Source of the DNA: Methanococcoides burtonii DSM 6242
GTDB taxonomy: Archaea; Halobacteriota; Methanosarcinia; Methanosarcinales; Methanosarcinaceae
Direction of reading: 5' to 3'
NCBI RefSeq assembly: GCF_000013725.1
Contig: NC_007955.1
Location: 1,085,579 to 1,149,578, forward strand
Length of the DNA: 64,000 bases
Numbering within the stretch: the stretch's first letter is position 1; every line of letters begins with the position of its first letter. Position numbers and translations under genes: made by a program. A model generated the notes under the pieces. The model saw nothing but the letters and a program-made list of their open reading frames with translations, was not told the origin of the DNA and did not search any database. This document shows positions 1 through 64,000 of the stretch, piece by piece.

Positions 1-17
1 GAAGCGATGTCCATCAA

Positions 18-695
18 ATGGTAGTTATAGAGGAGGAAGGGAAGTTCACCGTTTATGAACACATAAGGATGTCAGGTTACCGTATACAGTTGCTGGAACT
101 AGATGAAATGTATGGCGAGAAGATAGAGAAGGACCTTACCGAGCTTGGTGACGTGTTCGCTTTTGTGAACCATGCCCACCGAATGAACAAAAGGAAGTCA
201 GGAACCCCTTTTATTACACACCCAATGGACGTGGCTTCCATACTAATCAAAGAGAATGCAACCTCAGACCTTATATTTGCAGGATTTTTACATGATGTTG
301 TTGAAGATGCCGGATTAACCAACGCAGATATTCGAAGAAGGTATGGCCCAACTGTTGCCGATTATGTAAGTGCTGTCACAGAACCTGAAGAACTGAAACA
401 AGGCGATGATGTAGAAAGCTGGAAAGCACGCAAAGAATACATAATAAGGTCGATCTCAAAGGCAATCTCCGAAGTGAAGATACTTTCATGTGCTGATAAA
501 CTTGCAAATCTAAGAGATCTCATACAGTATCTTGAAAAGGAAGGAGAGAGTGCGTGGGAGATGTTCAATGCACCAAAGGAAGAGCAGAAATGGTATTATA
601 CATCAATGCTCGAAGCATTTGCAAACGGTCCTCAGAACATTACCGACACTTTCGTTTACAAAGAGTATAAAAAATGTGTTGAACAACTGTTTTAA
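18..695 (+). CDS. HD-domain phosphohydrolase, RelA/SpoT hydrolase-like
   Basis: Protein of 225 residues with the metal-dependent HD hydrolase fold found in the hydrolase half of RelA/SpoT proteins. Visible signatures are a His in the HAHR segment (about residue 53), FLHDVVEDAG (about 92-101), which holds the HD pair, and a later CADKLANLRD segment with the last metal-ligand Asp. No synthetase or regulatory domain is present, so it resembles a stand-alone small hydrolase. The natural substrate in archaea is unknown; (p)ppGpp or another nucleotide is an inference. The first ATG of the frame is used; no clear ribosome site precedes it, and ATGs at 69 and 108 are alternatives. It ends in TAA. Confidence 0.8.
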   Translation: MVVIEEEGKFTVYEHIRMSGYRIQLLELDEMYGEKIEKDLTELGDVFAFVNHAHRMNKRKSGTPFITHPMDVASILIKENATSDLIFAGFLHDVVEDAGLTNADIRRRYGPTVADYVSAVTEPEELKQGDDVESWKARKEYIIRSISKAISEVKILSCADKLANLRDLIQYLEKEGESAWEMFNAPKEEQKWYYTSMLEAFANGPQNITDTFVYKEYKKCVEQLF

Positions 696-734
696 ACATA
701 TAGACTGAAAAAATGAATGAACTGTCTGGAAATA

Positions 735-1256
735 TCAGGCAGTTCTGGTTGCTTTATTCATTGCATCCAGGAATCCGTGCGGATCATGTGAGCCTATCAT
801 AAGGTTCTTACCATTTTTGAACTCGAGCATTATGCCACTATTGCCACTGACATTGTATGCCTTTCCCTTTTTTCCATAGCGAATTCCCCAACCACCATAA
901 TCCCTGAGGGCATTGTAGGTAATAATACGATAACTGGCAATGTCATCGAATTCGAGCCTTTTGAATGAGAGATGAAAAGGAAAGAAACGCAAATAAAGAC
1001 CATCGTACCGAACTTCTGTTTTGAGGTTCATTGAAAATATAAGAGCAGGAAACAAAAAACCGAAAACTACCGCAAACAAAGCGACCATATTGTCAGAGGA
1101 GGGGTTGTTCCCGAATGGAATACCAAGGACCAGCTGCTGGTAAGCTCCATAAAATGTAATGGCTGACGGAGTTAACAATATCACAATGAGCCAATATTGT
1201 CTGAATTTTTGTGTTTCACTAAATAGAGTCATATTTTCAAACATATTGATACCCAT
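735..1256 (-). CDS. DUF6141-like membrane protein
   Basis: Protein of 173 residues. Two hydrophobic segments (about residues 20-38 and 58-76) are followed by a soluble C-terminal domain containing YGGWGIRYGKKGKAYNVSG, the hallmark I associate with the DUF6141 family, then a short strand-rich end resembling a membrane-linked PH-like fold. Function is unknown. It converges on the HD protein gene. Start is the first ATG; an ATG four codons later (1244) is also possible, as neither has a strong ribosome site. The family name comes from recall of the motif, not a search. Confidence 0.7.
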   Translation of the reverse strand: MGINMFENMTLFSETQKFRQYWLIVILLTPSAITFYGAYQQLVLGIPFGNNPSSDNMVALFAVVFGFLFPALIFSMNLKTEVRYDGLYLRFFPFHLSFKRLEFDDIASYRIITYNALRDYGGWGIRYGKKGKAYNVSGNSGIMLEFKNGKNLMIGSHDPHGFLDAMNKATRTA

Positions 1257-1499
1257 GTTATTATTATAAATCGTAATATATTTCTAATTATAGTCAAATG
1301 TATAAATAATAAATCTATTATTCAAATAAAGATAGTTGATAATAAAATTATTTCTAAATTAAAAAAAAGTGAAATGTTTATATCAATAAAGATGCAATCA
1401 GGACATAAAGAGCAAAACCAAAGGTTCAAAGGAATAAAAGCAATCGAGATTTTTAATTCGCTACAATAAGACCAAATAAGTACTCCATTAAAGAAATAC

Positions 1500-2840
1500 A
1501 TGGATATTGAGATCTCCATTCTAATGCTATTATTATCCGTACTCACCGGATATACGCTTGGGATATTTTCTGGGCTTGTACCCGGGATACACACGAACAA
1601 TTTCGCACTTATGCTGGTAGCTCTCTCCCCCATTTTCATGGACTGGGGCATTCCCCCGGCATATATAGCAGTGGCAATAGTTGCAAATTCGTTGTCCCAT
1701 AGTTTTCATGACATCATCCCGGCAATATATCTTGGTGCTCCAAATGATGACATGGCGCTGGCAGTCCTCCCGGGACATAGATTGCTGCTCGAAGGGCACG
1801 GCTCTGAAGCAATCCGCCTGTCAGCACTGGGAAGTGCTGGTTCTGTTGTTGTTTCACTCTTACTTGCGGTCCCATTAGCATTTGCTTTCAGCATTCTCTA
1901 CCCTGTCCTGCAATCCTACCTTGGCTGGCTACTCTTGCTTATATCCATAGCCCTCATCATGACGGAAAAAGGAGAACAGGTGATAAACCAGGGATCTCTT
2001 GTAAAATACAAATACAAGGCATACGCCCTTGTTCTCTTCCTTCTCACAGGAATATTAGGAACCTTTGCATTCAGAATGGAAAGCAATATGAACCCACTGA
2101 TCGACATTGGATCTTCGTCGATACTGCTTCCCCTCCTCAGTGGGCTTTTCGGTGCATCTCAACTTATTATCAGTTTGTTCTCAGGTTCCAGTATCCCTCC
2201 ACAGAAATACTCGAAGATGGAACTTCCTGTGAAAAGGATAATCAGGGGAGTGATAACCGGAAGTGCAGCCGGCTCTGTTGTAGCATGGCTTCCCGGAATA
2301 TCCTCATCCATAGCCGCAGTTCTTGCAAGATTGTTCATAAGAAGTGATTTTGAAAAAGAGACAGTAGCTGAAGACGAAGACTTCGATGAACAGATGGAAG
2401 GTTCGAAGGAATTCATCATAGCAGTATCAGGGGTAAACACTGCAAATGCAATTTTCGGATTATTTGCCCTTGCAGTAATAGGAAAAACACGTAGTGGAGC
2501 AATGGTTGCTATCAACGAGATAATCGATGCGGCCAGTTTAGACCAACAGTTCATCATCCTTTTCCTTATCGTAATATCCCTTACGGCATTCCTATCATAT
2601 TTTTCGACCATCAAGATAGGAAACAACATACACAGATTCCTCGCAAAGCTTGATTACTCTAAGATTTGTATCACAGTCCTTGCAGGACTTACATTGATGA
2701 GCCTGCTATTTACCGGTCTTTTCGGCCTGATGATATTCATGATATCGATACCACTTGGCATGTCAGCATCTTTTATGAAGATACGAAGATCACATGCAAT
2801 GGGAGTGATATTGTTGCCGGTGATATTGTATTTTTTGTGA
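1500..2840 (+). CDS. TctA/DUF112-family multi-pass membrane protein
   Basis: Protein of 446 residues, almost entirely hydrophobic, with roughly ten membrane segments. It carries the TctA-family pattern near the N-terminus: a GIFSGLVPGIHTNN loop and a second FHDIIPAIYLGAP loop. Bacterial TctA is the large membrane subunit of tripartite tricarboxylate transporters and works with TctB and a periplasmic receptor. Neither partner is nearby, as is usual for the archaeal branch, so the substrate is unknown. A charged acidic loop lies at about residues 280-300. The upstream region is very AT-rich and shows no strong ribosome site. Confidence 0.8.
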   Translation: MDIEISILMLLLSVLTGYTLGIFSGLVPGIHTNNFALMLVALSPIFMDWGIPPAYIAVAIVANSLSHSFHDIIPAIYLGAPNDDMALAVLPGHRLLLEGHGSEAIRLSALGSAGSVVVSLLLAVPLAFAFSILYPVLQSYLGWLLLLISIALIMTEKGEQVINQGSLVKYKYKAYALVLFLLTGILGTFAFRMESNMNPLIDIGSSSILLPLLSGLFGASQLIISLFSGSSIPPQKYSKMELPVKRIIRGVITGSAAGSVVAWLPGISSSIAAVLARLFIRSDFEKETVAEDEDFDEQMEGSKEFIIAVSGVNTANAIFGLFALAVIGKTRSGAMVAINEIIDAASLDQQFIILFLIVISLTAFLSYFSTIKIGNNIHRFLAKLDYSKICITVLAGLTLMSLLFTGLFGLMIFMISIPLGMSASFMKIRRSHAMGVILLPVILYFL

Positions 2841-3146
2841 TCTACTAACTAACTAGTGATTCAGAATAAGATATTCAAATTATATTACAATATAGCTAAG
2901 CTTCAAACCAGTCTATTTAATCTCTCCCCCCATTTCTTGATCTAAAACCCTTGTTTGATGATCGTACAAATATTCATATCGATTTATTTCGATTTCAATA
3001 TAAAGGAAGTTTCAGATCGAAGTAAAGAACCAAAATATTTAACAGTGTTTTAAATTGATTGATTCTTACAAGCAAGATCACCCATCTGATATCTTTGATC
3101 TTTACTTGTTCTGCTTTCATATATACAGAAAAAGGGAGGATTTTTA
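2841..3146. other. Intergenic region upstream of methyltransferase gene
   Basis: A 306-base AT-rich stretch without a convincing gene. It is the likely promoter and 5' leader of the downstream methyltransferase; long untranslated leaders are common for methanogenesis genes. TATA-like AT runs occur around 3030-3045, but I cannot fix a start site. A GGGAGGA ribosome site sits at 3134-3140. Confidence 0.4.
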
Positions 3147-4184
3147 TTGGCAGACCTTACACCAAAAAAGCGTTTTATACGATCACTTAAAGGAAAGACT
3201 GTGGACAAAGTTCCCGTCTGTTCTGTTACTCAGACAGGAACAACTGAACTAATGAAAAGCAGCAAAGCATACTGGCCACAGGCTCACTATGATGCAGAAA
3301 AGATGGCAGACCTTGCCATTGCAGGTAATGAAGTTGCAGGTTTGGAAGCTGTAAGATACCCTTTTTGTGTTACAGTCATTGCACAGGCCCTTGGTTGCAC
3401 AATAATGGAAGGAACATCTGATGCTCAGCCACATCAAGAAGGAGTCCCATGTGCCCGGAAAGAGGATGTAAAAGATATCAGTGTCCCATCAGATCTTCTT
3501 GAGAGGGAAAGGATTGCAACTGTTTTAAAAGCTACAGATATCGTGAAAAAAAGAGTGGATGATGACATTCCGATCATTGCAGGAATGATCGGTCCGGCTG
3601 GAATTGCGTTTCATCTTGCGGGTGAAAAGAATTATTTCATATGGTTAATTAAAAAACCGGATCTGATAAAAGATCTTATTGGAATTGGAACTGAAGTCTG
3701 TATAGAATATTCCAATGCCCTCTTTGAACACGGAGTTGATGCTGTCACCATATCTGACCCTGAAGGCGGACCAGCCCTTATTTCCCCTCAAATGTTCGAA
3801 TCATTCGTGCTTCCAGAATACAAAAAGATCAATAAAAAGGTCAATGGACTGAAAATATTGCATATGTGTGGGGATTCTACATCTATTCTTGAACCACTGT
3901 TAAAGTCAGGATTTGATGGCATTAGCATCGAAGAAAAAGTGGAAGTAAAACGTGCCAAGGAAATTATAGGAGACAGAGCATGCCTTATAGGTAATGTTTC
4001 ACCTTCCTCAACACTCCTAAGTAAAACCCCAGAAGATGTGAAAAGGGAAGCTATGCAGTGTATCAGAGATGGAGTCGGTATTCTTGCACCCGGTTGTGGA
4101 ATCGCACCGCATACCCCATTAAAGAACATGAAAGCATTCGTAGCTGCAAGGGATGAATATTATTTGGATGAGGAAATCCTGTGA
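3147..4184 (+). CDS. Corrinoid protein:coenzyme M methyltransferase (MtaA/MtbA type)
   Basis: Protein of 345 residues of the uroporphyrinogen decarboxylase-fold MtaA/CmuA family. These cytoplasmic zinc enzymes move the methyl group from a methylated corrinoid protein to coenzyme M, feeding methanogenesis from methanol, methylamines or methyl sulfides. Zinc-site signatures are HMCG (about residue 238) and the later APGCGIAPHTP, with a conserved SDPEGGPALISP loop before them. The length equals the usual 340. The start is a TTG, chosen because GGGAGGA lies seven bases upstream and MADLTPKKRF is a typical N-terminus. No corrinoid protein or substrate-specific methyltransferase is adjacent, so MtaA (methanol) and MtbA (methylamines) cannot be separated here. 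Confidence 0.88.
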   Translation: MADLTPKKRFIRSLKGKTVDKVPVCSVTQTGTTELMKSSKAYWPQAHYDAEKMADLAIAGNEVAGLEAVRYPFCVTVIAQALGCTIMEGTSDAQPHQEGVPCARKEDVKDISVPSDLLERERIATVLKATDIVKKRVDDDIPIIAGMIGPAGIAFHLAGEKNYFIWLIKKPDLIKDLIGIGTEVCIEYSNALFEHGVDAVTISDPEGGPALISPQMFESFVLPEYKKINKKVNGLKILHMCGDSTSILEPLLKSGFDGISIEEKVEVKRAKEIIGDRACLIGNVSPSSTLLSKTPEDVKREAMQCIRDGVGILAPGCGIAPHTPLKNMKAFVAARDEYYLDEEIL

Positions 4185-4341
4185 CCTCACGAACTGTATC
4201 AATTTTTACGAAGATTTAACGCAGCATAAGAAGAAAACATTTTCAACAACAACGATGAAGCACCAGTATACTCAACCACTAAATGCATATACCTCAACCG
4301 ATGATAAATAATATAGAATATACAGCAAAGGAGTGATTATT

Positions 4342-4704
4342 TTGAATTTTGGTGAATTAGTAAAAGGAAAGGACATTGAAGCAGAAAGTGCAATGAAGGA
4401 AAAACACGTACCTACCATTGAGATCCTTAAAAAGCATGGTGGAACAGAAGCAGACCTCATTCGAGTCATTGTAGGTAAAGAGACCGCACATCCAAATACC
4501 GTTGAGCATCATATTGCCTGGGTAGAACTTTACGGTAAAAAGACAGGTGGAGAAGTTGTGAACCTTGGAAGAGTAAACTTCAGCCCGGGTAATACGAAGC
4601 CTGACTGCTGGTTCAAACTTGAGAATATTAGTGAATATAAGGCATTCTGTGCTCTTGGATATTGTAACATCCACGGTCTGTGGGAAAACTGCGTAGAGGT
4701 ATGA
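4342..4704 (+). CDS. Superoxide reductase (neelaredoxin/class II desulfoferrodoxin)
   Basis: Small iron protein of about 120 residues that reduces superoxide to peroxide without making oxygen, a common anaerobe defence. The mononuclear iron ligands are visible as EKHVP (Glu and His, near residue 20), HPNTVEHHI (His pair, mid-protein) and CNIHGLW (Cys and His near the C-terminus). The N-terminal rubredoxin-like domain of class I enzymes is absent. The frame opens with GTG at 4333, but the TTG at 4342 is preferred because AAAGGAG sits eight bases upstream of it. It joins rubrerythrin and Hcp elsewhere in the window as oxidative/nitrosative stress genes. Confidence 0.93.
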   Translation: MNFGELVKGKDIEAESAMKEKHVPTIEILKKHGGTEADLIRVIVGKETAHPNTVEHHIAWVELYGKKTGGEVVNLGRVNFSPGNTKPDCWFKLENISEYKAFCALGYCNIHGLWENCVEV

Positions 4705-4747
4705 TCAGGATCTAATACCTGATCTCACTTTTTACTATTATTTAACT

Positions 4748-5437
4748 TCACTCAACCCTAAGCGCATCCACAGGACACTTCTGAACACACTTCATACAAC
4801 TGATGCAGGCAGTATCCCTGACAACATCCTTCTTTGACACATCGATCCACATGGGACACACCCTGTCACATATACCGCATGAATTACAAAGCGAATCATC
4901 ACGCTTTATCTTCCTTATCTTTACCAGATTAGTCAATGAAGCTGCTGCTCCTTCTTTGCAGAAATACTTGCATGCAGCCCTGTCCACGAAAAAAGAAAGC
5001 AGTATCGAAACCACCATGATCAGTAGCAGACCATCTATTACCACGGATTCCATGATGGTATCATCAATGAGCTGAAATTCATACATCACCAGAGCGGTCA
5101 GTAAGAAGAGCAATACTCCATAGCGGAAATATAGTAACGGCTTATGGATGCGTTTTGGGATGAGTTTGTTGTATCTTTTACCGAGTACCCTTTTTCCCAT
5201 TGAACCAATGATGTTCTGGAACATACCCCTTGGGCACACCCAGCCGCAATAGACCGGACCAAATAACAGAGCAACAGGAACGGACAGTAGCACAACATAG
5301 AATGTTGACTGTGAGCCAAAATAGATGAAGATGGCAAGGCCAATAAGCTGAAGGCTCAACCTGAACCACTCAACCCTTGTGATCTTTTTCGACCTTGATA
5401 TGATATTCCCTGCCACTTTCAACAGCATTGACTCCAA
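4748..5437 (-). CDS. NapH/MauN-type membrane polyferredoxin
   Basis: Protein of 229 residues with about four membrane helices in the first 160. A CGWVCPRG motif (about residue 66) and a FCKEGA segment are typical of NapH/RdxA-like proteins. Two C-terminal [4Fe-4S] motifs follow, CNSCGICDRVCP and CISCMKCVQKCP. It probably passes electrons between the membrane pool and an unknown partner. It stands alone, convergent with superoxide reductase. A TTG opens the frame at 5437; an ATG at 5428 (MLLKVAGN) is the other candidate and has a closely spaced GGAG before it. Confidence 0.85.
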   Translation of the reverse strand: MESMLLKVAGNIISRSKKITRVEWFRLSLQLIGLAIFIYFGSQSTFYVVLLSVPVALLFGPVYCGWVCPRGMFQNIIGSMGKRVLGKRYNKLIPKRIHKPLLYFRYGVLLFLLTALVMYEFQLIDDTIMESVVIDGLLLIMVVSILLSFFVDRAACKYFCKEGAAASLTNLVKIRKIKRDDSLCNSCGICDRVCPMWIDVSKKDVVRDTACISCMKCVQKCPVDALRVE

Positions 5438-5534
5438 TGATTGTTAGGACTATATCGAACAATGTGGTTGAAAAACTCCTATTCAATATATAGTTTATTA
5501 ATATTAGAGCCAAATGTAAGATGGGGTAATTGAA

Positions 5535-6110
5535 ATGCGTACATTGATGAAGATCGTTGCATTGACCACAATGATACTGACCATAGCAGTATCGGGCTGC
5601 GCGACCACTGATACTGATGAACCTGAGCCAATACCGGAAATAATTGAGGATGAGAATAATGTACCTGAACAGGAGATATTCCTGATCTCGACCAGTGCCT
5701 TTGAGAACAACGGGGAAATTCCCTCACGCTACACCTGTGATGGGGATAACATCAATCCGGAACTCGTTCCCGGCAGCCTGCCTGAAGATACCGTAAGCCT
5801 TGTCCTGATAGTCGATGATCCCGATGCTCCAATAGGAACGTTCACCCACTGGATAGTATGGAACATTGCACCGGGCTCAATTATCGAGGAGAACACAGTT
5901 CCGGGAATACAGGGACTTAATGGTGCTAAAGGAACAGATTATTTAGGACCATGTCCACCTTCGGGAACACACAGGTACTTTTTCAGGTTCTACGCATTGG
6001 ACACCATGCTTGACATTGGATCAGGTTCCACGAGAACAACTCTGGAAGAAGCAATGCAGGAACACATCATTGCAGAAGGAGAGCTAATGGGAACCTACTC
6101 CAGTGATTAA
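5535..6110 (+). CDS. Exported YbhB/YbcL-type PEBP lipoprotein
   Basis: Protein of 191 residues related to phosphatidylethanolamine-binding/Raf kinase inhibitor-like proteins. The N-terminus is a signal peptide ending in a lipobox (IAVSGC, Cys about residue 22), then an acidic linker, so the mature protein is probably a cell-surface lipoprotein. Family signatures are DDPDAPIGTFTHWIVWNI and GPCPPSGTHRYFFRFYALD. The biochemical role is not established. It is convergent with the cupin gene at 6134. Confidence 0.9.
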   Translation: MRTLMKIVALTTMILTIAVSGCATTDTDEPEPIPEIIEDENNVPEQEIFLISTSAFENNGEIPSRYTCDGDNINPELVPGSLPEDTVSLVLIVDDPDAPIGTFTHWIVWNIAPGSIIEENTVPGIQGLNGAKGTDYLGPCPPSGTHRYFFRFYALDTMLDIGSGSTRTTLEEAMQEHIIAEGELMGTYSSD

Positions 6111-6133
6111 AAAAGAAGAGAAAGAAAAAGAGT

Positions 6134-6493
6134 TTATTCCAGAAGTTCAGTATCCTTATGCGAATAGGCAGGGGAGCAGCAACACAATATCTTCAGGTCT
6201 TCACTCCCGGTATTTTCGATCTTGTGGGAAACCCCTGAATTGATTAGTACGGTGTCACCTGCATTGACCTCGAAAACGTCTGAATCGAGGGTCATGCGAC
6301 CACTACCGGTTGTTATATGATAGATCTCCTCCGCAACCGGATGTCGATGTGCAAGGGTCGAGCTGCCCATGGGAACTATAGCTTCCGCAACACTCTGCTT
6401 CTCACTTCCACCTCCATCAGGGTGCATGAGCTCCCTTATTATAGAACCGTCCTTTGTGATGAACGGCTCAATATTAGCATATTCAGTTCTCAT
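6134..6493 (-). CDS. Small cupin protein
   Basis: Single-domain cupin of 119 residues. Cupin motif 1 is seen as HRHPVAEEIYHITTGSGRM with the His-His-Glu metal ligands, and motif 2 as NSGVSHKIENTG with the last His. The substrate is unknown. The start overlaps the end of the upstream CooC-like gene by 11 bases, so the two are probably co-transcribed and translationally coupled. Confidence 0.85.
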   Translation of the reverse strand: MRTEYANIEPFITKDGSIIRELMHPDGGGSEKQSVAEAIVPMGSSTLAHRHPVAEEIYHITTGSGRMTLDSDVFEVNAGDTVLINSGVSHKIENTGSEDLKILCCCSPAYSHKDTELLE

Positions 6494-7268
6494 CCTTAGT
6501 CTCTTCGTCTTTGAAGCCTTCGATCATCCCAAGCATCCTGTCCTTGATCTCAACAAATGGAGCGATATTCTTAAGTCCCGAATCCAGAGGAGCCTTACCT
6601 TCAAAATCCGCGTTCATAAGCTCAGCAGAGAACGGGATCTCCCCAAGTACAGTGATACCAAGTTCTGCAAGCTTAGGCTTGATATCCGAAGAAGTTCCTT
6701 TATTAACAACAGCAGCAAGATGTTCTATACCAATGCCGGATGCAAGGTCCTTTATCCTGCTTGCGGTTTCTATGGACCGCATTCCAGGCTCCACGACTAT
6801 TATCATAAGATCGATACCACGTGTGGTCCCCCTGCCCAGATGTTCGATGCCTGCCTCCATATCCATGATCAGTGCACTGGAATCCTTCAGGACCACATGC
6901 CTTAGCAACGCTCTTAAAAAAGAAGATGCGGGGCACATACAACCGCTTCCGCCACGTTCGACCGTGCCCATGACGAGCATTTTCACACCATCAGGTCCAG
7001 TGACACCATATTTGTCTGTGATATCATCGACCTTTGGATTGTACTTGAACATCCCGCCAGCCTCACCTGCACGTTCATCGATCATTTCCTTATAATTAGT
7101 AAGTGGCAATGGCGGCTCGGCAATTCCTAATGAAGATGCAAGGTTCATATCCGAATCTGCATCAATAGCAAGCACATCATACCCATCCCTTGCAAGCAAT
7201 CTTGCAATCGTACCAGACAATGTGGTCTTGCCCACGCCCCCTTTACCTGTAACTGCGATCTTTACCAT
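6483..7268 (-). CDS. CooC-like P-loop ATPase (MinD/SIMIBI class)
   Basis: Protein of 261 residues opening with a deviant Walker A loop, TGKGGVGKTTLSG (residues 7-19), with the signature Lys of dimerising MinD/CooC/NifH ATPases. A DADSDMN segment follows (about 37). The CMCP motif (about residue 112) matches the CxC metal site of CooC, the nickel-insertion ATPase for carbon monoxide dehydrogenase. A role in Ni-CODH/acetyl-CoA synthase maturation is therefore plausible, but no CODH genes are in the window and the family includes ATPases of unknown target. The first gene of a two-gene unit with the cupin. Confidence 0.85.
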   Translation of the reverse strand: MVKIAVTGKGGVGKTTLSGTIARLLARDGYDVLAIDADSDMNLASSLGIAEPPLPLTNYKEMIDERAGEAGGMFKYNPKVDDITDKYGVTGPDGVKMLVMGTVERGGSGCMCPASSFLRALLRHVVLKDSSALIMDMEAGIEHLGRGTTRGIDLMIIVVEPGMRSIETASRIKDLASGIGIEHLAAVVNKGTSSDIKPKLAELGITVLGEIPFSAELMNADFEGKAPLDSGLKNIAPFVEIKDRMLGMIEGFKDEETKDEN

Positions 7269-7414
7269 TGGTCAACCCTCATGAATGTTTCAACTATGAA
7301 TATTTGATTATTAACAAGATGTATACGTAATATTAACGCAATATAATTATTTAAACTGCTCCGAACCCCCAACATACCTTTATATGTAGCCCAAGAATAT
7401 ATTTTCGATATACC

Positions 7415-8284
7415 ATGGACAAACGCTCAATAAAAATCCAGCAGATACTGGCAGTTATACTGGTACTGAATTTTCTGGTCGCTTTTGTAAAGATAGTCTA
7501 TGGTACACTTACAAATACTCTCAGTATGAAGTCAGACGGATACCATTCCCTCTTTGACGGAATATCCAACATCGTCGGTATTATCGCTATTTTCGTGGCA
7601 GCCAAACCTCCAGACAAGACCCATCCTTACGGACATCAGAAATTTGAGACCCTGGCATCGATCATCATTGCAATCCTTATCATCTTCGTGGGTTTCGAAA
7701 TATTTCACAATTCGATTGACAGGTTCACTTCAAACATAAGTCCGAATGTAACGAACCTGAGTTTCCTTGTGATGATAGGGACAATGGCCATTAACATGAT
7801 GGTCACCGAATATGAACGCCGAAAAGGGGAACAGCTAAGCAGTGATATCCTGCTTGCAGACTCGATACACACCAGAAGCGATATATTCGTTTCACTTTCG
7901 GTTCTGGTAGCATTGGTAGCCATAAAAGCAGGTTACCCTATAATCGATCCCCTGATATCACTCATCATAGCAGCGGTCATTGTAAAGGCCGGAGTTAGTA
8001 TAATCCTTAGCAGCAGCAAGACACTCTGTGATGCAGCCCAGCTTGAAGAAGATATGATATGCTCGCTTGTCTACGAGATAGAAGGTGTGGAGAACTGCCA
8101 TAATGTAAGGACTAGAGGATGCATCGGAGAGATCCATATCGACCTTCATATAATGGTAAGGCCGGATATGCCGCTCTACGATGCACATGCAATATCTCAT
8201 AAAGTGATGGAACACCTTAAATCCAAAATAAAAGGTGTTTCTGAAGTTATGGTACATGTGGACCCTCTGAAAGAACAAAAATAA
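7415..8284 (+). CDS. Cation diffusion facilitator family metal efflux transporter
   Basis: Protein of 289 residues with six predicted membrane helices in the first 200 and a cytoplasmic C-terminal domain. CDF proteins export Zn, Mn, Fe or Co in exchange for protons. The helix 2 metal site is seen as SDGYHSLFDGISN (about 40-52, an Asp/His arrangement), and the helix 5 site as LADSIHTRSDIFVS (HxxxD). The C-terminal half carries histidines (HIDLHIMV) as expected for the metal-sensing domain. Metal specificity cannot be set by eye. A TATA-like ATATAT stretch precedes the ATG. Confidence 0.92.
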   Translation: MDKRSIKIQQILAVILVLNFLVAFVKIVYGTLTNTLSMKSDGYHSLFDGISNIVGIIAIFVAAKPPDKTHPYGHQKFETLASIIIAILIIFVGFEIFHNSIDRFTSNISPNVTNLSFLVMIGTMAINMMVTEYERRKGEQLSSDILLADSIHTRSDIFVSLSVLVALVAIKAGYPIIDPLISLIIAAVIVKAGVSIILSSSKTLCDAAQLEEDMICSLVYEIEGVENCHNVRTRGCIGEIHIDLHIMVRPDMPLYDAHAISHKVMEHLKSKIKGVSEVMVHVDPLKEQK

Positions 8285-8310
8285 AATAGCATCAAATAGA
8301 ATAGATAAAC

Positions 8311-9411
8311 ATGCCCGGAAATACCTTTGGCCATTCTTTCAGGATAACAACCTGGGGAGAATCACACGGACGTGCATTGGGAGTCGTTATTGACGGGGTA
8401 CCCGCAGGACTTCCCCTTGACACAGAGATAGTACAGAAAGAGCTTGACAGACGACGTCCCGGCCAAAGCGCTGTATCCACACCGCGTTCAGAGACAGACA
8501 AGGTGGAGATCATTTCAGGGATATTTGAAGGAAAAACTACCGGCACACCCATTTCCATGATGGTATGGAACAAGGATGCTGATTCGAGTTCTTACGACAA
8601 TATCAAAGACCTCCCCAGACCGGGGCATGCCGATTACCCATACATGGAAAAATATGGCATCCGTGACCATCGGGGAGGAGGACGTTCTTCCGCACGTGAG
8701 ACCATTGGAAGAGTTGCAGCAGGAGCTGTTGCAAAAGAGATACTTTCAATTTTTGGTATTGATATCATTGCACATGTCACAGAACTTGGCGGTATTCGTG
8801 CAAAAGAGATGCCTTTTGATACAATAAAGGAACATCTTGAAAAGACACCTGTCAGATGTGCCGATCTGGAAGCGGCACAATTGATGCTCGAAAAGGTTGG
8901 CAAAGCACGGGAAGAACATGAAAGCATTGGTGGTGTTGTCGAAATAATAGCTATCGGCCTGCCACCGGGAATAGGAGAGCCAGTTTTCGATAAACTTGAT
9001 GCAGATATAGCAAAAGCTATCATGAGCATCGGTGCTGTCAAAGGTGTTGAGATAGGGATTGGAAATGAGGCAGCACAGATGAAGGGAAGCCAGATGAACG
9101 ATCCTTTCATACTGGAAGACGGGAAGATAATCGCACAGACCAATAATGCAGGCGGGATACTCGGAGGACTTTCCACAGGAATGCCCATAATCTGCCGTGC
9201 AAGTGTCAAACCCACACCATCCATATCAAAAGTGCAGCACACTGTCAATACAAAAGAGATGAAGAACAGCGATATAATCATCAAAGGCCGCCATGACCCA
9301 ACCATCCCGCCACGAATGGTTCCCGTTGCAGAAGCCATGATGGCATTGGTACTTGTCGACCACATGATAAGAAGCGGTCATATTCATCCGAACTCACTTT
9401 TGAAACAATGA
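8311..9411 (+). CDS. aroC: Chorismate synthase
   Basis: Protein of 366 residues, normal length. It converts 5-enolpyruvylshikimate 3-phosphate to chorismate with reduced FMN, the last step of the shared aromatic pathway. The three family signatures are present: [18 protein letters not shown] near the N-terminus, a [10 protein letters not shown] segment (about residue 120), and an RHDPTIPPR segment near the C-terminus. It lies 26 bases after the CDF gene and may share its transcript. No other shikimate gene is nearby. Confidence 0.97.
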
Positions 9412-9489
9412 TATGCCTTCGGCTGAAACAGATACCATTGTTTGAAAATAATCTTTAAAAAAAGAAATCGTTTTAAAAAAGAACATGAA

Positions 9490-9506
9490 GCCACCGAGAT
9501 GGTGGC
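9490..9506. terminator. Bidirectional hairpin between aroC and aminotransferase
   Basis: GCCACC at 9490-9495 pairs with GGTGGC at 9501-9506 around a five-base loop, in the gap between two convergent genes. A-rich runs at 9450-9480 supply a U-tract for minus-strand transcripts. A terminator role is inferred. Confidence 0.5.
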
Positions 9507-9570
9507 ACTGTTCAATTATTTATTCAGTTGTACTTTTGATCTATTTTTGTGGAACGGTTATTGCATGACC

Positions 9571-10728
9571 TTAGATGGTCAGCTTGTCCATTCTTGCCAC
9601 AGCTTCTTCGATACGCTCTACAGACTGTGTAAGAGCGAACCTTATGTAACCTTCACCATATTCACCAAAGCCGACACCCGGAGTTGCAACAATGCCGGAC
9701 TCTTCGAGCAGGAGCTTTGAGAATCCCATGGAATCGTATCCATCAGGAGTAGGAACCCACATGTAGAATGTTGCTTTTGGTGCCTTTGCGTCAAGACCAA
9801 TGCCTCTGAGACCTTTGAGAAGTGCATCACGCCTTTTCTGATAGATGCTGTTCATGTCAGTAACACACTGCTGTGAGCTTGAGACTGCAGTGATACCTGC
9901 TCTCTGGACTGCATCGAAAGCACCGGAATCGATGTTGGATTTTACCTTCCCAAATCCTGCAATGAGGTCCTTGTTACCAACAGCGAATGCAAGTCTCCAT
10001 CCGGTCATGTTGTAGGTCTTGGACATGGAATAAAGTTCCATACCGACATCCATTGCCCCATCAACACTGAGGAAGCTTGGTGCGGTGTAATCATCATAGA
10101 CCATTTCAGAATATGCGTTGTCGTGAACAACGGTGATGTCATTGTTCTTTGCAAACTCAACGACCTCTTTGAAGAACTTCACATCAGCAGTAGCGGATGT
10201 TGGGTTGTTCGGATAGTTCAGGAACATGAGCTTTGCCTTTGCAAGCTTGTCCGCAGGAATTGCGTCAAAGTCAGGAAGGAAGCCATTCTCCTCAAGAAGA
10301 GGCATGACATGCGGTTCTCCGCCTGCGAACTGGGTTCCAATCTTGTAAACAGGATATCCTGGGTCAGGGATCAATGCCACATCACCAGGGTTGACAAAAG
10401 CAAGAGGGATGTGTGCAACACCTTCCTTTGAGCCTATAAGTGTCAATGTCTCCGTTGCAGCATCAAGCTCGAGACCGCGTGTATCCTTGCACCAGTTTGC
10501 CACAGCTTCCCTGAACTCGATCATACCGGTGTATGAAGGATATCTGTGGGTTGCAGGGTCTCTGACAGCTTCACACATGGACTCAACGATGTGTTCAGGA
10601 GTAGGCATGTCAGGATCACCGACACCAAGGTCGATCACATCGACGCCTTTTGCCTTTACAACAGCTTTGGCTTCATCTATAGTTGCGAATAAATAAGGGG
10701 GTAATGAATTGATTCTATCTGCGTACAT
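9571..10728 (-). CDS. dapL: Class I/II aminotransferase, probable LL-diaminopimelate aminotransferase
   Basis: PLP enzyme of 385 residues. The PLP lysine lies in [13 protein letters not shown], with the cofactor motif NYPNNPT before it and a substrate Arg near IRFALT at the end. The N-terminus ([13 protein letters not shown], then [12 protein letters not shown]) is typical of the methanogen DapL group, which makes LL-diaminopimelate directly from tetrahydrodipicolinate for lysine synthesis. Related aminotransferases of other specificity look similar, so the substrate is inferred. AAGGTG precedes the ATG. A TTAAATAG-like TATA element lies about 60 bases upstream on the minus strand. Confidence 0.8.
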
Positions 10729-10864
10729 ATATTCACCTTTTTATATGGGATAATAATCTCCGTTTTTAGCGCATTATTGCTACAAACCTATTTAAGAATC
10801 ATGGGTGAGCTGAAAATTATCAGTGTTTATAGGTTGATAGGAGAATGGCATATATATCGCCACC

Positions 10865-11692
10865 TCAATCATCCTTTTCTACAACGCTCAGCTCTTCCCC
10901 TTTGTCCCTTAGAAGATCGGCGGAAAGAAAATCATCATCACCTGGAAGCAGCAGTTCAAAACCTGTTGTGCGATCTATGCTCACAGTACCATCGATTAGC
11001 GTATAATCGAGAACATGTCCACCTTCGGTACGTTCTGAATCGATAAAATGGAAATGATATCCAGGAACGTTCATACTCTCTACATAATAGGGAAGCCAGA
11101 AACCTACGATGCTGCCTTCCACATCCTCATGTTCAAACACAGCCTGTTCATTTGCAACCACATCCACAAGTAAAGGATATGGCCTTTCCTGCGCAGGAAC
11201 GCTGCGAACCTTCATCGAACTGAAATTACCATCAATTCTAATAGCGTACATGAGATTCTTGGAAGGCAATACCTGCTCCAGCATAAAAGCTACCTCTGAA
11301 GAATTTACCGTATCTTGCATGACAATGGCTTCATCTGCTTCAAAAGTAGTGACCGCTGCAAAGGGTGTACGCATGGTGTCATCTGCCAGATATGCAAGAC
11401 CATCGGTCTTTATCTGATAGACCTCACCGTCTATCATTATCATCTCACCATCGAGTGTGTTAAAGGTCCCAAGACCTGTATCGCCTTTTTCTTTTAGCTC
11501 TTTGATCGTGACCTCACCATCATAAAGTCCCTCAAGCAGGGCATCGATGGTCGATACCTGATAGAGCACATCGTTTTGCATGCTAGTATGCACAGCATTG
11601 AGCTCATTGTTATTCTGCCCTAAACATCCGGAGAACAGAAGAGAGCATGTCAATAGAATGATAGATAGCATCAATAAGGTCCTTTTAGCCAT
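10865..11692 (-). CDS. budA: Exported acetolactate decarboxylase (lipoprotein)
   Basis: Protein of 275 residues matching alpha-acetolactate decarboxylase, the zinc enzyme that makes (R)-acetoin. The metal-binding GYHFHFID and GGHVLDYTL segments (His, His, His) are intact, as is the substrate Arg/Glu region near the N-terminus (GTFNTLDGEMI). Unusually, it begins with a signal peptide and lipobox (LLFSGC, Cys about residue 23), so it should be anchored outside the membrane. GGAGAT precedes the ATG. It is divergent from the znu operon. The bacterial role is butanediol overflow; what a methanogen surface enzyme does is unknown. Confidence 0.88.
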   Translation of the reverse strand: MAKRTLLMLSIILLTCSLLFSGCLGQNNNELNAVHTSMQNDVLYQVSTIDALLEGLYDGEVTIKELKEKGDTGLGTFNTLDGEMIMIDGEVYQIKTDGLAYLADDTMRTPFAAVTTFEADEAIVMQDTVNSSEVAFMLEQVLPSKNLMYAIRIDGNFSSMKVRSVPAQERPYPLLVDVVANEQAVFEHEDVEGSIVGFWLPYYVESMNVPGYHFHFIDSERTEGGHVLDYTLIDGTVSIDRTTGFELLLPGDDDFLSADLLRDKGEELSVVEKDD

Positions 11693-11870
11693 TTGTATAT
11701 CTCCCGAATAACTACAATAAATACTGAATAAGAATATAAATTATAGTATTAAATATTTGTATTCTTTATTGTCAGACATAAAAGTTGGCATTGAGCAAAA
11801 TTATTAAATAAAATATACCACCAATTTGTGTAAGACCGACTGAACATATAAATCATTTAAAAATGTACAA

Positions 11871-11879
11871 CGTATAAAT
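11871..11879 (+). promoter_or_regulatory. TATA box of the znuACB-type operon
   Basis: CGTATAAAT about 25 bases before the palindrome at 11897 and about 120 bases before znuA. It matches the archaeal TATA consensus and predicts transcription start close to 11900. Position is inferred from spacing only. Confidence 0.5.
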
Positions 11880-11896
11880 TCGGATAAAACGTTAAA

Positions 11897-11913
11897 TTTG
11901 GTATCATACCAAA
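11897..11913. promoter_or_regulatory. 17-bp operator-like palindrome upstream of znuA
   Basis: TTTGGTATCATACCAAA is a perfect inverted repeat of two 8-base arms around one centre base. It lies at the predicted start point of the metal ABC transporter operon, where a repressor would block transcription. Form and place fit a metalloregulator of the DtxR/MntR or Fur/Zur classes. The regulator is not in the window. Confidence 0.6.
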
Positions 11914-11994
11914 AATAATATTCCGAACACATACTATAAAATATATTTGAATCAAATATCTCCTGATCTTTTTAAAAAGGATGGAAGAGCACTT

Positions 11995-12927
11995 ATGAGA
12001 ACGATTAATATCCTCACACTAATAATGTTAATATTTACATTATCAGCAACTGGCTGTATAGATAACGGGGGGAGCGCATCGGGGGATGATCGAATTATCG
12101 TTGCCGTTAGCATCCTTCCGCAGCAGGAGTTTGTAGAAAAGATAGCTGGAGATAATGTTGAAACCATACTCATGATCCCGCCAGGTGCCAGCCCTGCAAC
12201 CTATGAGCCAAGCCCGGGGCAGCTAAGAGAACTTACAAAAGCAAGGGCTTTTTTCATAGTTGGATCAGGATTACCTTTTGAAGAAGTATGGCTTGGGAAA
12301 ATTGAAGGAATTAACAAAGACATGCTTATTGTTGATTGTTCAAAAGGGATCAACATTATAGGCACTGAAACGGAAGAGAACACCCATTTGAAAAATATTG
12401 ATGAAAACTTCCAGGAAGACGGAGATCATGCACATGAAGGATCAGACCCCCACATATGGACATCCCCCATTAATGCTAAAATGATGGTAGAGAACACCTA
12501 TCTTGGCCTGATAGAGATAGACCCTGAGAACAAGGACATCTACCTGAACAACAAAGAGAACTACTTAAAAGAGCTCGATGATGCTGATGCAATGATAAGG
12601 GAGAAACTGATGGAAGGGGAAGAGAGAAGCTTCATGACATACCATCCATCGTGGGGTTATTTTGCAGCAGAATACGGGCTCGATATGATAACTATCGAGA
12701 ACGAGGGGAAGGAACCAAGCCCCCAGGATATGCAAAGGGTCATCGATAAGGCAAAGGAAAAGAACATCAGGACCATCTTTGTACAAGCACAGTTCAGCAA
12801 ACAGAGTGCTGAGACCATCGCTTCTGCAATAGACGGAAAAGTGGTGGTGGTTGACCCTCTTGCAAAGGACTATGTGGGGAACTTAGAGATAATAACCGAA
12901 GCATTTTCAGAAGGCATGACCACATAA
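11995..12927 (+). CDS. znuA: Metal ABC transporter substrate-binding lipoprotein (ZnuA-like)
   Basis: About 310 residues, cluster A-I solute-binding protein for Zn or Mn. The signal peptide ends in a lipobox (LSATGC). Metal-binding residues are visible as a PGASPATYEPSPGQ segment (where classic ZnuA has PHxYEP, so one His is missing), HIWTSPINAK, and THYHP-like MTYHPSWGYFA. A short acidic, His-containing loop (EDGDHAHEGSD) sits in the middle. The frame also opens at a TTG (11947), but ATG 11995 gives a proper signal peptide. First gene of znuA-znuC-znuB. The substitution at the first His position may point to Mn or altered affinity. Confidence 0.88.
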   Translation: MRTINILTLIMLIFTLSATGCIDNGGSASGDDRIIVAVSILPQQEFVEKIAGDNVETILMIPPGASPATYEPSPGQLRELTKARAFFIVGSGLPFEEVWLGKIEGINKDMLIVDCSKGINIIGTETEENTHLKNIDENFQEDGDHAHEGSDPHIWTSPINAKMMVENTYLGLIEIDPENKDIYLNNKENYLKELDDADAMIREKLMEGEERSFMTYHPSWGYFAAEYGLDMITIENEGKEPSPQDMQRVIDKAKEKNIRTIFVQAQFSKQSAETIASAIDGKVVVVDPLAKDYVGNLEIITEAFSEGMTT

Positions 12928-12939
12928 TGAGGTGTTCGG

Positions 12940-13689
12940 ATGGGGAATGTGATCGATGTTAAAGATGTATGGTTAAGGTACAAGGACCTGACAGTGCTGG
13001 AAAGTGTGAACCTTTCCATCGAAGAGGGGGATTTCCTTGGAATAATAGGACCGAACGGTGGCGGGAAAAGCACACTATTGAAGGTCATTCTGGGATTGAT
13101 AAAACCACAGAGGGGAACCGTGGAAGTACTCGGTACGACCCCCGAGAAAGCACGCCATCTGATCGGTTATGTACCCCAATACAACCCTTCTAGCCTCGAT
13201 TTTCCAATTAATGTCAGAGAAGTTGTGCTTATGGGACGAATGGGAAAGAAAGGATTGTTCCAAAAATACACAGAAGAAGACCATGCTGCGACCAAGAAAG
13301 CCCTTAAGACCGTGGAAATGCTCGAATATAGTGATCGCCAGATAGGAGAACTCTCCGGAGGGCAGAGGCAGCGGGTTTTCATAGCACGTGCCCTTGTGAG
13401 TGAACCAAAGGTGCTTATTCTGGATGAACCGGTCACAGGTATTGATACCATGATGCAAATGGAATTCTATGAACTGCTTAAGAAGCTCAGGTCCAGGGTC
13501 ACAATAGTAATGGTCTCACATGACATCAGTGCAGTTTCCGTACTCGTGGACAAGATAGCATGCCTTAACGGGAAACTACATTACCACGGTTCAAAGGAAC
13601 TTGTCCCTGAAGACGTCGAGCAGGCTTACGGCTGTCCTGTGGAATTGATAGCCCATGGCGTACCGCACAGGGTATTGCACAAACACTGA
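12940..13689 (+). CDS. znuC: Metal ABC transporter ATP-binding protein (ZnuC-like)
   Basis: ATPase of 249 residues. Walker A GPNGGGKSTLL (about 40), Q-loop in VPQYNPSS, signature LSGGQRQRV, Walker B VLILDEP and switch His in VSHD are all intact. It begins 13 bases after znuA with GAGGTG upstream. The partner of the znuB permease; it powers import of the metal bound by ZnuA. Confidence 0.93.
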   Translation: MGNVIDVKDVWLRYKDLTVLESVNLSIEEGDFLGIIGPNGGGKSTLLKVILGLIKPQRGTVEVLGTTPEKARHLIGYVPQYNPSSLDFPINVREVVLMGRMGKKGLFQKYTEEDHAATKKALKTVEMLEYSDRQIGELSGGQRQRVFIARALVSEPKVLILDEPVTGIDTMMQMEFYELLKKLRSRVTIVMVSHDISAVSVLVDKIACLNGKLHYHGSKELVPEDVEQAYGCPVELIAHGVPHRVLHKH

Positions 13690-13702
13690 TGAGGGGATTA
13701 AA

Positions 13703-14530
13703 GTGCTGGAAATATTACAATATGAATTTATGATCAATGCCATCACAGCAGGTATTCTTGCAAGTATCGCATGCGGGATGATCGGAGTATATGTCGTTGT
13801 AAAACGGATAGCACTCATCAGCGGAGGAATTGCACACGCATCTTTTGGCGGAATAGGCATCAGCTATTTTCTTGGGATAAACCCCATAATGGGAGTATTG
13901 CCATTTAGCCTGCTTTCAGCACTTACTATAGGTACTTTCAGCAAACGTACAGATGTTGCAGAAGATACTATCATAGGAATACTCTGGTCAATGGGTATGG
14001 CCATCGGGATTATATTCATAGGCCTGACCCCGGGTTATGCACCTGATCTAATGACATATCTTTTCGGGAATATACTTACAGTCCCACAGTCAGACATCAC
14101 GATGATGCTAGCACTGGATGCCATTATAATCCTGGTGGTGTATGCACTCTATAAAGAGTTCATGGCATTGTGCTATGATGAGGAATTCTCCACCGTTGTA
14201 GGAATACCTGTTGAAAAACTATACCTGCTTTTGCTTTGTCTTATTGCTTTGACAGTTGTAGTGATGATACGCGTGGTGGGACTTATACTTGTAATTGCTC
14301 TTTTGACAATTCCTGCCGCATTGAGCAGGGAATTTACAAACGACATGAGGAAGATGATGTTCTTATCGATCTTCTTCGGTGCTGCCTTTACAATAATTGG
14401 CCTCATGCTATCCTATTACTTTGACATAGCATCAGGTGCGACAATTATCCTTGTGATGTCCTCTTTTTACTTGCTCAACATCATTATCAAAAAATGGAGA
14501 ACTATTTCGGAAAAGCCATTTGACATATAA
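13703..14530 (+). CDS. znuB: Metal ABC transporter permease (ZnuB-like)
   Basis: Integral membrane protein of about 275 residues, ABC-3 family, with about eight helices and the GGIAHASFGGIGI segment typical of ZnuB/MntB. The frame is open from an ATG at 13655 inside znuC, but a GTG at 13703 is chosen because GAGGGG lies just upstream and it removes a 35-base overlap. Last gene of the operon; no terminator hairpin is obvious before the insertion sequence 150 bases on. Confidence 0.92.
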   Translation: MLEILQYEFMINAITAGILASIACGMIGVYVVVKRIALISGGIAHASFGGIGISYFLGINPIMGVLPFSLLSALTIGTFSKRTDVAEDTIIGILWSMGMAIGIIFIGLTPGYAPDLMTYLFGNILTVPQSDITMMLALDAIIILVVYALYKEFMALCYDEEFSTVVGIPVEKLYLLLLCLIALTVVVMIRVVGLILVIALLTIPAALSREFTNDMRKMMFLSIFFGAAFTIIGLMLSYYFDIASGATIILVMSSFYLLNIIIKKWRTISEKPFDI

Positions 14531-14677
14531 AGCTTTCAAGTTAGTTACATCAAGAATAAATGATGAGTGATCATTATTTGTCTCTTTTTAGCACAATATC
14601 CATAGAAATAGATGAGATATGTTATTTTTCTAGCTAATATGATTAAGCATAATGGGCATTAATATAATAAGATATAA

Positions 14678-15419
14678 GACATTGGTATTTAAGTAGAGTT
14701 TATATGATATCAGGGCCTATATTTGTGCATGAACTGTCCCAGGTGCAAGAGCTCCAATCATAAAAAGAACGGTAAAATCGATGGACACCAACGCTACAAA
14801 TGCCATGATTGTGGGTATAGCTATTCAGTAGAGATTAAATCAACTGCTAGCCCCATGTCTGTTAAACGGCAGGCTTTACAACTCTATCTCGAAGGATTAG
14901 GATTTCGTTCAATTGGACGTTTATTAGGAGTTAGCCACGTTTCTGTCCAAAAATGGATAAAGAAGTTTGGTCGTGAATTAGAGGATCTAAAGAGTGAAAA
15001 TGAAATATTGATCGTTGAATTAGACGAAATGCACACTTACGTCGGGAACAAAAAAAATAGTGTTGGATCTGGATTGCTGTTGATACAGATGGAAAAAGGT
15101 TCATCGACTGCTCTTTTGGTAGCAGGGGGACGGAAACAGGACAAAAGCTCTGGAAAAAGTTAAAGGGGAAGGAGATTGGAGAAGTGATGACTGATCACTG
15201 GAGGGCATATGCAGAGTTTCTTCCAGAGTAAATTCATACTCAATCCAAAGCTGAAACATATACTGTTGAAGGATATAACAGCATAATTAGGCACTTTCTG
15301 ACAAGGTTGAGAAGAAAGTCAAAGTGTTATACTAAGAGTCTTGAAATGCTGAAGTACTCTGTTCTTCTTTTGATGAAGTACAGAAATAAAGAGTTAGCTA
15401 TGTTTAATTAACAATATCC
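14678..15419 (+). mobile_element. IS1-like insertion sequence, copy 1 (defective)
   Basis: About 740 bp with imperfect terminal inverted repeats: GACATTGGTATT at the left and, read on the other strand, GGATATTGTTAA at the right. It is highly similar to copy 2 at 17348-18088 in the same orientation. No clear target duplication is seen. The transposase is disabled by at least one TAA (15229-15231). Ends are estimated from where the two copies stop matching. Confidence 0.8.
14729..15414 (+). pseudogene. IS1-family transposase, copy 1
   Basis: The first part (14729-15163 as an open frame) encodes an InsA-like zinc finger (CPRC...CHDCGYSY), a helix-turn-helix (GVSHVSVQKWIKKF) and the first catalytic Asp (VELDEMHTY). 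The rest of the DDE domain (WIWIAVDTDGKR, MTDHWRAY, VEGYNSIIRHFL) lies in the -1 frame. The switch fits an eight-A run at 15050-15057, just before a TAG (15058-15060) in the new frame. A TAA at 15229 replaces a Lys codon present in copy 2, so this copy is inactive. Slippage at A-runs is how bacterial IS1 makes its transposase. Confidence 0.8.
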
Positions 15420-15606
15420 TTGTTTTATTTCTTTTCATGCTTTACTGAATTACAGTTGTTTTTTAATTCAAAAACTTTAAATTATACAAAATAACTATTT
15501 ATTAGAGGGGTGCATAAAGAGATAAATCACTATTTAAGTACGAATATTTCCCCATGTGCGTATAACTAATATCTAAAAAACGAAACAGACAATTAAATTT
15601 GCCAAC

Positions 15607-17046
15607 ATGACAAAAAGATACCATATTCCCGAACCACTTACTCTGATACATCCACGTTCATTGAAACACCTTAGCTTCGAGCTGCAGTCGTTAGTTAAGG
15701 GACAACTCTGGCTAAAGATCATGATCGGGATGTTTCTTGGGATCATTGTCGGCCTGGTACTCGGACCATCGACAGGATTGGTAGATCAAACTGTCTCATA
15801 TACAATTGGTGAATGGCTGGCGCTACCTGGCTATATTTTCCTGGCACTATTGCAGATGATAGTAGTTCCTCTTGTTTTTGCATCTATCATCCGGGGTATA
15901 GCTTCAGGTGAGGATATGGAGCAGCTCAAATTGATAGGGTTGCGTACGGTTGCATATTTCCTCGCGACCACGGCAATTGCCATACTTATCGGTCTGACAC
16001 TTGCTTTAATTATAAATCCGGGTAGCTATATCAGCAGTGAACTGGTCCAGAGCACAATGGGATCGGAAATAACTCAGGTCAATGAGATCAGTACCACAAC
16101 CCCTGGCATTGCAGATGTTCCTGGTATGGTCACGAACATACTACCTACCAATCCGCTCGGGTCCCTGGCTACAGGACAGATGCTTCAGGTGGTGGTCTTC
16201 TCTGTCATAATAGGTCTGGCTCTGGTATCCATATCACCTGCACAATCAAAACCTCTGCTTGACCTGATGGGTTCACTCCAGGAAGTAAGCATGACCGTCG
16301 TACGATGGAGCATGTTACTTGCTCCGTTTGCTGTGTTTGGTCTTATCAGCAAGTTCACGTTGAACCTTGGAGTAGCTGCACTTATGGGAATGCTGGTGTA
16401 TGTAGGGACTGTACTTTTAGGGCTCCTGTTGCTACTTGCTTTTTACCTGCTGGTAGTTTTCATTGTTTCAAGAAGGGGGCCGATTGATTTCATGAGATCT
16501 ATAAGGGATGTATTGTTGCTTGCGTTCTCAACATCCAGCTCTGCTGTTGTCATGCCTTTGTCAATCAAGACCGCTGAGGACAAATTAGGTGTGAGACCTT
16601 CCATTTCCCAATTTGTCATCCCGTTGGGTGCAACTATAAACATGAATGGAACAGCTCTCTATCAGAGTATAGCAGCAGTTTTCCTGGCACAGGTATTTGG
16701 TGTGGAGCTTGGTTTTGGTGCTCTTCTGTTGCTTATGGTCACCGTGGTAGGTGCTTCCATAGGTACTCCTTCTACTCCTGGTGTAGGTATCGTTATTCTT
16801 GCTTTGATATTGAGCAATGTCGGTATCCCCACTGCAGGTATAGCACTTATAATTGGAGTGGACAGGATCCTTGACATGTGCCGCACATCCGTGAACGTCA
16901 CCGGGGACCTTGTTACCTGTGTTATTATGGACAAATGGGTGGGTGGCAAGAAACCAGCAATGCAAGAACGTTTCGAGCACTCAAAACGTGAAACAGAAAG
17001 AAATGTCCTGGGAGAAGATGTTCTCGTTAATTCACACGATGCGTGA
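15607..17046 (+). CDS. Dicarboxylate/amino acid:cation symporter (DAACS family)
   Basis: Protein of 479 residues with about eight helices and two re-entrant loops. Transport signatures are a serine-rich FSTSSSAVVMPLSIK loop, PLGATINMNGTALYQ on helix 7, and GTPSTPGVGIV followed by DRILDMCRTSVNVTGD on helix 8, which hold sodium and substrate sites in GltPh-type proteins. Substrate is probably glutamate/aspartate or a C4-dicarboxylate. An unusual N-terminal extension of about 30 residues precedes the first helix. It lies between two direct IS1-like copies, suggesting arrival or movement as a transposon-like block. A methylotroph has no clear need for dicarboxylates, so a solute or nitrogen role is possible. 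Confidence 0.92.
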   Translation: MTKRYHIPEPLTLIHPRSLKHLSFELQSLVKGQLWLKIMIGMFLGIIVGLVLGPSTGLVDQTVSYTIGEWLALPGYIFLALLQMIVVPLVFASIIRGIASGEDMEQLKLIGLRTVAYFLATTAIAILIGLTLALIINPGSYISSELVQSTMGSEITQVNEISTTTPGIADVPGMVTNILPTNPLGSLATGQMLQVVVFSVIIGLALVSISPAQSKPLLDLMGSLQEVSMTVVRWSMLLAPFAVFGLISKFTLNLGVAALMGMLVYVGTVLLGLLLLLAFYLLVVFIVSRRGPIDFMRSIRDVLLLAFSTSSSAVVMPLSIKTAEDKLGVRPSISQFVIPLGATINMNGTALYQSIAAVFLAQVFGVELGFGALLLLMVTVVGASIGTPSTPGVGIVILALILSNVGIPTAGIALIIGVDRILDMCRTSVNVTGDLVTCVIMDKWVGGKKPAMQERFEHSKRETERNVLGEDVLVNSHDA

Positions 17047-17347
17047 TCCTGTCTTTAACAATAACATTTGCTGAGGCCCTTTACGAGATAAGTCTGTTTG
17101 ATCGCAACGAACAGGTATTGTGAATATTAAAAAAAGAGGGTCTCATTAACATCGAGTGGGTAATTATAACGTCCTCCAAGCAAATGTTCATGATTCTAGA
17201 TCATCTCCCTGCACAATCCTTTAATTGTGATGTGGTATTTTTGCTCATTCGATTGTGATTTGCATTCGTTCTTTGAATTCCATGACGATTGAAAGGTAGA
17301 TATAAATAAATTTAGTTAGCCACTCGATATTGAAGAGATACAAAAAA
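17047..17347. other. Intergenic region between symporter and IS copy 2
   Basis: About 300 bases with no open frame or RNA that I can support. It holds AT-rich runs and stretches unlike the region before copy 1. Confidence 0.4.
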
Positions 17348-18088
17348 GGATATTGGTATCTAAGAAGCGCTTTATGTTATCAGGGCCTATATTTATGCAT
17401 GAACTGTTCCAGGTGCAAGAGCTCCAATCATAAAAAAAACGGTAAAATCAATAGATTTCAACGCTACAAATGCCATGATTGTGGGTATAACTAGTTAGTG
17501 GAGATTAAATCAACTGCTAGACCCATGTCTGTTAAACGGCAGGCTTTACAACTCTATCTTGAAGGTTTAGGATTTCGTTCAATTGGACGTTTTTTAGGAG
17601 TTAGCCACGTTTCTGTCCAAAAATGGATAAAGAAGTTTGGTCGTGAATTAGAGGATCTAAAGAGCGAAAATGAAATATCGATCGTTGAATTAGACGAAAT
17701 GCACACTTATATCGGGAACAAAAAAAATATTGTTGGATCTGGATTGCTGTTGATAGAGATGGAAAAAGGTTCATCGACTGCTCTTTTGGTAGCAGGGGAA
17801 CGGAAACAGGACTAAAACTCTGGAAAAAAATAAAGGGGAAGGAGATTGGAGAAGTGATGACTGATCACTGGAGGGCATATGCAGAGTTTGTTCCAGAGAA
17901 AATTCACACTCAATCCAAAGCTGAAACATATACTGTTGAAGGATATAACAGCATAATTAGGCACTTTCTGGCAAGATTGAGAAGAGAGTCAAAATGTTAT
18001 ACCAAGAGTCTTAAAATGCTGAAGTACTCTGTTCTTCTTTTGATGAAGTACATAAATAAAGAGATAGCTATTTTTAGCTAACAATGTC
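17348..18088 (+). mobile_element. IS1-like insertion sequence, copy 2
   Basis: About 740 bp, same orientation as copy 1. The left end begins GGATATTGGTATC; the right end ends ACAATGTC, whose complement GACATTGT matches the left end of copy 1. The differences from copy 1 are mostly single-base. No clear target duplication is seen, either around this copy or around the whole 14678-18088 block. Confidence 0.8.
17399..18081 (+). pseudogene. IS1-family transposase, copy 2, with in-frame TAG and -1 frame change
   Basis: From ATG 17399 the frame gives the zinc finger and reaches a TAG at 17492-17494 (copy 1 has Tyr there), reopens through the helix-turn-helix and first Asp, then changes to the -1 frame at an eight-A run (17720-17727). 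In that frame it is open to 18081, with WIWIAVDRDGKR, MTDHWRAY and the Glu-containing VEGYNSIIRHF. A full product would need UAG decoding (possible in a pyrrolysine-using host) plus -1 slippage. Treating it as a pseudogene is the cautious reading. Confidence 0.7.
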
Positions 18089-18150
18089 AAATATTACACA
18101 TGTTTAGAAATGTTAATATTTGATAACCAGCCATTGGAAGCAGGAGTCAA

Positions 18151-20322
18151 ATGAACTGGAAACAGGTATCACTTAGATCAAAACTTGTACTTTCTGCCGT
18201 TACAGGCGTTCTTTTAGTAATGATCCTAGCAACCACCGTTACAATTACCACCCAAATATCCGTGCAGGAAGAGCTTGCGTACCAGCAATCCATTGAGATC
18301 ACGAAAGGTTATGCAAACCAGTTCGATGGGGATATGCGCTCCAATATGGCACTAGTACGTGCTATTAGTTCCAGTATGAGCGAGTATAATTCATCAGACC
18401 GGGACGAAGTGAACCGGATGCTGCACAGGATACTTGAAGATAATCCCCACATTATTGGAACTTATGTGGGGTATGAACCTAACGCTTTTGATGGTAGGGA
18501 CAGCGAGTTCATCAATGCTGAAGGACATGATGCATCGGGACGTTTCATGCCATTCTGGAACAAGATAGAAGGGGAAATCGAATTAAAGCCGCTTATGGAT
18601 TATGACACTTTAGAATATTATGTATATCCAAAGGTATTCAAGGACTCCTTCATTACCGACCCATACTACTACGAAGATATTTTTATGGTGAGTTATGTAG
18701 CACCGATCATAAAAAACGATGAATTTCTAGGCATGGCAGGTGTAGATGTATCATTGAAGTACGTAGATGATGTAGTGAGCCAGATCAAAGCATTCGATAC
18801 AGGGTATGCTATTATGACCGGAAGTTCTGGCACAATACTCTCACAACCGTATAACAAAGACTGGATCGGGTATAAAACCATCTATGATTATGATAATAAA
18901 GAATTATCAAAGGCTGCGGAGGACATCCATCATAAAAAAAGCGGTCATGTAAATACCATCGACCCGGTAACAGGAAAAGAAGTTGTTGTTTTCTATGAAC
19001 CGATAAGATCGAAAAATTACGGATTTTTCCTTGTAGTCCCAAGAAATGAAATGCTAGCCGGGACTTTTGCATTAAGGGACAAACTCATAGGAATTGGAAT
19101 ATTGTCTGTTTTCTTTATGGGACTTGCAGCATACGTAGCATCCCGTTCAGTAACATCATCTATAGATGATATCGTAAATGATTTCAAGGACATGGCAGAT
19201 GCTGCTGCAGAAGGAAAACTTAACATCCGTGCAAACACTGATATCGACGAGGATTTTAAGAAAATACCGGAAGGTCTTAACCATATTCTCGATGGCGTAA
19301 TGGTACCCTTTGAAGAAACCATACGAGTTGCTGAACATCTTTCAAAGGGAGATCTTAAAACACGTTTTGAAGGTGAATACGCAGGAGAGTTCAGAAAACT
19401 AGCAGATTCTATGAATGTGTTCGCAAAGGTGCTCGACCTCATCATCAACGATTCAAATCAGGTTCTATCTGCAATGAAAGAAGAGGATTTTACCCGTAAT
19501 CTCCGCGTACATGGTCATGGTGACCTCAAACTTTTGACAGATGGTATTGAACAGACACGACATTCTCTTCAGCGAGCAAGTGTAAATCAGCAGAGAACAG
19601 AGCAAGAGCTTAAAGAATATGCGAAGAAACTTGAGCAATCCAATGAGCTAAAGGACATGTTCACAGACATCATGCGACATGACCTACTCAATCCAGCAGG
19701 AGTCGTTAAAGGTTTTACAGAAGTGCTCCTGATGACAGAAAGGGATGAGAAAACAGAGAGATACCTCAAAAAGATCTGGAAAAGCAATTACCAACTTATC
19801 GAAATGATCCAATCGGCTTCACAATTTGCAAAACTTGAGAGGTCAGAGGACCTCAAACTCGAGTCGCTGGAAATTGTAGAAGTGATCAATAATTCCATAG
19901 AGATTTTGGCAACTCAATCAGCTATTAAAGACATCGAGATAGAGTTTATTGAAGATCGAGAACATTTCGTTCTCGCCAACAATATCATTGAAACTGTTTT
20001 CACAAATATTATATCGAACGCTATTAAATACAGCCCAGAGAGATCAAAGGTCATTGTCGAGATAAAAGAGAACGTTGAACACACCGAAATTACGATCAGT
20101 GATCTTGGCGAAGGTGTTGACAACGCATATAAAAAGACCATATTCGACCGTTTCGAACGAGTCAATAAGTCCGGTGTAAAAGGATCAGGACTTGGACTTG
20201 CCATTGTCAAAAGAACCATTGAATTACACAAAGGAGAGGTCGAAGTAAGGGATAATCCCGAAGGCCATGGCACTGTTTTTTGGGTTAGATTGAACAAATT
20301 GCCCGAAATATCCTCCGAATAA
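18151..20322 (+). CDS. Membrane sensor histidine kinase with extracytoplasmic Cache domain
   Basis: Protein of 723 residues. Helix 1 is at about 10-31, a Cache-type sensing region at about 35-300 (with the YYYEDIFMVSYVAPI stretch), helix 2 at about 311-330, then HAMP, a second linker repeat and a coiled coil. The dimerisation domain has its phospho-acceptor His at 510 (DIMRHDLLNPAG), and the ATPase domain has N (TNIISNAIKYSP), G1 (DLGEG) and G2 (GSGLGLAIVK) boxes. All catalytic motifs are intact. AGGAG lies before the ATG. It is followed by a second kinase; no response regulator is near. The ligand is unknown. Confidence 0.92.
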   Translation: MNWKQVSLRSKLVLSAVTGVLLVMILATTVTITTQISVQEELAYQQSIEITKGYANQFDGDMRSNMALVRAISSSMSEYNSSDRDEVNRMLHRILEDNPHIIGTYVGYEPNAFDGRDSEFINAEGHDASGRFMPFWNKIEGEIELKPLMDYDTLEYYVYPKVFKDSFITDPYYYEDIFMVSYVAPIIKNDEFLGMAGVDVSLKYVDDVVSQIKAFDTGYAIMTGSSGTILSQPYNKDWIGYKTIYDYDNKELSKAAEDIHHKKSGHVNTIDPVTGKEVVVFYEPIRSKNYGFFLVVPRNEMLAGTFALRDKLIGIGILSVFFMGLAAYVASRSVTSSIDDIVNDFKDMADAAAEGKLNIRANTDIDEDFKKIPEGLNHILDGVMVPFEETIRVAEHLSKGDLKTRFEGEYAGEFRKLADSMNVFAKVLDLIINDSNQVLSAMKEEDFTRNLRVHGHGDLKLLTDGIEQTRHSLQRASVNQQRTEQELKEYAKKLEQSNELKDMFTDIMRHDLLNPAGVVKGFTEVLLMTERDEKTERYLKKIWKSNYQLIEMIQSASQFAKLERSEDLKLESLEIVEVINNSIEILATQSAIKDIEIEFIEDREHFVLANNIIETVFTNIISNAIKYSPERSKVIVEIKENVEHTEITISDLGEGVDNAYKKTIFDRFERVNKSGVKGSGLGLAIVKRTIELHKGEVEVRDNPEGHGTVFWVRLNKLPEISSE

Positions 20323-20477
20323 CTGCCAACACTTATTAATTTGAGCAGTTAGATACTAAATATGGGACTAATTGTAGAGATTGGATTTTACAGATATATT
20401 TCAAAACTGCCAATATGACTAGCATCGGGCTTAAAGGATTGGATGTTATAAAATGAATGGGTATGGGGGCACCAAAA

Positions 20478-22373
20478 ATGAAAAATGCACTTGACAAAAT
20501 GCTTAGTAATCTGTACAAAGGGCTATGGGCTGTTGATGCAAATAACAAATTCATTTACTTTAGCAAAGGGATGGAAGACATTACCGGTATTTCAGAAGAA
20601 AGGATAATCGGTAAAGATATTAAGGATTTCATGGAAGTTGCACAACTATGCGTTGGTGACGAAACACATTTTACTGAGCTTTCCCTGCAGGCAAAAGACA
20701 AATTAAAACCTACCAGATACCACTCCCTTTCATTCCTGACACCTGAAGGAAATCTCAACCTGCTTAGCGGGCATATAATTCCAATGCTTAACGGGTCTGA
20801 TAAATATACGGGATTGATCTGCACCGTGGAAAGTGTATCAGAACAAAAGATCCGGGAAAAGACCTTCAAGGACATGATAACTTCAAAGAAGGAACTTGAA
20901 GAGATATACAAGAACAGTCCGGTAGTTGCTTTTCTCTGGACAGCTGAAAAGGACTGGCCAGTGGAATTTGTCTCCGACAACATTACACAGTTCGGATACA
21001 CGCCGGAGGATTTTACTTCAGGGAATATGATATATGGTGATATAGTACACCCTGATGACCTTGATTTTGTACGTAATGACATTACAAGACTTGAAATTGA
21101 AGGTCGTCAATTCTTCTCAAAGGAATATAGGATACTGACACGAGCAGAAGAACCTAGATGGGTCGCTGAAAGGTCTTTAATGGTACCTGATGAAGATGGG
21201 AGACCATCTTACTACCAGGGAATAATTATCGATGTGACCGACAGAAAACTGGCGGAACAGGCATTACTGGAGACCGAGAAACGGTTCAGGCTAATATTTG
21301 AGAACTCACCACTTGGCATCTTCACTTTTGATAAAGACGGAATAATAACTCATTGTAACACTAACTTTGCAATGATAATGGGTGCTTCAATGGATAAGAT
21401 CATTGGATTGAATATATTGAGAAGTATCAAAGACAAAAAAATGACAGACGCTGTTAAACCGGTGTTTGCAAGAAAGACCGGTCATTATGAAGGTAAATGC
21501 GTATCAGCACTCAGCGGAAAGGTCACACCCATCAAAGCAGATTATAGCCCGAACATAGCGGAAGATGGCAGTATCCTTGGTGGGATCGGCATCATTGAAG
21601 ATATCACAACCCGAATCGAATCAGAAGAAGCATTGAAAAAATATGCAGAAGAACTTGCTATTGCCAACGAGGAGCTAAAGAGCCTGGACCAGATGAAAGA
21701 CAGGTTCCTTTCAAATGTCAGCCATGAACTGAAAACACCACTTACATCCATCAAAGGTTATACTGAACTCATTTATGACGAATCGCTTGGAACTTTGAGC
21801 GAACAGCAAAAGGAAGTAGAAAAAACAGTCCTTAGAAATGCAAATAGATTAAAGAGACTTGTTGATTCACTCCTCTATATCAGCAGGGCACAATCAGGCA
21901 ATGTTCAATATCTGTTCGAACCAGTTTCTATCGTAGAAATTGTAGAGATGACATTACAAGACCTTAAGATCCAGATAGAAGAGAAGAAACTAGCAGTTGA
22001 GAAGGACATCCCAAATGATATTCCAACCATCAACGGAGACAGGGATAAACTCACAGATATGCTAACCAATATGGTGGACAATTCTATAAAGTTCACACCA
22101 GAAGGCGGTTCGCTTAAATTTACCATCAAGGAAGAAGATGAATTCATCCATATTGTGTTAAAGGACAATGGTATTGGAATTCCACCCGACATGATTCCTA
22201 TGCTATTCCAGAGATTCTATCAGATAGATGCTTCAAGGACCCGCAAATATGGTGGCACAGGACTTGGACTTTATATATGCAAAGAGATAGTCACCGCTCA
22301 CAAAGGGAAGATCTGGGTGGAAAGCAAAGGAGAGAACAAAGGTACGGAGATGCACATCCAGTTACCTAAATAA
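20478..22373 (+). CDS. Soluble PAS-domain sensor histidine kinase
   Basis: About 630 residues with no membrane helix. Three PAS-like domains come in order at about 10-130, 135-270 and 275-390, the second containing the PAS3-like FGYTPEDF. A coiled coil leads to a HisKA domain with SNVSHELKTPL (phospho-acceptor His about 416) and an ATPase domain ending GGTGLGLYICKEI. The frame opens at 20457, but ATG 20478 has GGGGG nine bases upstream. It follows the first kinase with 155 bases between. The signal is unknown; PAS domains often hold flavin, haem or small ligands. Confidence 0.9.
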   Translation: MKNALDKMLSNLYKGLWAVDANNKFIYFSKGMEDITGISEERIIGKDIKDFMEVAQLCVGDETHFTELSLQAKDKLKPTRYHSLSFLTPEGNLNLLSGHIIPMLNGSDKYTGLICTVESVSEQKIREKTFKDMITSKKELEEIYKNSPVVAFLWTAEKDWPVEFVSDNITQFGYTPEDFTSGNMIYGDIVHPDDLDFVRNDITRLEIEGRQFFSKEYRILTRAEEPRWVAERSLMVPDEDGRPSYYQGIIIDVTDRKLAEQALLETEKRFRLIFENSPLGIFTFDKDGIITHCNTNFAMIMGASMDKIIGLNILRSIKDKKMTDAVKPVFARKTGHYEGKCVSALSGKVTPIKADYSPNIAEDGSILGGIGIIEDITTRIESEEALKKYAEELAIANEELKSLDQMKDRFLSNVSHELKTPLTSIKGYTELIYDESLGTLSEQQKEVEKTVLRNANRLKRLVDSLLYISRAQSGNVQYLFEPVSIVEIVEMTLQDLKIQIEEKKLAVEKDIPNDIPTINGDRDKLTDMLTNMVDNSIKFTPEGGSLKFTIKEEDEFIHIVLKDNGIGIPPDMIPMLFQRFYQIDASRTRKYGGTGLGLYICKEIVTAHKGKIWVESKGENKGTEMHIQLPK

Positions 22374-22439
22374 GCATCATTCTTTTTTCCATTTCAGTAT
22401 ATGGAATATTTAAAGAAACCGATTCGTTTTTAAGGTTTT

Positions 22440-22451
22440 GTGGCATACCAC
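22440..22451. promoter_or_regulatory. Short palindrome upstream of argH
   Basis: GTGGCATACCAC (4-base arms, 4-base spacer) lies about 30 bases after a TATTTAAAG TATA-like box and 54 bases before argH, near a likely start of transcription. It could be an operator, but short repeats arise by chance. Confidence 0.25.
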
Positions 22452-22504
22452 GCTACATAATTAGTGGATTCCATTTATTTTAAAGATAATTAAGAGGTAT
22501 TCAA

Positions 22505-23980
22505 GTGAGCGATATTTTAAGAAGAGGGCGACTTGCATCTGTTCCTGATGAAGAGATAATTAATTTCACTTCATCGATGAACGCTGACAAATGGATTTTC
22601 AAAGCGGATATTCTGGTAGATCTTGCACACACGATCATGCTCAAAGAGAGAAAGATCATCAAAGCAGAAGACTGCAAGAAGATACTGGAAGGTTTGCTCA
22701 CGATAAAAGAGGAAGGTATCGAAAAACTTGACCACACTTATGAAGATATCCATATTTCACTTGAATCAAGGCTCATTGATATGGTTGGGGAAGATACAGG
22801 TGGCAGAATGCATTCCGGTCGCTCACGAAATGATGAGGTTGCGACATGTATCCGACTCACGTTGAGAAATGATCTGTTGCTGCTCATGGAAGAACTTATC
22901 GCTCTAAGAAATACGCTTAACGATACCTCATCAGAAAATCTCAATACACTTATGCCGGGATTCACGCACCTCCAGCATGCACAACCAACTACCCTCGCCC
23001 ATCACCTGACCGCCCATGCAAATGCCATAGGCCGTGATCTCGAACGTACGATGGATTGCTATAAGCGTGTGAACCTGAGCCCTCTTGGTGCAGCTGCCTT
23101 TGCATCCACAGGCTTTGACCTCGACCGGGAAAGAACATGTAAACTCCTTGGTTTCGATGGCCTGATCGAGAACTCAATGGATGCGGTAAGCTCAAGGGAT
23201 TTCCTTATAGAATCAGCATCGGTATTTGCAAATCTTATGATAAACCTGAGCAAGGTGGCAGAAGAGATCGTGATATGGTCCACCTCGGAGTTCGCATTCA
23301 TCGAGCTGGATGATAGATATGCATCCACTTCATCCATAATGCCACAGAAGAAGAACCCTGACACCGCTGAACTCCTGCGTGGGAAGAGCGGGGTTACAAT
23401 AGGATCCTTAATGTCACTTCTGGCCATCTGCAAAGCACTGCCTTTAAGCTATAATCGCGACCTCCAGGAAGCCACTCCGAACATCATGCAATCCCTTGAG
23501 ACCACAAGAGCATCGGTCAGGATCATGAACGGCATGATAGCCACCATGAGCATAAACAAAGAAAATATGGCAGGCCTTGCGACTGCAGGATTTACAACAG
23601 CTACCGAACTTGCAGATACAATGGTACGTGTATGTGACATACCATTCAGGACCGCACACCAGATAGTAGGCGTGCTTGCCCGCGGGAGTGGGGAACCAAC
23701 TCTCGGAGAGATAGATGCGGTCGCACACAATGTGATAGGTGAAAGCCTAAGTTCCAGAGGCCTTACGGAAAAGATGGTAAAGGAAGCACTTGATCCGATA
23801 CTCAATGTCAGTAAAAGAAGTGTTATTGGTGGCCCATCTCCAGAAAGCATGGAACGTCTCATAGAAAGCTCAAGGGAAAGAATAGCCAACAATACAGAGA
23901 TTCTCGAATCCCTTATAGCTAACAGGGACAACGCAATAGAAAGCCTCTTTTGCGAAGTTGAAAAATGCATCGATGTGTGA
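22505..23980 (+). CDS. argH: Argininosuccinate lyase
   Basis: Protein of 491 residues, normal length. It cleaves argininosuccinate to arginine and fumarate, the last step of arginine synthesis. The family signature SSIMPQKKNPD and the conserved GRSRNDEVATC and HLQHAQPTT (catalytic His) segments are present. Start is a GTG with AAGAGGT nine bases upstream. argF, an earlier step, is elsewhere in the window (53.5 kb). gatD follows after 31 bases and may be co-transcribed. Confidence 0.97.
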   Translation: MSDILRRGRLASVPDEEIINFTSSMNADKWIFKADILVDLAHTIMLKERKIIKAEDCKKILEGLLTIKEEGIEKLDHTYEDIHISLESRLIDMVGEDTGGRMHSGRSRNDEVATCIRLTLRNDLLLLMEELIALRNTLNDTSSENLNTLMPGFTHLQHAQPTTLAHHLTAHANAIGRDLERTMDCYKRVNLSPLGAAAFASTGFDLDRERTCKLLGFDGLIENSMDAVSSRDFLIESASVFANLMINLSKVAEEIVIWSTSEFAFIELDDRYASTSSIMPQKKNPDTAELLRGKSGVTIGSLMSLLAICKALPLSYNRDLQEATPNIMQSLETTRASVRIMNGMIATMSINKENMAGLATAGFTTATELADTMVRVCDIPFRTAHQIVGVLARGSGEPTLGEIDAVAHNVIGESLSSRGLTEKMVKEALDPILNVSKRSVIGGPSPESMERLIESSRERIANNTEILESLIANRDNAIESLFCEVEKCIDV

Positions 23981-24011
23981 TATATTACAATTATTTTGAT
24001 GAGTGATCATA

Positions 24012-25259
24012 ATGGATTTTGAACTTGGTGACAGAATAAGGATAGAAAAGGACGGGAATACCTATGAAGGCATTGTGATGCCTTCGAATACTGACCATAT
24101 TGTCGTAAAGATGGTAAGCGGCTATAATGCAGGAGTTGACCCTGAAGGAGCGAGCATAACGCTTCTAGAGAAAGCAGGTCCAAAAAATGCTCCAAAGGCT
24201 AAGCCTGACAAAGCAAAAGGACAAAAAAAGTTGCCCAAGGTGACAATACTTTCCACCGGCGGCACCATTGCCAGCAAGGTCGATTACCGTACAGGTGCTG
24301 TTACTGCACAGTTCTCCGCAGACGACATCGTTGATGCGATACCGGAATTGACCGAGATAGCAGATATCAATGGAAGGGTACTCTACAACATCCTGTCCGA
24401 AAACATGAAGGCAGAGTACTGGACAGAACTTGCAGGAGCTGTAGCACAGGAGATAGAGAATGGTGCAGATGGCATAATCATCGCACATGGTACTGATACC
24501 ATGATGTATTCAGCAGCAGCACTATCTTTTATGTTGAAGACCCCAGTGCCGGTAGTCTTTGTCGGGTCCCAGAGAAGTGCAGACAGACCAAGCAGTGATA
24601 ATGCAATGAACGCCATATGTGCAACAAAGGTTGCTGTCAGTGATATTGCAGAAGTATGCGTTGTCATGCACGACACCACCAGCGATGACAGATGTGCCAT
24701 CCATTTCGGAACGAAGGTCAGGAAAATGCACACATCGAGAAGGGATGCTTTCCAATCCATCAACTCGGACCCTATAGGCTACATCGACCATTCGACCCAT
24801 AAGATAGAGACTGTACTCCCATTTTCGAAACGTGATAGCCAAAAACTTGAACTAAAGAACACCCTCGAACCAAAATGCAGCCTTGTAAAGTTCGTCCCTG
24901 GTGCCAATCCCGATGTTCTTTCCTACTACATTGATTCAGGATACAAAGGCCTCGTCATAGAAGGAACCGGGCTGGGACATGTTTCAACCGACTGGATCCC
25001 AAACATAAAACGTGCCACTGAGAATGGAATCCCGGTAATAATGACATCACAGTGTATAAGTGGACGTGTCTGCGACAGAGTATATGATACCGGAAGGGAT
25101 ATTCTAAAAGCAGGTGCAATCGAAGGCGAGGATATGCTACCTGAGGTCGCATTGGTAAAACTTATGTGGGCTTTGGGACAGAGCAATGATGTCGACGAAA
25201 TTAAAGAGATAATGAGATCAAACATTGGTCATGAAATGACCGATAGCACATTGAAGTGA
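24012..25259 (+). CDS. gatD: Glutamyl-tRNA(Gln) amidotransferase subunit D
   Basis: About 415 residues. With GatE it converts Glu-tRNA(Gln) to Gln-tRNA(Gln) in archaea; GatD is the asparaginase-type subunit that frees ammonia. An N-terminal beta-barrel (about 1-65) is followed by an asparaginase domain with STGGTIASK (catalytic Thr) and AHGTDTM (second Thr-Asp). The frame opens at GTG 24003; ATG 24012 gives the expected MDFELGDRI start. GatE is not adjacent. Confidence 0.95.
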
Positions 25260-25311
25260 AAATATTGCTTCAACTTTTTTTTAGAATAATAATTTAAAAA
25301 AAGAAAGATAT

Positions 25312-25329
25312 TGGCGCAATTATGCGCCA
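25312..25329. terminator. Bidirectional hairpin between gatD and pilin gene
   Basis: TGGCGCA and TGCGCCA pair perfectly around a four-base ATTA loop. It lies between two convergent genes. T-rich sequence follows on the plus strand, and an A-rich stretch (25286-25308) gives a U-tract on the minus strand. Confidence 0.7.
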
Positions 25330-25344
25330 GTTTCTTTAAATGTC

Positions 25345-25836
25345 TTAGAACCTTACATCCATATCAGCAACCATCTGCTGGCTTGCAACATCAACCATCT
25401 TGATATTTGCAGTTGTTCCAGATGGTGCAAGGTTATTACCATTATAAACACCCGTTGCGTTAGAGCCATCAAGATAGTAAACTCCACTAAGATTATAAAG
25501 ATAAAGTGAGTCTCCAGCTTCAAATGATTCGTTTACAGCATCGAGAGCATATAGATTTACAGCATTACCGTTCACAGTAACACGCGTATTTGCGTCAGTA
25601 AAAGTTACCATGTCTCCACCCTGATGCTCAAGCTTGAGAACATTATTGCCACCAAGTTCAGCTGGAGCTCCCCTAACACTTGCCTGTGGTGCAGTCTCAG
25701 GTGCACCCATTCCAAACACGAATGCTGCAATGACAGCAGCAAGGATGACAGTGATAGCGACCATCAGGATAACACCAATGACCGGGGACACTGCATCTTC
25801 ATTTCTATTCATCTTTAACATATTATTGTCCTCCAT
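25345..25836 (-). CDS. Type IV pilin/archaellin-like N-terminal domain protein
   Basis: About 155-163 residues. The N-terminus MNRNEDAVSPVIGVILMVAI is the archaeal pilin (DUF1628-type) class III signal: a short charged leader, cleavage before AVSPVIG, then a long hydrophobic helix that builds the filament core. The rest is a strand-rich surface domain with many Asn, Gly and Thr. It is probably processed by a prepilin peptidase and exported. The start may be any of three Met codons within the first ten residues. It is followed upstream by a small DNA-binding-like gene. Confidence 0.88.
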   Translation of the reverse strand: MEDNNMLKMNRNEDAVSPVIGVILMVAITVILAAVIAAFVFGMGAPETAPQASVRGAPAELGGNNVLKLEHQGGDMVTFTDANTRVTVNGNAVNLYALDAVNESFEAGDSLYLYNLSGVYYLDGSNATGVYNGNNLAPSGTTANIKMVDVASQQMVADMDVRF

Positions 25837-25849
25837 ATATCGTTACTAA

Positions 25850-26056
25850 TTATTTTGTATAAGATTGTTGCTTCTTCTGCACTACTTTTTCAAGCTTCCG
25901 AGTCCACATTTCATCATTCATTTCAGTGTACTCGCACTCAAGATAATGCTGGACCGCCACGCTCAAAGCTTCCTTTGTGGATGGTTCATTTGTCTTTTTC
26001 TTGAGTTCTTCAAGCTGGTCCTCAGTAAGCACAGTTTGTGCATGTACTATTTTCAT
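25850..26056 (-). CDS. Small Methanosarcinales protein (DUF5371-like)
   Basis: 68 residues from an ATG preceded by GGAGAA with good spacing; the frame also extends 13 codons further upstream. The sequence (KIVHAQTVLTEDQLEELKKK, then STKEALSVAVQHYLEC) looks like a strand followed by helices, similar to a ribbon-helix-helix protein, and matches what I recall of DUF5371. It ends 13 bases before the pilin frame and may be its co-transcribed regulator, which is an inference. Confidence 0.65.
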   Translation of the reverse strand: MKIVHAQTVLTEDQLEELKKKTNEPSTKEALSVAVQHYLECEYTEMNDEMWTRKLEKVVQKKQQSYTK

Positions 26057-26266
26057 GAGAACTTCTCCTGATAGTATAGCAATATGAATAAACATATTAC
26101 TGCCTCATCATAATTATAATTATAATACGTATTGTATATAACGCTTTCGCCATTAAAATGAGAAGGGATCACAATATTAAAATGAAGCCAACTGGTCTTG
26201 AAAACAAATAATTTAATACAAAAATAAAAATAAAAAGAAGCTCAGACGGAGCTTAAAATGTCCGGA

Positions 26267-27424
26267 TCATGTTATGATCTTATCTAATTGCCCGGATTCA
26301 ATAGCACGACGTACCTCAAAGGCAACGCGCCTTCCAGTACTCATAGGTTTACGCCATAATGTATTAGCATATGGATGGCCAACAGACATGTGAACGTTCG
26401 TCCCACCGCCAACCCGTGGAGCAACATCATAAATGTGGAAGTTCAGATCTTTATCAATGCATGTCTGAAGACAGAAAGGACCAATGACCCCGGGGTCATA
26501 GAACTCCTTGGATGCTTTGATATACATTTCTGAAAGTTTGAAAACCTCCTCAAGGAGAGACTCGCGAAGTGTTGCAGAATTGTGACCACATACTGTGTAC
26601 TCAGGAGTTAACTGATGCTCTGCGAGATTCATCTGCTGTGGTGCCGGAAGCCTGACATAACCGTCCAGACTTGTCTCGAACCTCCAGTCAACACCAAGGA
26701 TCTCGGTCTTGTTCATTTCTTCCTCGATAGGAGAATGGAACATATCAAAATTGAAGACCGGACCAATAATATAGCGCTCGATCCTTGCTTCCGCAAGGGC
26801 TTCCCTTGTAATTACACCCTGTTTGATAAGGGACTCGGACTTCTCCACATATTCACTGTAAGTTCCGGCAGTGAAGAACCCACGCTCAAGTTTCTTTACT
26901 GCATGAGGGAGCTTTACCATTACAAGCTCATCAATGTCTTCAGGATCGTTTATCCTTTCAGGGAATGGGAGACCAGCCTTCTCAAGAAGCCAGTAATAAT
27001 CCTGGTCCATACCGCGCTCCTCACTTCGGAGCATGTTCCTGCTTCCGACCATTGGTACACGGAAATCGTTCTCGACCTCATCGATGTCACAGTAAGAAGT
27101 AAAGGATCTGTTAGGTATGAAAAGAACATTGTCGTCCACAAGCTTCTGCTGGTTCTCTGGAAGCATGAGCTCATTGAATTTATCATATACAACATGATCA
27201 TCAACGATACCGCGCACAACATTGCCATTGGCATCCCTTTTTGACTTGAAGTACTCGGTATATGTTTTTTCACGACCCGCCTGGCATATTGCAAAGGTCT
27301 CGAAATTTTCCTCGATGGCACCGTCAAATACATCCAATCCTGAATGAGAAGCAACTGTACCGATCTTTATGTCATCAGTATAATAGCTCTCCGCAATCTC
27401 AATAATCTCTTTCCTGTCGATCAT
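26267..27424 (-). CDS. purP: PurP-family formate-dependent AICAR formyltransferase (FAICAR synthetase)
   Basis: ATP-grasp enzyme of 385 residues that formylates AICAR with formate and ATP, replacing the folate-dependent PurH step in archaea. The N-terminal ASHSGLDVFDGA and middle FNFDMFHSP and GPFCLQTCID segments are family hallmarks, and APRVGGGTNVH holds ATP-grasp metal ligands. Length fits. Some archaeal PurP paralogs lack the activity, so the exact reaction is inferred. purD lies in the same window at 52 kb. Confidence 0.9.
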   Translation of the reverse strand: MIDRKEIIEIAESYYTDDIKIGTVASHSGLDVFDGAIEENFETFAICQAGREKTYTEYFKSKRDANGNVVRGIVDDHVVYDKFNELMLPENQQKLVDDNVLFIPNRSFTSYCDIDEVENDFRVPMVGSRNMLRSEERGMDQDYYWLLEKAGLPFPERINDPEDIDELVMVKLPHAVKKLERGFFTAGTYSEYVEKSESLIKQGVITREALAEARIERYIIGPVFNFDMFHSPIEEEMNKTEILGVDWRFETSLDGYVRLPAPQQMNLAEHQLTPEYTVCGHNSATLRESLLEEVFKLSEMYIKASKEFYDPGVIGPFCLQTCIDKDLNFHIYDVAPRVGGGTNVHMSVGHPYANTLWRKPMSTGRRVAFEVRRAIESGQLDKIIT

Positions 27425-27522
27425 TATTTTTGTTCTCCGGGTTTTTGTGATACAATGGCACAGTCGTTATAAAAGACTTATTCTTAAGAATAAGACCATT
27501 ATTCTAAAAGACGACGAAAAGA

Positions 27523-28179
27523 TCAGATCGACCCGATGAACAATGCGATCAATAAGGGAGTTATGAAAGTTTCAATGGCTGCTGCCACCAAAAGCAAAGG
27601 AGCTACAAAACGGAAGAAAATATTCAGACCCTGCAATAACTCCTTTTTGAGATCAACATCCTTACCGGTAAGTGTATTGAACACAAGCAAACCCATCCTG
27701 AGCCCCATTGCAGCCGAGATCAGTATCATGGGCAATTCTATCACACCATGAGGAAGAATTGCTATGCCAACATAAACAAGACCATTATCCATTGATTCAA
27801 GATAGGTGACCACGCCAAGGACATAACCGTTCGACACCACGAACACCAAAGGAATTATGCCAAAGCCCAATCCGAATACGAACGCAATAAGACTTTTTAT
27901 GGCATTGTTGAAAAAAATGAAAAGCATTATTTCAAAAACGTTCAGGCTCTTGATAAATTCCACAAGTTCCTCCAAGCCTTCAAGGGACAGGGTGGAAGAA
28001 GAAGGATCAAATGCCGTATGAGCATAACCGACAATAACAGAGATAATGAACAATAGTACAATGATACATATTTCCGGCATAAGACCACGAAGATACTCAC
28101 ACACATTGCAGCCACCATTGCGAGTAGTTATCCCAGCTACATCAACAGAAATATCGTTGTTCACATCCATTTTTATCAT
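27523..28179 (-). CDS. SpoIIM/DUF95-family membrane protein
   Basis: About 218 residues with roughly five membrane helices and the SpoIIM-like LPHGVIELPMILISAAMGLR motif. The bacterial relative takes part in peptidoglycan remodelling in sporulation; in archaea the role is unknown. ATG 28179 overlaps the stop of the upstream DUF63 gene by four bases (ATGA), implying translational coupling; the frame is open 11 codons further. Confidence 0.88.
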   Translation of the reverse strand: MIKMDVNNDISVDVAGITTRNGGCNVCEYLRGLMPEICIIVLLFIISVIVGYAHTAFDPSSSTLSLEGLEELVEFIKSLNVFEIMLFIFFNNAIKSLIAFVFGLGFGIIPLVFVVSNGYVLGVVTYLESMDNGLVYVGIAILPHGVIELPMILISAAMGLRMGLLVFNTLTGKDVDLKKELLQGLNIFFRFVAPLLLVAAAIETFITPLLIALFIGSI

Positions 28180-29027
28180 ATCCCGAATGCCATTCTGATA
28201 GTGTTCCTGCATGCAGGTGAAAGACCAAGGATGATTATCACCATCTTGACGAACGTCCTCAACCTCTTTGATTCCTCATCAGCAACGAATTGAGTGTCTA
28301 TAATGTAGATCACCGGAAGAAAGATGGCGAGTTTCAGAGGGAACATGACAAGCGCAGTACCGGTCAGATCGATCAGATAAGCAGGAACAACGTGCTTTTC
28401 ATAGTATCCAAGGATATCAACACCAATAAAAGTGGACGAGGCATCCAGAAGATGAGACCAGATTATCATCATGTTCAAAGGATCCTTTACAAAGGACACA
28501 CCTGCCCTATTAAAAGCAAGATATATTGACCCTGCAAGGACCGTTCCCAGTAAAACGATCGCAACAAGAATGAACGGGCGAGTGATATCTTCCACTACGA
28601 GAAGAGTAATGATATTGATTGCGAACCAGCATAAACCAAGTAACGCAAAAGGCACTTTCCAGTCAGAGACCTTTTCTGAAGAAGCTATCGATCTGGACAA
28701 CAACAGACAGAACACTGTGACAACGAACACAAAGAAATAGATATTGGGAGTGATGAACAGATAGCTCAAAGGTGCATCAAAAACACCCGCATCCTCGATC
28801 ACCCTTAAAGATGAGCCTGCGAGTATGAAAGGAATGATGGAAAATACAAACTTGTCATCAACCTCGACATTCCATTTCTCAAGCAACCAGGCAACCGCAA
28901 AAACACAAATTCCCAATATCAGTGCCCAGGTAAGGGTATTCACTACATTGTATCCACTATCCTGAAAGATCGGTTCAAGATAATAACGGTTCACAAATTC
29001 CAAGATCTTATCTACATAAGGGCACAT
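28176..29027 (-). CDS. DUF63 membrane protein
   Basis: Protein of 283 residues, about eight membrane helices, with the archaeal DUF63 pattern (FILAGSSLRVIEDAG, WSHLLDASSTFIGVDILGY). Function unknown. It forms an overlapping pair with the SpoIIM-like gene, suggesting that the two proteins act together in the membrane. Confidence 0.88.
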   Translation of the reverse strand: MCPYVDKILEFVNRYYLEPIFQDSGYNVVNTLTWALILGICVFAVAWLLEKWNVEVDDKFVFSIIPFILAGSSLRVIEDAGVFDAPLSYLFITPNIYFFVFVVTVFCLLLSRSIASSEKVSDWKVPFALLGLCWFAINIITLLVVEDITRPFILVAIVLLGTVLAGSIYLAFNRAGVSFVKDPLNMMIIWSHLLDASSTFIGVDILGYYEKHVVPAYLIDLTGTALVMFPLKLAIFLPVIYIIDTQFVADEESKRLRTFVKMVIIILGLSPACRNTIRMAFGI

Positions 29028-29119
29028 TATTTCTCACTGTTGCAAAAGCTGTAGGAATAACCTAATAACACTAATGCTTAATAATATATGGTGTCAGAAA
29101 TACAGATAAACATATACAC

Positions 29120-30193
29120 ATGGATGTGACGCATGATATGAACGGACAGAAGAAATGGATGCAGCTACCAAGAAATGTTGTGATAGGAAATGGTGTCATC
29201 AACGAGGTCAGAGATGTCTGCACAGACCTGAAACTTATCGACAACGCATTAGTGGTCACAGGAAAGAGTACTAAGGGGATAGCAGGTGAGATAGTTCAGG
29301 ATTCATTGCAGGATGCGGGCCAGAATGTAGAACTCGTAATATCAGAATCAGCATCTATGAAAGAAGTTGAAAGGATAAGGAAGCATGCAATTGAATCCGG
29401 CACCAAATACTTTTTGGGCGTTGGTAGCGGTAAAACTATCGATGTTGCTAAACTTGCTGCCACTGATCTGGAAGTGCCGTTCATAAGTGTCCCAACAGCT
29501 GCCTCACATGATGGTATCGTTTCTTCGAGAGCTTCCATAAAGGATGGGAAGACCACTACATCGGTCCAGGCTAATGCACCAATGGCAGTTATTGCAGATA
29601 CTGAGATCATAGCCAATGCACCCTACAGATTATTAGCAGCCGGCTGTGGAGACATTATCTCGAATTGTACCGCAGTGCTTGACTGGCAACTCGCAAGCCG
29701 TCTCCAGAATGTGCAGTTCAGTGAATATGCCGCTGCGCTCGCAAGTATGACCGCACAAATACTTATCGATTCAGCAGATTCGATAAAACCCGAACTTGAA
29801 AGCTCTGTCAGAATGGTCGTTAAGGCACTTGTATCAAGCGGAGTCGCAATGAGCATTGCCGGCTCATCAAGACCTGCATCCGGCTCCGAGCATATGTTCA
29901 GCCATGCACTTGACCGGGTAGCAGATGAACCGGCACTTCACGGGGAACAATGCGGGGTTGGTACAATATTGATGATGTACCTTCATGGCGGTGACTGGAA
30001 AAAAATAAGTGATGCTTTAAAGCTGATAGGGGCACCCACGACTGCCAAAGAGCTGGGTATTGAAGATAAGTATATATTAGAAGCACTTGTACTCTCACAT
30101 ACTATCAGACCAGAAAGGTATACCATACTTGGAACAGGGCTGACACCCGATGCCGCTGAAATAGTCGCAAGGAAGACAAAGGTCATATCCTAA
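29120..30193 (+). CDS. egsA: sn-Glycerol-1-phosphate dehydrogenase
   Basis: Protein of 357 residues. It reduces dihydroxyacetone phosphate to sn-glycerol-1-phosphate, setting the archaeal stereochemistry of membrane lipids. The nucleotide-binding [12 protein letters not shown], the metal-site [10 protein letters not shown], and the histidines in GSEHMFSH and LHGEQCGVG are all present. The first ATG is used; ATG 29138 is an alternative. carS, another lipid gene, is at 48 kb. Confidence 0.95.
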
Positions 30194-30316
30194 AAAAGGT
30201 CTGAATTCAGGGATTATCAGTATATCTATATCTCTATAAGAAGAGCGGGTTTGATAAACCCATAAATTATCATATATTATTAAGGTCATTACGATCTCAT
30301 AACACAAGGTGATTAA

Positions 30317-30769
30317 ATGGAGGACATGGATACCACTATAACGCTCATTGGAACCAGACTCGCAAAAGAAGGTGTAGAGTTCTTCTTCGATGGAGATACG
30401 CCGGAATGCGAGCAGTGCAAACTGAAAAACACCTGCATGAGCCTTGAAAAAGGAAAGAAGTACAGGGTAGTAAAGGTAAGGAACAATACCCTTCATGAGT
30501 GTTTTGTCCATGATAAAGGAGCGATGGTCGTCGATGTTGTTAAAGCACCGATCTTTGCATTACTTGACTCAAAAAAGGCTATCGAAGGTTCAAAGATAAG
30601 ATATCAGGCACCAAAATGTGATGAGAAACTGGATGCTGAAACATATGAGCTTTGCTATCCAAAAGGGCTTCGCAACGGAGAAAGGTGTACCGTTCTGAAA
30701 GTAATGGGCACTGTAGAGATGGAAGCTGACCCTTCAATTACATTGAAGAAGGTCGAGCTATTACCCTGA
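30317..30769 (+). CDS. UPF0179 protein
   Basis: Protein of 150 residues of the archaeal UPF0179 family, function unknown. A cysteine cluster CEQCKLKNTC near residue 35 plus a later CYPKGLRNGERC suggests a metal or iron-sulfur site. AAGGTG precedes the ATG. It is 77 bases before the DUF2150 gene. Confidence 0.88.
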   Translation: MEDMDTTITLIGTRLAKEGVEFFFDGDTPECEQCKLKNTCMSLEKGKKYRVVKVRNNTLHECFVHDKGAMVVDVVKAPIFALLDSKKAIEGSKIRYQAPKCDEKLDAETYELCYPKGLRNGERCTVLKVMGTVEMEADPSITLKKVELLP

Positions 30770-30845
30770 CTCGAATGTCTTTTATATTAATACCGGAACA
30801 TGTCCTAGATATACCTAATAAGTGAAAATTGAAAGAGGTACTAAA

Positions 30846-31469
30846 ATGTCGGACACACATGAAAAAATCGACCATGAATTTTATACAACAGAGCGCTGGA
30901 GCAACTGGCTAGGTCAAGTGAAAGAAAGCGGATTCGAGTTCAAGGAAGAAGAGGATAACTCCGGGAAAGAAGGTGCGATTTTTGTCACTATGGAAGATGA
31001 CATCATTCTCGCATGCCTGAAGGTCATTGCAAAATACGAGAATAAGACACTTCCTTTAGATGATGCGATCGCGATAATCAAGGATATCAGAGATATTACA
31101 CTCGAAGAGGTCGAAACTGTATCCGAGGATATTGATATGATGCTCGAGTCTGTACAGACAGCCCTTGCAGGAAGCTTCGCAGCATGTGAGTGCTACATAG
31201 CAGGCGACTTTGATAAAGAATCAAGCATCGAAGATCTCATTGCAGTAGCGATCGAATATGAAGAAGCAGAAGATATTGACTCAGCCATAACATGCATTGC
31301 ACAGGTCGGAGCACTTATACTGGACGGTAAAAGTCTGCCAGAAGCTGCAATGGAAGATCTCCCATACGGCCTTGTTGCAGAGTGGCTCGATGGTATTGAT
31401 TCCGTTGAAGCTGCCATGATCGGAGCTGATGGTTACAAACAGGATGACGGAGAGGACGACGGCTCCTGA
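30846..31469 (+). CDS. DUF2150 protein
   Basis: Acidic soluble protein of about 207 residues, DUF2150 family of euryarchaea, function unknown. It starts at ATG 30846 with AGAGGT upstream; the GTG eight codons earlier is less likely. The FYTTERWSNWLGQVKESGF N-terminus and a helical Glu-rich middle are typical. A very acidic tail (EDDGS) ends it. Confidence 0.88.
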   Translation: MSDTHEKIDHEFYTTERWSNWLGQVKESGFEFKEEEDNSGKEGAIFVTMEDDIILACLKVIAKYENKTLPLDDAIAIIKDIRDITLEEVETVSEDIDMMLESVQTALAGSFAACECYIAGDFDKESSIEDLIAVAIEYEEAEDIDSAITCIAQVGALILDGKSLPEAAMEDLPYGLVAEWLDGIDSVEAAMIGADGYKQDDGEDDGS

Positions 31470-31846
31470 TTCTTTTTTATATTGAAATTCTGTATCTTAT
31501 TTTATTGACCATATCGCCTACTTGCGTTCCTGATATTGATTTCACTATTTTTAATCGCTATTTTTCACTTTGGTTTACTTCATATTTTCTTTACAGAATT
31601 TGCGTCCACATAAGTTTCGCTTTTATAAGTTGTGCATAGTATTGACAAGAACAAACCCGAATTGTTTTTATGTAATCACAATATCATATGAGTAACACAA
31701 ACGGTGTACAAACGTATGAACACCGTGCTAAATTCAAACTTCTCGAAAAATGGGATGATCAGATGAACATTGGTTGTCTTGCATTCCTTTTCATCGAAAA
31801 GTGAAACAGTTTGAAATTAAAATCCAACACATTAGAGGTATAATAA
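31470..31846. promoter_or_regulatory. Upstream region of the F430 operon
   Basis: 377 bases holding the likely promoter of the cfb operon. A TTTTATAAG TATA-like box lies at about 31620-31628 and a second AT-rich candidate near 31670. A 38-codon open frame (31688-31804, MSNTNGVQTYEH start) lies between these and cfbA. It has no clear ribosome site, so it may be a leader ORF, a remnant, or chance. Confidence 0.4.
31688..31804 (+). CDS. Possible 38-residue leader ORF upstream of cfbA
   Basis: ATG to TGA frame encoding a mixed-charge small peptide ending CLAFLFIEK. It is unlike any family I know and lacks an obvious ribosome site. It is listed because it occupies the leader of the F430 operon. 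Confidence 0.2.
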   Translation: MSNTNGVQTYEHRAKFKLLEKWDDQMNIGCLAFLFIEK

Positions 31847-32242
31847 ATGAGCGAAAAGATAGGAATTTTAGCCATTGGCCACGGAAGCAGACTGCCTTAC
31901 AACAAAGAAGTTGTTTCAGAGATAGCAGCTACAATTGCAAAAAAACACCCTGACTATGTGATAAAAGCAGGTTTCATGGAGAACACCCTTCCAACAGTGA
32001 TGGAAGCACTTGCTGATTTCGATGGAACAGGCGTTACAAAGATCATAGCTGTACCTGTATTCCTTGCATCAGGAGTTCACATCACAGAAGATATTCCGGA
32101 AATACTCAAGCTCGACCCTGAGACAAATGAAGGAAAGATCACAGTGGATGGAAACGAGATCCCGGTCACTTTTGGAAAACCACTGGGACACCACGAACTT
32201 CTTGCAGATCTCGTATTCGAGAGAGCAATGGAAGTAATGTAA
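31847..32242 (+). CDS. cfbA: Sirohydrochlorin nickelochelatase
   Basis: Protein of 131 residues, the short CbiX type that acts as a dimer. It inserts Ni into sirohydrochlorin, the first step of coenzyme F430 synthesis; the same enzyme can load cobalt in vitro. Metal-site histidines are in [10 protein letters not shown] and [15 protein letters not shown] lies before the ATG. First gene of the cfbA-E-D-C-B operon, which tells nickel from cobalt use here. Confidence 0.95.
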
Positions 32243-32256
32243 ACAGACCAATAACT

Positions 32257-33621
32257 ATGAACGCAGGTCAGAAGGATGCGGTCGTGCTCGACCTGACGCA
32301 CGCCGGAATTTCTGTTGCAAAAGAGATGGCAAGGCTTGGATATAATGTCCGTGCCATCGATGTCTATGATACACTGGACGATGCGACAATATCTGATCTG
32401 CAAATGTTTTTTCCAGTTCTTTCTTCAAAGGACGAATTTGAGCTAAAACCTACAGAAACTGTTGTAGCTCCAGTTCATCTTGACCCGGATTTCCAAGTAC
32501 TGAAAAGTGCAAGAGAAAAAAGGAACCCTGTTGTTACCCATCATAAAATGGTCGGACAGCTTATCAATGAAAGTGAACGTCTTGCCGGACAAAAGGTCAT
32601 TGAGATCACGGGTACAAAGGCCAAGACAAGTACTGCATCCCTCCTGGCAGATATTATTTCAAGGAAACAGACAGTGCTACTTCATACATCCAGAGGACTT
32701 GAATACTGGAAAGAGGGTATTGCCACAGTCATCCACAAAGGACTGAGCATTGCACCCGGAAGCATCCTCATGGCCATTGAGATCATGGAAAAGGAAAGGC
32801 TCAGACCTGACGTAATTATTTTTGAAACATCCATTGGAGGCACCGGATGTGCGGATATTGGAGTTATAACATCACTGGAACTGGATTACAGGATAGCCTC
32901 GGGCACTGCATGGGCAAGTGATGCAAAATTGCAGATGGTAGAAAATGCAAAGGCTGACAGTATTCTATTGATCAGTTCAAACGCAGAAAAAGCTATAGGA
33001 TCTACCCGGAAAAAGAATATCGACACGATAACTTTTAGCGATGAAGCTGACAATGTTGCCGATGTGAACGTAATGATAAAAGGACATGAGGTTTCCATTC
33101 ATAGACCAAATTCCACCATCAGAACGACCACAACAGAAGGATTCGACGTTTCTGCTTATACCATAGCCATCGCCGCAGCTTCTGCAATAGCAATTGCGTT
33201 AGGGGTTGATGAGGATGATATATCAGGAACAGTTCATGATTTTAAGGGCCTTACCGGAAGGATGACAAAGAGCGAACTTGAAAGCAGAATACTAATAGAT
33301 AATTCCAATTCAGGAATGGACATATTGTCCGTAGAAAAAGCACTTGATTATGCCCTGACATCTGAAGAGGGAAAGGTTGTTATCGTACTTGGTGAAGAAG
33401 CAGAACAGGTTTGTGAAGGCCTTCCGCCTGAGAATGTGGCGAACCTCCTTCATAGAAGGGGAAAAATGATAGACAAAGTCATTTTAGTTGGAACCCGTAT
33501 GCGTGATATAAAATATGATAACGCATATTATGTGCGCTCACTTGAAGAAGGAATAGAAACCGCCCTGATAAATTCTACCGCTTGCGACATTATATTGTCG
33601 TGTGTCAAATGTTTCAGATAA
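32257..33621 (+). CDS. cfbE: Coenzyme F430 synthase (Mur ligase family)
   Basis: Protein of 454 residues. It closes the six-membered carbocyclic ring on seco-F430 using ATP, the last step of F430 synthesis. The Mur-ligase P-loop is ITGTKAKTSTASL (about 113), with the central SIGGTGCADIGVITS and a C-terminal domain beginning FKGLTGRM. It starts 14 bases after cfbA and 53 bases before cfbD. It ends TAA. Confidence 0.93.
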   Translation: MNAGQKDAVVLDLTHAGISVAKEMARLGYNVRAIDVYDTLDDATISDLQMFFPVLSSKDEFELKPTETVVAPVHLDPDFQVLKSAREKRNPVVTHHKMVGQLINESERLAGQKVIEITGTKAKTSTASLLADIISRKQTVLLHTSRGLEYWKEGIATVIHKGLSIAPGSILMAIEIMEKERLRPDVIIFETSIGGTGCADIGVITSLELDYRIASGTAWASDAKLQMVENAKADSILLISSNAEKAIGSTRKKNIDTITFSDEADNVADVNVMIKGHEVSIHRPNSTIRTTTTEGFDVSAYTIAIAAASAIAIALGVDEDDISGTVHDFKGLTGRMTKSELESRILIDNSNSGMDILSVEKALDYALTSEEGKVVIVLGEEAEQVCEGLPPENVANLLHRRGKMIDKVILVGTRMRDIKYDNAYYVRSLEEGIETALINSTACDIILSCVKCFR

Positions 33622-33674
33622 AAACGTATCATCATATATTTAATAAAATTCACTATCATAAATGAGGAACGAGC

Positions 33675-34787
33675 ATGGACAAGAATATTACGATCATACA
33701 CCCACGACCAAGTTCCATCGTGGCCGCATTGTACACTTTAAGGGACCTGAATGTCGATGTTGCAGTACTGCACGGACCACCTGGATGTTCTTTCAAGCAT
33801 GCGAGATTGTTGGAAGAGGACGGCATACATGTAGTTACAACTGCCCTTGATGAAACCGGTTTCGTTTTTGGAGGGCATGATGCACTCGTGAATGTGCTCC
33901 ATAAAGTGAACGAGATGTTCAAACCGAAGCTAATCGGTGTTGTGGGCACCTGTGCCAGCATGATAATCGGAGAGGAAATGCATGAACCGGTCATGGAAGC
34001 AGACCTTGATGTGCCGGTGATAGAAGTGGAAGTGCACGCAGGTTACAGGAACAATACAAAAGGTGTGATCATTGCACTTGAATCCGCACTCGATGTAGGT
34101 GTTATTGACAAGACAGAGTTCGAAAGACAGCGTGCCCTGCTCGAAGAAGCGACCAATGTCGAACTAAAACATGGTGCTGCAAGCCGGGAATATCTTGCGC
34201 CTTCACGCGGCGATGTGAAATATAAGGTTGCACAGAGGATAATCGAGCTGCTCAAGGAAGGTAAGCGCGGACTTGTCATCATGAACGCCAAAAAAGAGAC
34301 AGGATATATGTTCGCAGACATCACAGTTGCGATCAACGAAGTAGCTGAGCAGCTTGGCAAAGCAGACAATATTATCAATATGGCAAATATCGATGAGAAG
34401 CTGGGACTTCCAAGAGTTCGCCACCATGCAGAATGCATCGCGAACGACCTGAAGGAAAGGGACGTTGTCATCCACGAGAACATTGGCGGACTTGACGAGT
34501 ATCCTATTGCAGGGAATGCTGTTGACCAGCTGATAAAGGACAAGTACATAGACTTCGATTTTGCCGTGATAAGCGGGGTCCCGCATGCAATACCAATGGA
34601 CCACATCTCCAATATGGAACTGATATCCGTTACCAACGGACCAAGACAGGTATTACCCCTTAAGGAAATGGGACACGAACATGTGATCGTCGAAATAGAC
34701 CTGCATCCAAAGACACTCGGTGTCAACCACATCGTAGAATCCGAGTTCGGTGCAACACTGAGAGAAGTCGCAAAAGAATCATTATAA
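33675..34787 (+). CDS. cfbD: Ni-sirohydrochlorin a,c-diamide reductive cyclase, catalytic subunit
   Basis: Protein of 370 residues related to NifD/NifK. With CfbC it carries out the multi-electron reduction and ring closure that gives 15,17(3)-seco-F430-17(3)-acid. Cluster cysteines appear in [10 protein letters not shown] (near residue 36) and [11 protein letters not shown] (about 98). The length is shorter than nitrogenase subunits, as is normal for this homodimeric form. GAGGAACG precedes the start. cfbC follows after 16 bases. Confidence 0.95.
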
Positions 34788-34803
34788 AACGGAGCATTCG
34801 CAG

Positions 34804-35598
34804 ATGAGCGTACAGAAAAGAATAGCTATCTATGGAAAAGGTGGCATCGGAAAATCCAGTACTGCATCCAACGTTGCAGCCGCATGTGCCGATGAGGGAT
34901 ACACGGTAATGATAATTGGCTGTGACCCGAAAAGCGATTCATCCATCACCCTTCTTGGAGGAAAACGCATCCCGACCATCCTTGATCTTCTGCGTAAGGA
35001 AAAGGATGTGAAAGAGGAAGATGTCGTATTTACCGGTTACAATGGCGTGAAGTGTGTGGAAGTGGGCGGACCCGAGCCAGGTATCGGCTGTGCCGGACGT
35101 GGGATCATCGTGGCCATCCAGACACTTAAGAAGATATCAAAAACGCTGAACGAAATGGACCTTATCATCTACGATGTCCCTGGAGATATCGTATGTGGTG
35201 GCTTTGTAGCACCTATACGCAAGGGACTTGTAAAGGAAGCATATGTCCTGACTTCCGGCGAATATATGCCCCTTTATGCAGCGAACAATATCTGCCGAGG
35301 ACTGGCAAAGATAAACACTCCCCTCAGCGGGATCATATGTAATTCCCGCAGTGTGAGCCGTGAAAAAGAGATAGTGACCAAGTTCGCAAGTGAGATAGGA
35401 ACCGACCTTATGGCGTTCATACCAAAGGAACAGATCGTGCAGGATTGCGAAAGGGATGGTTTCTCGGTCATGGAAAAAGCACCAGACTCCAGCATTGCAC
35501 AAGTTTATCGTGACCTTGCGAAGGCCATCATGCAACGCGATACTTCCGTTATGCCTGTTGCTCTTGACGATGAACGTCTCAGAGAGCTTACCAGATAA
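34804..35598 (+). CDS. cfbC: Ni-sirohydrochlorin a,c-diamide reductive cyclase, NifH-like reductase
   Basis: Protein of 264 residues of the NifH/BchL family. A dimer holding one [4Fe-4S] cluster uses ATP to feed electrons to CfbD. P-loop [13 protein letters not shown] (about 8-20), cluster cysteines in GIGCAGRG and [11 protein letters not shown], and a switch Asp in GCDPKSDSS are present. It belongs to the cfb group rather than nitrogenase, judged from its neighbours. Confidence 0.96.
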
Positions 35599-35612
35599 AA
35601 AGAGATATCATC

Positions 35613-37082
35613 ATGCCATCCGCAGATAATAAAGAATTCAATATTCCAAGAGTGCTCCTTGCTGCTGACAGGTCATCTTCCGGAAAGACCACCATCACCG
35701 CCGGATTGCTGGCAGCCCTTAAGACCAGAGGCTATAATGTACAGCCTTTCAAGGTAGCCCTTGATTATATAGACCCGAGCTACCATTCCGAAATAACAGG
35801 AAGGAGAGCACGTAATCTTGATGGGTACCTCATGGGAGAGGATGGGGTCCTTGATGTGTTCGCACATGCATGTGAAGTGGATGGCAGAGCCGAGATCGCT
35901 GTTATCGAAGGTGTGAGAGGGCTTTTTGAGGGACTGGAAAGCATTGGGGATATGGGAAGCACCGCACAGATAGCAAAGATGCTGAAATGTCCGGTGATAC
36001 TCATTATCAATGCCCGAAGTATCACACGCTCCGCCGCTGCACTTGTCAATGGATATAAGGACTTTGACCCTGACGTCAATATCGTAGGTGTCATACTCAA
36101 CAATATCGGTGGCATAAGGCATGCAAAAAAGGCGAAGGAAGCTGTTGAGCATTTTACCAAACTTCCTGTACTCGGCATCATCCCAAGGGACAATGCCATG
36201 CAGATATCCATGCGTCATCTTGGACTTGTTCCCGCGATCGAGGAAAGACGCAGGGTCAATGATCTTGATGAACGTCTTGCAGCCATAGAGAAAAGGGTAT
36301 CGGAAGGCATCGATATTGACAAGTTCATTGAGATAGCTCAACAGGCACAGCCCTTAAAGAAAGCAGAGAACACCATATTCATACACAGAAAGCTTGAAAG
36401 TGAAAGACCTGTGATAGGAATTGCACTTGACGAGGCTTTTAATTTCTATTATCATAACAATCTTGAGCTTCTGGAACTTGCAGGAGCGAAACTTGAATAT
36501 TTCAGCCCCATCCATGATGAGAGACTGCCGAATATAGATGGACTTTATCTGGGTGGTGGTTATCCCGAACTTTATGCTGCTGAGCTGGAAGCAAATGAAA
36601 GCATGAGGGAGGACATAAGGAAAGCCTCAGAGAACGGACTACCCATATACGGCGAATGTGGGGGACTTATGTACCTGACCGAGAGGATCACTACCGGTGT
36701 GAAAGGAAAAGGAACATACCACATGGCAGAAATGCCGGAAGCCACCCATGAAATGGTCGGAGCACTTCCGGGACACTCGCTAATGGGGCACAAACGTGTG
36801 GTCAGTTACAATATAGGCCAGCTCGATGAAGATACAGTGATCGGCAGTAAAGGAAATTCGTTCATAGGACATGAGTTCCATCATTCAGAAGTGACCGAAC
36901 TACCGGAAGATGCTGAATTTGCAATAAAGCTATCCCGCGGAACAGGAATACGTGACGGATGGGACGGACTGGTAAAGAACAATACCCTTGGTGCATACGC
37001 TCATCTGGAAGCAGCATCTTATAAAGAATTTGCAGCATCCTTCGTGGATTCCGCCATCAAATACAGAGGTAATAAAGAATGA
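35613..37082 (+). CDS. cfbB: Ni-sirohydrochlorin a,c-diamide synthase
   Basis: Protein of 489 residues, related to CbiA/CobB. It amidates the a and c acetate side chains of Ni-sirohydrochlorin using glutamine and ATP. The N-terminal ATPase domain has ADRSSSGKTTITAG (about 14); the C-terminal glutaminase has GECGGLMYL with the catalytic Cys (about 348) and an EFHHSEV His. The stop overlaps the endA start by four bases. Confidence 0.95.
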   Translation: MPSADNKEFNIPRVLLAADRSSSGKTTITAGLLAALKTRGYNVQPFKVALDYIDPSYHSEITGRRARNLDGYLMGEDGVLDVFAHACEVDGRAEIAVIEGVRGLFEGLESIGDMGSTAQIAKMLKCPVILIINARSITRSAAALVNGYKDFDPDVNIVGVILNNIGGIRHAKKAKEAVEHFTKLPVLGIIPRDNAMQISMRHLGLVPAIEERRRVNDLDERLAAIEKRVSEGIDIDKFIEIAQQAQPLKKAENTIFIHRKLESERPVIGIALDEAFNFYYHNNLELLELAGAKLEYFSPIHDERLPNIDGLYLGGGYPELYAAELEANESMREDIRKASENGLPIYGECGGLMYLTERITTGVKGKGTYHMAEMPEATHEMVGALPGHSLMGHKRVVSYNIGQLDEDTVIGSKGNSFIGHEFHHSEVTELPEDAEFAIKLSRGTGIRDGWDGLVKNNTLGAYAHLEAASYKEFAASFVDSAIKYRGNKE

Positions 37083-38134
37083 GAGCAGAGATAGTAAAGG
37101 ACCGTGTACTTGTAGAAAAAAAAGCTATTAATGAGTTTTACAATAATGGGTACTACGGCAGGCCTAAATCGAGCGGGCTTGAGCTCACACTTATCGAAGC
37201 TGTATATCTGGCATTCCGCGGGAAGATAGAGGTGGAACATGAAGGAAAGGTCCTGGAGTTTTCCGATCTTTTCAAGGAAGCTTCCATCTTGCAGCCCTCC
37301 TTCGAGCTTAAATATATCGTTTACAAGGACCTGAGAGAACGAGGGTTCTACGTACAACCCGGTGTGACCGATTTCCGCGTATACCCACGTGGCAGCCATC
37401 CCGGAAAGGGAGCGGCAAAGCAGTTCATCTATGTAAGGTCAGAAAGAGCACCAATGCCACTGAGGGACCTCTTGCGTTCCCTTGCAGCAGCCGAAAACGT
37501 TAGAAAGCAGATGGTACTCGCCATTGTAGATGAAGAGAGTGACATTACTTTCTACGATGTGAAAAGGCCACGCTTAAAAGGCGAGATGAAGGAACCCCTT
37601 TACCCAGACATCAATGCAGATGCCACTTTCCTTGAGGACAGGGTTGTCGTATGGGATGAGGAAGCTTCGAAAACCCTTTTTGAGAATGGCTTTTACGGGA
37701 AACCATTGGATAGCCAGAGATTGCAGCTTTCACTTGTTGAGTCCCGATATCTCCTTGAGAAGGGTGTCCTCAATATCAACAACAGACAGGATGAATCCAT
37801 GGATGTGGATGCTTTTTCAAAGATGGCTTCGGAGATTGAACCCGAGTTCAATCTGAAGAGCAGTGTTTACACAGATCTTCGAGATAAAGGGGTCGTACCA
37901 AAGACAGGTTTCAAGTTCGGTAGTCATTTCCGTGTTTATTCACAGGTGGAATCACCAACAAAGATACCGCATTCCGAATATCTCATACATTCGATACCAA
38001 TGGACCATGAATTTACACTCCCTGTCATGTCAAGGGCCATAAGGCTTGCCAACAGTGTAAGAAAGAGGATGCTTTATGCGATCCTCACAGATGATGGTGT
38101 CGATTACATCGATATTGGCAGATTAAAGATGTGA
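37079..38134 (+). CDS. endA: tRNA-intron endonuclease (two-repeat type)
   Basis: Protein of 351 residues that cuts introns from tRNA at bulge-helix-bulge sites. It is a fused double repeat: each half carries an FYNNGYYGRP/FFENGFYGKP-like motif, as in the dimeric form of Methanosarcinales and haloarchaea. The catalytic Tyr-His-Lys triad fits the second repeat (FRVYSQ, IPHSEYLIHS, NSVRKRM). The first repeat has a similar but structural YPRGSHPGKG region. It overlaps cfbB (ATGA), so its synthesis is tied to the F430 operon. Confidence 0.93.
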   Translation: MRAEIVKDRVLVEKKAINEFYNNGYYGRPKSSGLELTLIEAVYLAFRGKIEVEHEGKVLEFSDLFKEASILQPSFELKYIVYKDLRERGFYVQPGVTDFRVYPRGSHPGKGAAKQFIYVRSERAPMPLRDLLRSLAAAENVRKQMVLAIVDEESDITFYDVKRPRLKGEMKEPLYPDINADATFLEDRVVVWDEEASKTLFENGFYGKPLDSQRLQLSLVESRYLLEKGVLNINNRQDESMDVDAFSKMASEIEPEFNLKSSVYTDLRDKGVVPKTGFKFGSHFRVYSQVESPTKIPHSEYLIHSIPMDHEFTLPVMSRAIRLANSVRKRMLYAILTDDGVDYIDIGRLKM

Positions 38135-38187
38135 ATATCCTTATTTGAATGAAAAACATTTATTAAGGATATTCCTGATTTCCCATT

Positions 38188-38892
38188 ATGGAAACACTCT
38201 ACCTTAAAAACAGTCAGATGAAAGAATTCGAGGCTAATGTCCTCGACGTGACCGATGATAGGTTCGTTGTCCTTAACAGGACGGCTTTCTATCCCAGTTC
38301 AGGAGGACAGCCACATGACACCGGGAAACTGGTCTGTGACCGCAAAGAGTATCCCGTCACATTTGTGGGTAAATTTGACGGCAAGATAAGTCACGAAGTC
38401 TCCGAGGCTGGATTGAAAGCAGGAGATAAAGTAAAAGGTACTATTGACTGGGACAGACGAAGCCTTTTCATGAAATACCACACTGCTGCCCATATTCTCA
38501 GTGCCATGATCCATAGTGAGACCGGTGCGAAGATATCCGGTAATCAGATCGCGGAAGAGAAGACAAGAGTTGATTTTAATCTTGAGGACTTCGACAGGGA
38601 ACTTATAGGATCCTATGAAGCGAAGGTCAATGAGATCATAGACCGAAAAATCGATGTCGAGATAGAGATCCTCCCAAGAGATGAAGCCCTGAAGATACCT
38701 TCTGTGGTGAAGCTTAAGGATGCATTCCCGCCGGAAATAGAAGAGATACGGGTCATACGGATACCGGATGTAGATGACCAGGCATGTGGTGGGACCCATG
38801 TTGCAAATACGGGCGAAATACCACATATTGAGATATTCAAGGCAGAGAACAAAGGGAAGAATAACAGGAGGATCTATTTCAGATTCTTCTGA
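38188..38892 (+). CDS. alaX: Alanyl-tRNA editing protein AlaX
   Basis: Protein of 234 residues, AlaX-M size. It hydrolyses Ser-tRNA(Ala) as a free-standing version of the AlaRS editing domain. A small Gly-rich strand (SSGGQPHDTG) leads to zinc ligands HTAAHIL (two His) and CGGTHVANTGEI (Cys, His). It converges on the ccmF gene. Confidence 0.94.
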   Translation: METLYLKNSQMKEFEANVLDVTDDRFVVLNRTAFYPSSGGQPHDTGKLVCDRKEYPVTFVGKFDGKISHEVSEAGLKAGDKVKGTIDWDRRSLFMKYHTAAHILSAMIHSETGAKISGNQIAEEKTRVDFNLEDFDRELIGSYEAKVNEIIDRKIDVEIEILPRDEALKIPSVVKLKDAFPPEIEEIRVIRIPDVDDQACGGTHVANTGEIPHIEIFKAENKGKNNRRIYFRFF

Positions 38893-38915
38893 TCATTTAT
38901 TGAACAATTCTTTTT

Positions 38916-40013
38916 TTATTGGCCTTTACTCTGGCTACCTTGATCGCTGCCATCGTTCTCTTCAAAGTACCTTCTCGCCAGCAACACAAGACTTGAAACA
39001 ACAAGTATCGCCAGGAAGAACGCGATCAATGTTCCTTCAAATGTGAGGTCCTGCCAGGAGTGTACGGATACCCACATACCACTGCGTGTCACGAAGGTAG
39101 CGAATATTACCAGTATGAACGAAACTATTGCCAGCATTGGAGCAAGGAAACGGTATTCACCATCACGGACCCTTGTTGCCGAATGCAGGAATGCGGTAGC
39201 TGTTATCCAGGGTATCAGGGAAGATGTCTCGACAGGGTCCCAGGACCAGTACCATGCTCCCCATCCGAGAACCTCGTATGCCCAAAATCCACCAAGACCT
39301 ATACCTGCTGTGAGGAAAAGCCATGCCAGACGCATCCAGTTCCTTGTCAGTTTTATCCATCTTTCGTCATCGATAAGCAGTGATGCAAATGCTGTTGCAA
39401 AGGGTATCGTGAATGCAGCATACCCCAGGAACAGTATTGGTGGATGGACTGCCATCCAGGGGTTCCTGAGGAGCGGATTCATACCCTGACCATCGATGAG
39501 ATGATAGACCGTAACAAAAGGATTCCAGTTGGAGGTTTCGATAGCTCCTCCGAAAACAGCGTAATAGGTCTCGAACGGATTCTTCAAGACAAGAAGAAGA
39601 AGGAAGAAAGCTACTATTGTGAGACAGACAGCCCTTGTAATATTCATTAACTTCGTATCTGCAATCTCTTTCGTGTTTCCTGTATATCGAATAAACAGAA
39701 GGATCATAAGCGTGAACCATGTCCAGAGCAGGAACGAACCTTCCTGACCTGCCCAGAGGGCAGAAAAGCGATAGAACCACTCAAGGTCTATGCTGGAATG
39801 CAGGTAGACATAGACATAAGATGCCGATACTGTGAACAGATAATATGTCAGCAGCATGATTGCAAATGTTGTTAGAACACTACACCATAGCTCGAACTGT
39901 TTTGACCGGGAAATTAAGCGTTCATCGTTTCGCAAAAGGCCGATGATAGCCAAACCTGCTGAACCTGTACCAAGAGTAAAGGCCAACCAGATAGATATCA
40001 TACCAAAGTTCAT
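38916..40013 (-). CDS. CcmF-type haem lyase, N-terminal half (WWD domain)
   Basis: Protein of 365 residues, about nine helices. It corresponds to the front half of bacterial CcmF: HPPILFLGYA gives one haem-binding His, followed by the WWD motif (EVLGWGAWYWSWDPVET) and a WITATAFLH His. CcmF joins haem to apocytochrome c at the outer membrane face. Bacterial CcmF is near 650 residues; here the second half is the separate upstream gene at 40010-41005, with ATGA overlap. It suggests c-type cytochromes, as in Methanosarcinales with multihaem respiratory cytochromes. Confidence 0.88.
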   Translation of the reverse strand: MNFGMISIWLAFTLGTGSAGLAIIGLLRNDERLISRSKQFELWCSVLTTFAIMLLTYYLFTVSASYVYVYLHSSIDLEWFYRFSALWAGQEGSFLLWTWFTLMILLFIRYTGNTKEIADTKLMNITRAVCLTIVAFFLLLLVLKNPFETYYAVFGGAIETSNWNPFVTVYHLIDGQGMNPLLRNPWMAVHPPILFLGYAAFTIPFATAFASLLIDDERWIKLTRNWMRLAWLFLTAGIGLGGFWAYEVLGWGAWYWSWDPVETSSLIPWITATAFLHSATRVRDGEYRFLAPMLAIVSFILVIFATFVTRSGMWVSVHSWQDLTFEGTLIAFFLAILVVSSLVLLARRYFEENDGSDQGSQSKGQ

Positions 40014-41005
40014 TTTTTAGCCCCCTTACGAACTTTAGAGCCGTTATTTCGTTTACCATTAAGAGAAAATTCTGCTTTTAAGCTGCTGCTTTCAAGTGAA
40101 CGGTCCACGAGCACAAGAGAGATGATCCCGGCAACCATAAGGAAAAGACCACCCCAGATGAATGTTATGAATGGAACTGTTCTGACATACAGACTGACCT
40201 CACCACTGCTTTCATTCAATGCCTTTGGAGCTATGAACAGCTCTTCAAAAATACCACGGTCAACATAGGTGGTAGTGAATGTCTGACCCCATTTGAAATC
40301 TGTTATGTATTTGACCTGACCACTATCAAAATAAGCACCTTTCTTATAGACATCGAAGGTAACATGGGTTGCGTAGGAAGAACCCGGATATTGTTTATAT
40401 GGAGAACCTTCGAAAACAGAATGCATGTCTGTTACAGAAACTATGTAGTTCTGTCCTTCGAACTATCCGGGCGAGTCAACGGTCACGATATCCGAGCCTT
40501 CTACCTGCATGTTCGAGCTGGCAACAATACCTATGAGAATGAAAAGAATGCCAAGATGTATCACATGAGCACTTATGCCTTTGAGCTTCAGTATCCATGA
40601 TCCACGTTCCATTGCCATGTACATCTTATAGAATGTAGCTACAACCGCCATGCCTGTTAATGGAACTGTGACATCGAGCGGAAGGTTCCCAAAAGGTGAG
40701 ATGAAAGCGAAAACCAGAGAGATAAGGGCAGTAATACCCGCAACTAAGAGAGCCTTCTTTGCACCAAAGTAACCATAAAGCAGACATGTAGTGAGCAGTA
40801 CGACCAATGCTGCTGTCGGTATTGCACTCCTGTCATTGAAATATTCAGCACCCATGCTGATCTCATTACCGGTGGTGAGCTTCACGACAAGTGGTGTCAG
40901 CATCCCCAGAGTGATGAGAGCAGCAAGCAGAAGCATTGTCAGCACACTTGCCAACATGATGTTACTGCTGTTTATGATGTCTTTGCTTTCTTTCATTGGA
41001 TTCAC
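40010..41005 (-). CDS. CcmF C-terminal-half protein with in-frame TAG (candidate pyrrolysine codon)
   Basis: Read straight through, this is a 331-codon protein with one TAG at 40463-40465 (codon 181). Before it are about five helices ending in HLGILFILIGIVASS. After it come a soluble strand-rich domain (FEGQNYIVSV..., YVDRGIFEELFIAP) and a final helix (FIWGGLFLMVAGII). Together these match the layout of the end of bacterial CcmF, so the TAG lies within one domain. The next ATG is 12 codons on, without a ribosome site. It may be read as pyrrolysine; otherwise it is a nonsense mutation or sequence error. The start is GTG 41005 or ATG 40996. Confidence 0.75.
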
Positions 41006-41131
41006 AATCGTTATTTATATTAAAATATGTATCGGTATTAGTTTGAAAGTCCTGATATGAGTAATATATACAAATTTAGAAAATGTGACACCGAAATACC
41101 AAAAGCGATTCCATCTTATTGCCTATATCTG

Positions 41132-41167
41132 AAAAAAAACTAAAAGGCGGTAAAGTTTCCACCTTTA
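41132..41167 (-). terminator. Rubrerythrin terminator
   Basis: AAAGGCGG at 41143-41150 pairs, with one G-U, with CCACCTTT at 41159-41166. On the minus strand the hairpin is followed by a run of eight U (complement of 41132-41139), just past the rubrerythrin stop. Confidence 0.6.
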
Positions 41168-41178
41168 ATGATCTAATT

Positions 41179-41670
41179 TCAGTCTACTTTTTGGAACTTT
41201 GAATGTACAGCTTCGCATATCGGACATCTTTCAGGTGCTTCGCCTTCTACAGTATTTCCACAGATATCACAGACGTAATAATCGACTTCTTCATTGCTGC
41301 CGATATTTTCCAGGGCTTTCGTATAAAGTCCAGCATGAATCTGCTCGACCTGATTTGCCATATCGAAGCTACGGACAGCTTGCTTATTACCTTCTTTTTC
41401 TGCTTCTTCTATAAAAGCAGGATACATTTCGTTGAATTCAAGGGTCTCGCCACTTATTGCTTCCTGAAGATTTTCTTCAGTGCTCTTGACGCCTCCCAGA
41501 ACTCTCAAATGAGCATGAGCATGTACTGTTTCCGCAGCAGCTGCAGCTCGGAACAATTTGGCTACCTGTCCGAAACCTTCTTTGTCAGCCATTTTTGCAA
41601 AAGCAAGATATTTCCTGTTTGCCATTGATTCACCGGCAAACGCTTCGTTTAAATTTTCAATCGTACTCAT
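41179..41670 (-). CDS. rbr: Rubrerythrin
   Basis: 163-residue peroxidase of anaerobes. The N-terminal ferritin-like four-helix domain has the diiron Glu/His ligands (NEAFAGESMANRKY, ETVHAHAHL, EEAEKEG, QVEQIHAGLY), and the C-terminal rubredoxin domain has YVCDICGN and ERCPICEAV. The frame extends 26 codons further upstream, but GGAGGA sits just before ATG 41670. It is divergent from the exported-protein gene at 41874. Confidence 0.95.
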   Translation of the reverse strand: MSTIENLNEAFAGESMANRKYLAFAKMADKEGFGQVAKLFRAAAAAETVHAHAHLRVLGGVKSTEENLQEAISGETLEFNEMYPAFIEEAEKEGNKQAVRSFDMANQVEQIHAGLYTKALENIGSNEEVDYYVCDICGNTVEGEAPERCPICEAVHSKFQKVD

Positions 41671-41873
41671 GATATTCCTCCACATTATTTTGATATATTG
41701 CAGGATAACTGGGGACATATCAAATATATGGTTAATGGAAAGAAACAATGAAAAAGGAATGAGGATGAAAGGATGAGGTGCTCATAAAGTCCCTTTTTAT
41801 ATAGGCAAACCCCTTCATAAATTAGAAAATTTTATATGCAGATAAACTTATATGTACTGTGCAGGAGCTTAAA

Positions 41874-42411
41874 ATGCAAAAAATATTCGTTCTCACAATT
41901 TTTTTATTTTTGATTGCTGCAACAAATGCACATGCATCATTTACTTCAGAAGCAGGCATGATCTCATATCAGATCAATGATTCTGACCGAATCGCTGTTG
42001 GGAATGTAACCAATATCCAGGAACATCTCAAATACTCTGTAGTAACGATAAAAGTAGATGAATGGCTGATGAGACCACTTCCATCGAATGAAATTGAGGT
42101 GATTTCGGAAATAGGTTCTATGTCTATCAACAATAATGAACCTCGATTTTACTGGTGAATCGGTAATACTGATGCTTCAGGACATAAACGTAGCTGATAA
42201 CAGATTCAAAGTAACTATCGGTGAACCTGGGAAGCATCTTACTACCGATAGAGATGAAATAATAAGTGAACTTGAATCAATGGGAAAATCCAACAAAAGT
42301 GAGATTGTGCTAACAACAGAATCCGATAATACAACTCCGTTTATTGAGAGCATTGGATTGGTACTTGTTTTTGCGTGCGTGGGTTTCGTGTTAGGAAGAG
42401 CTCAAAAATGA
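41874..42411 (+). pseudogene. Frameshifted exported/membrane-anchored protein
   Basis: ATG 41874, with GGAG upstream, starts a signal peptide (FVLTIFLFLIAATNAHA) and a strand-rich domain that stops at TGA 42156-42158. The second piece, in the +1 frame from about 42136, goes on smoothly (LDFTGESVILMLQD) to a C-terminal helix (SIGLVLVFACVGFVLG) at 42411. Joining the two gives a plausible protein of about 178 residues with an N-terminal signal and a C-terminal membrane anchor. The frame change is near 42135-42145. Family unknown. Real decay or a sequence error would both explain it. Confidence 0.6.
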
Positions 42412-42428
42412 ATCCGGAGGAATAACTT

Positions 42429-43196
42429 TTGATCAATAATCTCATCTTAAAATTTAGAAAGAAAATGCCGTTAGATGCCCTTCTTTTCTTTATGGCTCAT
42501 ATCTGGGTAACGGTTATTCTTTTGACAATGTTTGTGATGATAGTTACAAAAAGCCAGTCTGATCTAAGGATATATGCATTAGTAATGACACTTGGATTAT
42601 TTATCCTATTTTTAGTACCGATAGCCACCATTGGTCAGAATATTGTAAAGAACAGAAGAGATATTCGAAAGGTTTTGTACTATATACCTTTGCTAATTTG
42701 TGGTATGTTTCATACTATAATAGTTATAATTGGACATACTCGTATTGTGACAGCTACATTTCCCCATGATTCGTTGATCTATAACTTGCTGCTTCCAATT
42801 CAGAGACTCGTGGAAATTGCAATAGATCCTATAACTCGTGAAATATTCGATATGAGCTTTCCGTATAACACATTACCACTGATCATAATCTTTGTTGTCA
42901 TTCTTCCCGTCAGCCTGTTTATTTACTTACTACCTTCGGTAGACTATGATATAAGAAAAATTACAGGAGAAATGAAGTTAATTGTATTGTTGCCATTGCT
43001 TTGTGCTATTATCCCAGTGATTCTACAGGCAGTTCAAATGGGGCTGGGATTAATCGATGAGAATATGATTAAATTTTTCTGGATTAAAATATTCTTTAAC
43101 ATATCATATATGGGATATTTCCTATTGATGCCTATCCTGGGTATTTTGTATATCAAGCATTACAATAAGATAATTGGAGAATCTACGGAAAAGTAA
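42429..43196 (+). CDS. Unknown multi-pass membrane protein
   Basis: 255 residues with about six hydrophobic helices and few conserved polar residues; I do not recognise the family. The start is a TTG with GGAGG eight bases upstream. It begins 18 bases after the broken exported-protein gene, so the two probably form one transcript. Confidence 0.7.
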   Translation: MINNLILKFRKKMPLDALLFFMAHIWVTVILLTMFVMIVTKSQSDLRIYALVMTLGLFILFLVPIATIGQNIVKNRRDIRKVLYYIPLLICGMFHTIIVIIGHTRIVTATFPHDSLIYNLLLPIQRLVEIAIDPITREIFDMSFPYNTLPLIIIFVVILPVSLFIYLLPSVDYDIRKITGEMKLIVLLPLLCAIIPVILQAVQMGLGLIDENMIKFFWIKIFFNISYMGYFLLMPILGILYIKHYNKIIGESTEK

Positions 43197-43786
43197 TAAT
43201 TCCGAATCCATTTATCACACTCGGCACCTAGAAAAAATAAGTATGTACTGTATGATTTTGTTCTATTGATATTAATGTCATTATTGAAGTATAGCTTGTG
43301 GAAATGAACTTAAGGGAATGATACAGGTAGCATAATCGTCAGGGCTGTTCTGACACAACACATACTCAAATCTGGACCTTTAGTGAAACTTCCAGAGTTT
43401 GAAGAACCTCCAAAGAATTTCAATCCACCTGCAGGATGACAAAACCTGAGTTCGAGATGGAAAATTGATAAATGGGGAAATGAAGCTCAATACAACCCCT
43501 CAACCAAATGTATCTATCAAAAATCGAAGAAATATTCGAATAAAATATTTTTCAAATTGTTAACACTATTAACACAAACTTTAAATTCAATGTGACTAGT
43601 TGTTACGATAGTATTTATTCGTGTGAATTTGTTGGTTTAAATTCTTCAAAAATAGAATTGGTCGATAGTACACAACCAACTATTACTAAAGGTGCAGGGC
43701 ATTCTTTTTCCCTTACATCTTTATTCCACACAATATGAAATATTCAACATATCTAACCTAGGAAAAACTGAATTGGAGTTTATAGT
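43197..43786. other. 590-base gene-poor gap
   Basis: No intact gene. At about 43310-43439 a 43-codon frame without a start codon (RAVLTQHILKSGP then EEPPKNFNPPAG, ending TGA) looks like the tail of a lost protein. The last 100 bases are the presumed promoter of the ABC importer, including a CCTAGG palindrome (43757-43762). Confidence 0.4.
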
Positions 43787-44911
43787 GTGAAAAAAAGAAT
43801 GTATATAGGATCAATTGCAATTTTTTTAATTATCATTGCATCTTTTGGGCTGGGCTGTATTTCAAGTTCGGATAAATTAAATGAAGAGACTGTTTCAGAA
43901 CGCACAATAACAGATGGTCTTGGTAGAACTGTAACCGTTCCTACAGACCCGGAACGGATAGTATGTCAGGGAGCTGGAGCACTTCGCTATATTTGCTACC
44001 TTGAAGCACAGGATGCAATTGTCGGTGTCGAAGACGTAGAACTGAGAATAAATGAGAACCGAAGACCTTATGCTATTGCAAATCCCCAATTCCAAAACTT
44101 ACCACTGATCGGTGAACACCGAGGAAATACCGATCCGGAAAAGATAGTTGGTGTAGACCCGGATGTCATATTCTGGACCTATGTTCAGTCTGCTAAAGAT
44201 GCAGATGAACTTCAGGCAAAGACAGAAATTCCTGTTGTAGCTTTAAATTACGGAAATCTTGGAGTCTATCGTGATGACATGTACCAAAGCCTTCGTATAA
44301 TGGGAAATGTTATGGACAAAAACAAACGGGCAGAAGAGGTCATTGGATTCTTTGAAATGAACATTGGAAACCTTGAGAATAGGACAAAAGATACTGCTAA
44401 TGATGATCCAAAAAACGTCTATGTTGGTGGTATAGCATACAGTGGCCCTCATGGATTCCAATCTACTGAACCAACCTATCCTCCTTTCGAATTTATAAGT
44501 GCAAACAATGTAGCGTCTTCACTTGGAACAACACACGCTGATGTTTCAAAGGAAGCGATAATCGAATGGGATGCAGATATTCTATTTGTTGATCTTTCAA
44601 CATTAATGACCACACCCTCGGCAATTGATGAACTGAAAAGTGACCCTGCATACACATCGCTCAGTGCTGTTAAAAACGGGAACGTTTACGGAATTCTTCC
44701 ATATAACTGGTATAGTTCCAATCAGGGTTCTGTCCTTGCAGCATCATATTATGCAGGAACAGTGATCCATCCGGAGAGATTTAGTGATATTGACCCGGCC
44801 ACAAAAGCAGATGAGATATACATGTTTCTTCTGGGAGATGCCGTTTATGAGAATCTGACCCATGGATTTACCAGCGGTTTTGGGAAAATATCACTCGATG
44901 GTCAATTCTAA
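43787..44911 (+). CDS. Iron/corrinoid ABC transporter substrate-binding lipoprotein
   Basis: 374 residues, BtuF/FepB-like fold. Signal peptide with lipobox (SFGLGC, about residue 26), then RTITDGLGRTVTVPTDPERIV, the usual opening of these receptors. The middle PEKIVGVDPDVIF and late GNVYGILPYNWYSSN segments fit the archaeal group. Ligand may be a siderophore, haem, molybdate or cobamide; it cannot be told by sequence alone. GTG start with GGAG upstream. First of a three-gene importer. Confidence 0.9.
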   Translation: MKKRMYIGSIAIFLIIIASFGLGCISSSDKLNEETVSERTITDGLGRTVTVPTDPERIVCQGAGALRYICYLEAQDAIVGVEDVELRINENRRPYAIANPQFQNLPLIGEHRGNTDPEKIVGVDPDVIFWTYVQSAKDADELQAKTEIPVVALNYGNLGVYRDDMYQSLRIMGNVMDKNKRAEEVIGFFEMNIGNLENRTKDTANDDPKNVYVGGIAYSGPHGFQSTEPTYPPFEFISANNVASSLGTTHADVSKEAIIEWDADILFVDLSTLMTTPSAIDELKSDPAYTSLSAVKNGNVYGILPYNWYSSNQGSVLAASYYAGTVIHPERFSDIDPATKADEIYMFLLGDAVYENLTHGFTSGFGKISLDGQF

Positions 44912-44979
44912 ACGATCAAAATATTCAATAAAATATTGTCAGGAACATTCCATAATGATCTCAACGATTTGCGAAATGG

Positions 44980-46080
44980 ATGGATAATATGAGCTTTACA
45001 GACAAAGAAACAAATGGAATCGAAAGTAACCCCATTGCTTTAGCATACTCAGGATATATAAGGAAGAAAATGGCCTTCATGGTCATTTCATCCATCCTTC
45101 TATTCCTGTTGCTAATATATTCAATTGCCGTTGGTGCAACAAACATAGCATTTACAGACGTAATATTATCCCTTTTCGGATATGGTCAAGGCAGTGCTTC
45201 CACGATTATATGGAATATTCGACTTCCACGAGCACTTGTAGCCATTGTTGCAGGAGTCGGGCTCTCAGTTTCCGGTGTTGCATTGCAATCAATATTGAGA
45301 AACCCTCTTGGTTCACCTTACACTCTTGGAATATCCCATGCATGTGCTTTCGGTGCGGCCTTTTCTGTAATAGTGCTTGGTAGTGGCACAATGAGAAGTA
45401 CAGGTGCAGATGCGATCATGTTGAACAATCCATATATGACAACAGCGGTCTCTTTCTGCTTCTCGCTTATAGCAACATTCACTCTAATTGCTATTGCAAA
45501 ATATAGAAATTCATCTCCGGAAGTGATGATATTAACAGGAGTTGCATTAGCATCTCTTTTTACTGCAGGTACGATGTTCCTTCAATATTTCGCTGATGAT
45601 GTACAACTTGCAGCTGTTGTATTCTGGACATTTGGTGATGTCGGGAGAGCAGATTGGAATGACCTGACAATATTGTTCATTTTGACAGTGCCGGCAGTAT
45701 TTTATTTCTTTATGAATCGGTGGAACTATAATGCGATCGATGCAGGAGATGAGACTGCAAAAGGACTTGGGGTCAACGTAGAAAAAGTAAGATTGTGGGG
45801 TATGCTTGTGGCATCTCTTGTAACCGCTTTTATTGTTTCTTTCCTGGGAGTGATCGGTTTTGTAGGATTAGTGTGCCCCCACATGGCACGCCGGTTCGTA
45901 GGGGATGAACAACGGTTTCTATTACCGGCATCCTGCCTTACCGGAGCTCTGCTGTTACTTGGAGCAGATACGGCAGCAAGGCTTATGCTTGCACCTCATG
46001 AGCTTCCGGTTGCCATTCTTACTGCATTCATGGGTGCACCACTTTTCCTATATTTGCTTATCAGGGGGTATCAACACTAA
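44980..46080 (+). CDS. FecCD/BtuC-family ABC permease
   Basis: 366 residues with about ten helices. Family motifs are IRLPRALVAIVAGVGLSVSG, LRNPLGSPYTLGIS and GLVCPHMARRFVG (coupling region). ATG 44980 or 44989. It meets the ATPase gene at TAATG, a one-base overlap. Confidence 0.94.
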   Translation: MDNMSFTDKETNGIESNPIALAYSGYIRKKMAFMVISSILLFLLLIYSIAVGATNIAFTDVILSLFGYGQGSASTIIWNIRLPRALVAIVAGVGLSVSGVALQSILRNPLGSPYTLGISHACAFGAAFSVIVLGSGTMRSTGADAIMLNNPYMTTAVSFCFSLIATFTLIAIAKYRNSSPEVMILTGVALASLFTAGTMFLQYFADDVQLAAVVFWTFGDVGRADWNDLTILFILTVPAVFYFFMNRWNYNAIDAGDETAKGLGVNVEKVRLWGMLVASLVTAFIVSFLGVIGFVGLVCPHMARRFVGDEQRFLLPASCLTGALLLLGADTAARLMLAPHELPVAILTAFMGAPLFLYLLIRGYQH

Positions 46081-46832
46081 TGTTAAGCGTTACAGAACTT
46101 GATTTTAGCTATAATAACAGAGAAATTCTGAACCAGATACATTTCGAACTTAAGCCAGGAAAGATATTAGCCATTCTTGGTCCTAACGGAGTTGGAAAAT
46201 CGACTCTTCTCAGATGTATCAATGCAATTCATCCACCTAAAACAGGTACAATTATAGTTGACGGAGAAGAAGTATTAGCCCTTGAAAAACATGAGATCGC
46301 AAAGAGAGTGGGATATGTACCACAGCGCTCAGAAGCAGGACAACTTACAGCTTATGATGCAATATTATTAGGCCGAAAGCCACATATTGGCTGGAATGTT
46401 GGAGAAAAAGATAGACGTGTTGTAGAATCAGTTATCAAAAAACTTGGACTGGAAGAATTGGCCCTTAGGCACATCAATGAGATGAGTGGAGGAGAACTTC
46501 AGAGAGTAGCTATTGCAAGAGCTCTGGTACAGGAACCAAAACTGTTGTTACTTGATGAACCGACCAGCAGCCTTGATCTTAAAAAGCAATTGGAAATATT
46601 ACGCACGGTCAGACAAGTGGTAGAAAATAATAAGGTCTCGGCAGTGATAACCATGCATGATCTAAACCTCGCACTACGGTTTGCTGACAATTATATATTC
46701 TTAAAGGACGGAAAGGTCTTTGCACATGGAGGTAACGAGATCGTTGTGCCTGAAACCATCAAGCAGGTCTATGGTGTTGCCACAAGTGTTGAAAAATTTA
46801 ATGGTTTTCATGTGGTTATCCCACATGAGTAA
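46080..46832 (+). CDS. FecE/BtuD-type ABC ATPase
   Basis: 250 residues. Walker A GPNGVGKSTLL (about 35), Q-loop VPQRSEAG, signature MSGGELQRV, Walker B LLLLDEPTSSLD and switch MHD are complete. Third gene of the importer that begins at 43787. Confidence 0.95.
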   Translation: MLSVTELDFSYNNREILNQIHFELKPGKILAILGPNGVGKSTLLRCINAIHPPKTGTIIVDGEEVLALEKHEIAKRVGYVPQRSEAGQLTAYDAILLGRKPHIGWNVGEKDRRVVESVIKKLGLEELALRHINEMSGGELQRVAIARALVQEPKLLLLDEPTSSLDLKKQLEILRTVRQVVENNKVSAVITMHDLNLALRFADNYIFLKDGKVFAHGGNEIVVPETIKQVYGVATSVEKFNGFHVVIPHE

Positions 46833-46877
46833 TAGCACCTGTTCTAAAATATGAAAAGGATGATGCTGATGAGATTA

Positions 46878-47453
46878 TCATTTAAGCATCATCTCAGAAT
46901 AACTTGCTTTTTTACCACTATTTGCAGGATAAGTGAACTCCAGTCCTTTTGCACCAAGAATGCATGACATAGGCTTTGCGTTTTCATAATCCATCTCTCC
47001 ATTATCGTTGAAGAACCTATCATCTACTTCAAGATTTACGACCTTTCCGATGATAAGAGAGAATCTATCCATTGCAATCTCTTCAATAAAAGAGCATTCT
47101 GCCCATGCCAGGCATCCTTCAACTCCGGGAGGAGCTATCATAGAAGATCGTCTGGGAGAAAGACCGACTTCTTTGAACTCATCTACATCTGCCGGGAAAT
47201 TCTTTGAACTTATCATTACTTTTTCAGACATTTCTACTGGAGGAATATTGATGACAAATTCTCCTGTATCTCTTATGTTATCAAGAGTATCACGTTTGAT
47301 CCATGATGCCATCACAACCTCTTCAAGAGGCCTAAGTATTGGAGTTATGTTAGACCAGGGAGCCACATTCAACACCCCATTATTAGAGACAGTAGATATC
47401 AATGCTACAGGCAATGGAAATATTTGTTCTCTTTTTCGTGGTGCAATTTTCAT
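46878..47453 (-). CDS. Flavin reductase-like FMN protein (flavoredoxin type)
   Basis: 191 residues, single flavin reductase-like domain (PLPVALISTVSNNGVLNVAPWS, then GEFVINIPP). Such proteins bind FMN and act in electron transfer or flavin reduction. No partner is adjacent. It converges with the ABC importer. Confidence 0.88.
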   Translation of the reverse strand: MKIAPRKREQIFPLPVALISTVSNNGVLNVAPWSNITPILRPLEEVVMASWIKRDTLDNIRDTGEFVINIPPVEMSEKVMISSKNFPADVDEFKEVGLSPRRSSMIAPPGVEGCLAWAECSFIEEIAMDRFSLIIGKVVNLEVDDRFFNDNGEMDYENAKPMSCILGAKGLEFTYPANSGKKASYSEMMLK

Positions 47454-48076
47454 ATGATCACTTTAAATGTTTGCTTAAATATAGTAATACTTTATAATAA
47501 TTAAGTTTTACTAAACGTGTCCTTTTGGATAGATTAATCATATCGTATTAAAACATGGAATTTATTTACATATTGCCACGATTTTGAAAAAATGAGAACA
47601 GTCGTGGATTAAAATTTATCCACACCACATAATAATTAGATGTTTACCTAAAAATTCAACTGCGAATCTGACTTTCAGCTTCCTTTTAACCCTTTTCACG
47701 ATCAAATGAATGAAACGATCGAACCTAATCATATTACAGTCAATCGCCTGCATTCCTCTTTTCGACTCATAAAGAAAGTATGATAACTATTAGGTGTAAA
47801 GGTTGCATCAAAAACCATAAATGTAGCTGTGGTATCCCTTGTTGAAAAATACTTGACTTTTGTACTATTTTCGAGCAATTGAAAGCTTTGTATGTACTGA
47901 TATTTGAATATATAGTCAAACAGGATACTTTGTGGTCAAATGCCCAATTTTGTAGTCGATCTGACTTTTTGGACAAGGCCAATATTATAGTTGATTTTAT
48001 ATATCAATGAAGCAGACTAGAACAAAACTACTGAGTTGATAACACGATCGAGATAATTGTTCTTGCATTATGGCTA
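47454..48076. other. 623-base gap before carS
   Basis: No gene that I can support. An open minus-strand frame at 47767-47982 (71 codons, hydrophobic end) has no ribosome site and may be a transposase or other remnant. 48028-48076 holds the possible upstream part of carS. Confidence 0.35.
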
Positions 48077-48604
48077 ATGCTTCCGGCATACCTGCCAAAT
48101 CCTTTCGCAGCACTTTTCGGAGGAGGAAGGCCCATCGACAATGGAAAAACGATGTCAGACGGAAGACGGATACTTGGAGATGGAAAAACATACCGTGGTT
48201 TTTTTGTAGGACTCATATTCGGAGCACTTGCAGGACTTATGCAAATGCAACTTCTTGAAAAGTACCCAGTACTCTTCGGTGTGGAGCTCCCAACATTCGG
48301 CACAGGCGGTTCAAATACTACCATACTAATATTCGCACTTGCGGTCGGCTCTCTTTTCGGTGACATGTTCATGAGTTTCTTCAAACGCCGCATGGGACTT
48401 AAACGCGGAGCACCACTGCCGGTTATCGACCAACTCGATTTCGTACTTGGAGCATTGATATTCGCATATCTTGCATCACCTGTGTGGTTCGCTGAGCAGT
48501 TCACATTCAAGGTCATTGCTGTAATCCTGATTATAACACCCCTGCTTCACCTTGCAACAAATGTTGTCGGTTATTTTATAGGAGTGAAAAAAGAACCGTG
48601 GTAA
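48077..48604 (+). CDS. carS: CDP-archaeol synthase
   Basis: 175 residues in this frame. It transfers CTP onto unsaturated archaetidic acid to give CDP-archaeol, the branch point for polar lipids. Typical segments are LPNPFAALFGGGRPIDNGK, GDMFMSFFKRRMG and a final NVVGYFIGVKKEPW. The family normally has about 12 more N-terminal residues (a TIEIIVLALWLM-like helix). These are encoded directly upstream (48041-48076), but no ATG, GTG or TTG is available before the in-frame TGA at 48032. The true start may be non-standard or lost. Confidence 0.88.
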   Translation: MLPAYLPNPFAALFGGGRPIDNGKTMSDGRRILGDGKTYRGFFVGLIFGALAGLMQMQLLEKYPVLFGVELPTFGTGGSNTTILIFALAVGSLFGDMFMSFFKRRMGLKRGAPLPVIDQLDFVLGALIFAYLASPVWFAEQFTFKVIAVILIITPLLHLATNVVGYFIGVKKEPW

Positions 48605-48621
48605 ACTAAGGAGAAATTACA

Positions 48622-49170
48622 ATGATATCATCAAATGACAAGAATGAACTTATAAAGAGTCTTGAGGGTTGTGGTGCAGTTAAATTCGGAGACTTCACCC
48701 TTACATCAGGAAAGAAAAGCAAATACTACATCGATATTAAAAAAGCAAGTTCCAACCCTTCCACATTGAAGCTCATTGCAAAACAGGCAGCTTCAATGAT
48801 AAAAAAAATAGACATAGACCTTATCGGTGGAGTTGCCCTTGGTGGTGTTCCTATAGCCACAGCGGTATCCCTTGAGACCGGGCTCCCACTTTTGCTTATT
48901 CGCAAAGCTACTAAAGACTATGGCACAGGAGGAAGATTTGTAGGTGATGCGACCAAAGATGATAGGATAATCCTGCTCGAAGATGTAACCACAAGCGGAG
49001 GTTCCGTTATTGAGGCTATTGGAGCAATTCGTGAAGCCGGATGTATCATTGAAAAAGTGATAACTGTCGTAGACCGCGAAGATGGTGCTACCGAAAATCT
49101 TGCAGAGCTAGATGTGCAACTGATACCTCTTGTACGTGCAAGCGAGCTTTTAGAAAAATGTAATTTATGA
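48622..49170 (+). CDS. pyrE: Orotate phosphoribosyltransferase
   Basis: 182 residues. It joins orotate and PRPP to give OMP in pyrimidine synthesis. The PRPP motif ILLEDVTTSGGS (about 115) and the flexible-loop RKATKDYGTGG are present. AAGGAGA precedes the ATG. It lies 18 bases after carS, a linkage seen in other Methanosarcinales. A T-run (49199 on) follows the stop. Confidence 0.95.
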   Translation: MISSNDKNELIKSLEGCGAVKFGDFTLTSGKKSKYYIDIKKASSNPSTLKLIAKQAASMIKKIDIDLIGGVALGGVPIATAVSLETGLPLLLIRKATKDYGTGGRFVGDATKDDRIILLEDVTTSGGSVIEAIGAIREAGCIIEKVITVVDREDGATENLAELDVQLIPLVRASELLEKCNL

Positions 49171-49401
49171 AAAGGCCAAATATAACTGCGCCTAACCTTT
49201 TTTTTATTTATTAATTATCTCTATCCCCCTCTTTTTAAATAGCTGAAAGCTCATAGAATATGTAGGAGTGGGAATTCAGACTTTTTATAATACCGGTATC
49301 AAAAATGAAACTGGCTCTATAAATACAATATACAAAATATACTTGCTTGTAGTTAGTAATTGATGAATAGTGCTGAAGGACCTACATTAAAAGGTGATAA
49401 T

Positions 49402-51021
49402 ATGTTTTGCTACCAGTGTGAAGAAACAATGAACGGCGAAGGCTGTACAAAAAACGGCGTATGTGGGAAGAAAGGGGAGGTTGCAGACCTTCAGGACGAT
49501 CTGATCTATGTGCTTAAGAGCGTTGCATTCTACAACCAGAAAGCAAGAAAGGCAGACATTTCTGAAGAGAGCACTGATGACTTTATGCTCGATGCACTGT
49601 TCTCAACTATAACGAATACCGATTTCAGAGCAACAGGAATTCAGGATCGCATTGACAGAGGATTTGAGATCCAGGGTGAGATTAAGCAGAAACTTCTGGA
49701 TAACAATGCACTCGATGAGAACGAACTGCCTGAGATCGCAACTGTGAGCCCGGAAAACCTCAAGGACAGGAATACCGGCATACTTGCAACAGAGAACGAA
49801 GATATCCGGTCATTAAGAGAGCTGATAATCTTCGGTATCAAAGGAATTGCAGCATACGGACATCATGCAATGGTGCTTGGGCATACCAATAAAAAAGTTA
49901 ATTCATTTATAGAAGAGGGACTGGTGGCAACCACAGATGATACCCTTACCGACAAGAAACTCATCTCGCTTGTACTGAAATGTGGGGAAAAAGGTTTTGA
50001 TGTGATGGCACTGCTTGACGCGGCAAATACCTCTACATTCGGAAATCCGGAACCCACCCAGGTCAATATCGGAACGAGAGGTAATCCCGGAATTCTCGTA
50101 AGCGGTCACGACCTCAATGACTTGAAACAACTGCTGGACCAGACTAAAGGTACCGGTGTCGATGTCTATACTCACGGTGAGATGTTGCCTGCAAATTCAT
50201 ATCCTGAGTTTAAGAAATACGAGCATCTCGTAGGCAACTACGGTGGCTCATGGTGGCATCAGAAAAAGGAGTTCGAAAGCTTCAACGGCCCTATACTGAT
50301 GACAAGTAACTGTATCATACCTCCAAAGGATACATATCTTGACAGAATATACACTACCGGTTCTGTTGGTTTTGATGGGGTTGTACATCTTACCGGAAAT
50401 GACGGACAAAAGGATTTCTCAGCTATAATTGAACAAGCTAAGAAATGCGAACCACCTGTCCAACTTGAAGAGGGAACTATCATGGGCGGTTTTGCCTACA
50501 ATTCCGTCCTCTCTGTTGCAGACAAGATCGTTGATGCCGTCAAAGCAGGCAAGATAAAGAAGTTCATTGTAATGGCAGGGTGTGATGGACGCCGGAAGGA
50601 CAGACAGTATTATACAGATTTTGCAGAAGCACTCCCAAAGGATACTGTCATACTGACTGCCGGATGTGCAAAATATCGCTACAATAAACTTAACCTTGGA
50701 GACATTGATGGAATTCCAAGGGTGCTGGATGCAGGCCAATGTAATGATTCATTTTCACTGGTCATCATTGCACAAGGACTTATGGCCAGACTTGGATTTA
50801 CGGATGTTAATGAAGCACCGATCTCTTACAATATCGCATGGTACGAACAAAAGGCAATCATTGTGTTGCTTGCCCTGTTAAGAATGGGAATACAGGATAT
50901 TACCCTCGGACCAAAGCTTCCGGCCTTTGTGTCACCTAATGTCCTCAACGTGCTGGTAGAGAAGTTCAATATCACACCGAACACCACAGTCGAAGAGGAT
51001 ATGGAGAGGCTGCTGAAATAA
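49402..51021 (+). CDS. hcp: Hydroxylamine reductase (hybrid cluster protein)
   Basis: About 539 residues. The N-terminal [22 protein letters not shown] holds the four cysteines of the cubane cluster. Hybrid-cluster ligands appear in [30 protein letters not shown] and DAGQCNDS. Hcp reduces hydroxylamine and NO in anaerobes. The frame opens 14 codons earlier, but AAGGTGAT precedes ATG 49402. A CTATAAATA TATA box lies near 49316. The cupin at 51088 follows. Confidence 0.95.
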
Positions 51022-51087
51022 CTGCCTTGGAATTACCTTGATATCATGAACCTTAGACAATTACCTTAAAACAATGGAGATACACAG

Positions 51088-51402
51088 ATGAAGATCGTAG
51101 AATTAAGCAAAGCACCTGAAAAAGAGAATTCTCATAACGTAATTGCTAAAGAGCTCTATGACACTGAACAGACACAGGTCGTTCACCTAGAGCTTAAGCC
51201 AGGAGAAGCTCTCAAGCTGCACAAGACACCTATGAACGTATTATTCTATGTTCTTGAAGGTGAAGGCATCGTTGTGATCGGCGATGAGGAAGAAAGCGTT
51301 TCAAGGGACATGCTTATTGAAAGCCCGAAAGGGATCCCTCATCTGCTCAGGAATGAGAGTGAAGGCCTTTTCAGATTCCTTGTTGTAAAGCTGAAAGAGT
51401 GA
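51088..51402 (+). CDS. Small cupin protein
   Basis: 104 residues, single cupin barrel. Motif 1 is reduced (LKPGEALKLHKTPMNV, YVLEGEG) and motif 2 reads ESPKGIPHLLRNES. It follows hcp by 66 bases and may be in the same operon. Ligand unknown. Confidence 0.85.
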   Translation: MKIVELSKAPEKENSHNVIAKELYDTEQTQVVHLELKPGEALKLHKTPMNVLFYVLEGEGIVVIGDEEESVSRDMLIESPKGIPHLLRNESEGLFRFLVVKLKE

Positions 51403-51412
51403 ACGAATGTTT

Positions 51413-51448
51413 GCAGGACATCCTTGACATCCTGCATTTCTTTTTTTT
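51413..51448 (+). terminator. Terminator of the hcp-cupin unit
   Basis: GCAGGA (51413-51418) pairs with TCCTGC (51430-51435), followed by an eight-T run at 51441-51448, directly after the cupin stop. Confidence 0.65.
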
Positions 51449-51472
51449 AATTATTTTACAATATGAACTGTT

Positions 51473-51875
51473 TTAAACTGTAATCTCCTCAATTTCGATA
51501 GCATCTTCCCGTATTGATACAGAAGCTGTATTCCAGTGATGATATTTTATACTCAGATTGACCGATGAACCGTTATCGAGTGTGGCATGCACAACATAAC
51601 TTACCCCTGCCCAATCAAATAATGATACTGAAAGCATTCGAAAAGACTTTTCCTGAGACCAGGAACTATCAGGTTGCAATTCCTTTGTTGAACTAAAGAT
51701 AGAGTTATTTTCAGAACCAATTATCTCCACGGTAACAACGTGTGCAACATTATCGGAATTACGCACTGAGAACAACGGGGTGGGTGGACCTGCTATGAAA
51801 AATGTGAACCAATAGGGAAATAGCAATATGATCAGTGCAAGAACTACAATTCAGATCTTTAGTTTTTTGTCCATA
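51473..51875 (-). pseudogene. Small membrane-anchored protein with damaged N-terminus
   Basis: The long open part (51473-51826) encodes a beta-rich domain after a hydrophobic stretch (LLFPYWFTFFIAG) but lacks an ATG. Upstream, ATG 51875 gives MDKKLKI, then TGA (51852-51854). Ignoring that TGA and one extra base near 51839 restores a smooth N-terminal anchor (IVVLALIILLF). This suggests two lesions in a former anchored protein. A TTG start at 51826 would be the alternative. Family not recognised. Confidence 0.5.
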
Positions 51876-52156
51876 CCATCCACTCTTTTCAATTTAAGAA
51901 CATAAGAACGAAATTACAGATGCGTTCATCATATAATAGTTGATACTCAATGATATATTATTTATATATCCGCATATTTTATTTCTACTGTACAGTCATT
52001 TATGAGATATTCATACTTATACTATAACCCCTAATATTGGAAAAGTATTTATTCAATAGTATGAGATTTAGCTCTCTAACATTAGACAACGTTATTTCTA
52101 AAAATAAACTGGTATATTATCAATATATTTCTTTTCAATTGAACGAGGCTAATAAT

Positions 52157-53455
52157 ATGAATGTTCTAATCATTGGTGGAGGCGGAAGAGAGAACGCTAT
52201 TGCAGATGCCATTGCAAGAAGCGAACGCAACCCTGCCCTTTTCGCAGTTATGGCAAAGAAGAACCCTGGCATTGCAGCTTTGTGCGAAGATTTTCTTCTG
52301 GCAAAAGAAACAGATGTTGAAAAGGTTGTGGGATACGCCAGAGAAAAGGGCATCGAAATGGTCTTTATCGGACCGGAAGCGCCTTTAGCAGTCGGTCTTG
52401 CTGATGCACTTGAGGATGCAGGCATCGGAGCTGTAGGACCCAGAAAGAATGTTGCACGTATCGAGTTCGACAAGGCATGGGCTCGCAATTTTATGAAGGA
52501 CAACGACATTGAGGGATCCCCTGCTTTCAAGGTGTTCTCCGACAAGGAAGGTCTTCAGGAATATATTGAGGAATTGGGTAGCGTGGCCATCAAACCAGCC
52601 GGACTCACAGGCGGTAAGGGTGTAAAGGTAATGGGAGACCAGCTTCCTGACACCGGTGCAGCTTATGATTATGCTGTGTCACTTCTTGATGGGGACAATG
52701 TTGTCGTTGAGGAGAACCTTGTGGGCGAGGAGTTCACAGTACAGGCATTCGTGGATGGAAAGAACCTTGCGTTCACACCATGCGTGCAGGACCATAAACG
52801 TGCTTTTGAGAACGACTTCGGACCAAACACCGGTGGCATGGGCTCATATTCCGATTCAGATGGACTTTTGCCATTTGTAACCATTGATGATCTTTACCAT
52901 GCAAGGGAGATAATGAAAGCAACCATCACAGCCCTCGGAGCGACCGAAACACCATTTAAGGGTATGCTCTACGGTCAGTTCATCCTTACAAAGAACGGGC
53001 CTAAGGTAATCGAGTTCAATGCCAGGTTCGGAGACCCTGAAGCAATGAACGTGCTTCCCCTTCTTAAGACGGATATGATCGATGTGATGTCAGCTGTTGT
53101 CAACGGCACCCTTGACGAGCTTGATGTGGAGTTCCTAAAACGTGCAACTGTCTGTAAGTACGCTGTGCCAGCAGGATACCCTGATGAGCCGTCAAAGGAC
53201 AAAGAGGTCGTTGTTGGCAATATCGGTGATGCACTCCTGTTCTATTCAAGTGTTTATGAGAAGGATGGCAAAGTTTACACCACCAGCTCCAGAGCAGTGG
53301 CGGTTGTGGGTGTGGCAAACAGCATCACAGATGCTGAAGTAATCGCACAGAACGCACTTGAGAACATTACCGGAGACCTTCATTTCAGAAGGGATATCGG
53401 TACACCTGAACTTGTCCAGAGAAGGGTCACTCACATGGAGCAGATCCGTAGATAA
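52157..53455 (+). CDS. purD: Phosphoribosylamine-glycine ligase
   Basis: 432 residues, ATP-grasp enzyme of the second purine step. It begins [16 protein letters not shown]; the frame runs 40 codons further upstream, but GAGG sits before ATG 52157 and the family starts there. Family signatures are [12 protein letters not shown] and [12 protein letters not shown]. argF follows after 22 bases. Confidence 0.96.
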
Positions 53456-53477
53456 TTATCTGATATGAGCTGGTAAC

Positions 53478-54383
53478 ATGAAACATCTAATATCAATGAC
53501 AGATCTTACACAGGAAGAGATCATTGAGATCCTCGATATGGCTGAGGACCTCAAAGAGAAAAGACTTCGCGGTAAGATGACCGATCTGCTGAAGAACAAA
53601 AGCCTGGCGATGATCTTTGAGAAATCATCGACAAGAACAAGGGTATCTTTTGAGGTTGCCATGAGCGATCTTGGGGGACATTCGATCTATCTGAATTCAA
53701 GGGACATACAGATCGGTCGCGGTGAGACCGTTTCCGATACTGCACAGGTCCTCTCCCGCTATGTCGCTGGAATCACCGCAAGGGTTAACAGCCACAGGAC
53801 GGTCGAAGATCTTGCTAAGCACTCAAATGTTCCTGTGATCAATGCACTATCGGACCTTGAACATCCCTGCCAGATCCTTGCAGATTTCCTGACGATACGC
53901 GAATACAAGAACCGTCTTAATGGATTGAAGTTCGCATGGATCGGTGACGGTAACAATGTATGTAATTCACTTATACTGGGTTGTGCTCTGGTCGGCATGC
54001 AAATAGCTGTTGCATGTCCGGAAGGCTATATGCCAAACCCTGAGATCGTAGCGAAGGGAAGAGAGCTTGGCGGTGATATACTGATAACCACCGATCCTGA
54101 AGAAGCAGCAGCAGATGCTGATGTCCTTTATGCCGATGTATGGGTGTCAATGGGTGATGAAGAAGAAAGAGAGAAAAGGCTTAGCGACCTCGAAAACTAC
54201 CAGATCAATTCCAATCTGGTGGAACTTGCAAAGCCCGATGTGATCTTCATGCATTGCCTGCCTGCCCACAGAGGCGAGGAGGTCTCTGCAGAGGTAATGG
54301 ACGGGCCCCATTCAGTCGTCTTCGATCAGGCAGAGAACCGCCTGCATGCCCAGAAAGCACTTCTTATGAAGCTGATGGCATAA
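53478..54383 (+). CDS. argF: Ornithine carbamoyltransferase
   Basis: 301 residues. It joins carbamoyl phosphate and ornithine to citrulline. The carbamoyl-phosphate motif [10 protein letters not shown] (about 50), the HPCQILAD segment and the [11 protein letters not shown] ornithine-site motif (about 262) are present. A T-run (54395-54400) after the stop may end the transcript. Confidence 0.96.
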
Positions 54384-54742
54384 CCCCCATCGGTTTTTTC
54401 TATTCATTTTCAGCATTTCTTATATTATTTTTATCGCCGTTATAATGGCGTTGTACAATTTCAAAGCCATTGTACTTTTTAGACCTGCTTCACAATTTCC
54501 ACATCGGTCGCCAATTCGAAAGAGATTATGCTATATATCAACATCAACAATCTATAAATTAGATCAAGAGTTCCTGTTTCTTCTTCTCTTGATCGACTCC
54601 TTTACAACCATTTTCAAAGACTCCAAAACCTATTTTTGTCAGGGCCTTCGGGCCCACTAAAGACTCTAGAAGACTTGGTCCTCTACAAACGTCACCACAA
54701 TCCTTAATAATGAAAAACGCTACTATTGGCTAATATCGCGGA
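54384..54742. other. 359-base gap before tRNA-Leu
   Basis: No supported gene. It contains the stable hairpin at 54642-54655 and the presumed tRNA promoter near 54700. Confidence 0.4.
54642..54655. other. Stable cUUCGg tetraloop hairpin
   Basis: GGGCC-TTCG-GGCCC forms a five-pair GC stem closed by a UUCG tetraloop, one of the most stable RNA hairpins. It stands out in an AT-rich gap. No T-run follows on either strand, so it is not a plain terminator. Confidence 0.5.
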
Positions 54743-54830
54743 GCGAGAGTTGCCCAGCCTGGCCAAAGGCGCTAGGTTCAGAGCCTAGTCTCGTAGGAGT
54801 TCGAGGGTTCGAATCCCTTCTCTCGCACCA
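54743..54830 (+). tRNA. tRNA-Leu (anticodon CAG)
   Basis: 88 bases including an encoded CCA. The acceptor stem GCGAGAG pairs with CTCTCGC. The anticodon stem CTAGG/CCTAG holds loop TTCAGAG with anticodon CAG at 54779-54781. A long variable arm and T-loop GGTTCGAATCC mark it as a class II leucine tRNA. There is no intron. Confidence 0.95.
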
Positions 54831-55292
54831 AGACTATTTTTGATGGATATTTAAAGATTGGATGAGGATACTCTTTTTAATTTTCGAGTTTGTTATGAAT
54901 TCGAATCTTTTCCCTATCACAATAGTGTAGGGATATAGGTAAGTAGAAAAAACACTACGCTTTTTGTTCTTACCATTTAATAACTCTTAAAAATTATAGA
55001 TATTTTTTAGCCTAAGTAGAGTTAAATTAAATTAATAAAGATTGAGACTAGATATCACATTCCCAAATATTCCATATTTTTGTTCACATAGGGATCAATA
55101 ATTCAGCAAAAATAATTCAAAATTGTATGGTTACGAGTAGGGAGTGCCAATACTAATGCTCAATAAATATAGTTCAAGTTGTGGAATATATATTTTGCGA
55201 TGAAGAGATGTACAAAGCAGAAAGAGATAAAATTATTGATCACAATGAAGCACATTTAAGCCTCATCGCACTATGTCTGGAGTTTGAATTAA
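54831..55292. other. 462-base gap after tRNA-Leu
   Basis: AT-rich, no intact gene. A plus-strand frame from about 55208 (MYKAERDKIIDHNEAHLSL) has 46 codons and runs antisense into the end of the ferredoxin-like gene. It may be a remnant. Confidence 0.35.
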
Positions 55293-55988
55293 TTAAAAAT
55301 TATTCAGAGGACACACTTTTATGCATAGTCCACATCGAAGTCCACCAAGAACATTAAACATATAATCAGCACATTTTTCCCTATGAATGACCCCTTCTGA
55401 TGTAAGGGCATCAACTGGACAGATCTCGATGCACTTCATGCATTTACTGCATGCATCATTGATAAATGGCATTTCAGTTTTTTCTTCTGTATCTAATGGT
55501 GCATCCGTTAGTATAGCAGTCATACGTACTTTAGGTCCAAAGTCTTTTGTGATTAAAAGATGATTCATGCCAAAGTTTCCCACTCCTGCACGATAAGCAG
55601 TATATTTGAAAGATAAATCTGCTTTAAGTGTCTCACGATTGGCATACCAGTAACCGTACTCACTTCCTTCACTCGGAGCAATCGTTGCCATATAGCCTTC
55701 TTTTTCAATAAGTTTAGCTAGCTGGAATGCAATGATCCTCAATGTGGCTGTAGCTGCCATAAGTGTGTTTGTATATTCACCTCTGCCTTTGGGCAACGTT
55801 TCAAAAGCTCCTCGTGGTACAGAAACCCCTAGGACTATTACTGATTGTAAATCATCCATCACATCTTGGGGCTTGTTTCCAGTATAATCTGAATCTTCAA
55901 AACAAGATTTATTAGTTATACCAATAAAATCAATACCTAACTCAAAGGCCATGTTTTTCAAAGCTCCTGTAATATTGTTCTCTATCAT
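55293..55988 (-). CDS. Ferredoxin-domain protein, epoxyqueuosine reductase-like family
   Basis: 231 residues. An N-terminal domain like the QueG/reductive dehalogenase family (VIVLGVSVPRGAFETLP, FGMNHLLIT) is followed by two [4Fe-4S] motifs, CSKCMKCIEICP and CGLCIKVCP. It is shorter than QueG (about 310), lacking the C-terminal repeats. The substrate is unknown; electron transfer to a corrinoid or flavin is a guess. It is isolated between gaps. Confidence 0.8.
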   Translation of the reverse strand: MIENNITGALKNMAFELGIDFIGITNKSCFEDSDYTGNKPQDVMDDLQSVIVLGVSVPRGAFETLPKGRGEYTNTLMAATATLRIIAFQLAKLIEKEGYMATIAPSEGSEYGYWYANRETLKADLSFKYTAYRAGVGNFGMNHLLITKDFGPKVRMTAILTDAPLDTEEKTEMPFINDACSKCMKCIEICPVDALTSEGVIHREKCADYMFNVLGGLRCGLCIKVCPLNNF

Positions 55989-56386
55989 TTATATCTCCTT
56001 TTGAAAAGTGCCTGTTCGAATTTGTAAAAATTGGTTGCAAAAATTGAACTCGTTTAATACATATAATTATTTCTATTTATCTCGATTAAGTAATAATTGA
56101 TATCCACACATCTTTCCAACTTCCCAAGAATCTATCTCTTGATTACCTCTACATCAGCAAATATCTGAGCCTTCTTCACATCTAATTTCTGATTATCAAT
56201 GTTGTTAGCTTCCTTACCAATGTAAACAACAGAATCAGCATAAATATGCCTACATTTCATCTAGCCCATATCCCCTTCATCAAGAGAAAATTATACACAT
56301 GAGAAATATAAGATATTGAAACAACGCCTACTAACAAATTATAACTTATAGAATAATTTATAATCTTTAAATTCGATACTAAGATT
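55989..56386. other. 398-base gap with a degenerate minus-strand frame
   Basis: At 56132-56260 (minus strand) a 42-codon frame, MKCRHIYADSVVYIGKEAN..., ends in TAG. A nearby frame goes on with DSWEVGKMCGYQ, so this may be a frameshifted small gene. No clear ribosome site. The rest is AT-rich. Confidence 0.3.
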
Positions 56387-56794
56387 ATGAACAGTCAAAT
56401 ATTTGTGAATTTGCCTGTGAAAGACCTCGATAGATCAATTGAATTCTTTACTAAACTTGGTTTCGAATTTGATCCGCAGTTATCTGATGAGAAGGGGACC
56501 TGCATGATCGTGAACAAAGAGAGTTTTGTAATGTTATTAACTGAAAGTTTTTTCAAAATGTTCACTACAAAACAAATATGTGATGCTAAAAAAAGCACAG
56601 ATGTGGCGATATCCCTGCCTGCTCAAAGCAGGGTAAAAGTAGATGAACTGGTAAACAAAGCCAAAGAGGCAGGTGGTTTAGAAGAAGGAGAGCCACAGGA
56701 TTATGGCTGGATGTACGGACGCAGTTTTGAAGATCTTAATGGACATATTTGAGCAATCTTCCACATGGATGAAAGTGCTATTAGTAAAGATTGA
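56387..56794 (+). pseudogene. VOC (glyoxalase/bleomycin-resistance fold) protein cut by a TGA
   Basis: The frame gives 121 residues of a VOC protein (NLPVKDLDRSIEFFTKLGFEF; MYGRSFEDLNGHI), then TGA at 56750-56752 where the family has Trp (GHIW). Reading past it yields AIFHMDESAISKD and a TGA at 56792. A single TGG to TGA change explains this. The loss removes the last strand, so the protein is probably defective unless this is a sequence error. Confidence 0.7.
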
Positions 56795-56969
56795 TCGGAA
56801 CTCAGATCGAGTTCATTTGAACTGATATCACTTTGCAGAAATTGAAGGCACACCTACTTTTTAATTTTCCCTTCATTCAACATAGGGTACATCCAGAATA
56901 TTTTTCAAAACCGATTAGAATCATCCATTATTCACACATCAACAGAATCTCATAAATTATACAAATATC

Positions 56970-57602
56970 TCAAGAAACTCTTTTGAAAATATAAGAATTT
57001 GCTGTTTTTGTATAACCTACTCCTTTACCAAGTTCCTCAAGATATTCTTTTGTAACTTTGATCTGCTTTTTTGGAATAAAATAAGATTCGAGGTTCCCAT
57101 CTGTGATATTATATTTTCCATTCATTACATAAACAGCTGCAATGAATTCATAATCATCATCTATAGATGCCATGCCAGCATCCCCGTGACTATTGTTTGT
57201 AAGTAGGATACCACCAATCATCAGATATCTTTTACATGCCTGTGAAACGAAACCCGCATACTGGGAAATAAGTAGATCAAAACTCATTTCATCAAGATCA
57301 AGTGGTTTAGAATAATCAGACAGTATAAAATTAAACACAGCATCCAGATAATACGTCTTTCTTTTTGATATCAAATCAGCAACTGAAATATTTTGTTCAA
57401 AGAACTTCTTTGCTCTCCTATCAGTATCCACATAAACAACTTCAGAAAAGAAAAAGGATGGAGTGATATGGGCAAAACATCCGGGATAGAGAACACTATT
57501 GATATTAAATTTAAGTTTCAGGGATTGAAATAGATCTGCCCTCTCTAAATCATTATCAACATAAAATTGATCATATAGTTCTTGCACGTCAACTTTTTTC
57601 AA
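56970..57602 (-). CDS. Unknown protein, methyltransferase-like fold possible
   Basis: 210 residues, soluble. SVLYPGCFAHITPSFFFSEVVYVDTDRRAKKFF resembles the first two strands of a class I SAM-dependent methyltransferase (glycine loop changed to YPGCFAH, acidic DTD end). SFDLLISQYAG fits strand 4. No known family is recognised and the motif is non-canonical. It stands alone. Confidence 0.6.
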   Translation of the reverse strand: MKKVDVQELYDQFYVDNDLERADLFQSLKLKFNINSVLYPGCFAHITPSFFFSEVVYVDTDRRAKKFFEQNISVADLISKRKTYYLDAVFNFILSDYSKPLDLDEMSFDLLISQYAGFVSQACKRYLMIGGILLTNNSHGDAGMASIDDDYEFIAAVYVMNGKYNITDGNLESYFIPKKQIKVTKEYLEELGKGVGYTKTANSYIFKRVS

Positions 57603-57870
57603 GATATCACATCCTTTTTGGTCGCTTATTGTATCACAGAAACTTTGTTATCCCCACCTTTCAACCTTTCCCCCACATCAGCGTTATAGTCAAAAAGAGA
57701 AATATTAGCAAAATATATTCATTGAAATACATTTTTTCAAGATAAAAGTAACAATGATCTGCTCAAACAAACAAACGTTTTATATGAAACTCATTGCATT
57801 TGTCAATATAGACCATAATTGCAGCTACTTAAGTCATTATACATTTAATAAAATCATTTTGGGAATATGA

Positions 57871-58521
57871 ATGACAGTCGATGAAAATATAAAAAGGATC
57901 TTTAACGAACTTGGAAGAACAAAACTTGTCTGCGTCACCAAGACCATCGACACTGAGAGGATTAACGAATCCATCAGAGCTGGAGCCACCATTATAGGGG
58001 AGAATAGAGTTCAGGAATTCGAGGATAAATGTGCTGATATCTTACCCTGTGAAAGGCACCTTATAGGAAATTTACAGACGAACAAAGTTAAAAAAGCCGT
58101 TCATCTTTTTGATGTGATCCAGTCAGTTGACTCCCTGAAGTTGATACAGGATATTGATAAAAAAGCCAAAGCCATTAACAAAGTACAGAAGGTCTTCCTT
58201 CAGGTCAACATAGGCAACGAGCCACAAAAGTTCGGTTTTGGCTCAGATGAGATCGGACAGGTAATAACGCAGATCCAATCACTTAAGAATGTTCATGTGA
58301 AAGGACTCATGTGTATACCCCCTTTTGTATCTCCTGAACAAACACGTTCATATTTCAAGAAGATGAAAGCACTTTTTGATGAGCTGAAGCAGGTGGATCA
58401 GGATAACATCGATATCCAGGAACTATCAATGGGAATGTCCAATGACTACAGGGTTGCCATCGAGGAAGGGGCTACAATGGTACGCGTTGGCTCTGCAATA
58501 TTCGGGAATAGGAAGTACTGA
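57871..58521 (+). CDS. YggS/PROSC-family PLP-binding protein
   Basis: 216 residues, alanine-racemase N-terminal-like barrel. The PLP lysine is in LVCVTKT (about residue 20), with GENRVQEF, HLIGNLQTNK and MGMSNDYRVAIEEGATMVRVGSAIFG as family motifs. The family controls vitamin B6 and amino acid balance and has no clear enzyme activity. Not in an operon. Confidence 0.93.
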   Translation: MTVDENIKRIFNELGRTKLVCVTKTIDTERINESIRAGATIIGENRVQEFEDKCADILPCERHLIGNLQTNKVKKAVHLFDVIQSVDSLKLIQDIDKKAKAINKVQKVFLQVNIGNEPQKFGFGSDEIGQVITQIQSLKNVHVKGLMCIPPFVSPEQTRSYFKKMKALFDELKQVDQDNIDIQELSMGMSNDYRVAIEEGATMVRVGSAIFGNRKY

Positions 58522-58739
58522 ACATACCATCAATAGTACCACAAATTATATTTGAATTATCAACACATCTTAAACAGTTCTATTGTTGATAGTAATTTGT
58601 TTTATTGGAAAATATGTGTTAAACTTGAACACAGAGCATAAATAAGACAACAACGAATATTGATACAGCTAGTAGAAAGGCCTTTTTCGATATTGCCATT
58701 TCATCATCGCTTGAAAAATATCTACACCCTCATACCACA

Positions 58740-60224
58740 TTGTTGTGTTCAGGGATCCTAAGACCAATACAAAGATGGTGTGAAAAATTGAGATATAATG
58801 TCGTTCTGGGTGTATTGGGTTCTATTCTCTGGCTACTTGCCGGATTCATGTTCATACCATTATTTGTCGCTATTTATTATGGGGAACCAGTACAGACCTT
58901 TGGCATTCCACTAGCGATCACAGTCCTTGTTGCTTCCATATTTTCATTTTTCTTTAAAAGAAGAGACGAAGAATGGGATCTAAAGGAAGGGTTTTTTATT
59001 GTTGCAATGGGATGGCTTATTGCAGCAGTATTCTATTCATTTCCATACATGCTCGAGGGTGTACCCCCGATAAATGCCTTATTTGAGTCCATGTCAGGAG
59101 TAACAGCTACCGGAGCAACTGCCCTTACTGAAATTGAAAGTCATACAAAAAGCCTGCTCTTCTGGAGAAGCATGACGCAATGGCTTGGTGGCATGGGAAT
59201 TATCATGTTATTCATTGCGATCCTGCCAAAGCTCGGCATTGCAGGACGGCAAATGTTCCGTGCAGAAGTTCCCGGACTTCAGGAAGAACAACTACGACCC
59301 AGGATAAGAGAAACAGCAAAGATCCTGTGGCTCGTTTACATCATACTCTCAGTTGTAGAACTTACCATCCTTCTGATTGCAGGACTATCCTTTTTCGATG
59401 CCATCACCCATACATTTACATCCATATCATGTTCCGGGTTCTCACCTTATTCTGATAGCATAGCAGCATTTAGTGATCCTCTGGTCGAGGGTATCATTAT
59501 GGTGTTCATGTTTCTTGGAGGAGCGAACTTTGCCCTTCATTACAAAACAATATATTCTGACAAAAAAAGCCTGATAAAAGATCAGGAATTCAAGTTCTAC
59601 TTATCAATAATCGTGATAGGTACCCTTGTTCTTGCCTATGTGCTATTCAGGACCGAAGTTTATTCACTTCCTGATGCTTTCCGGTACAGTAGTTTTCATG
59701 TGATATCTATTCTCACAACCACGGGCTATGCAACAGTGGATTTCAATATATGGCCGGATTCTTCCAGATTCATTCTCTTTATACTGATGTTCATAGGAGG
59801 TTGTGCAGGTTCTACTTCTGGCGGTTTGAAAGTAGTACGTTTCCTTCTTCTACTAAAATACACACAGAAGGTGCTTTTCAAGGTAATTCATCCAAAAGCT
59901 ATCGTACCGATCCGTTTTAACAATAAAACTGTTCCAGAAGACATAATACATTCGATAGTTTCTTTTATGATAATATATTTCCTGATATTCTTTGCCAGCT
60001 CGACCCTGCTTGCCCTAATGGGAATGGATTTTGTTACTTCCCTGAGTGCCTCCATTGCAACCCTTGGTAATGTTGGTCCTGGTCTCGGCCTTGTAGGCCC
60101 GATGGCTAATTTTGATGCTATTCCGGACCCAGGCAAATTGATCCTTATCGCTAATATGTGGATCGGAAGACTTGAAGTATTCACAGTAATAGTGCTGTTA
60201 ACACCAGCTTTTTGGAAACGTTGA
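58740..60224 (+). CDS. TrkH-family potassium uptake channel subunit
   Basis: 494 residues, four pseudo-repeats. Selectivity loops are seen as SGVTATGATAL, SISCSGFSP, LTTTGYATVD and ATLGNVGPGLG. TrkH needs the cytoplasmic TrkA subunit; no trkA is in the window. The start is a TTG without a clear ribosome site, as no ATG lies near the N-terminus. Confidence 0.93.
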   Translation: MLCSGILRPIQRWCEKLRYNVVLGVLGSILWLLAGFMFIPLFVAIYYGEPVQTFGIPLAITVLVASIFSFFFKRRDEEWDLKEGFFIVAMGWLIAAVFYSFPYMLEGVPPINALFESMSGVTATGATALTEIESHTKSLLFWRSMTQWLGGMGIIMLFIAILPKLGIAGRQMFRAEVPGLQEEQLRPRIRETAKILWLVYIILSVVELTILLIAGLSFFDAITHTFTSISCSGFSPYSDSIAAFSDPLVEGIIMVFMFLGGANFALHYKTIYSDKKSLIKDQEFKFYLSIIVIGTLVLAYVLFRTEVYSLPDAFRYSSFHVISILTTTGYATVDFNIWPDSSRFILFILMFIGGCAGSTSGGLKVVRFLLLLKYTQKVLFKVIHPKAIVPIRFNNKTVPEDIIHSIVSFMIIYFLIFFASSTLLALMGMDFVTSLSASIATLGNVGPGLGLVGPMANFDAIPDPGKLILIANMWIGRLEVFTVIVLLTPAFWKR

Positions 60225-60434
60225 GATATGAATAAGTTAAATTAATTCGGATTCACATCTCATTAATTTTTTAAATTATCCCCATACAATGATCCGATCT
60301 TATGATTTGTCCTTTTATTCAAGGTACAAACTTTACCCTCAACTCCTTAACATATAAATAATTGAAACGATGAATGTTATTGGGGAGTTTAGATCATCTT
60401 ATTGACATAGACCATATCTTACAGATCCCCACAA

Positions 60435-60668
60435 ATGAAAATAAATGGAGATGTAAGTCAATGCTATCGAAAACTGGATGCGATAAATCTTTATGAGCAG
60501 ATGGCAGCGCTGACAGATAACAAAGAAGTGAAAGAAGTACTTCTGGACATCGCAAAGAAAGAGAAAACGCATGTAGGAGAATTCCAGACACTCTTGTTAA
60601 GAGAAGATGAACAGCAGGTACAGGAAATGGAAAAAGGTAAACTTGAAATTGATGAGATGACAAAATAA
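60435..60668 (+). CDS. Half-ferritin like the encapsulin ferritin domain, N-terminus damaged
   Basis: 77 residues in this frame. LDAINLYEQMAALTD and KKEKTHVGEFQTLLLREDEQQV closely resemble the ferritin-like domain fused to the encapsulin shell of Pyrococcus furiosus (recalled), with the ExxH iron site (EKTH). Family members have about 30 residues before LDAINLYEQ; here only 14. A better ribosome site (GGAGATG, 60447-60453) serves ATG 60461, which reads MLSK out of frame. This suggests an internal deletion joined MLSK to LDAIN in the wrong frame. It may still be made from ATG 60435. Confidence 0.7.
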   Translation: MKINGDVSQCYRKLDAINLYEQMAALTDNKEVKEVLLDIAKKEKTHVGEFQTLLLREDEQQVQEMEKGKLEIDEMTK

Positions 60669-60682
60669 AGGGGAAAAAGCAA

Positions 60683-60952
60683 ATGATGTCTGAAATGCCG
60701 ATCATACCTGAAAATGTTAATAAGGAAGATCTCGACAAGGAACTTATCAGAATTGGTATGATAGCCGAGCTGGATGCTGTCAATTTCTATAAACAAATGA
60801 CCCCCCTTACAAAGGATGAAGACCTGAAAGCAGTGCTTCTGGAAGTGGCCAGGGAGGAAATGGTACATATCGCCATGTTCGAAACAGTATTAATGGAAGT
60901 TGATAGCGTGTATCTCAAGGTTCTCGCAGATTACTCACTCACAAGAAATTAA
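60683..60952 (+). CDS. Half-ferritin paralog (encapsulin-ferritin-like)
   Basis: 89 residues, intact. AELDAVNFYKQMTPLTKDEDLKA and REEMVHIAMFETVLMEV keep the Glu and ExxH iron ligands of two-helix half-ferritins, which dimerise or decamerise to form the ferroxidase site. AAGGGGA precedes the ATG. Fifteen bases after the first half-ferritin, 18 before the flavoprotein. A role in iron storage or peroxide handling is inferred; no encapsulin shell gene is in the window. Confidence 0.75.
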   Translation: MMSEMPIIPENVNKEDLDKELIRIGMIAELDAVNFYKQMTPLTKDEDLKAVLLEVAREEMVHIAMFETVLMEVDSVYLKVLADYSLTRN

Positions 60953-61217
60953 TTAATCAGGAGATAGATCATGAAAGTTGTTGCATTTAATGGAAGTCCA
61001 AGAAAAGAAGGAAATACATCACTTTTACTCAAACATGTCCTTACTGAACTTGAGAACGAAGGTATTGAAACTGAAATAATACAGATAGGTAACAATACAA
61101 TAAGTGGATGTACTGCCTGCATGAAATGTTTTGAGAACAAAGACGAACAATGCGTCATAAAAAGTGATATAGTAAATGATTGTATCAAAAAAATGATAGA
61201 AGCAGATGGTATGATCA

Positions 61218-61225
61218 TTGCATCA
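61218..61225. repeat. Left target-site duplication (8 bp)
   Basis: TTGCATCA, repeated directly at 62478-62485, flanks the IS256-type element exactly. Confidence 0.9.
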
Positions 61226-62477
61226 GGTAGTGTCCCTTAATTGCTGTAACTTTATCCTGTACCCCTCTATGCTTAGTCTTCCATCGTTAAATATCTATTT
61301 CCCGTAATCCAATTTTCATTTTGATCGATCAATACTGCAATCACTAATCTCATCAATGATTCATCATTTGGAAACGCTCCAACAACTTTCGATCTTCTTT
61401 TGACCTCTTTATTCAATCTTTCAATCATATTTGTTGTCTTTATCCGTTTCCAATGTTCCTTTGGAAATGCTTGATAATTGGTCAATCCATGCTGAAATCT
61501 CTCAATTGTTTCTGCTGCTTTCTCAAATCCAGGTCTATCCCATTCAACCATCAATCCCAAGAGTTTTGTTTGATCATCCTGTACTTCTTTAAATGATTCC
61601 ATCGCTTCCTTGTGATGTTTTCTTGGTAATTTCTTTAAAATGAGTCTTTCCAAATGTACTATACACATTTGCCAACTTGCTCCTAAGAATTGCCTTTCAA
61701 CAGCTCTTTGGATACCCTTATGCCCATCTGAAATGACTAGTTCTACCCCTCTTAATCCTCTTTCTTTCAGATCGGTAAACATTTCCTCCCAAAACATAGC
61801 CTCTTCACTGTCAGCAATCTTAACACCTAATATCTCACGATATCCATCATTCTTTACACCTGCAACAATAAACACTGCTTTGTTTACATATCGTACTCGA
61901 TCTCTAACTTTTAGATAAGTAGCATCAACATAAAGATACTTAATTTCATGCTCAATAGGCTTGTTCATAAATCCATGAACAGTTTTGTCAAGATCTTGAG
62001 CAATCCTTGAAACACGTGATCTTGAGATACTTTCCACTCCTAATTGTGAAATTATTTTTTCAACTTTTCTTGTTGAAACACCTTGAACATATGATTCAAC
62101 AATGGCATTTTCGATTGCTTTTTCAGTTCGAGAGTATCTTTCAAATACTTGGGTCGTGAACGGAAAGTCTCTTAGTTGTGGTTTTTTGAGTGTAAGTTCT
62201 CCATGTCTTGTTGTCAGTGACCTATCACGATACCCATTCCTATGAGCTGTTCTTGTTATGCTTCGTTCGTGCTTTCCTGCACCAGATTGTTCTATTGCTT
62301 CCTGTTCCATAACTTCGTTTAAGAAGTATGTTATGAGGGGTTTCAAGGAAACGTTGCTGTCGTTAAGATAATCTGATATTAAATCGTATAATTCCATTGT
62401 CCTGTTCCTTTTTGTTGTTGTAAACCTAACAAAGGTACAGGACTAATTATAATTTACAGCAATTTAGTGACGCTATC
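61226..62477 (-). mobile_element. IS256-family insertion sequence, 1252 bp, complete
   Basis: Terminal inverted repeats of 24 bp match at 20 positions and share the inner core AATTGCTGTAA. One transposase fills the element, on the minus strand. The element is flanked by TTGCATCA duplications and interrupts the flavoprotein gene. Intact ends, ORF and duplication point to a recent insertion. Confidence 0.95.
61273..62397 (-). CDS. IS256/mutator-family transposase
   Basis: 374 residues, slightly shorter than typical 400. DDE residues are found in YVDATYLKV, VISDGHKGI and TTNMIERLNKEVKRR. An N-terminal DNA-binding region (HRNGYRDRSLTTRHGEL) and SRSRVSRI helix precede them. No stop or frameshift. 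Confidence 0.95.
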   Translation of the reverse strand: MELYDLISDYLNDSNVSLKPLITYFLNEVMEQEAIEQSGAGKHERSITRTAHRNGYRDRSLTTRHGELTLKKPQLRDFPFTTQVFERYSRTEKAIENAIVESYVQGVSTRKVEKIISQLGVESISRSRVSRIAQDLDKTVHGFMNKPIEHEIKYLYVDATYLKVRDRVRYVNKAVFIVAGVKNDGYREILGVKIADSEEAMFWEEMFTDLKERGLRGVELVISDGHKGIQRAVERQFLGASWQMCIVHLERLILKKLPRKHHKEAMESFKEVQDDQTKLLGLMVEWDRPGFEKAAETIERFQHGLTNYQAFPKEHWKRIKTTNMIERLNKEVKRRSKVVGAFPNDESLMRLVIAVLIDQNENWITGNRYLTMED

Positions 62478-62485
62478 TTGCATCA
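62478..62485. repeat. Right target-site duplication (8 bp)
   Basis: Second copy of TTGCATCA; the interrupted gene resumes in frame from here. Confidence 0.9.
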
Positions 62486-62830
62486 CCTACGTATTTTGCA
62501 GATATTAGTGCAGAAACTAAAGCCCTTATAGAAAGAGCAGGATTTGTAGCAAAAGCTAACGATGAGCTATTCAAACGCAAGGTCGGTGCTGCTGTTGTCG
62601 CTGCCAGGCGTGGGGGTGCAATTCATGCCTTTGATTCGATCAATCATTTATTCACAATCTCCCAGATGATAATTCCAGGTTCAAGCTACTGGAACATTGG
62701 AATCGGGTTTTTACCGGTAGATGTTGAATCCGATATGGAAGGGATACAGACAATGCAAACACTCGGACAGAATATGGCATGGCTTTTGAAAAAGCTGAAT
62801 GATTAAGGTGAACAAGATCGTTCAGGAGAT

Positions 62831-63355
62831 ATGATGATATTAAAATTCAAAAACAAAGAACCTTCGATATCAGAAACATCATTTGTTGCAGACTCCGCAG
62901 ATATCATCGGTGATGTAAAAATTGGAGAAGGTTCAAGTGTCTGGTTCAATGCGACCATCAGAGGAGACAAGGATGAGATTATTGTCGGTAAAAAAAGCAG
63001 CATTCAGGACAATTGTGTTGTCCACACCGACCCTCCCTTTAAAGTAACGATCGGAGACAATGCAAGCATCGGTCATGGAGCTATTCTCCATGGTTGCACG
63101 ATAGGTAACAATGTCTTAGTGGGAATGAACTCAACTATTCTTGATGGTGCAGAAGTCGGGGAGAACTCCATCATTGGTGCCAACGCCCTTGTCCCATCTG
63201 GAAAGGTAATCCCACCGAACAGTGTTGTAACCGGAGTTCCTGGGAAGATTAGAAGAGAAGCGACCGTTGAAGACATACAGATGATAGCTGAAAATGCAGC
63301 TGAGTATGTCAGACTGGCAACCGAATACAAGCAGCACAGTGCATTTCATTCATAA
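62831..63355 (+). CDS. Gamma carbonic anhydrase-like protein
   Basis: 174 residues, left-handed beta-helix of hexapeptide repeats. Metal ligands are in CVVHTD and GHGAILHGC (three His in all), and WFNATIRGDKD fits the family. It lacks the acidic loop of Cam and is closer to the CamH/YrdA type, so activity is uncertain. GGAG precedes the start. It may once have been in the half-ferritin operon (24 bases after the flavoprotein). Confidence 0.9.
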   Translation: MMILKFKNKEPSISETSFVADSADIIGDVKIGEGSSVWFNATIRGDKDEIIVGKKSSIQDNCVVHTDPPFKVTIGDNASIGHGAILHGCTIGNNVLVGMNSTILDGAEVGENSIIGANALVPSGKVIPPNSVVTGVPGKIRREATVEDIQMIAENAAEYVRLATEYKQHSAFHS

Positions 63356-63495
63356 TATACTTTTTTTGGTGAATTGATGTCACATGGCATTTCTATTTAT
63401 ACGGTTTCTTTTCTTGCAGCATCGAATTCCAAAAATGACTTGAGCTGGAAAAGATCGGAATTTGTTTTACATGTTTATTTAGAATATGAACGTTA

Positions 63496-64000
63496 GGCTC
63501 TGTAGAAATCCTGTTTTAACTTCAACTAACGCCTTATTAATTATATAAGAATAAGTCCCATGTACACGTTTACTCACTAAACACAAGGAGATAATTGTGT
63601 TTGATCCAGATTTTCAATATGGAACACACTTCATAAATTTGTTACTCGTACGTATTCTGTTGTTTTGGGTATTATATTTAGGAGAACACTTGACTTATTT
63701 TACAAAAATAGAGACTCAATTAACATTAATGCAATTGATTTCACTGGATTTACAAGTGGATATTGTAGCAACTATTATTTCTGGCGAATTAAAAAGTGGA
63801 GGCGAAGTTATGTGAAGACCAGCATTTCGGTTGATGTTAGTAAATTTGTGATCACTGGTTACAAGATCTCTGGAAAACCAGTTCATGATACAAAACATGC
63901 AAAGACATTGCTATCGCAATGTCATCACAATAGGAGATCAAGATATTATGTGATGGATAAAGCCTACGATTCTGAAAAAATACACGAATTGACGAGGGAA
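63496..64000 (+). mobile_element. Partial IS4/IS5-type insertion sequence at window edge
   Basis: GGCTCTGTAGAAATCCTG at 63496 looks like the left inverted repeat of an archaeal IS5-like element, followed by transposase sequence to the window end. The right end lies outside. Confidence 0.6.
63665..64000 (+). pseudogene. IS4/IS5-type transposase, partial, frames mixed
   Basis: From about 63665 one frame reads NAIDFTGFTSG, then SYVKTSISVDVSKFVITGYK, and MDKAYDSEKIHELTRE up to the last base; these match the DDE region of IS5-type transposases (Asp in AIDFTG, Asp in MDKAYD). The frame with the nearest start codon (63597, with AAGGAG upstream) is different, so the gene may be frameshifted. The C-terminal end is outside the window. 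Confidence 0.6.

Follow-up and report, generated by a model that had tools for sequence, protein, structure and literature searches.

The closest described system is a zinc regulon predicted for Methanosarcina. Haas et al. 2009 predicted that a DtxR-like regulator, ZntR (MA0022), controls znuABC together with a COG0523 gene (PMC2770081). Three elements of that predicted regulon have counterparts here: the DtxR-like repressor; the znuACB target; and the candidate sites before znu operons (PMC2770081). For the COG0523 co-target, candidates occur in some relatives. Two elements differ. The regulator gene of Methanococcoides burtonii is unlinked to the operon, and in relatives genes for ECF (CbiM) transporters and an ArsP_2 permease also carry the box. 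The main text of that paper mentions neither Methanococcoides nor CbiM (PMC2770081). The control system itself was predicted in 2009 and is not a new idea. What is new here is the Methanococcoides box and the conserved layout of its promoter, a probable site for self-regulation of zntR, a change of metal ligands in the regulator, and the addition of ECF and ArsP_2 genes to the candidate targets. No experiments on zinc control by the ZntR system in archaea were found in the open-licence papers searched.

A second comparison is offered by the boxes of bacterial Zur, a member of the Fur family. The Desulfovibrio Zur box is a 17-bp palindrome, ATGCAACNNNGTTGCAT (PMC545781). The box described below is likewise an odd palindrome before znuABC; its sequence differs, and the search of the genus turned up no Fur-family protein.

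The window analyzed is a 64-kb (64,000-nucleotide) stretch of the M. burtonii DSM 6242 genome. It contains the 17-mer TTTGGTATCATACCAAA, an exact match within the span 11871-11913 that the initial annotation had marked as holding a perfect 17-bp palindrome. The element consists of two perfect 8-bp arms, TTTGGTAT and ATACCAAA, around a single central C. Downstream lies a zinc-uptake operon, znuACB (Table 1), the znuA gene of which is the sole PF01297 match of the genome. Its mechanical open reading frame begins at a TTG (11947); the ATG taken as the probable start aligns with an ATG in two other loci (G003a, G008a). None of the 8 NCBIfam models listed has its cut-off reached by ZnuA, and the transporter alone cannot distinguish zinc from manganese. 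The operon is flanked by a divergent gene for an acetolactate-decarboxylase-type protein with a lipoprotein-like N-terminus (PF03306; 10865-11692) and, 3' of znuB, by an IS1-family transposase reading frame (14723-15163).

Table 1. Features of the znuACB promoter region and the gene of its predicted regulator; positions refer to the window unless a contig is named.
Feature	Position	Strand	Basis or remark
Distal imperfect second site GTTGGCATTGAGCAAAA	11784..11800	.	113 bp upstream of operator; candidate ZntR site
Conserved TATA box ATATAAAT	11846..11853	+	TATATAA or ATATAAA, 50-52 bp upstream of operator, 13/13; identity 0.57-0.58
Second TATA-like hexamer TATAAA	11873..11878	+	like element at -21 to -29 in 5/13 loci; identity 0.32-0.36; unconserved
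Putative ZntR-type operator	11897..11913	.	13/13 genus znuA promoters; peak between-clade identity 0.82
znuA, zinc-binding lipoprotein of ABC importer	11995..12927	+	PF01297, E 1.9e-68 (read from 11947)
znuC, ATPase	12940..13689	+	Pfam
znuB, permease (ABC-3)	13703..14530	+	PF00950, E 2.5e-81
zntR, 145-aa DtxR-family protein	G000:C1:2176042-2176479 (= L192 7043-7480)	minus	unlinked to znu

As a bare palindrome, the 17-mer is unremarkable, because about 1.4 such elements are expected per 64 kb: the window holds 2 perfect 8-1-8 palindromes, and 100 sequences from a first-order Markov model average 1.44 (range 0 to 5). The other one (11943-11959) shows no conservation in the promoter alignment and was therefore taken for chance. 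Elsewhere in the window, no site lies within 2 mismatches of TTTGGTATCATACCAAA, and the exact 17-mer occurs at a single place in the whole genome (2,575,032 bp, one contig).

What counts is conservation. The genus set comprises 13 znuA loci from 10 genomes, three of which have two loci each; none was found in G002, a genome that is 76% complete. All 13 promoters carry TTTGG-N7-CCAAA (10/10) at about the same position, which bears out the proposal of an operator before a metal transporter. In the alignment of these promoters, between-clade identity averages 0.41 and is higher at the operator than anywhere else. The strict motif TTTGGYAYNRTRCCAAA, with zero mismatch, gives 11 sites in 8 of the 11 genus genomes, and every one of them stands at znuA. 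G001 and G006 have it with 1 mismatch; G002, which also yielded no znuA, has no such site.

The promoter geometry modifies one part of the initial annotation, which had placed the palindrome on the transcription start site behind a TATA box. The TATAAA hexamer exists, yet similar elements occur in only 5 of the 13 loci; the box retained in all 13 lies farther upstream. The usual archaeal spacing between TATA box and start is ~25 bp. With the retained box 50-52 bp before the operator, transcription probably begins near 11875, and the palindrome would lie ~20-40 bases downstream of the start, inside the transcript rather than on the start itself.

A second element of the promoter is also retained. 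The sequence TTGGNNTNNNGCAAA is found in 13/13 genus loci, in a distal site that starts 111-113 bp before the operator, and alignment segments covering 11785-11813 reach a between-clade identity of 0.72-0.79. The element is kept even where the sequence farther upstream diverges. It also resembles sequences that precede zntR in several relatives (for instance TTTGGCATATGGCAAAC), Methanosarcina-type genomes among them. We take the element for a ZntR site of lower strength; it may instead serve an activator.

Which protein recognizes the operator can be approached from the regulators encoded in these genomes. The initial annotation had pointed to a DtxR- or Fur-type protein. Of these, the DtxR type is the most likely, and the Fur option is unlikely because no Fur-family gene (PF01475) was found in any of the 11 genus genomes, including the incomplete G002; Fur or Zur as regulator in this genus was set aside on that ground. 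Other genomes of the family do have Fur-family genes, which exceed the cut-off in 6 of 40 relatives, and the DtxR C-terminal domain is present in all 40. The M. burtonii genome has three DtxR-type genes, encoding proteins of: 145 aa; 163 aa (L190, MntR-like); and 231 aa, with a FeoA domain (L191). The 145-aa protein is 58-68% identical to the product of a gene located no more than 1 kb upstream of znuA in seven genomes (G013, G014, G016, G019, G020, G023, G024), and a partial gene of this kind is found in G011. A further ZntR-type gene precedes znuA by no more than 1 kb, at 30 kb, in the 5,751,492-bp genome G135, where TTTGGCATATCCCCAAA and TTTGGATATATGCCAAA lie upstream of znuA. We take G135 to be M. 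acetivorans, in which case its ZntR-type gene would agree with MA0022. The strict pattern did not recover MA4381, the published COG0523 target in M. acetivorans: none of the 4 10/10 sites of G135 stands before a COG0523-like gene.

The zntR gene of M. burtonii is unlinked to znu and has an imperfect box of its own, TTTGGCATGTACGCAAA, 30 bp upstream. In the other genus members scanned, a similar site occupies the corresponding position before zntR or one close to it (-47 or -56). This suggests that zntR probably regulates itself. Among 46 distinct regions before zntR, all from related species and hence not independent of one another, a site of at least 9/10 occurs in 26 and of 10/10 in 5; with the reversed pattern, 0/46 reach 9/10. 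The motif itself had served to retrieve three of these regions (L018, L063, L116), and without them the count is 23/43. No site of 9/10 is present in 20 of the 46 regions. In M. burtonii, zntR is convergent to two reading frames of 426 and 214 aa (L192 5111-7480), which we take to be YcaO/TfuA-like; the arrangement recurs in relatives.

The ZntR protein carries PF01325 and PF02742, as membership of the DtxR/MntR family requires, and shares both domains with MntR of Bacillus subtilis and with DtxR/MntR proteins generally. Among solved structures, the best sequence match belongs to an MntR (E 1.7e-12). The metal ligands of MntR are D8, E11, H77, E99, E102 and H103. For ZntR, 45 distinct sequences were chosen by an N-terminal sequence pattern, and their residues were counted from GLE. 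The histidine at the H77 place is kept and E102 is retained in 45/45, whereas the places of E99 and H103 never hold Glu or His, respectively (0/45). In place of the E-x-x-E-H of MntR, ZntR has A/S(N,G,L,K)-x-x-E-G/A/S(Y,T,C), with A/S first in 38/45 and G/A/S last in 42/45; the other two M. burtonii DtxR proteins have C-x-x-E-H. As these two positions are changed, ZntR is a DtxR-family protein and not an MntR. Six residues are invariant in 45/45 sequences, namely H76, C94, E101, C113, H118 and C124, and two are nearly so (H129, 43/45; C132, 42/45). A site this rich in Cys and His would suit zinc. The changed ligands would then show a family of manganese and iron repressors turning into a zinc sensor.

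Considered together, these observations make it likely that the palindrome serves as operator for the zinc-uptake genes znuACB and that ZntR binds it for zinc-dependent repression. In this mechanism, a dimer of the short 145-aa DtxR-family protein, the counterpart of ZntR, would bind the palindrome. When loaded with zinc, the dimer would occupy this box, a short way past the conserved TATA box, and block RNA polymerase; under zinc shortage, the dimer would leave the box and the importer would be made. Repression may be strengthened from the weaker site 113 bp farther upstream. One alternative, which we regard as unlikely, is that L190 or L191, the remaining DtxR proteins, binds the box, which would then respond to manganese or iron. 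Both are present in the genome; the 163-aa type is closest to MntR (120 bits, against a cut-off of 138) and is encoded 1.2-2.4 kb from a second znuA in three genomes (G003, G008, G009). Against this, the DtxR genes adjacent to znuA in 8 family-level genomes, as well as those that carry boxes, are of the ZntR type, and the surroundings of the 163-aa type in G011, G013, G016, G018 and G023, where the type was assigned by inspection, have no site or a weak one (at most 9/10; 12-13 of 16). At these second znuA loci near the MntR-like gene (L200 in G003, L198 in G008, L196 in G009), no znuB-like match was seen nearby in G003 and G008, and the G009 contig ends just behind the gene.

The location of the element relative to the conserved TATA box means that it is probably transcribed, and the outer five pairs of the palindrome are invariant. 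Both would fit a box that acts in RNA, as a small 5'-leader hairpin serving as an attenuator or protein site, rather than as duplex DNA. The inner three pairs speak otherwise, as they are broken without compensation and are paired in 8, 9 and 8 of the 11 distinct genus sites; so do copies of the box placed 20 bp apart before other genes. A role in RNA is accordingly very improbable. A functionless chance palindrome is less probable still, and hardly credible: the number of such palindromes expected per 64 kb would allow for one, yet this one is retained in 13/13 promoters, forms the best-conserved stretch of the region, and is linked to metal genes elsewhere.

Beyond the genus, the upstream regions of 32 znu loci were scanned: 13 from the genus, 11 from elsewhere in the family, and 8 from other families of the order, with G030 left out and only 330-410 bases of upstream sequence at L195, L218 and L219. 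Of the 11 other family-level loci, 8 have a site scoring 9/10 or better no farther than 700 bp from znuA. In G019 a 10/10 site lies slightly beyond this reach, and two of the three family loci lacking a site, G018 and G021, have merely 330 and 410 bases upstream. Among the other families of the order, none of the 7 znu loci with upstream DNA has a site; the eighth, L220, has no upstream DNA. At several znu loci, sites are spaced 20, 30 or 40 bp apart. Sites 20 bp apart are suited to proteins bound on one face of the DNA.

An exact-pattern scan of a genome collection returned at least 116 loci; among the matches listed, 7 are archaeal by title and 5 are from methanogens. Of the five methanogen matches, the two from Methanoregula (L018, L116) immediately precede zntR, and the one from Methanimicrococcus (L063) is found at zntR and znuA. 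The other two stand in front of a CbiM gene (L090, M. spelaei) and of an ArsP_2 permease gene (L081). The Thermococcus and Thaumarchaeota matches lie inside coding sequence. For the other 111 of the at least 116 loci, tblastn with eight query proteins gave no match to ZnuA, ZnuB, ZntR, CbiM or ArsP_2; among the matches listed, L102 has a distant COG0523 match 2.9 kb from its site. In M. burtonii itself, a wider regulon was not borne out by the four weaker sites inspected: L002 and L003 (2 mismatches), L004 (3 mismatches) and L239 (10/10 TTTGG-N7-CCAAA). Three of these lie in coding sequence, and L002 is far from the start of the following gene.

Co-occurrence of motif and regulator was examined across 159 genomes of the class. 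After four of the 93 ZntR matches were set aside as another DtxR type (G025, G032, G107, G146; E 2.3e-17 to 2.8e-16; 31-32% identity), the strict motif was found in 16 genomes, which are 16 of the 89 with a ZntR-type protein and 0 of the 70 without (Fisher p 4.8e-5). The test agrees with a link between the two but carries little weight, as kinship confounds it: a single family accounts for 80 of the 89 ZntR genomes and for every one of the 16 with the motif. In that family, a ZntR-type match is present in 80 of 81 genomes, including G135, and G012 is the exception. Outside it, the strict motif is absent from all 9 ZntR genomes.

Strict sites outside the genus number 12. Three of them precede cobW/COG0523-type genes, in G104 (the protein confirmed by Pfam) and in G129 and G131 (both by likeness); three precede CbiM genes; one precedes znuA; and one, in G015, fronts a ZnuA-type operon. 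The relatives have the motif before znuA, an adjacent DtxR-family gene, CobW/COG0523 genes and ECF (CbiM) genes, in agreement with the suggestion that it marks an archaeal zinc regulon. Absence from relatives, or occurrence at unrelated sites only, had been named as the findings that would speak against that suggestion; the motif is present in relatives and stands at metal genes.

The ECF transporter genes that carry a box or directly follow zntR (L018 2812-5829, L116 2411-5433, L090 5341-7997, L346 6014-8841, L352 4342-6998) encode a CbiM-type protein (PF01891); the CbiQ-type protein and the ATPase were tested by Pfam in L018 only. The models call this system a cobalt transporter, although its placement makes it a candidate zinc importer. 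A broader interpretation can be offered, to which we give somewhat less than even weight. ZntR would form its own branch within the DtxR family, devoted to sensing zinc, in which the MntR/DtxR ligands are swapped for a Cys/His site (H76, C94, E101, C113, H118, C124), and the methanogen equivalent of Zur. Its regulon would extend beyond znuACB and would include an ECF (CbiM) importer with zinc rather than cobalt as its cargo, and control in Methanococcoides would run through two boxes 113 bp apart. Together, the box, the regulator and the candidate targets (znuACB, zntR, the COG0523 gene, the ECF importer and the ArsP_2 permease) make the 2009 prediction directly testable in laboratory strains of Methanosarcina.

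Several of the individual loci have features of their own. The G015 operon (L285 3000-6938) is a boxed ABC operon encoding a 719-aa ZnuA-type protein with an insert, in a genome that was blank in the znuA search. In the Methanosarcina locus L081 (92-1231), a gene for a 310-aa ArsP_2-type permease (PF11449) is fronted by two boxes 20 bp apart, one exact and one 9/10. Two of the 12 strict sites are in G019, ~2 kb from zntR (L217 8395-10262): one directly precedes a 486-aa secreted-looking reading frame that contains His in its N-terminal part and matches no Pfam family, and the other lies within the start of a mechanical reading frame. Another of the 12, in G163, is within coding sequence. The G137 site (L349 6637-7808), also one of the 12, has an unexpected neighbor, as it stands 30 bp before the start of a gene for a phosphate-type binding protein (PF12849).
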